22,107 nt of DNA. It comes from a virus. Under the pieces are notes generated by a model. That model ran no database searches. It saw nothing but the letters and a program-made list of their open reading frames with translations, and was not told the DNA's origin. Where the stretch lies: IMG/VR virus record IMGVR_UViG_3300021363_000022, positions 1 to 22,107 of that record; one strand, given 5' to 3'. Shown in pieces: positions 1 through 22,107 of the stretch (the first letter of the stretch is position 1; each line of letters starts with the position of its first letter). The position numbers and the translations under genes are program-made.

Positions 1-963
1 GGAGCCGACGTCTGCCCACTACCCGACGACCTCGACGTATCAGCAGCCGACCCAATAGACCCTGTTACCTGCAGCCCTCCAAGCGGAACGCCAGTCACAT
101 CCGTCAACGGCCAAACCGGTGTAGTAGTACTCACCGCAGCTGATGTCGGGGCGGCCGACGACCTGCTAGTAGTCCACCTAGCCGGACCCGAAACAATCAC
201 CGGACCCAAAACCCTTTCAGCAGCTACAGCTTTCGGGAACACCGTCGCACTCATCAACACCGCAACATGGACGCTTCCCAACGCCACCACCAGCGCGATC
301 GTCATCAACCGGTCCGCGACCGTAGACCCCAACACCAGCAGCGACCTAGCCCAATTCAACTACAAAGCCATCCGCGCCGGATGGTTCAACGAATGGGGCG
401 GTCCACGCGTCCGCGTCCCCACCCTCGCCAACCTCGGCTACTCAGACGTAGCCCTGAAGCTGTTTGAGCAAGACGCGGGCGGCGCGGATGGTCTGCAAGT
501 CTTCGCACCAACCGACGGTGCAACACCATCCGTTCGCACACGCGGCGGTGTCCTGTACGCAAACAACATCCTCGAATCGGCGTGGACACCAGTAGTCGTC
601 AACAGCCCACAAACGGCATCAAAATACACGTCACAAGTAGACGGAACGGCAGGCTACAACTCACTACAAGTGCGCATCACCAACGGCGGAAAAACAGCCG
701 AATACCGTGGACGACTCAACTCCGTGATAACCGGGGGTGTCACCGATGAAATCTTTGCCACCACACCACCCACCTCAATAGCCCTAGGGACACTCGGCAA
801 CGTGTCATCCGTGCCGCTACGCAACCGTGGCTTCATGGCCCAAGGGTCCGGCGGCGGCATCCGCATCAACGTATCCACCACAGGGGCCATGCAACTGATA
901 GGAACAGCGAACACTCAACCATTCATCAACTTCGACGACTGCTCATATTCACTGGAGCTATAG
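1..963 (+). CDS. Tail fibre / minor tail protein, 3' part (5' end outside window)
   Basis: The reading frame is open from base 1 to a TAG at 961-963, giving the last 320 residues of a larger protein. Near the start of the fragment is the motif VTSVNGQTGVVVLTAADVGA, the short repeat found in many tail fibre and minor tail proteins, followed by a beta-rich Gly/Thr/Asn/Ala stretch typical of trimeric fibres. This suggests a host-contact fibre at the tail tip. The gene runs opposite to all other virion genes here and converges on the packaging/head operon. Its codons end overwhelmingly in A or C. An M in frame at 670 could mimic a start, but the frame continues upstream without a stop, so it is treated as internal. 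Fibre role is inferred from the repeat motif and composition; receptor specificity cannot be read. Confidence 0.75.
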   Translation, partial: GADVCPLPDDLDVSAADPIDPVTCSPPSGTPVTSVNGQTGVVVLTAADVGAADDLLVVHLAGPETITGPKTLSAATAFGNTVALINTATWTLPNATTSAIVINRSATVDPNTSSDLAQFNYKAIRAGWFNEWGGPRVRVPTLANLGYSDVALKLFEQDAGGADGLQVFAPTDGATPSVRTRGGVLYANNILESAWTPVVVNSPQTASKYTSQVDGTAGYNSLQVRITNGGKTAEYRGRLNSVITGGVTDEIFATTPPTSIALGTLGNVSSVPLRNRGFMAQGSGGGIRINVSTTGAMQLIGTANTQPFINFDDCSYSLEL

Positions 964-968
964 AAAAA

Positions 969-997
969 GGGACGCCCCCCACGACAAGAGGCGCCCC
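969..997 (-). terminator. Intrinsic terminator of the packaging/head operon
   Basis: On the minus strand GGGGCGCC (997-990) pairs with GGCGTCCC (976-969), with one G-T wobble and a 13-nt loop, followed directly by TTTTT (968-964). It lies 16 nt after the last gene of the minus-strand operon and just after the stop codon of the converging tail fibre gene. The U-run is present only for minus-strand RNA. Confidence 0.7.
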
Positions 998-1012
998 AAC
1001 AAACACTGCACA

Positions 1013-1231
1013 TCAAACAGCAGGCTCTATCATAATCGAACCCGGGTTGCCGTCCTTCACCCAGATCTCCGCTTCCCGCTGAGAATCGAAAACTTTAGGA
1101 TCACCGCCAGCTGAAGGAATCCACTTCGCCACATATTTAGTACGACGAGGAGAAGCTATCCTCTGCTGACCATCCGGCCCAACCACTGTTTGGGCTCTCG
1201 CCCTCGCACCCCCACAAGACCCACAAGCCAT
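1013..1231 (-). CDS. Small CxxC protein of the actinophage head region (DUF7196-like)
   Basis: A 72-residue protein opening with MACGSCGG, a CxxC motif, followed by a basic linker and a short domain resembling many actinophage miniproteins next to head genes: an aromatic beta strand (YVAKWIP), then a DSQREAEIW helix and a Gly-Asn-Pro turn. The family match is by eye. The start is ATG at 1231, which overlaps the protease stop (TGATG). A GTG at 1234 is also possible, since a GAGGG at 1245-1241 serves either at 9 or 6 nt. It is the last gene before the operon terminator. The two cysteines could bind a metal, but no function is established. Confidence 0.7.
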   Translation of the reverse strand: MACGSCGGARARAQTVVGPDGQQRIASPRRTKYVAKWIPSAGGDPKVFDSQREAEIWVKDGNPGSIMIEPAV

Positions 1232-2121
1232 CACACACCACCCTCATATAGGGCCGTCTCGCGGCGCAAAGCACGAACAGCGACAGCGAACCTGTCAGAC
1301 AACATCGCAGACATTTCTTCACGCTCAAACGGCGAAACAATCGACGGATCGTCGAAGTCTTTAGCCATACGCCGATAGAGGGCGCTCACACGGCGCCTAA
1401 TCGTTTCCTTATCCGAATCCGGTATGTCAGCTGCACCAACACCCCGACCGCCCGCAACAGCGAATATGCCGCGTGGAACAGCGCGAAGCTCACCATCAAC
1501 CACATCAGCGAAAGGAAGTTTGTATGCGCCCTTCGTGGAAGGGTCGGCGTCTTCATCCTGATACAAAAACGCGCGCCGGAACCTGTTGACGTCCAAATCG
1601 TCCCCACCTGCCCAATTAAACACCCTTTGCACAGCAGCGGTCGAATCCCACTCCCGTTCGCGATCAGCAAACGGCAACGACACATCACCCACCACCCGGA
1701 ACTGGAAAGCCATCAACTCAGGCTCAGCCTCTACATGGGGAATGTTGATTGATTTGATTTCAGCGTCTTCAAAAGCGGGGATATCAACGATTGTTGCGGC
1801 CATAAGTTTGCCGGTGACAGGCTCAATGTCAGCAGATATATGCCGAACAAAGCCATTCTCAATCTTGCGAATAACGTCCGCCGTTGCCGAATCAAATACA
1901 TCAAAACGGCCTTCACCCCAAAGATTGCCACTATCAACCCAGACGCGGTCGATAGATCCAATGGAAATTGCTCCAGCATGACCCCCCCAATCCGCCGGGG
2001 CATATCGCAAGGGGAGCGGCAGTGGCCTCACCTTAGGAGTTGACCCCATGGCTATTTTGCGACCTACAGCGTCCGGCTTGTTGAGGGGCGCTATAAGCGC
2101 TCGCCAATGCACCTCAGTCAT
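1231..2121 (-). CDS. Capsid maturation (prohead) protease
   Basis: A 296-residue protein placed after portal and MuF, where the maturation protease normally lies. The N-terminal half carries GGHAGAISIGSI (His48) and, about 48 residues on, RHISADIE (Ser96), an arrangement that fits the His/Ser catalytic pair of phage prohead proteases. The second half (about 155-270) is a charged alpha/beta region with an AYKLPF stretch and an RRRVSALYRRMAKDF helix, seen in actinophage proteases of this size. Its role would be cleavage of scaffold and capsid during head maturation. The start is ATG at 2121, preceded by GGAG six nt upstream and overlapping the MuF stop by 8 bases; the longer TTG start at 2133 would consume that SD. 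Neither scaffold nor capsid gene is nearby. Confidence 0.75.
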   Translation of the reverse strand: MTEVHWRALIAPLNKPDAVGRKIAMGSTPKVRPLPLPLRYAPADWGGHAGAISIGSIDRVWVDSGNLWGEGRFDVFDSATADVIRKIENGFVRHISADIEPVTGKLMAATIVDIPAFEDAEIKSINIPHVEAEPELMAFQFRVVGDVSLPFADREREWDSTAAVQRVFNWAGGDDLDVNRFRRAFLYQDEDADPSTKGAYKLPFADVVDGELRAVPRGIFAVAGGRGVGAADIPDSDKETIRRRVSALYRRMAKDFDDPSIVSPFEREEMSAMLSDRFAVAVRALRRETALYEGGV

Positions 2122-2800
2122 TTCGCACTCCAAATCTAAAACTCAAACGGCACCGACAATTTACAGTTTCGTTAACCGGGCCGAATGGGTCATGTGGGTA
2201 CCGCAACGGAAAACCCCCCACATTAAACACATCGTTCACCGATACGGTTGTGTTATCAACCAAAGCGTGTGTTAGACGTGTTTTCTCATCTTCCCGTGCA
2301 ATCCATGTCTTAACCACAGATTTCGTTCCGCCATCAGAGAACCACCGAGCGGCCGAAAACAGCCCACCGTTCACCGCAGTAGCTCCCCCATTCGCCGCCA
2401 TCACACCCAGCATGGGCAGCCAAAGAGGATTAACAGCAGACAAAAGGACCTCAGCTGCCACACCAGCCGCGATACCCTCAAAGATCAAAGACTGCGTTCT
2501 AACCGGAATATGCTGCGACTCGACAATGGGCGACAAATCCTGCCCCACAAACGTTGCAGCAGCATCCGCAATAAACCGCTCAGACGTAACACGAGCTTCT
2601 TGCATAGTCTGCAAAAACACTTGACTAATCGCAGGAACAATCAGCACAGCCACCAACCGGTTCCACTCATCCGAAGGCCACACCAACCAATCCGGATTCT
2701 CAGGATCAGCAAACACCGTGTCCTTAATGCGCTTCAAAAACTTCCGAAACGCCTCAAGGACCGCAGCGAAAACGGTCGCTTCAGCCTCGTCAATTTCCAC
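2114..2800 (-). CDS. MuF-like minor head protein
   Basis: A 228-residue protein directly after the portal gene, starting at a GTG that overlaps the portal stop by 11 bases. The C-terminal part shows the MuF signature: a VNDVFNVGGFPLRYPHDP segment followed by NETVNCRCRL, the conserved NCRC end. The N-terminal 130 residues are mainly helical, with a hydrophobic stretch around 100-140 (IAAGVAAEVLLSAVNPLWLP). MuF proteins are minor head components associated with the portal, sometimes ejected with DNA or acting as carriers of toxin domains; no extra toxin domain follows here. The gene ends within the first codons of the protease. Confidence 0.8.
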   Translation of the reverse strand: MEIDEAEATVFAAVLEAFRKFLKRIKDTVFADPENPDWLVWPSDEWNRLVAVLIVPAISQVFLQTMQEARVTSERFIADAAATFVGQDLSPIVESQHIPVRTQSLIFEGIAAGVAAEVLLSAVNPLWLPMLGVMAANGGATAVNGGLFSAARWFSDGGTKSVVKTWIAREDEKTRLTHALVDNTTVSVNDVFNVGGFPLRYPHDPFGPVNETVNCRCRLSFRFGVRND

Positions 2801-4436
2801 GGCCCACCCAAGCCCTCAAACCATCCGCGCTATAACGCTTACGCCCACCAAAAATATCGCCCACATAGTCAACGACACTGCTAAACAACACAGGATCAAC
2901 AGAGCCTTCATACTTTGGCTTCACTCTCTTCACAGACTCTTCCAACACAGACGCATCAGCGGCGAAAGACACATGCCGTTCCAAAGCATCCACCGCCTCA
3001 AGCTGCGACCGGTTACTGCGCCCACTATGCGTGGCAAGCCACTGACCTGCCGTATACACCAGGTCGCGGGCCAAAAGATCAGCTATAGCGAACTGAGCAG
3101 GATCTTGGCTACGGTCCAACTGTGCGGGAACGGTGCGCTCAGAATCAACGCGAACAGGATCAATAACATCGTCACGTTCCATACCACCAATGTCGTCCCC
3201 ACCATCCACATGCTCATAGCCTGCTGCCTCGCGGACCTCATTCAAGCTGATGACGCCAGCTGCACGCAGCTCAATTGCCTCAGGTGTCCGGTCCGGCCTA
3301 GACACCAGATCCGTGAAGTCCGGCTGAACCACAAACTCTGCACCCATCACAGGCTTAACCACACGTTCCGTCAACGCATCACAAATCGTCTGCGCCAAAG
3401 GGGAAATGTCGAACTTCAAGTCCTCCTCCGACAGCTGCCAACCCGTCCAGTGGTTTACCTTTCCGATACCGGTGACCATCTCTGTCGGCAACGGTTGGCC
3501 AGTCGCATAACGGCGAATTTCAGTGTCACGAAGATCTGCAGCATTCTCATCCAACTCAGACCAAAATCTGATCGGGTCTCTAATTTTGTCGATAACATCT
3601 CCAGATCCCCAGACGATGGTGGGGGAATGCTGGGCTGCGCTGTTCGGGTCACGTTTCGCGGCTGCCATGGCCATATGGAGATCTTTTTTGAACTGGTCTT
3701 CTGCGGTAACATTGTCGCCGGCTGCGGTGGGGGTGGGGAGGTTCAACTCCAACGGGAGGAACCACACACCTGCACCAACAATGCGAGAGACCGCAGCGGT
3801 GCGGATACTGGCATCCAAGTTCATGATCTTGTCGAGCGAGGAAATACCACCACGGGTGGGTGAGTCGGCTTCCCAAAACTTGTGGGGGTGGGGCTGCCAT
3901 AGGCGGAAGTTGTAGATGTCTTGGACGTCGTAGGTGGCGTCAACGCCTGTAATGGGGTGTGTGAACCGCAACGTTTTGCGGTTGAAGTTCACTTGATCTG
4001 CGGGAACAATCAACCATTCGTCTTTACCATCATCGCCTTTAACTACAAACGTATATGTTTCGCCAGCAATGGTTAAATGCTGTGCATATCGTGCTAGTGC
4101 TGACGAATGGTAACAGATGCCACCGAACAGTGTTTCGAGCATAGCAAGGGAACGATCATCGGTCATCAGCTCATTACCGTCAGGAGTAACCCGAGCGATC
4201 TGCAACCTGACCTTCGACAACGCAGAAGACCGATACGACACAACAAGCCGCATCTCCGGCACAACATCGTAAAACTCCCACGCCTTCTGCTGCCACGAAT
4301 TACCGCCACCAGCAACCTGGGCCAACGGAGAAGACAGCGAAGCGGAAGCCAAAGAAATGGATGCATACTGCGAACCTGAAGAGTGCACACGCGGAGGTTT
4401 TGGTTTCTTCTTCCGCAACGCATCCATAAAAGCCAT
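2790..4436 (-). CDS. Portal protein
   Basis: A 548-residue protein forming the ring through which DNA enters and leaves the head. Identification rests on size, position between terminase and MuF, and actinophage portal features: a basic N-terminus (ALRKKKPKPP), VVSYRSSALSKVRLQIARV near 65-85, the WLIVPADQVNF and TYDVQDIYNFRLWQPHP segments, and the late ELRAAGVISLNEVREAAGY helix found in portal C-termini. The start is ATG 4436 with AAAAGGGG five nt upstream; the GTG at 4442 lies inside that SD. Oddly, the codon-ending style changes within the gene: bases about 3590-4090 use mostly A/C-ending codons on the coding strand, while both flanks use T/G-ending codons, suggesting intragenic recombination. 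Confidence 0.8.
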   Translation of the reverse strand: MAFMDALRKKKPKPPRVHSSGSQYASISLASASLSSPLAQVAGGGNSWQQKAWEFYDVVPEMRLVVSYRSSALSKVRLQIARVTPDGNELMTDDRSLAMLETLFGGICYHSSALARYAQHLTIAGETYTFVVKGDDGKDEWLIVPADQVNFNRKTLRFTHPITGVDATYDVQDIYNFRLWQPHPHKFWEADSPTRGGISSLDKIMNLDASIRTAAVSRIVGAGVWFLPLELNLPTPTAAGDNVTAEDQFKKDLHMAMAAAKRDPNSAAQHSPTIVWGSGDVIDKIRDPIRFWSELDENAADLRDTEIRRYATGQPLPTEMVTGIGKVNHWTGWQLSEEDLKFDISPLAQTICDALTERVVKPVMGAEFVVQPDFTDLVSRPDRTPEAIELRAAGVISLNEVREAAGYEHVDGGDDIGGMERDDVIDPVRVDSERTVPAQLDRSQDPAQFAIADLLARDLVYTAGQWLATHSGRSNRSQLEAVDALERHVSFAADASVLEESVKRVKPKYEGSVDPVLFSSVVDYVGDIFGGRKRYSADGLRAWVGRGN

Positions 4437-4485
4437 GTGCACCCCTTTTAGTTAGCTACGAGTACTGTACCGCCCACATGTGTAT

Positions 4486-4812
4486 CTAGTCACCAGCCCA
4501 TTCACGGCGCCCACTATCAAGCCACTGCGACACAAGGCCCGTGACCTCAGAAGCCAGCAAGATCATCGTGCAAATAACAAACCATGCGGTATCACCATAA
4601 AAATATCCGGGCACCACAACCACGGGCGCAACCCACACCGACGCGCACCACTGGCATGTCACCAACTTCGTGAACCAGCGCTGCAACCTCGGATATTTAC
4701 CGAAGTTGTTTACCCGCCTCAACCAAAAACCGTCCGTCAACGCATCCAAAGTGACTAGCCTCGTCCCGCGCATCACCGAGAAAACGACCAATAACCCAAT
4801 ACCAAACGACAT
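4486..4812 (-). CDS. DUF1360-like integral membrane protein
   Basis: A 108-residue hydrophobic protein. Residues 3-15 form a first membrane segment, a loop carries the RGTRLVTLDALTDGF stretch, then VTCQWCASVWVA (Cys53, Cys56) leads into a segment at 58-72 and another at 76-95. The CxxC-(x)-SVW arrangement before a membrane helix is the hallmark of DUF1360 proteins, often seen in actinophages near terminase and head genes. Function is unknown; a holin-like role is possible because no classical holin lies beside the lysin candidate. The start is ATG 4812 with AAAGGGG seven nt upstream; the longer ATG at 4833 has no SD. It sits between large terminase and portal. Confidence 0.65.
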   Translation of the reverse strand: MSFGIGLLVVFSVMRGTRLVTLDALTDGFWLRRVNNFGKYPRLQRWFTKLVTCQWCASVWVAPVVVVPGYFYGDTAWFVICTMILLASEVTGLVSQWLDSGRREWAGD

Positions 4813-4837
4813 GACGACCCCTTTGACCTGCATAAAC

Positions 4838-4859
4838 GCCCTCAGCTTGCCTGAGAGGC
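4838..4859 (-). terminator. Intercistronic hairpin after large terminase (weak terminator or processing site)
   Basis: On the minus strand GCC-T-CTCAG and CTGAG-GGC can pair, eight base pairs with one bulge around a 5-nt loop, followed by GTTTAT. It lies between the large terminase stop and the DUF1360-like gene. The U-run is poor, so it may reduce rather than stop transcription, or shape the mRNA. Confidence 0.35.
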
Positions 4860-4870
4860 GATGAAACGGC

Positions 4871-6265
4871 CTACCCTATGGGAAGGGAAGGCAAATCTGG
4901 CAAACCAACCGATGTGCTGATCCGTGAAGACCTCGTTTGAGGCGCCAAAAACCGAACCGCATGGACCATCGCATCAATACGGTTAGGAGACCACCCACAG
5001 CCCGGCTCCCACTGCACCATCTCGTCTTCCAGCTCAGGCAGAGGCCGGGCATGGGAAATACGTTTCATCCCAGCGGCGGTTTGTTCATACAGCGCCACCA
5101 CTGGGTGCGCGCGGTCCGCTTTGGACTGCTTGGTAGGGGAAGGTTTGAGCAGGGGCACCATTTGGTCGACCCGACCAGCATTCGCCATAGACTCCCAAGC
5201 GCTCTTAATGCCGTGCGCAATGTTGTCACCCCCATACGCTGCTTCGTACACGATTGTCCCCGCACCTGCACGCGATGCTGCAAGACACACCTGTTCGTAT
5301 CTGTGTTGTGGAGCACCACCGCATGTGTCATCAGCGAGTATGTGAATCACCCCGGCCCTATCGACTGCCGCTGTGACGATCCCTGTCGCATCGCCATCCG
5401 CTGAACCCGATGGGTCAACGGAAACGATGGTGCGCATAAGTGCAGGTAGTGGCGTGGTTGATTGCACGGCTTCGATAAGGTCCCGGTTCCACAAAGCGAA
5501 CTCGGCGTCCATAAGCAGCTCGCCGTACAGCTCTTGCCGACCAATCCGGGTACCTTCATACCGTCGACGTAGCTCATCCAATGCTGCCGGGGAAAGGTTC
5601 GCCGCATTATCGAAGGTTGAGCCCCGCACCACGACTACAGATCCATCGTCACGGTCCACAAGTTCCTTGATAAGAGGTGTAGGTCTAGGTGTGGTGGTGA
5701 CCAGTAGTTCGGGGTGCTCACCGATACGCAACGCGGGAAGCAAAGCTTCATACCACAGTTCTTGGGCCTTCTGAAAAGCGGCCAGCTCATCCAACCAAGC
5801 CCACGACAAGTTAGCGCCACGAATACGGTCCGGTTTGTCTGCGCTGTAGCCGATGATCTCTGACTTATTAGGGAGGTATACGTGCAGGTCAGACTTGTTG
5901 TATCTGTACTCAAGCGTCGACTTCTCGATCTTGTAAAACTGGCCCGTTAACACCTTCTCGATGGCCGCCATGGGAACGTCTTTTGTGTCCCTCCACACGG
6001 GGGCGACAACAGCACCCGACGTACCAGGTCCCGAGATGGCTTTATGGCATGCCCACTCCGCACCACCCCGAGTCTTACCGAACCCACGACCAGCCAAAAC
6101 CAGCCAAATAGACCAAGCGACACCCGTGGGCGGCAACTGATTAGGCCGGGCTAGCTTCACCCAACGATGCCAACCGTCCTGTTCCATCGCAGCTTTAGCG
6201 CGCCTCGCCTCCAGCAACTGTTCAATGAGGAACGCGCGCTTCTCCAACTCGGAGCGGCTAGGCAT
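4871..6265 (-). CDS. terL: Terminase large subunit
   Basis: A 464-residue DNA-packaging motor with both domains intact. The ATPase has Walker A GRGFGKT at 59-65, Walker B LSWAWLDE with Asp159/Glu160, and the TTTPRP coupling motif at 190-195. The nuclease has VSVDPSGSADGD (Asp284), the IVYEAAYGGDN segment (Glu341) and RIDAMVHAVRF with Asp431, a complete RNase H-like acidic set. It forms the motor at the portal and cuts concatemeric DNA. The ATG at 6265 overlaps the small subunit gene by 8 bases. The packaging mode (cos or headful) cannot be read; I saw no obvious cos site nearby. Confidence 0.95.
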   Translation of the reverse strand: MPSRSELEKRAFLIEQLLEARRAKAAMEQDGWHRWVKLARPNQLPPTGVAWSIWLVLAGRGFGKTRGGAEWACHKAISGPGTSGAVVAPVWRDTKDVPMAAIEKVLTGQFYKIEKSTLEYRYNKSDLHVYLPNKSEIIGYSADKPDRIRGANLSWAWLDELAAFQKAQELWYEALLPALRIGEHPELLVTTTPRPTPLIKELVDRDDGSVVVVRGSTFDNAANLSPAALDELRRRYEGTRIGRQELYGELLMDAEFALWNRDLIEAVQSTTPLPALMRTIVSVDPSGSADGDATGIVTAAVDRAGVIHILADDTCGGAPQHRYEQVCLAASRAGAGTIVYEAAYGGDNIAHGIKSAWESMANAGRVDQMVPLLKPSPTKQSKADRAHPVVALYEQTAAGMKRISHARPLPELEDEMVQWEPGCGWSPNRIDAMVHAVRFLAPQTRSSRISTSVGLPDLPSLPIG

Positions 6266-6737
6266 CTATCTGCTTCACTTCTTCAGCCTCAACGTCAATG
6301 ACGTTGACCAGTTCAGACTTGATTTTCAGCAGCTCGGCCTCAAGCGCATCGTTGGTGATGGTGTGCTGCACCTTCACAGCCGCGTTGATGCCCTTAATTT
6401 TGATGAGGGAGTCCAGATACCGGTGAGCACCGTTTAGGGCCTCTATGGACGTCCTAGGCTTCTTAGACTCGTTGTCGTCAGCCAACCTCATATACCGCTC
6501 AAGGACACCCTCGATGTACTCGAGTTCTTCAACCCGATACATGTCATCAATGGTCACACCCTCGGGGAGGTCTTGGCCTTGGTTGTATTCGTATACGTGG
6601 GTGAGGGCGCGCTTGTACGCATCATGCGCAGCCTGCCTGGTGATGCCTAGGGCTCCGGCGATTTTGGCGAACGACCAGCGTTTTTGTCTACGGAGTTCGT
6701 AGATTTCTGACTGGTGTTCGGTGATTTCTCTCCCCAT
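6258..6737 (-). CDS. terS: Terminase small subunit
   Basis: A 159-residue protein upstream of and overlapping the large terminase. Residues about 10-40 form a helix-turn-helix (WSFAKIAGALGITRQAAHDAYKRAL) as expected for the DNA-recognition domain, followed by a long helical region and an acidic C-terminal tail (VDVEAEEVKQIDA) that would contact the large subunit. It recognises phage DNA to start packaging. The ATG at 6737 has no clear SD in front, but a promoter-like pair ends 7 nt upstream, so the message may be leaderless. It is the first gene of the leftward packaging/head operon. Confidence 0.8.
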   Translation of the reverse strand: MGREITEHQSEIYELRRQKRWSFAKIAGALGITRQAAHDAYKRALTHVYEYNQGQDLPEGVTIDDMYRVEELEYIEGVLERYMRLADDNESKKPRTSIEALNGAHRYLDSLIKIKGINAAVKVQHTITNDALEAELLKIKSELVNVIDVEAEEVKQIDA

Positions 6738-6744
6738 GTCCGAA

Positions 6745-6773
6745 ATTGTGTCAAGGTTTCGTCAAAGTGGCAA
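6745..6773 (-). promoter_or_regulatory. Candidate promoter of the packaging/head operon
   Basis: On the minus strand, TTGCCA (6773-6768) is followed after exactly 17 nt by CACAAT (6750-6745). The small terminase ATG begins 8 nt beyond the -10 box, so transcription would start at or next to the A of the start codon, giving a leaderless message. That agrees with the lack of an SD. Leaderless transcripts are common in Actinobacteria. The -35 hexamer is the same as that of the leftward promoter at 9211-9239. Confidence 0.5.
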
Positions 6774-6816
6774 CTGTTGAGTGTATTGTGTGGGTTAAAC
6801 GTGTTGGGGGTGTTGT

Positions 6817-7608
6817 ATGGCTGGTTGGTCTTTGGCTCCGAATGTGGCGCAGGTCAATAGGGATGTGCGGTCTTCTGGGTTTTTGTCTGATTTGGGAACG
6901 ATTGGGGATACTCGCCATTTGGAGGGTGCGGGTGATCATACGCCGTATTCGACTCATGTTGGGAAATACGGGTATCCCACGCAGGAGCAGGTGCATGCTC
7001 AGGATATTGGCGGGTCAGATTTTTATCTTGATTTGATTGAGACGTTTATTCGCCGGTCGTGGCGTCGTGGTGAGCTTGCTGGGTTGAAGTATTTTAATGC
7101 GCTGAATCGTCATTGGAATATTCAGTCGTGGGCGTCTTGGGAGATGGCTAAGGCTGGGACGTTGCAGTCTTCGTATTCTCCGGATCATCATGTGCATTTG
7201 TCGTTTGAGAATGGTGGTGTGGATGGTGATTTGGTTGCGCGGTTTGAGGTTTGGCTGAATAACGGGCAGTCGTTTGGTTCTGGTGTTGTTGGTGTTGGTG
7301 AGCTGGAGGATGAGATGGGTGTTTCGCAGGGTGTTGTTGCTGTTGGTGATGTGGCGACGGTGTTTGGTGTTCCTGAGGTGACGGATGATCGTTGGGTGAA
7401 GTTGACGTTTGCTTCAGATTTTGGGGCTGTGAAGCTTCGTGTGGCGATCCATTTTGGTTCTGGTTGGGATTTGCGGGAGTTGGTGGTGAAGGATACTGAT
7501 AATCGGGTGAATGCTGGTTTCAATTTGCCTAAGGGTGCGAATAAGGTGAGTGTTGTGCGGCAGGATGGGAAGACGGTTCCTGTGAGCTGGTTTGTGGAGT
7601 ACAAGTAA
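6817..7608 (+). CDS. Putative peptidoglycan hydrolase (endolysin), M15/LAS-like peptidase
   Basis: A 263-residue protein. The N-terminal 140 residues contain GDHTPYSTHVG (His41), VHAQDIGG (His60, Asp63) and SPDHHVHLSF (His127), a His/Asp/His spacing that resembles zinc D-Ala-D-Ala-type peptidases of the LAS group. A Gly/Val-rich linker (150-178) joins a beta-rich C-terminal domain (about 178-263) that looks more like a sandwich fold of phage tail proteins than known wall-binding repeats. The likely role is cleaving peptide crosslinks of the host wall at lysis; a virion-borne lysin is the alternative. The start ATG has GGGGG five nt upstream. It is a lone plus-strand gene ending at two hairpins, and its codons end strongly in T or G, unlike the plus-strand genes after 9.2 kb. 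Confidence 0.6.
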   Translation: MAGWSLAPNVAQVNRDVRSSGFLSDLGTIGDTRHLEGAGDHTPYSTHVGKYGYPTQEQVHAQDIGGSDFYLDLIETFIRRSWRRGELAGLKYFNALNRHWNIQSWASWEMAKAGTLQSSYSPDHHVHLSFENGGVDGDLVARFEVWLNNGQSFGSGVVGVGELEDEMGVSQGVVAVGDVATVFGVPEVTDDRWVKLTFASDFGAVKLRVAIHFGSGWDLRELVVKDTDNRVNAGFNLPKGANKVSVVRQDGKTVPVSWFVEYK

Positions 7609-7620
7609 CGGTGGCTTGTT

Positions 7621-7652
7621 GGCCTCTCACCTCTGCCGGTGGGGGGCCTTTT
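7621..7652 (+). terminator. Intrinsic terminator after the lysin gene
   Basis: GGCCTCTCACC (7621-7631) pairs with GGTGGGGGGCC (7638-7648), 11 base pairs including two G-T wobbles around a 6-nt loop, followed by TTTT. It lies 12 nt after the lysin stop codon. Confidence 0.75.
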
Positions 7653-7670
7653 CCGTGTGGTGGATGTGCG

Positions 7671-7704
7671 AAGGCCCCTGCCGTCTTCCCTCGGCAGGGG
7701 CCTT
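7671..7704. terminator. Perfect 13-bp hairpin between convergent genes
   Basis: AAGGCCCCTGCCG (7671-7683) and CGGCAGGGGCCTT (7692-7704) are perfect complements around an 8-nt loop. The hairpin lies between the rightward lysin gene and the leftward early operon ending at 7733, so it probably stops transcripts from either side. There is no long U-run on either strand, but the A/T ends supply short ones. Confidence 0.65.
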
Positions 7705-7732
7705 GTTCATGTGAGGTTACTCGTTTGTTCCG

Positions 7733-8002
7733 TTATTCTTCCCATCTTTTGAAGTCTGCTGTTTTGGTGGTGGTGTGTTTGAAGGCTTCTTTTATGACGC
7801 GTTTGTGTAGGCGTTTGGCTTCTCTGGTGTTTTTGGCTTCGACGGTGAACTCAATGTCATACGTGTCGTGTAGTGGGTGGATGATTACTTCTAGGTTTTC
7901 TATTTGGTTGTGTGGGGCGAGTAGGTCGTAGACGTCTTGGCCTAGCTGGACTCGGCTGCGGAGGGGATGTCCGGTGTATTGGGCTTTGAAGTGGTATTTC
8001 AT
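7733..8002 (-). CDS. Hypothetical small alpha/beta protein, last gene of the early leftward operon
   Basis: An 89-residue basic protein with no family recognised. It has a YHFKAQYTGHPL strand region, a central IENLEVIIHPLHDTYDIEFTV pair of strands and a C-terminal helix NTREAKRLHKRVIKEAF. The order of elements and motifs (YTG near the start, A-x-N-x-x-EA and EAF near the end) repeats in the 93-residue protein encoded at 8370-8651, so the two may be diverged paralogs. It has no SD of its own; its ATG overlaps the stop of a 10-codon mini-ORF (ATGA), so translation is probably coupled. Confidence 0.65.
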   Translation of the reverse strand: MKYHFKAQYTGHPLRSRVQLGQDVYDLLAPHNQIENLEVIIHPLHDTYDIEFTVEAKNTREAKRLHKRVIKEAFKHTTTKTADFKRWEE

Positions 8003-8031
8003 AGCATTTTTTCGTGAACTGGAATGTTCAT
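7999..8031 (-). CDS. Ten-codon mini-ORF linking two genes (MNIPVHEKML)
   Basis: ATG 8031-8029 overlaps the stop of the upstream gene as ATGA, and its TGA at 8001-7999 overlaps the next ATG as ATGA. AAGGA lies six nt upstream. The small size means protein function is unlikely; it probably carries ribosomes across the 25-nt gap to the SD-less gene at 8002. This is inference from the double overlap. Confidence 0.4.
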   Translation of the reverse strand: MNIPVHEKML

Positions 8032-8357
8032 TTCATTTCCTTAGCTGCGGTCAAGTCACGTAGGCCGCTGTTGCCTCCGTGGTAGGTAAATGTATAGGTG
8101 TGTCCTTCTTGCAGCGCATCCCATATTTTGAGGCGTTTCCCAACCGAGAATTTGCCGCACTGTTTGGTGCGAACTTCACGATCCGACAGGCTCCCTTTGT
8201 ATGAAATGGGGGTTTTCTCTACCACGGTGCATGTGGCTGTTTTGTTTGGGCTGCGCGAGTCCCGGTAGTCCAGGACGACACCCATGACGAGCAATGCACC
8301 GACGCCTACTAGGAAAAGGGTGCAGAGCGAGTAGACTATCTTGTCTATTCTGTCCAT
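8028..8357 (-). CDS. Single-pass membrane protein with external cysteine domain
   Basis: A 109-residue protein with one N-terminal membrane helix (about 7-29) and a soluble region containing Cys43 and Cys67, which could form a disulfide outside the cell. The end (KFSVGKRLKIWDALQEGHTY) resembles small exported actinophage proteins of unknown role. Anchored proteins of this kind in early operons can block superinfection, but that is only a possibility here. The start is ATG 8357, nine nt after AAGGA; the in-frame ATG at 8366 touches the SD and is unlikely. It overlaps the mini-ORF at its end. Confidence 0.65.
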   Translation of the reverse strand: MDRIDKIVYSLCTLFLVGVGALLVMGVVLDYRDSRSPNKTATCTVVEKTPISYKGSLSDREVRTKQCGKFSVGKRLKIWDALQEGHTYTFTYHGGNSGLRDLTAAKEMK

Positions 8358-8369
8358 TATTCCCATTCC

Positions 8370-8651
8370 TTAGGTGATGGTGTATTTCTGGATGATGGGC
8401 TTGGGTTCACCTAACTTCGCGAAAGCCTCTTCTACCTCGGCTTTGTAGTGGGCTAGGGCTTCCGGCGGGTTTTCGGCGGTTATGCCCAAGCCGACGACTA
8501 TGCGGCCAGTAGTTAGTTCCACATCGAGGTCAAAAGTCAGGGTGTAGATGTCGATGGCCCATAGTTCGTCGGCAAGCTGGTCGGTGAACTCGTCTAGCGC
8601 TTCGCCTGTGTATTTGAGGATAATTTCGCCCTCAACGGTGTAGTCCGGCAT
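8370..8651 (-). CDS. Hypothetical small acidic alpha/beta protein
   Basis: A 93-residue acidic protein: strand VEGEIILKYTG, helix ALDEFTDQLADELW, then strands IYTLTFDLDVEL and RIVVGLGITAEN, and helix EALAHYKAEVEEAF. No family is recognised. The final A-x-N-x-x-EA...EAF pattern matches the protein encoded at 7733-8002. The start is ATG 8651, overlapping the previous stop as TAATG and nine nt from AAGGA; the ATG at 8660 is adjacent to the SD. The 18-base start region is repeated exactly in front of the next gene. Confidence 0.65.
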   Translation of the reverse strand: MPDYTVEGEIILKYTGEALDEFTDQLADELWAIDIYTLTFDLDVELTTGRIVVGLGITAENPPEALAHYKAEVEEAFAKLGEPKPIIQKYTIT

Positions 8652-8881
8652 TATTCCCATTCCTTATAGGTGTATTTGACTGGTTTGTGTAGTAGGTAGT
8701 GGATGAGCCATATGGGTGACCATAGAAAGCATGTGATTGAGGTGAGGATTCCGTGCGTCCAAATGGCCCAGGTGGGAAACGGGTTTGGACTGATGGTGGT
8801 GTGTGGTGCCCACCTGGCCCAGTTTTCGGGCTGATATTTGGGTGGTTCAGATGAGGATGTTTGGCGCGATGGTTTCGACAT
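8651..8881 (-). CDS. Small Trp/Pro-rich membrane protein
   Basis: A 76-residue protein. Residues 1-36 are polar and Pro/Ser-rich; 37-64 form a hydrophobic, Trp-rich stretch (WAIWTHG ... CFLWSPIWLIHYLL) long enough for one membrane helix or a short hairpin; the tail is basic then acidic. No family is recognised. It begins 35 bases inside the upstream gene, with AAGGA eight nt before the ATG, and its stop overlaps the next start. A membrane-active early protein is plausible but unproven. Confidence 0.55.
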   Translation of the reverse strand: MSKPSRQTSSSEPPKYQPENWARWAPHTTISPNPFPTWAIWTHGILTSITCFLWSPIWLIHYLLHKPVKYTYKEWE

Positions 8882-9182
8882 GCCGCTTATCCTTTTGGTT
8901 GGTGTCGAATATGCGCCAGTAGTCGATGTCGGCTAGTAGCTGGTTGACGTCTAGGTCTCCTTCGCGGTCAAGGTAGATGAGTGGTGCGGGGGCGTCTTGG
9001 TCTTTGTGGAAGGCCAGGTTGTGGAAGCTGTACCCTTCGGGCATTTCGTCTTGGATGGCTGCTTCTAGTTCGGCTTCCACGTTTTTTAGGTTGTATTGGT
9101 TGGCCCAGATTCCGAGTTCGGCTTGGACCCATTCGGTGATGTTTCGCTGACCGGTGGCCGCAAGCCAGGTTCCGATGATCAT
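8847..9182 (-). CDS. Hypothetical protein, first gene of the leftward early operon
   Basis: A 111-residue protein with no family recognised. The N-terminus is amphipathic (MIIGTWLAATGQRNITEWVQ), followed by a helical acidic region (VEAELEAAIQDEMPEGYSF) and a C-terminal part with LIYLDREGDLDVNQLLADID. The start is ATG 9182 with AAGGAG six nt upstream. Longer in-frame starts at 9209 and 9305 would run through the divergent promoter/operator and lack an SD. It is expressed from the leftward promoter at 9211-9239. Confidence 0.6.
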   Translation of the reverse strand: MIIGTWLAATGQRNITEWVQAELGIWANQYNLKNVEAELEAAIQDEMPEGYSFHNLAFHKDQDAPAPLIYLDREGDLDVNQLLADIDYWRIFDTNQKDKRHVETIAPNILI

Positions 9183-9210
9183 GTTTGCTCCTTGGGTTGC
9201 AATTAACATG

Positions 9211-9239
9211 ACCGTACCATTGCGGCACCATTGTGGCAA
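9211..9239 (-). promoter_or_regulatory. Leftward promoter of the early operon
   Basis: On the minus strand TTGCCA (9239-9234) is followed after 17 nt by TACGGT (9216-9211), a TANNNT -10 box as used by actinobacterial vegetative sigma factors. Transcription would start near 9204, about 22 nt before the ATG at 9182, leaving room for the AAGGAG SD. It overlaps the rightward promoter and the operator repeats. Confidence 0.55.
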
Positions 9240-9244
9240 TGGTA
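9215..9244. promoter_or_regulatory. Operator: 11-bp tandem repeat within a 9-bp-arm palindrome
   Basis: ACCATTGCGGC (9216-9226) is followed immediately by ACCATTGTGGC (9227-9237), differing at one base. TACCATTGC (9215-9223) and GCAATGGTA (9236-9244) are perfect inverted repeats bounding the block. The spacing of one helical turn suits cooperative binding by ribbon-helix-helix dimers, and such a protein is encoded 10 bp downstream. The block covers both -35 elements of the divergent promoters. Confidence 0.6.
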
Positions 9245-9248
9245 GGTT
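9220..9248 (+). promoter_or_regulatory. Rightward promoter of the regulator/recombination operon
   Basis: TTGCGG (9220-9225) and TAGGTT (9243-9248) are 17 nt apart. The ATG of the ribbon-helix-helix gene starts 7 nt beyond the -10 box and lacks an SD, so the transcript is probably leaderless. The -10 box is a weak TANNNT match, so confidence rests mostly on spacing and symmetry with the leftward promoter. Confidence 0.45.
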
Positions 9249-9254
9249 AGTGCC

Positions 9255-9416
9255 ATGAGCGAAAACGAAAAGCCCACAGCAAAATACAAGCAAGTCACCG
9301 TCCACCTACGCCAAGAAGACCTAGACCAGCTAGACGAATGGGCGGCCGAAGCCACCACCACACGCAGCGCCATGCTGCGCAAAATGGTCGACGAACGCCA
9401 AGCCAACAAAAAATAG
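9255..9416 (+). CDS. Ribbon-helix-helix (CopG/Arc-type) transcriptional regulator
   Basis: A 53-residue protein with the ribbon-helix-helix layout: a short polar N-terminus, a beta strand YKQVTVHL (11-18), helix A EDLDQLDEWAAEA and helix B RSAMLRKMVDERQ after a Thr-rich turn. Such proteins dimerise through the strands, insert them in the DNA major groove, and usually repress their own promoter by binding tandem short repeats. The operator at 9215-9244 is exactly that kind of site and overlaps both divergent promoters, so autorepression and control of both early operons is inferred. The gene has no SD. Its stop TAG forms the SD of the next gene (TAGGAG). Confidence 0.75.
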   Translation: MSENEKPTAKYKQVTVHLRQEDLDQLDEWAAEATTTRSAMLRKMVDERQANKK

Positions 9417-9425
9417 GAGCATTCA

Positions 9426-10208
9426 ATGGCACTTCTTCCCGAACAAACCGGTAAACTTCTTGCCCCGCTATCACCCAGCCGCATACAGCAAGACGACAAA
9501 GGAATGGCCCACCTGGCCGCGTGGGATGTACGACGCTGGCTTATCCGAATCTTCGGACCAGCAGGGTGGAAAATCGAAACCCTGAGCTGTGAACTGATAT
9601 TCGAGAAGGCCACACAAACCAAAGCTAAGCGCGACGCTTGGTATGTGGGCTACAGGGTCCACAGCCGTCTGACGATCAAAGGTCACGATGGGAAGGATCT
9701 GACACTCTTTGAGGACGGAGCTGTTGGTGACGCCACGCTACCCAGGCTTGGCGACGCCCACGATATGGCCATGAAAACAGCCCTAAGCCAGTCGTTGAAG
9801 CGGTGCGCCGTAAACCTGGGTGACCAGTTCGGGCTAAGCCTCTACAACAACGGTTCGCCTGATGCCGTCGTTGGTAAATATCTGGCCGACCCGCTAGTCA
9901 AGGAAGTGAAGGCTTCCGAGAAGGTTGAGGGCGATACCGAGGCAAAGGCTGCCGAGGAGCAAGACGCTAAGCCTCCTGTGCGTGACCCTGACGTTGAGCC
10001 GGCTAGTAAGCCTGCGGTCAAGGAGCCTGTCCCTATAGAGGACTTGGATCGCATTTCGGCGTTGTGTACACGGCTGGATGGGGCTGATTCGCTGGCCGCT
10101 TTGGCGATTGTTGCTCAGGAGATTGCTCAGCTTAGGCCCGCTCCGTCGTCTAATGATTTGAAGGTTCTTACGGAGGTGTGGAAGGAGCGCAAGGTCGCTT
10201 TGTCGTAG
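9426..10208 (+). CDS. Rad52/Rad22-like single-strand annealing protein
   Basis: A 260-residue recombinase that would coat single-stranded DNA and anneal complementary strands. The N-terminal 145 residues contain WDVRRWLIRIFGPAGW, a YVGYRVHSRLTIKG strand pair and the signature DAHDMAMKTALSQSLKRCAV followed by LGDQFGLSLYN (110-141), typical of phage Rad52-family proteins. A charged, Ala/Pro-rich linker (157-205) leads to a helical C-terminal segment (205-257), perhaps for exonuclease or SSB contacts. GGAG lies six nt before the ATG. The coding style changes from A/C-ending codons in the core to T/G-ending codons after the linker, suggesting that the C-terminal part came from another source. It pairs with the exonuclease downstream as a Red-like system. 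Confidence 0.85.
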   Translation: MALLPEQTGKLLAPLSPSRIQQDDKGMAHLAAWDVRRWLIRIFGPAGWKIETLSCELIFEKATQTKAKRDAWYVGYRVHSRLTIKGHDGKDLTLFEDGAVGDATLPRLGDAHDMAMKTALSQSLKRCAVNLGDQFGLSLYNNGSPDAVVGKYLADPLVKEVKASEKVEGDTEAKAAEEQDAKPPVRDPDVEPASKPAVKEPVPIEDLDRISALCTRLDGADSLAALAIVAQEIAQLRPAPSSNDLKVLTEVWKERKVALS

Positions 10209-10225
10209 CTAAGGGTTGGGATTGG

Positions 10226-10255
10226 GCCGGCTCCTTGTTTTGGGGGTCGGCTTTT
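10226..10255 (+). terminator. Intrinsic terminator after the annealing protein gene
   Basis: GCCGGCTCC (10226-10234) pairs with GGGGTCGGC (10243-10251), nine base pairs with two wobbles, an 8-nt loop and a TTTT tail. It separates the first rightward transcript from the operon starting at 10325. Confidence 0.7.
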
Positions 10256-10265
10256 CCCATACCTA

Positions 10266-10309
10266 TTGACGGCATTGCCGCAACGTTGCTACACTGTTGT
10301 CACAACGTT
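10266..10309 (+). promoter_or_regulatory. Promoter with palindrome around the -10 box, upstream of the exonuclease operon
   Basis: TTGACG (10266-10271) and TACACT (10290-10295) are 18 nt apart, a near-consensus pair. AACGTTG (10282-10288) and CAACGTT (10303-10309) form a perfect inverted repeat with 14 nt between, enclosing the -10 box and the likely start site; GTTGTCACAAC (10296-10306) is a further small palindrome. A DNA-binding protein could regulate here, but its identity is unknown: the sequence differs from the 9.2-kb operator. Confidence 0.65.
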
Positions 10310-10324
10310 CTAGGGAGCATCGAA

Positions 10325-10522
10325 ATGGACCTCACCAAACTCACCAAACTAGAAGAGATTCACTACCCCGTCGAGGTCATCTACTTCAGCCAAGACGGCA
10401 TGAAAGAAGGATGGGTCGACGTGTGCGAACACTGCGACGCCCTCGACGACAAATACGGTGCCCTGTGGCCATGCGAAACCATGCAAGACGCCTACTACGA
10501 ATACGAACAGGACAATGCATGA
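10325..10522 (+). CDS. Small protein with CxxC...WPC motif
   Basis: A 65-residue acidic protein with VCEHC (Cys34, Cys37) and, thirteen residues on, WPCET (Cys50). The CxHC...WPC pattern recurs in small actinophage early proteins and suggests a zinc site, though a clear fourth ligand (perhaps His36) is uncertain. AGGGAG lies about 8 nt before ATG 10325 and the promoter at 10266-10295 directly precedes it, which decides against the longer frame starting at 10178 inside the Rad52-like gene. The stop overlaps the next ATG (ATGA). Confidence 0.7.
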   Translation: MDLTKLTKLEEIHYPVEVIYFSQDGMKEGWVDVCEHCDALDDKYGALWPCETMQDAYYEYEQDNA

Positions 10523-10593
10523 TCGACGAATACGAATGGCAACTAGAACCCTGGGAATGGCTAGAACAAGAATCCGGAGACAACGATGACTAA
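10519..10593 (+). CDS. 24-residue acidic micro-ORF
   Basis: ATG 10519 overlaps the upstream stop as ATGA. The product begins MIDEYEWQLEPWEWLEQ and is strongly acidic with three Trp. No family is recognised. Its tight fit between two overlapping ORFs and A/C-ending codons like its neighbours suggest translation, but it may only couple ribosomes to the next gene. Confidence 0.45.
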   Translation: MIDEYEWQLEPWEWLEQESGDNDD

Positions 10594-10762
10594 ACCTAAA
10601 CGTTTCGCCTATCTGCAAGAACTCCGCGCGCATCTTGACCAGCTCGGATACCCGCAACACATCATCAACCAGCAACTACAGGAGCACCCGTGGAGCAGTC
10701 AGTTCGCGACACCATCGAAACGTACAGCGACCAGTACTGGGATTACCGCAAAACTTGCCTAG
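10586..10762 (+). CDS. Hypothetical 58-residue protein overlapping the exonuclease start
   Basis: ATG 10586 lies 8 bases inside the preceding micro-ORF. The first 36 residues (MTKPKRFAYLQELRAHLDQL, then a second amphipathic helix ending QEHPW) look like a real helical hairpin. The last 20 residues lie in another frame of the exonuclease gene, and their Ser/Thr/Ala composition looks like read-over. Stopping at 10762 gives a 73-base overlap. The segment 10594-10689 would otherwise be empty, which supports the gene. No function recognised. Confidence 0.5.
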   Translation: MTKPKRFAYLQELRAHLDQLGYPQHIINQQLQEHPWSSQFATPSKRTATSTGITAKLA

Positions 10763-11370
10763 GAGCATCAGAGATTAGCGCCCTTATCGGCGCTAACCCT
10801 TGGAGCGGGCCGGAGGATGTGTGGGCGGACAAGCGAGGGGCTGGCCGTCCACAACCTGACTCCAGTATCAACACACCGATTTGGTGGGGACATCAGGAGG
10901 AACCCCACATCATCAAGGCCGCCCTATGGGAACTGGCAGGAGATTTTCCACCGGCAACCGTCATTCCCGGTAAGACGTGGGTAATAGACGATTTCATGGC
11001 TTCACCTGACGCAGTATTTTGTGATTCGAAGAAGCTTATTAGTGGGAAGACGGCAATCATAGAAGCGAAAGTGGTCGGGATACGTTCCGGTTATCTATGG
11101 CGGTACGGACCTCCTCATCATGTTCTAGCCCAGGTGCATGCACAGATGACTGTCACTGGCTCGACTATGGCTCATGTTGCGGCTCGCATCGCTGGAGCCC
11201 CTGTGAAGGTGTGGAGCGTCAAGAGGGACGAGATGGCATGCAAGGGGATCTTGAAAGTGGTGAAAGCGTTTTGGTCTTATGAAGAGATGCCGCCCCACTG
11301 GGAGATGATCACGGACGCAGCGTTCGTACACACCCTGGGAAACAACGCCGATGTTTTGGAGGAATTGTGA
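10690..11370 (+). CDS. YqaJ-like viral exonuclease (lambda Exo family)
   Basis: A 226-residue nuclease that would resect double-stranded DNA ends to give single strands for the Rad52-like partner. Family features are LGASEISALIGANPW (24-38), WGHQEEPHI with Glu71, the SPDA motif (Asp107), IIEAKV with Glu125/Lys127, and HVLAQVHAQM with Gln148, together the PD-(D/E)xK metal site of YqaJ enzymes. The start is GTG 10690 with GGAG five nt upstream. It overlaps the VRR-NUC gene as GTGA, so the two are coupled. Length is normal for the family. Confidence 0.85.
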   Translation: MEQSVRDTIETYSDQYWDYRKTCLGASEISALIGANPWSGPEDVWADKRGAGRPQPDSSINTPIWWGHQEEPHIIKAALWELAGDFPPATVIPGKTWVIDDFMASPDAVFCDSKKLISGKTAIIEAKVVGIRSGYLWRYGPPHHVLAQVHAQMTVTGSTMAHVAARIAGAPVKVWSVKRDEMACKGILKVVKAFWSYEEMPPHWEMITDAAFVHTLGNNADVLEEL

Positions 11371-11771
11371 AAGAGGAGGCGTTTCGTCAGCAGGTGCGCA
11401 AAATAGCCCGCATGTACGGGTGGACGCTCATGTACCACACGCACTCAAGCGTGAGAAGCGATCCGGGTTTCCCGGATGAGGTGCTTTTGAACAAAACTCA
11501 GAAGCGTGTACTTTTCATCGAGTTCAAGTCCGAGAAGGGCCGTGTACGTCCGGCGCAAAAGGAGTGGATCGAGGCGTTGCAGTTGTGCGGCCAGGAGGCG
11601 GCGATCTGGCGTCCGTCGGACATGGAGCAGATCGTTAAGGTTCTCGGTCCTAGCCATCTTTGTCTCTACACTGGTGCCCCTTTCGCTTTCACTGCTCACC
11701 CCGGGACTGAAACAACTAGCGAAGGTTGGGTTTTCGGCTCCGAGGAACAAGAAGTTGGTACCCCAGGCTAG
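11367..11771 (+). CDS. VRR-NUC domain nuclease
   Basis: A 134-residue protein with GFPDEVL (Asp37), VLFIEFKSEKGRVRPAQKEW (Glu52, Lys54, Gln64) and IWRPSDMEQIV, the full set of VRR-NUC motifs of the PD-(D/E)xK group. Stand-alone phage VRR-NUC proteins act as structure-specific nucleases, probably resolving branched intermediates before packaging. GTG 11367 overlaps the exonuclease stop; GGAGG lies just before it. Residues after about 97 (Pro/Thr/Gly-rich) lie beyond the core. It is the last gene of the rightward operon. Confidence 0.85.
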   Translation: MKEEAFRQQVRKIARMYGWTLMYHTHSSVRSDPGFPDEVLLNKTQKRVLFIEFKSEKGRVRPAQKEWIEALQLCGQEAAIWRPSDMEQIVKVLGPSHLCLYTGAPFAFTAHPGTETTSEGWVFGSEEQEVGTPG

Positions 11772-11796
11772 GGTAAAGGCATTCTAGGTCCTCTAC

Positions 11797-11831
11797 GGCC
11801 CTGTGAGACTGTTTCCGCAGCTCACAGGGCC
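11797..11831 (+). terminator. Terminator between recombination and tail operons
   Basis: GGCCCTGTGAG (11797-11807) and CTCACAGGGCC (11821-11831) are perfect complements around a 13-nt loop that can extend the stem, followed by TATTTCTTT on the plus strand. It lies between the converging VRR-NUC and tail genes. Confidence 0.75.
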
Positions 11832-11838
11832 TATTTCT

Positions 11839-12372
11839 TTACACCACTTCGAATCTTGCCCGGATAACAAGCTCGTCCAGGTTGGTGAAAGTGAAAGGAG
11901 ATCCCTGAACAAGGACAGAGTTCGTTCCAGAGGCGTCATCGCCGATACGCACAGACAAAGGAAGCGCGTTGTTCGTCAAAATGGTCTGCCCACTGAACCA
12001 CGGTGCGGCAACAGCAGAAACGTCTTTCATCGACGTAAAGTTCATCGAATGGTTCAGTGCGATCGTGTTTGTACCAAAGAACGGGACAGCTCCTGCAGGA
12101 AGCCCCACACGCCATTGAAGGGCAGTAAAAGTCGAAGTCGTGCCGAAACGGAATGCAACAATGACATCCAGGGTTTTGCCGTTCAGCAGATAGCGGCTGT
12201 CATTCAAACCGTTACCTAGCGTGAAGTTTGCTGTGGTGGGAACATATGTCAACCACTGCGCGGCGGAGTGAGCAGCTATAATAGTGCCTCCGCTGACGGT
12301 GATTCCCGCACCAGCGGTGACGGTGCATACGGGCTCTGCGGTGGCTTGGCCACACAAGCACGGTTCAGCCAT
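11839..12372 (-). CDS. Tail protein, paralog B of a tandem pair
   Basis: A 177-residue beta-rich protein opening with a CxC (MAEPCLCG) and a GAGITVSGGTI segment typical of tail-fibre linkers. It shares with its upstream neighbour NFTLGNG, the FGTTST box, G-x-N-x-I, GDDxxGTN, VQGSPFTF and the final DEL...RF in the same order and spacing, so the two arose by duplication. Last gene of the tail operon, a usual place for adhesins or tail-tip decorations; host binding is inferred only. TAGGAG, using the stop of the upstream gene, is the SD. Confidence 0.65.
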   Translation of the reverse strand: MAEPCLCGQATAEPVCTVTAGAGITVSGGTIIAAHSAAQWLTYVPTTANFTLGNGLNDSRYLLNGKTLDVIVAFRFGTTSTFTALQWRVGLPAGAVPFFGTNTIALNHSMNFTSMKDVSAVAAPWFSGQTILTNNALPLSVRIGDDASGTNSVLVQGSPFTFTNLDELVIRARFEVV

Positions 12373-12383
12373 GGGTTCAACTC

Positions 12384-12950
12384 CTAGTTGTTGTTCGAAT
12401 CAAATCTTACGAGGAATGAAAGTTCGTCGCCCGTAGCGAAGGTGATGGGAGTGCCTTGCTGCACAGTGGTGTTAGTGCCAGCCAGGTCATCGCCGAAGCG
12501 GAACGCGATGTTGCCGCCCGCGATGGGTATAACTCCGCCGTCTAGGTATACGGATGCTGAGGTGTCAAAAACCGACCATCTACCCAAGCCCTCATGGCCC
12601 ACGGTGATGGAGTTGGCGCCCAATCTGGGTGTCCACGGTAGAACTACCGCAAATTGCGCAGCTGACCATGTCGATGTGGAACCGAACTTGAAGGACATAA
12701 TCAGGTCAACCGTGTATCCCACACGAAGGTATCTAGCCGAGTAAGTTCCGTTGCCGAGCGTGAAGTTTACTAACTGAAATTGGCCTATAGCTGCACCCAT
12801 GGTCATCGGCCGCCAAGCCAAAGCATCCACAGCTGTCACAACAGGATTAAGCGCGTCACCGCTGACAATGATTCCAAGATCATCGCCCACACCACCGCTT
12901 AAAATGGGTGGGGCACCGGCAAGCTGTTGCGCACATCCACATACAGGCAT
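12384..12950 (-). CDS. Tail protein, paralog A of a tandem pair
   Basis: A 188-residue beta-rich protein with MPVCGC at the N-terminus and the same ordered motifs as paralog B: NFTLGNG, FGSTSTWSAAQ, GANSITVGHE, FRFGDDLAGTN, VQQGTPITF and DELSFLVRF. Divergence is largest in the first 50 residues and in the central segment between the GxNxI and GDD motifs, the pattern expected for surface-exposed receptor-binding regions. TAGGAG (12957-12962) fuses the previous stop with the SD. A structural tail-tip role is inferred. Confidence 0.65.
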   Translation of the reverse strand: MPVCGCAQQLAGAPPILSGGVGDDLGIIVSGDALNPVVTAVDALAWRPMTMGAAIGQFQLVNFTLGNGTYSARYLRVGYTVDLIMSFKFGSTSTWSAAQFAVVLPWTPRLGANSITVGHEGLGRWSVFDTSASVYLDGGVIPIAGGNIAFRFGDDLAGTNTTVQQGTPITFATGDELSFLVRFDSNNN

Positions 12951-12959
12951 TTTGTTCTC

Positions 12960-13163
12960 CTAAGGTGCTAGCTGTACGGTGTTGCCGTCGGCGATGCGGA
13001 CGGCTTGCAGGATAGCGCCGGCACCAGTTCCGACTATCTGTAGGCGGTAAGAGGTGCCAAATGACATGCTTCGTCCTTGCTCGTTTTTGAGGGCTTCTAC
13101 CTCGGTTCGCAGGTTGTGGACTTCTCTCACTAAAGCTTCGAAACCATCTATTGGTAGGGCCAC
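12960..13163 (-). CDS. Small coiled-coil tail protein
   Basis: A 67-residue protein with a heptad helix FEALVREVHNLRTEVEALKNEQ followed by a beta-rich end (YRLQIVGTGAGAILQAVRI). The start is set at GTG 13163: GGAGG (13177-13173) is 9 nt upstream, which is right for GTG but directly abuts the ATG at 13172. This start also removes the overlap with the preceding gene (stop at 13165). The small coiled coil suggests an oligomeric tail-tip or fibre-linking component, but no family is recognised. Confidence 0.6.
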   Translation of the reverse strand: MALPIDGFEALVREVHNLRTEVEALKNEQGRSMSFGTSYRLQIVGTGAGAILQAVRIADGNTVQLAP

Positions 13164-13164
13164 T

Positions 13165-14307
13165 TTAATCATCCTCCGGTATACCAAGGGTCCCGAAACT
13201 TACAGCTATTTTCTCTTGCCCTTCAGGGGTCCAGGTGACTTTCATTTCGTCTAGCCGCATCGGATATCTGCCCGGTTGGCAGAACTGTTCGGCGGGTACT
13301 TGGACGTCGTATCTGAGACCGCACATAAGTTCAGGTATAGCGATTTGTGTGGTGTAGTCAATGGTGTATCCGGTTGACTGTATTTCGGTGTTGGATGTCA
13401 GTGAAGACCCGGATGGGATGACTAGGGTTGGTGACAGGTCGCGTTTCTGACTGAAGAGTTGCAGCGTCAATGCCTGTATTTGTGGGTCGTCAGTTATGCC
13501 CTGGTATCTGACGGTGGGCCAGTCGACGCCGCCGTAGTAGGCGGCATCTACGGGGAATGGCCCAGCGGAGAATCGGACGCCTTCGCCCATGCCTACTACA
13601 CGGGTCGCGAAGTCGGTTCCGTCTTGCACTAGTTCCATTTCGCCCATTATTTCGGTGGCATCAATGACGAATGGTGAATTAATGTTGGGGGCTGTTTCTC
13701 CCCAAACGAATGTGTACCTGCCCATAGTGGTGTAGCTGAATCCGGCGGCTACCAGCTCTGCCCACTTTTGTGCAACTGTGTACTGAAATCCGTCGTATTC
13801 AACAGTTATTGTGGTGGAGGCGAATCCCAAGAAGTTCACATAATCCAACAGGCCGGGGTCGGGTCTGCCTGGGGTTCCGTCGAAGAACTCTTGCGCCAAG
13901 TTGATGGCGATACTGGTCGCATTGTTAGTGAGTGTGTAGTTTGTGCCTATACGTCGCCGTGTAGTCCACCCTGTGATATCCCAGGCTATTAGCTGGAAAG
14001 TTTCCGAAACTCGGCTTTCCTTGGTGATGACAATAGGCCCACACCACACCAGGATGCCATCTCTATACAACCACAGTTCGTAGGCCCAAGGCTTCACCGG
14101 AGCGGACATGAAACTGCAGTTCGTAGGGCATCGGGTGAACTCGACGCGCGCCGTGGAAGTTCCAGACAAGATGCGATTAAATTCCAGAGACGTGATCTCA
14201 ACAACTTCACCAACAACGACGGGTGTTGTTCCCTGTCCAGTTCCCTCATCTCCCCCAACCTGTCGGGCAATGAGAGCCGAATAGTTTTCAGCGCAACCTA
14301 TAGCCAT
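13165..14307 (-). CDS. Minor tail / baseplate hub-like protein
   Basis: A 380-residue protein third after the tape measure. The early region (SLEFNRILSGTSTARVEFTR, then AYELWLYRDGILVWCGPIVI and FQLIAWDITGWTTRR) resembles the first domain of siphophage baseplate hub proteins of the ReqiPepy6 Gp37 type, in which a beta barrel carries a WxGxI element. The final TPEGQEKIAVSFGTLGIPE fits the closing strands. It would sit at the tail tip beneath the tube. Family is judged by eye. TAGGGGAG joins the previous stop and SD. Confidence 0.6.
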   Translation of the reverse strand: MAIGCAENYSALIARQVGGDEGTGQGTTPVVVGEVVEITSLEFNRILSGTSTARVEFTRCPTNCSFMSAPVKPWAYELWLYRDGILVWCGPIVITKESRVSETFQLIAWDITGWTTRRRIGTNYTLTNNATSIAINLAQEFFDGTPGRPDPGLLDYVNFLGFASTTITVEYDGFQYTVAQKWAELVAAGFSYTTMGRYTFVWGETAPNINSPFVIDATEIMGEMELVQDGTDFATRVVGMGEGVRFSAGPFPVDAAYYGGVDWPTVRYQGITDDPQIQALTLQLFSQKRDLSPTLVIPSGSSLTSNTEIQSTGYTIDYTTQIAIPELMCGLRYDVQVPAEQFCQPGRYPMRLDEMKVTWTPEGQEKIAVSFGTLGIPEDD

Positions 14308-14317
14308 GACCGCTCCC

Positions 14318-15697
14318 CTAGCATTGGGCGTCCTGGCGACGCATCACATCTAGCGTAACTGTTCCATCGCGCGCATCACTGTCGGTCGTGATGTAGATGT
14401 CCAGACACATTTGCGATCCGCAGACGAGCGTCGGCCAATCAAATGGCGCCAAACCCCGCGTGTATACGGGTAGAGGGCATAGGCCGAGCCCACCCGCTTC
14501 GACGCGAAACAGCTTTCGTTGCACCCAATCCGCTACTCCTTGTGTAGCCCTTGGCCACAACGGCGCGAAAAGCTCGATGCACACATCGCACGGATCAGAT
14601 TCGCTACCGCATGGGGCATCTGGCGTCACCCGGCGAAGCTGGAAAGCTATAGGGCCCTCAAAATTTTCAATGGATTGTGGGTCCAGGGTGTTCCCCGTTG
14701 GCGCCATTTGTCCGGGTTGGTAAGTAAGCCGTGGGACTAGATCTAGCCATTGGCTGATCCCAGATGTATCAATGGGTATGGAGTAAAAGTTGTATTGCGT
14801 GTACGTGGTTCTGGGGTCCGGTACGCCAATGCATGGGATCGGAAGTTCGGGGCCAGCCGGAACTGTTGTTGTGGCGCATCCGGACGGCGGGATCGGGGTG
14901 CATATGACCGCATCGGGTTGAGCTATCAGCGGGTCGCATAGTTCAGTAATGTCGTAGGGCTCGAAGGGATCTGTAGTTCCCATATAGAACGGAGCAAGAG
15001 GGGTATCAATAATGTTGACGGCCGGGCTATACCAGCCAGGATCACCGGCTGTGAAGGTGATTTCCGCGTCACAGATGACAAGACCACATTCATCGCCCGG
15101 CTCAAACGTCGACTCGTGTGAAGCGGAGATGACATTGGGGCCTTGCGTGACACCTACGCGGTATAGCGACGTCAAATAGAGAGGCACGTCTTCTGGAGTC
15201 AGTGGGCAGCAGGTGAGCATGCAGAGCGTTTCAGAGGCGCAACCCACGCCTGACGATCCGGAAAATATGTCCGATACTGGAAGGCAGTCAGACCCACGCA
15301 GTACCCTTGCCAGCCATCCCATCGCATAGCTCATCGCGCAATCTGAAGCAGCTACCGCCTGAACGGTGATGCTCAACTGCCGAGATGTTCGGCGGCGGGA
15401 GCCGACCACGGCCCCGTTGCGGGCAAGTTCGTCTACGCGCCGCACCGCTGTATCGCCCAGACCGTCAATATTGCGAATGTAGAAGCCCGCGACCTGTCCG
15501 GACTCGGGAATGTCCGCGTCGTACCAAGGGGCGTTATCGGCCGCTGGGGTTGTATAAGGTTCGTGCTCAAACGCCGTAATGAGAGTCGGACAATCCTCGC
15601 ACTGAGAACCCGGAATGCCCAAAGACACCGTGTATGCGGACAGGCGAGCCTCATTGACTATCTCTGTGCCCGCATAGGAAAGCCATCCAGTAAACAT
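14318..15697 (-). CDS. Minor tail protein (distal tail / baseplate), cysteine-rich
   Basis: A 459-residue protein directly after the tape measure, where distal tail proteins lie. The start MFTGWLSYAGTEIVNEARL is typical of actinophage minor tail proteins at this place. It has 21 cysteines, several in CxxC or CC arrangements (QCEDC near 33, CMLTCC near 160, CGSESDPCDVC near 380), unusual for a protein made in the reducing cytoplasm. They may bind metal or form disulfides in the released virion. TAG of the tape measure and ATG 15697 are directly adjacent. Confidence 0.65.
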   Translation of the reverse strand: MFTGWLSYAGTEIVNEARLSAYTVSLGIPGSQCEDCPTLITAFEHEPYTTPAADNAPWYDADIPESGQVAGFYIRNIDGLGDTAVRRVDELARNGAVVGSRRRTSRQLSITVQAVAASDCAMSYAMGWLARVLRGSDCLPVSDIFSGSSGVGCASETLCMLTCCPLTPEDVPLYLTSLYRVGVTQGPNVISASHESTFEPGDECGLVICDAEITFTAGDPGWYSPAVNIIDTPLAPFYMGTTDPFEPYDITELCDPLIAQPDAVICTPIPPSGCATTTVPAGPELPIPCIGVPDPRTTYTQYNFYSIPIDTSGISQWLDLVPRLTYQPGQMAPTGNTLDPQSIENFEGPIAFQLRRVTPDAPCGSESDPCDVCIELFAPLWPRATQGVADWVQRKLFRVEAGGLGLCPLPVYTRGLAPFDWPTLVCGSQMCLDIYITTDSDARDGTVTLDVMRRQDAQC

Positions 15698-17938
15698 CTA
15701 TACCCCTACCGTTAGAAGCCGGCGAACGATTGCGTTGGCTGCCGCATCCCCGTCACCGCCGCCTTGCACGGTCACGTTGATGACCGGAGCGAAGTTTCGG
15801 CTCTTATTCGTCACATTGCTCGTATTGCTGCTCGACGAAGGTATGACCCGCGATGTTCCCACCCCACGAAGGCCAGCCAAGTTTGGGCTAGCTACGTCGA
15901 AGGCAGAAGAGTTGAATCTTCCAGTAGCACCTATACCGATCTCGTTGGCTACGTTTTGCATAACTTTCGCCGCCGCCTTGGCAGATGTGCCGGCTTGGCT
16001 GACTATCCCGCTAGCGAAGTCCTGCACAAGCACCTTTCCCGACTCATCCGTATACCCGGAACCCGACATGGGCCCCTCTTTGGGCGGCGAGTGTGGGAAG
16101 AAGTTTTTAATTCCGGACACGATGGCCCCGGCCGATTTCGTGACTGAACCCAGCTGGGAAAGCATTCCAGACGCCAGGCTACTTATCATCGTTTTACCCG
16201 CTTGGAAAAGTGCTGCGGGTAGAGCGTTGATCGAGTTGGTTATTGACGCTTTGATGCTACTTATGGCATTTACCGCTGCGGTGCGCCCATTGTTCAGGGC
16301 TTGCACAGCCGCCGTCATCGCCGCCTGGAAAGCCTGCTGAACCGCGCCACCGAGCCCAGAAAGAGCCTGCCCGGCTTGGGACGGTAGACCGCTGAGTTGA
16401 GTAGTCACGTTCGAAACAAAACCGCCGACGTCGATGCCGATCTGGTCCCATTTCTCACGCAGCTTATTAGTGAAGTCAACAACCGATTTCACTATCTCTA
16501 CTAGCTTCTTCGGCAACTCAACGAGCGCGGTGATAAGCAGCCCGACAGCGAGGGCGGCCAAGCCCAACGCGGCAATAAGGAGGAACAGGGCGGTTCCGAT
16601 TCCCCTTATCCCCTGCTGAACTAGAGGATTTTGAAGAGTCTCAGCCATTTTGTTCAAAGATTCAATAAACGTATCAAGCTGGCCCTTATCTTCGTCGGAA
16701 GGGATCAAAGCCGTGAAGCCTTCCAAGAAGGCTGTACCAACAATTTTCGTTATGTTGAATATGCTTTTTATGATCTCGAACAGCTGCTTGGCGAAAACTA
16801 CAGCCTTGTTGAACGAGGTTTCCAAAGCGCCCGATTCAACGAACTGGCCAAGTTTAACTATTATGCTGTCAAGTTTGCTGATGATCTCCGGCAAAATTTC
16901 TCGGCCAAGTTTAGCGCCGACGTTGATGATGCCTACGATTGCTTTACCGGCCGCAGGAGCCAGCCGGGCTACTTCTTTGACAACCTCGGTGATGTTGTCA
17001 AAGAAGGTGACTAGAAGCTGGTTTCCTTCCTGCGAGTTGAAAAATTGGACCGCTTTCACCAGTACGCCATTGATGGTTTGGGCCACCTCAACCAAGGCTT
17101 CCTTAGCTATAGGAAGGACTGTGGTAGCAAGTTCCCTAAGCGGATCAGCCAAACCAAAGAACAGGGCTTCTTGTGCCGCCTTCTGTATTTCCAGGAGGAC
17201 AGGCTTGAAGTCGTTGAAAACATTCAGGACACTTTTCGCTGAAGGCGATAGACGCTTCAGTGCCTCTTCGTCGCCCTCGAGTGCGTCTTGGAAGTCTCGG
17301 AAGCCCACAAAAAGTGCTGCCGCGACCAGACCCAAAGCTCCTAGCGGTGCGGCGAGAGCGACAGCCAAAGGCAAAAGGGTGATGATCGCACTCGACAAAG
17401 CGACAATGGCGCCCGCAGCAGCTGGTAGTCCGATAGCGATCGTCGCGCCAGCTGCCGCCAAGCCGATTAGGCCCTGCGCCAGGCTCGCTGTGATCTTCCC
17501 AGATATTTCCTGCAAGCCAGACAGGCCGTTTGAGAGCGAGTCCGACAGGAACTGGGCCAGCTTCGTGCCGGCATCTGTTCCAAGTTTCCCTATTTTTTTC
17601 AAAAACGAAGAGGTGTCTTTGTCTACATCTTTGTCGATATCGACTTTGACTTTAAGGGTTGCCGGCCGCGATCTGTCTACGCGGCGGCGAGCCGTGGCCA
17701 CATCGTCGTCTACGTCTTTAGTATCGGCTTTGACCTTGATGGTGGCAGTGCGCTTTTCCGCAGCTTTGACGGCACTGTCGACGCCTTTGCTGAACTTGTC
17801 GGTGTTAGCTACCACGTCGATGGTGGCCACAATCTTTTTCAGTATCGGGGTCAGCTTCCTTTGAAGGTCAGCCCCGAACTTGGATAGATCAGCGCGGATT
17901 TCAACATCAGCGTCAGCTACTACGGTAGCCATGTTCAC
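15698..17938 (-). CDS. Tape measure protein
   Basis: At 746 residues the longest gene here, placed after the chaperones. The N-terminal 115 residues are charged and helical (ADVEIRADLSKFGADLQRKL and a repeated IKVKAD/LKVKVD element). A strongly hydrophobic region follows (about 165-225, IIALL/AALFVGF type), another near 445-475, and a C-terminal part with FFPHSPPKEGPMSGSG and FASGIVSQAG motifs common in tape measures. At about 0.15 nm per residue it predicts a tail near 110 nm. It extends in the tail lumen and sets tail length. The GTG at 17938 overlaps the upstream stop; ATG 17932 is an equal alternative. Confidence 0.9.
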   Translation of the reverse strand: MNMATVVADADVEIRADLSKFGADLQRKLTPILKKIVATIDVVANTDKFSKGVDSAVKAAEKRTATIKVKADTKDVDDDVATARRRVDRSRPATLKVKVDIDKDVDKDTSSFLKKIGKLGTDAGTKLAQFLSDSLSNGLSGLQEISGKITASLAQGLIGLAAAGATIAIGLPAAAGAIVALSSAIITLLPLAVALAAPLGALGLVAAALFVGFRDFQDALEGDEEALKRLSPSAKSVLNVFNDFKPVLLEIQKAAQEALFFGLADPLRELATTVLPIAKEALVEVAQTINGVLVKAVQFFNSQEGNQLLVTFFDNITEVVKEVARLAPAAGKAIVGIINVGAKLGREILPEIISKLDSIIVKLGQFVESGALETSFNKAVVFAKQLFEIIKSIFNITKIVGTAFLEGFTALIPSDEDKGQLDTFIESLNKMAETLQNPLVQQGIRGIGTALFLLIAALGLAALAVGLLITALVELPKKLVEIVKSVVDFTNKLREKWDQIGIDVGGFVSNVTTQLSGLPSQAGQALSGLGGAVQQAFQAAMTAAVQALNNGRTAAVNAISSIKASITNSINALPAALFQAGKTMISSLASGMLSQLGSVTKSAGAIVSGIKNFFPHSPPKEGPMSGSGYTDESGKVLVQDFASGIVSQAGTSAKAAAKVMQNVANEIGIGATGRFNSSAFDVASPNLAGLRGVGTSRVIPSSSSNTSNVTNKSRNFAPVINVTVQGGGDGDAAANAIVRRLLTVGV

Positions 17939-18420
17939 CTACCCCACGGATTTTTTGACCCGAAAATTGTTCTGTTGAGTTTATAGATTTCGGATTCTTC
18001 GCTGCAGTTGCTGGCTTGCCATCCGTAGACAGCGGCCAAAAGGTCGTGTGTTGAAAGGTTAGCGACTGCTAGCCCCTGTTTGGCTGCCCATGCGTGGAAA
18101 GGCAGCCAGTAGGCCAGGGCGATGCTGGCTAGCCGTGATGATGCGAAAAGTGTCATGCCGAGTGCGGACTGTGAAATCTTTTCGGCTAGAACCCACAGTC
18201 CTAGTCCGGTTAGCGGAAAATCAGGGTTATAGAGGTCTTCTACGATTTTGTGTTGGCTCACAGAATCCATGGGGTATGCAACCACGCTTAGCCACCCTTC
18301 CTGGTCTTCTGCTGTTTGAGCGGCGGCCAGAGCAGACAATATTGCTTGTTGGTCTGCTACGTCGTATGTGTACACGCTTCCTGAATAATGCACCTGGACT
18401 GGCCATCCACTTGGGTACAT
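17935..18420 (-). CDS. Tail assembly chaperone, downstream part (T), also made as a -1 frameshift fusion
   Basis: A 161-residue frame, in the -1 phase relative to the upstream chaperone. Two routes lead in: a slip at C CCA AAA (18435-18429), giving a fusion of about 284 residues (120 from the upstream gene plus 164 here, entering at SGIMYPSGW), and an ATG at 18420 that overlaps the upstream stop as TAATG. The frame stays open upstream to 18513, as needed. Its content (WLPFHAWAAKQG, HDLLAAVYGW) fits the second chaperone of actinophages. The fusion would bind the tape measure during tube assembly. The gene overlaps the tape measure start by 4 bases. Confidence 0.8.
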   Translation of the reverse strand: MYPSGWPVQVHYSGSVYTYDVADQQAILSALAAAQTAEDQEGWLSVVAYPMDSVSQHKIVEDLYNPDFPLTGLGLWVLAEKISQSALGMTLFASSRLASIALAYWLPFHAWAAKQGLAVANLSTHDLLAAVYGWQASNCSEESEIYKLNRTIFGSKNPWGR

Positions 18421-18788
18421 TATCCCGCTTTTGGGGCTGAAATCTTCTTTTGTGTCTCTTCTAGACGACCCATTACCTGCTCTTTGTAGTACTCCATGAG
18501 GGCGTGAATGCAAGGGATTAGTTCACCAACCAGGTCAATTTTTGGCTTTGACCCGCGCATCCGCCGGTCGATCAGTTCAACGTCGTGAGTGTCGAAGAAT
18601 GCGCTAATGATTTTGATGAGGTCTATGGAAGTGGGGTCCACTTCCATTTTGCGTGCGTCCGCTTGCAGAGCGATGAATTCGTAGTCATTTGGGCAGTGCG
18701 CAACGTATGTGTCTCCACCCAAGTCAACTTCTATCAGCTCAGTTTGGGTTGGTTCAATGTCCGCTACTTTGAACTCCAGCTTTTTCAT
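18420..18788 (-). CDS. Tail assembly chaperone, upstream part (G)
   Basis: A 122-residue acidic, helical protein (MKKLEFKVADIEP at the start; IDLIKIISAFFDTHDVELID; a C-terminal basic helix) between the gp10-like gene and the second chaperone frame, the invariant place of the first tail chaperone. It keeps the tape measure soluble while the tube assembles and is made in excess of the frameshift fusion. TAGGAG (18794-18799) combines the previous stop and the SD. The slip site is three codons before its TAA. Confidence 0.8.
   Translation of the reverse strand: MKKLEFKVADIEPTQTELIEVDLGGDTYVAHCPNDYEFIALQADARKMEVDPTSIDLIKIISAFFDTHDVELIDRRMRGSKPKIDLVGELIPCIHALMEYYKEQVMGRLEETQKKISAPKAG
18429..18435 (-). 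promoter_or_regulatory. Programmed -1 frameshift site C CCA AAA
   Basis: In the upstream chaperone frame the codons read GCC CCA AAA, so C CCA AAA fits X XXY YYZ exactly: both tRNAs can re-pair after a -1 slip (CCC and AAA). It is 7 bases before the stop and the -1 frame is the downstream chaperone. A clear downstream pseudoknot was not identified. Confidence 0.8.
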
Positions 18789-18796
18789 GACTGCTC

Positions 18797-19195
18797 CTAG
18801 ATTCTTCCGATTACTGATATCAGTGCGTCGCGCATGTAGTGCTGACCCCGTTGTCCACGGACACTACGTACACGGATGATGTGGCCCAATCCGCGAGGTT
18901 GGAAGACGAGAAAAGGTTTGCTCTTTGGCCTAATGACTTGCCCTGTAGGCCCGTAGATTCCCGTTCCCTGTTCGGGGTAAAGCCCATAACCTGTGTTAGT
19001 TGAAACTTTAACGGATGCGGAGTCCCCGCGAAATGCTAGACGCCCCACGGTGATGCTGCGCCTAAGTCGTCCTGTGTCTACTGGGCTGTTGCGTTGGGCC
19101 TGCTGGCGGACCTGCTCTCCTAGGCTCCTGACGAAACTCGAGACGTCTCCACGCAAGAGTTTCTGGATGCCTGTGGAACTGATCCGTACCGCCAT
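18797..19195 (-). CDS. HK97-gp10-like tail/neck protein
   Basis: A 132-residue basic protein with the family's core: a helix VRQQAQRNSPVDTGRLRRSI, where SPVDTGRLRRS is the diagnostic segment, then strand VKVSTNTGYGLYPEQGTGI and a K/R-rich end. Such proteins work at the neck or as tail completion factors joining head and tube. Its ATG overlaps the previous stop (TGATG). The order adaptor, terminator, 65-aa, gp10-like, chaperones is normal except that the major tail protein precedes rather than follows it. Confidence 0.8.
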   Translation of the reverse strand: MAVRISSTGIQKLLRGDVSSFVRSLGEQVRQQAQRNSPVDTGRLRRSITVGRLAFRGDSASVKVSTNTGYGLYPEQGTGIYGPTGQVIRPKSKPFLVFQPRGLGHIIRVRSVRGQRGQHYMRDALISVIGRI

Positions 19196-19392
19196 CAGTT
19201 TTCCCTTTTGACCTTTGGGCGTCTTTCCTGGATCTTTATGTCTTCTTTGGGTGCTTCTGGCGCCATATCTATGCGTTGCAGCATTCCTGCACGAACGGCG
19301 GCATCGACCAGAGCTCCGGGTTCAAATGAGATTTCTTCACCTGGAAATCCACGAAACATCCCGTTCTTGCGCAATATACGGTAGATAGCCAT
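19195..19392 (-). CDS. Small connector-region protein
   Basis: A 65-residue basic protein: MAIYRILRKNGMFRGFPGEE, a short strand-turn-strand, then a helix LVDAAVRAGMLQRI and a charged tail. No family is recognised; its place between terminator-like and gp10-like genes suggests a head-tail joining part. No good SD precedes the ATG. Its stop overlaps the next start. Confidence 0.6.
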   Translation of the reverse strand: MAIYRILRKNGMFRGFPGEEISFEPGALVDAAVRAGMLQRIDMAPEAPKEDIKIQERRPKVKREN

Positions 19393-19401
19393 AACGACAC
19401 A

Positions 19402-19869
19402 TTACAGTGCGCCGAGCTCCAGCACCACGTCCAGAGCGGCCCCCACGCAGCCGCCAGAAGGACCGATGATCTGAACTGAGCCCAGGGTGTACCTCTTGCC
19501 TCCCATTGCGGCACAGCACAGCACAGCCCGCTGCAGGGAAGCTACGTCTTCGGCGATCGAATCAGCCTCAGCAGTCGTAGTTTCGCAGGTCGGCTCAGAG
19601 GAAATACAGCGATAGACACCTAGCTGTAGCCGAACCTTCCACGGCCCAACAGGGCACTTGGATACGTCTGTTTGCTGCCAGTCAGCCGACATGAACCTGA
19701 CCCAGGCCATGCCCTGGCCGTCTTCGCATATGCAGTCGCAGCCAGTCATGGGCGGAAGCCCGTCGGATACAACGACGCAGCATTGACACACCGGGTTGCC
19801 GTCTGTCACCAACTGGGTGCATAGGCAATCCAGTAAAGCGCTCAGTAGAGGTGTGACGTTATTAGCCAT
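19402..19869 (-). CDS. Cysteine-rich tail terminator-like protein
   Basis: A 155-residue protein with 14 cysteines, dense in the first 50 residues (LDCLCTQ, VCQCCVVV, GCDCICED). The second half (GPWKVRLQLGVYRCISSEP, a helix, then VQIIGPSGGCVGAALDVVLEL) has the strand-helix-strand outline of tail terminator proteins, which cap the tube before head joining. Assignment rests on outline and position after the adaptor. The clusters suggest a metal site. The start at 19869 has no strong SD. Confidence 0.55.
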   Translation of the reverse strand: MANNVTPLLSALLDCLCTQLVTDGNPVCQCCVVVSDGLPPMTGCDCICEDGQGMAWVRFMSADWQQTDVSKCPVGPWKVRLQLGVYRCISSEPTCETTTAEADSIAEDVASLQRAVLCCAAMGGKRYTLGSVQIIGPSGGCVGAALDVVLELGAL

Positions 19870-19878
19870 AACTACATC

Positions 19879-20658
19879 TTACGGCCATGTAGGCGTTCGG
19901 AGAACGGGTTGCATGTCAGGTGACCAAACCAACGACGGCTGACGCTGCGCTGTCGGGTTAACGGCGACAACCCACGCATCTACCTCAGGAAGCCCAGTAA
20001 GGCCACTGCGCAAAAAATCCACATCGTTGATCAACTGGATACGTTCACCTTGACGAGTTATTTCCTGAACCCGCGCAGGCAGACGGCATGGCCCCTGCTC
20101 ACAGGATTTGACGATCTCGGCAGCCAAGGCAGCAACAGCGCGCTGTCCACCGACAGGAACTGGCAGGCCCTTTTCGTAGGTGACGCTGAAAGTATCGACT
20201 TCGGTATCTGGTGAACCCAAGTCTTGGCATTGGGGCCAGCAATCTGCACCATCAGCAATGTCAGTACGGACAAGCTGATAGCCGTCATCAATGCGATATG
20301 AGTCCTCGTCAACCACAACGCCATCAATTTTCACCTCAGTCACAGAAGCAACCGGGCCTTCCAAGGCTATTTCGCAGACATAACAGCATCCGCACTTAGA
20401 TTCCTCGCAGCCGCACGCCACGTTGATCCACACACCTTGAATCGTTTGTGTGGGGAAAAAGTCGAAAGATCCGCATTTACGGCCGCATGGGCGAACAGTG
20501 ACAGGACACGTTCCGTAGATTCCTGCCGTCAAGCGCCACAAAAGCTCGGTGGCGGCAGCCATGGCATGCACCTGCACGGGAGTGCGGTCCACGGGGTCTA
20601 CAGGGATGCCATAGCTGCACGCCTCATCTACCGGCCAGGGTCCACAAGGCTCTGCCAT
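19879..20658 (-). CDS. Head-to-tail adaptor
   Basis: A 259-residue protein opening MAEPCGPWPVDEACSYG, close to the start of many actinophage head-to-tail adaptors. A helix (AMAAATELLWRLTAGIYG) is followed by a VTVRPCGRKCG turn, a cluster CGCEESKCGCCYVCE, and a later helix AVAALAAEIVKSCEQGPCRLP. In all 15 cysteines. It would dock under the portal ring and start the neck. The start is ATG 20658, just after the previous stop; a TTG start at 20709 would overlap the two-TM gene by 50 bases and has no support. Confidence 0.75.
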   Translation of the reverse strand: MAEPCGPWPVDEACSYGIPVDPVDRTPVQVHAMAAATELLWRLTAGIYGTCPVTVRPCGRKCGSFDFFPTQTIQGVWINVACGCEESKCGCCYVCEIALEGPVASVTEVKIDGVVVDEDSYRIDDGYQLVRTDIADGADCWPQCQDLGSPDTEVDTFSVTYEKGLPVPVGGQRAVAALAAEIVKSCEQGPCRLPARVQEITRQGERIQLINDVDFLRSGLTGLPEVDAWVVAVNPTAQRQPSLVWSPDMQPVLRTPTWP

Positions 20659-20659
20659 G

Positions 20660-20911
20660 TCACTGCCCGTCAGACGGCTTGCTATAGGCGGGGCTGGAGT
20701 CCCACCCAAGAAGCATGCCTAGCCTAGGCCACTTTTGCTCCAGTCCACGCACCAACGCGTGATACGCGGCGGCAACGATGATGGAAACCACAGGAGTGAG
20801 TGTGGCTTCGTCGATTCCTGCAAGTTTCGTGCCCACTACCCCCACGATGAGCCCCACCAGAAGTGGGGTCACCGTGCGAACCACAGAGGCACTGTAGTCA
20901 CTTAGGGACAT
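20660..20911 (-). CDS. Two-TM small membrane protein (holin-like)
   Basis: An 83-residue protein with two hydrophobic segments, about 10-31 (VVRTVTPLLVGLIVGVVGTK) and 36-54 (TLTPVVSIIVAAAYHALVRG), and a polar C-terminus. Size, topology and tail resemble short actinophage holins, which let the endolysin reach the wall, but it lies among tail genes, far from the lysin candidate, and expression with them would be late. The DUF1360-like protein is a rival candidate. Its ATG overlaps the major tail stop by 10 bases. Confidence 0.6.
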   Translation of the reverse strand: MSLSDYSASVVRTVTPLLVGLIVGVVGTKLAGIDEATLTPVVSIIVAAAYHALVRGLEQKWPRLGMLLGWDSSPAYSKPSDGQ

Positions 20912-21840
20912 GGGACGCTCACCACTAGGTAGCCCTCTTCCATGGCCAGGTTGCTGTAACGGACAGCAACCGTGTAGCTGCCAGCCAGCGCATAGGTGTG
21001 CGTGAGTTCCACCGCCGTCACCAGGACTTCAGGCGCAGATCCGTCACCCCAGTTGATGGACATGGGGCGTCCACCTACAGCAGTTCCAGTGATACCGATT
21101 TCGAGACCGTCGGCGTCACAGGAGCTCAGCGTGAAAACTGGCGCTGCCGGGTTCGACAGCGGAATGCACTCACATGTAGCGGTAGGAGGAGCGACCTGAA
21201 CAACTTCGTCGTAGAACTGCGAGCGAGAGTCAAGCGCGGTCATTAGAGGGCCAGCAACGAGCGTAGAAGCGTTCAGGCGCACATCATATGGGCCGGTGCC
21301 CCATGCATTGCCGGAGATGGTGTGACCGGTCCATTCCTCCGAGTGGACCTGGTTGCCCAGTTCCAAGTCACCGCGTGCCCAGTTCGTGACGTAAGGCAAC
21401 AGGAAGTAGTTCCAAGCTCCTGGCGCACCAGGAGTACACACATCTGTTCCGGCGACAGATTCCCAGCCCTCGATAGCGACACCTTCACGAAGGGAAACCT
21501 CGGGAATGTGCTGGTAGCCGGTGATGTTGCCCAGCTCATCAATCGCCTGCAACCAGTTTGGGTTCAGGGCAGTGAACAGGTTCGGGTATTTTTTGGTGAA
21601 GTTCGCAACGACTTCAAACCCACGGTCAAGCTTCGGCGCGGGGATGAAGAAACACTGCTTGCCATTTGCGTTCACTGGGGCGATCTCTTCGCCGTCCTCA
21701 ATGTCCGCGTTGATGGACACCGTTTCAAAACAGTCCACCACCAGGGTGGAACAAGGGCCGAAGATAGGACGCCCACACGAGTCGACCCGCGTAAAGCGCA
21801 GGACTTCCACGTTATAGGCGCCTACACATTTGACAACCAT
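20902..21840 (-). CDS. Major tail (tube) protein with C-terminal PKD domain
   Basis: A 312-residue protein. The first 230 residues fit actinophage tail tube proteins: VEVLRFTRVDSCGRPIFGP, an ADIEDGEEIAPVNANGK segment, and WNYFLLPYVTNWARGD followed by WGTGPYDV. Residues 235-312 form a PKD/Ig-like domain with INWGDGSAPE (WGDG at 264-267) and HTYALAGSYTV, probably displayed on the tail surface. It polymerises round the tape measure. Its place before the adaptor, where a capsid gene would be expected, is unusual, but no other gene in this operon looks like a tube protein. AAGGA lies 6 nt before ATG 21840, which overlaps the previous stop as TAATG. Confidence 0.7.
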   Translation of the reverse strand: MVVKCVGAYNVEVLRFTRVDSCGRPIFGPCSTLVVDCFETVSINADIEDGEEIAPVNANGKQCFFIPAPKLDRGFEVVANFTKKYPNLFTALNPNWLQAIDELGNITGYQHIPEVSLREGVAIEGWESVAGTDVCTPGAPGAWNYFLLPYVTNWARGDLELGNQVHSEEWTGHTISGNAWGTGPYDVRLNASTLVAGPLMTALDSRSQFYDEVVQVAPPTATCECIPLSNPAAPVFTLSSCDADGLEIGITGTAVGGRPMSINWGDGSAPEVLVTAVELTHTYALAGSYTVAVRYSNLAMEEGYLVVSVPCP

Positions 21841-22058
21841 TAGGAGTCCTTCCGCTTCTTGCTGGCCTTGGGTTCGGTCTTCTCTTCAGCCGGGTTCAGG
21901 TCAACTTTTGCAGCCAGCTCATCTGGCACCACAAAGTAGGGTCCGTCTCCGAAAGTTTCCAGCTTCACATCGGCGACATTGTCTGCCGCCGCGATCAATA
22001 GTTGGGCAACCCTGGAAAGCTCTTCGGAGCTTTGGTCGGGTCGGATGATTACAGTCAT
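21840..22058 (-). CDS. Hypothetical 72-residue protein before the major tail gene
   Basis: A short protein: MTVIIRPDQSSEELSRVAQL leads into a helical Ala-rich segment, a VKLETFGDGPYFVVPDEL strand-turn and a charged Lys/Glu tail. The GDGPYFVVPDELAAKV part resembles the peptide at the ends of small head-associated proteins, but no family is claimed. Both its start and stop overlap neighbours as TAATG, so it is translated as part of the operon. Confidence 0.6.
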   Translation of the reverse strand: MTVIIRPDQSSEELSRVAQLLIAAADNVADVKLETFGDGPYFVVPDELAAKVDLNPAEEKTEPKASKKRKDS

Positions 22059-22107
22059 TACGGCTCCAAGTCCACTAGTACAGCTGCTACGGGGCAGTCT
22101 GGGATGA
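22058..22107 (-). CDS. C-terminal fragment of the next upstream gene
   Basis: Only the last 15 residues (IPDCPVAAVLVDLEP) lie in the window, ending at a TAA whose last base is the A of the next ATG. The frame choice is fixed by that overlap. The product may be a head protein, since the capsid genes are expected upstream, but the fragment is too short to identify. Confidence 0.5.
   Translation of the reverse strand, partial: IPDCPVAAVLVDLEP

Follow-up and report, generated by a model that had tools for sequence, protein, structure and literature searches.

The window analysed here is the entire 22,107 base IMG/VR record IMGVR_UViG_3300021363_000022, from an uncultivated phage, and the question raised by the locus is what is controlled from a region in which two divergent promoters overlap and which encodes a very small ribbon-helix-helix (RHH) protein. 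An earlier interpretation, made from the letters alone and called here the sequence-only reading, had taken it for a minimal switch used by the phage in place of a Cro/CI type arrangement. We suggest that the region (PR/PL) is probably the autoregulatory node of a genome-wide regulon of early genes, which would be under the control of a self-repressing 53-amino acid RHH protein.

In the window the virion genes lie on the minus strand and the recombination genes on the plus strand. No near match was found among 50,697 phage records, and near and distant DNA searches of the phage collection revealed no useful relatives, the Rad52 gene apart. Since the nearest homologs of the Rad52-type protein come from actinobacterial phages, including those of Streptomyces and Microbacterium, the host is likely to be an actinobacterium. 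Scans of the viral collection with alignments of the RHH protein, the leftward gene, the YqaJ protein and the terminase returned, for this locus, only two contigs: G001 (IMGVR 3300020027_000034, 21.6 kb; loci L002 and L032) and G002 (IMGVR 3300021408_000092, 37.1 kb; loci L018 and L030), with terminases 84% and 74% identical to that of the window. The comparison set is made up of three related phages, two of which (the window and G001) are represented by fragments. For G002 a near-complete sequence is suggested by its first gene, which specifies the rear portion of a major head protein, as if the two contig ends fell inside that gene. The order leftward gene, RHH gene, recombination gene is kept in both relatives, and searches with the RHH and leftward proteins against phages, plasmids and bacterial genomes yielded no significant matches.

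Promoter PR (9220-9248, plus strand) consists of TTGCGG (9220-9225), a 17 bp spacer and TAGGTT (9243-9248), with the ATG of the RHH gene 6 nt downstream. Promoter PL (9211-9239, minus strand) consists of TTGCCA (9239-9234), a 17 bp spacer and TACGGT (9216-9211), and its leader carries AAGGAG. The two divergent promoter-like pairs are therefore present as the sequence-only reading described them, with a total span of 38 bp (9211-9248). Their boxes are weak matches to the sigma-70 consensus (6/12 for PR and 8/12 for PL) and, since a generic sigma-70 scan flagged neither of them, the support for these promoters is comparative. The loose pattern TTGN3-17-TAN3T occurs six times on the two strands of the window, and PR and PL, which account for two of these matches, are the sole overlapping divergent pair among them. 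In all three phages the rightward promoter has the form TTGCNN-17-TANGNT, with six bases between it and the ATG of the RHH gene (TTGCCA-17-TATGGT, 6 nt, ATG in both L002 and L018), while a counterpart of PL is kept before the orthologous leftward gene (G001 6990+, G002 15382+); the 17 bp spacing is preserved at both promoters in the two related contigs. It is this conservation in G001 and G002, and not the strength of the boxes, that makes the predicted PR and PL convincing as promoters. The first gene of the PL operon (8847-9182, minus strand) specifies a conserved protein of 111 amino acids which is 48-51% identical to its orthologues and has no Pfam or PHROG match.

The first rightward gene (9255-9416, plus strand) does encode, as had been claimed, a 53-residue RHH protein (CopG/RHH_1; Pfam RHH_1 24.6 bits, cut-off 20.5), which we propose as the early-gene repressor. 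Its orthologues show 44% (G001) and 42% (G002) identity, and RHH_1 scores above the cut-off in all three contigs, with one copy in each. Judged from RHH structures, Q13, T15 and H17 are its presumed contact residues. A monomer structure model of low confidence (pLDDT 68.6) has two helices and no strand; when this uncertain model was submitted to Foldseek the matches were weak, with RHH antitoxins leading and a best E value of 4.4. No credible RHH match came from a sequence search of the PDB. In the window a start upstream of 9255 is excluded by a stop codon in frame, TAG at 9243-9245, and in all three phages the A of the RHH ATG sits exactly on the predicted +1. No good ribosome-binding site precedes this ATG, whereas the genes served by the remaining array promoters, described below, do have one. 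The spacing between the -10 box and the ATG in the three phages predicts a leaderless RHH mRNA, a point absent from the sequence-only reading. The second gene after PR (9426-10208, plus strand) specifies the Rad52-type single-strand annealing protein (Pfam Rad52_Rad22, 4e-17). At L018 of G002 the RHH gene, its promoter and its place are kept though the downstream recombinase has been replaced; here (L018:4671-5261) the front of the Rad52-type gene is swapped for a phrog_23738-type gene, and its tail end remains.

Two repeats described in the sequence-only reading were found across PR and PL: an 11 bp tandem repeat, ACCATTGCGGC/ACCATTGTGGC, at 9216-9237, and a perfect 9 bp inverted repeat, TACCATTGC/GCAATGGTA, at 9215-9223 and 9236-9244. 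Both -35 boxes had been placed inside the tandem repeat, which is correct for the rightward box but only partly so for the leftward one (9234-9239), as the repeat ends at 9237. Together these elements make up a putative operator array (9215-9244) with octamers at 9215, 9226 and 9237, and a weak fourth at 9204, in an 11 bp period; the inverted repeat forms its outer ends. Retention of the RHH gene with loss of the repeat, which had been named as an outcome contrary to the proposal, is not the case in either relative found. In these the intergenic region is longer and each promoter has its own array, while the window has a compact arrangement with one shared array. These comparisons support the view that the PR/PL repeat would behave like a helically phased operator.

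A third promoter, P3 (10266-10295, plus strand; TTGACG-18-TACACT), is the only sigma-70 hit between 8000 and 11000 and has a counterpart, TTGACA-18-TACAGT, in both relatives. It, too, is overlaid by a putative operator array (10270-10310), with octamers at 10270, 10281, 10292 and 10303 in an 11 bp period, running from the -35 box into the leader. P3 and its array, which are absent from the sequence-only reading, lie ahead of a small gene and, beyond it, the YqaJ/VRR-NUC block. The small gene (65 amino acids; 10325-10522) has its own ribosome-binding site and is conserved in L002 and L018; it is followed by genes for a YqaJ-like recombination exonuclease (10690-11370; Pfam YqaJ, 1.2e-11) and a VRR-NUC nuclease (11367-11771; Pfam VRR_NUC, 1.3e-10), all on the plus strand.

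The three contigs were scanned for promoter-like pairs with octamers in an 11 bp period, which revealed PR, PL and P3 together with further promoters in G001 and G002. Octamers of this period, near-palindromic and CAAYGKTG-like, lie over three promoters of the window; each relative has seven such promoters, namely those of its matrix sites described below, P3 and, from the divergent pair, the weaker leftward member. Three-octamer arrays scoring ≥20 were found 11 times at period 11, against 0.33 expected; at the other periods there were none at 9, 10, 12, 13 and 14, three at 8 and one at 15. These same sites were the source of the octamer consensus, which makes the other periods the fair control. 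Simple octamer pairs at a distance of 11 (11 against 2.5 expected) give a weak result, the octamer being degenerate, and the analysis relied instead on arrays of three sites and on held-out matrices. A 29 bp promoter/operator matrix detected 12 strong sites of 31-42 bits, compared with a shuffle maximum of 16.5; two of the 12 (G002 27976 and G002 24627) were outside the training set, and both lie before genes. When each genome in turn was left out, the full matrices recovered the sites of the held-out genome. A matrix of the 17 bp spacer without the -35 and -10 boxes, trained on the other two phages, gave as the top three matches in the window P3 (19.7), PR (17.9) and PL (16.8), with shuffle maxima of 14.0-16.7 which leave a thin margin for PL; the training of the matrices did not at any point include P3. 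A 14-base site pattern matched only G001 and G002, and no other contig, in the IMG/VR viral collection.

The majority of the array promoters precede recombination, replication(-initiation) or small genes. Both relatives possess an overlapping divergent pair with the same array (L032:10330-10371 and L030:11831-11875), the leftward promoter of which faces a replication-initiation-like gene. The term "early" may not fit all of the array promoters, because one in each relative (G001 16095, G002 24627) leads to a 55-amino acid gene and then to a gene judged by eye to be tail-fibre-like. A weak three-octamer array in the window (6741-6773, score 19), which may be due to chance, sits in a divergent gap between the 5' side of a minus-strand gene at 6737 and a plus-strand gene at 6817. 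The latter (6817-7608; 263 amino acids) is kept in both relatives and lacks a good Pfam or PHROG match; its resemblance to a lysis-type peptidase is by eye only.

We propose the following mechanism. PR would give a leaderless transcript from which both the RHH protein and the Rad52-type recombinase are translated. Arc dimers are spaced on their DNA by about a turn of the helix; on octamers 11 bp apart, RHH dimers would similarly be neighbours on the same helical face and could bind cooperatively. The bound dimers would cover the region from -35 to -10 or, at P3, from -35 into the leader, and it is because the sites cover -35 to -10 that the effect of binding is predicted to be repression. As the RHH protein accumulated, its own promoter would be shut off, and so would PL, P3 and the rest of the promoters that carry arrays, with their recombination, replication and small genes; we infer that the purpose is a timed early shut-off. 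The RHH protein is the best candidate for the binder of the arrays because it is the only RHH protein of each contig, is present in all three and is encoded directly at one array.

It might be argued that the arrays are indeed operators of a phage regulon but that they are bound by something else, either an HTH protein encoded beyond the window or a host factor, with the RHH protein acting elsewhere or in fine-tuning. G002 encodes an HTH_17 protein and a 74-amino acid protein weakly like the CII regulator (E value 0.003), and the window and G001 are fragments. The RHH protein, however, is the sole DNA-binding regulator detected in all three contigs, from each of which the HTH_3 domain is absent; the gene calls for the corresponding operon of G001 do not include the 74-amino acid protein; and near-palindromic sites repeated in tandem at one helical turn are of a kind that suits RHH proteins. 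We consider another binder unlikely.

A Cro/CI switch needs two opposing regulators. The divergent partner of the RHH gene is the unmatched 111-amino acid protein, no opposing repressor was found in the three contigs, from which HTH_3 is absent, and the Cro/CI-type switch was rejected. The integrase families PF00589 and PF00239 were without a match in the window and G001, which are fragments, and in G002, which looks near-complete. The array at PR/PL is, moreover, one of several in the genome, and the "minimal switch" was not upheld. What survives of the claim that one RHH protein could control both operons is the conserved promoters, the helically phased operator-like repeat and the position of the RHH protein as first rightward product; since a single repressor would cover both promoters, PR/PL points to a coordinate shut-off rather than to a two-state switch.

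The possibility of lysogeny deserves separate mention. That a phage which does not integrate should depend on the 53-residue RHH protein alone both for immunity and for the silencing of its early promoters as master repressor, by way of the 11 bp phased arrays and with a leaderless mRNA for the protein, strikes us as distinctly unlikely. We regard as very unlikely the reading, close to the original proposal, in which a temperate phage that does not integrate has the RHH protein as its immunity repressor and the divergent promoters as its lysogeny switch. Plasmid-transfer-like genes (DUF2637, FtsK/SpoIIIE-like, AlpA-like) in the near-complete G002 would be in keeping with it, and leaderless repressor mRNAs have a precedent in that of lambda cI transcribed from PRM. 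Against this, no integrase, ParA or opposing repressor was found, and the RHH gene shares an operon with lytic recombination genes, hence its expression would not be separate from theirs. The G002 region concerned (L030:13277-16759) encodes the AlpA-like HTH_17 protein and DUF2637 as well as a fusion of an FtsK/SpoIIIE-like protein with a GIY-YIG nuclease; no integrase was found in G002, and an extrachromosomal, temperate life is possible for this phage. A partition-site reading was dropped, there being no match to ParA (AAA_31) and a period of 11 being wrong for it. Lastly, while the majority of sites have a fixed place within TTGNNN-17-TANNGT promoters, it is highly improbable that the motif merely belongs to a promoter consensus shared by these phages, as an extended spacer read by RNA polymerase or a sigma factor, because P3 carries the array in another register, with an 18 bp spacer and other boxes, and was found by a matrix lacking the -35 and -10 boxes, and in addition the sites have an 11 bp periodicity with the neighbouring periods empty and one array serves two opposite promoters.

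If the RHH protein is the common repressor of the array promoters, the timing of most early genes in such a phage would depend on a single regulator that is among the smallest possible, and its binding rule, octamers at an 11 bp period, could be read from the sequence. The three octamers present at most promoters and the four at P3 are natural variants for testing cooperative binding by RHH proteins, and the shared array of the window and the separate arrays of its relatives allow a test of what the overlap of promoters contributes to divergent repression. The array motif is also a ready tool for promoter finding in related uncultivated phages.

In the literature searched, which left most subscription papers outside and is no proof of absence, we found no phage RHH regulator of several early promoters, and among known systems none that combines an RHH protein with 11 bp arrays over phage promoters. 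The nearest in working principle is omega (ParB) of plasmid pSM19035, a small RHH global regulator of several promoters including its own, which are overlapped by tandem short repeats (PMC9499535). As proposed for the window phage, one small RHH protein acts there over several promoters via repeats; omega, however, recognizes 7 bp heptads in runs of 7-10 that are also a centromere operating with ParA, while here the period is 11 bp, the sites number 3-4 and there is no AAA_31 (ParA) match. Arc and Mnt act at one immunity region, whereas here the sites lie over several promoters. Both are small RHH repressors encoded by phage P22 (PMC3325190), and it is as such, not as orthologues, that we liken them to the present protein. 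Among actinophages the nearest in layout is mycobacteriophage BPs, in which one repressor, gp33, binds five regions and acts at four promoters, with divergent promoters beside its own gene (PMC4557955). That protein is of 103/136 amino acids, its two-part operators are based on a 12 bp palindrome and its immunity is integration-dependent; it is not an RHH-array system. The stoperators of mycobacteriophage L5 and Cluster A are likewise numerous repressor sites spread across an actinophage genome (PMC9283540), but they are asymmetric 13-mers, bound by monomers, which also block elongation and lie in transcribed intergenic gaps, in contrast to the near-symmetric phased octamers seen here on promoters. 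Repeated elements are also found near gene starts in other actinophage genomes, namely the 17 bp repeats of Cluster O and the SAS/ESAS elements of Cluster K (PMC4351075, PMC3203893). These have other sequences and no binder was assigned to them in those papers, while in the window phage a candidate regulator adjoins a site.
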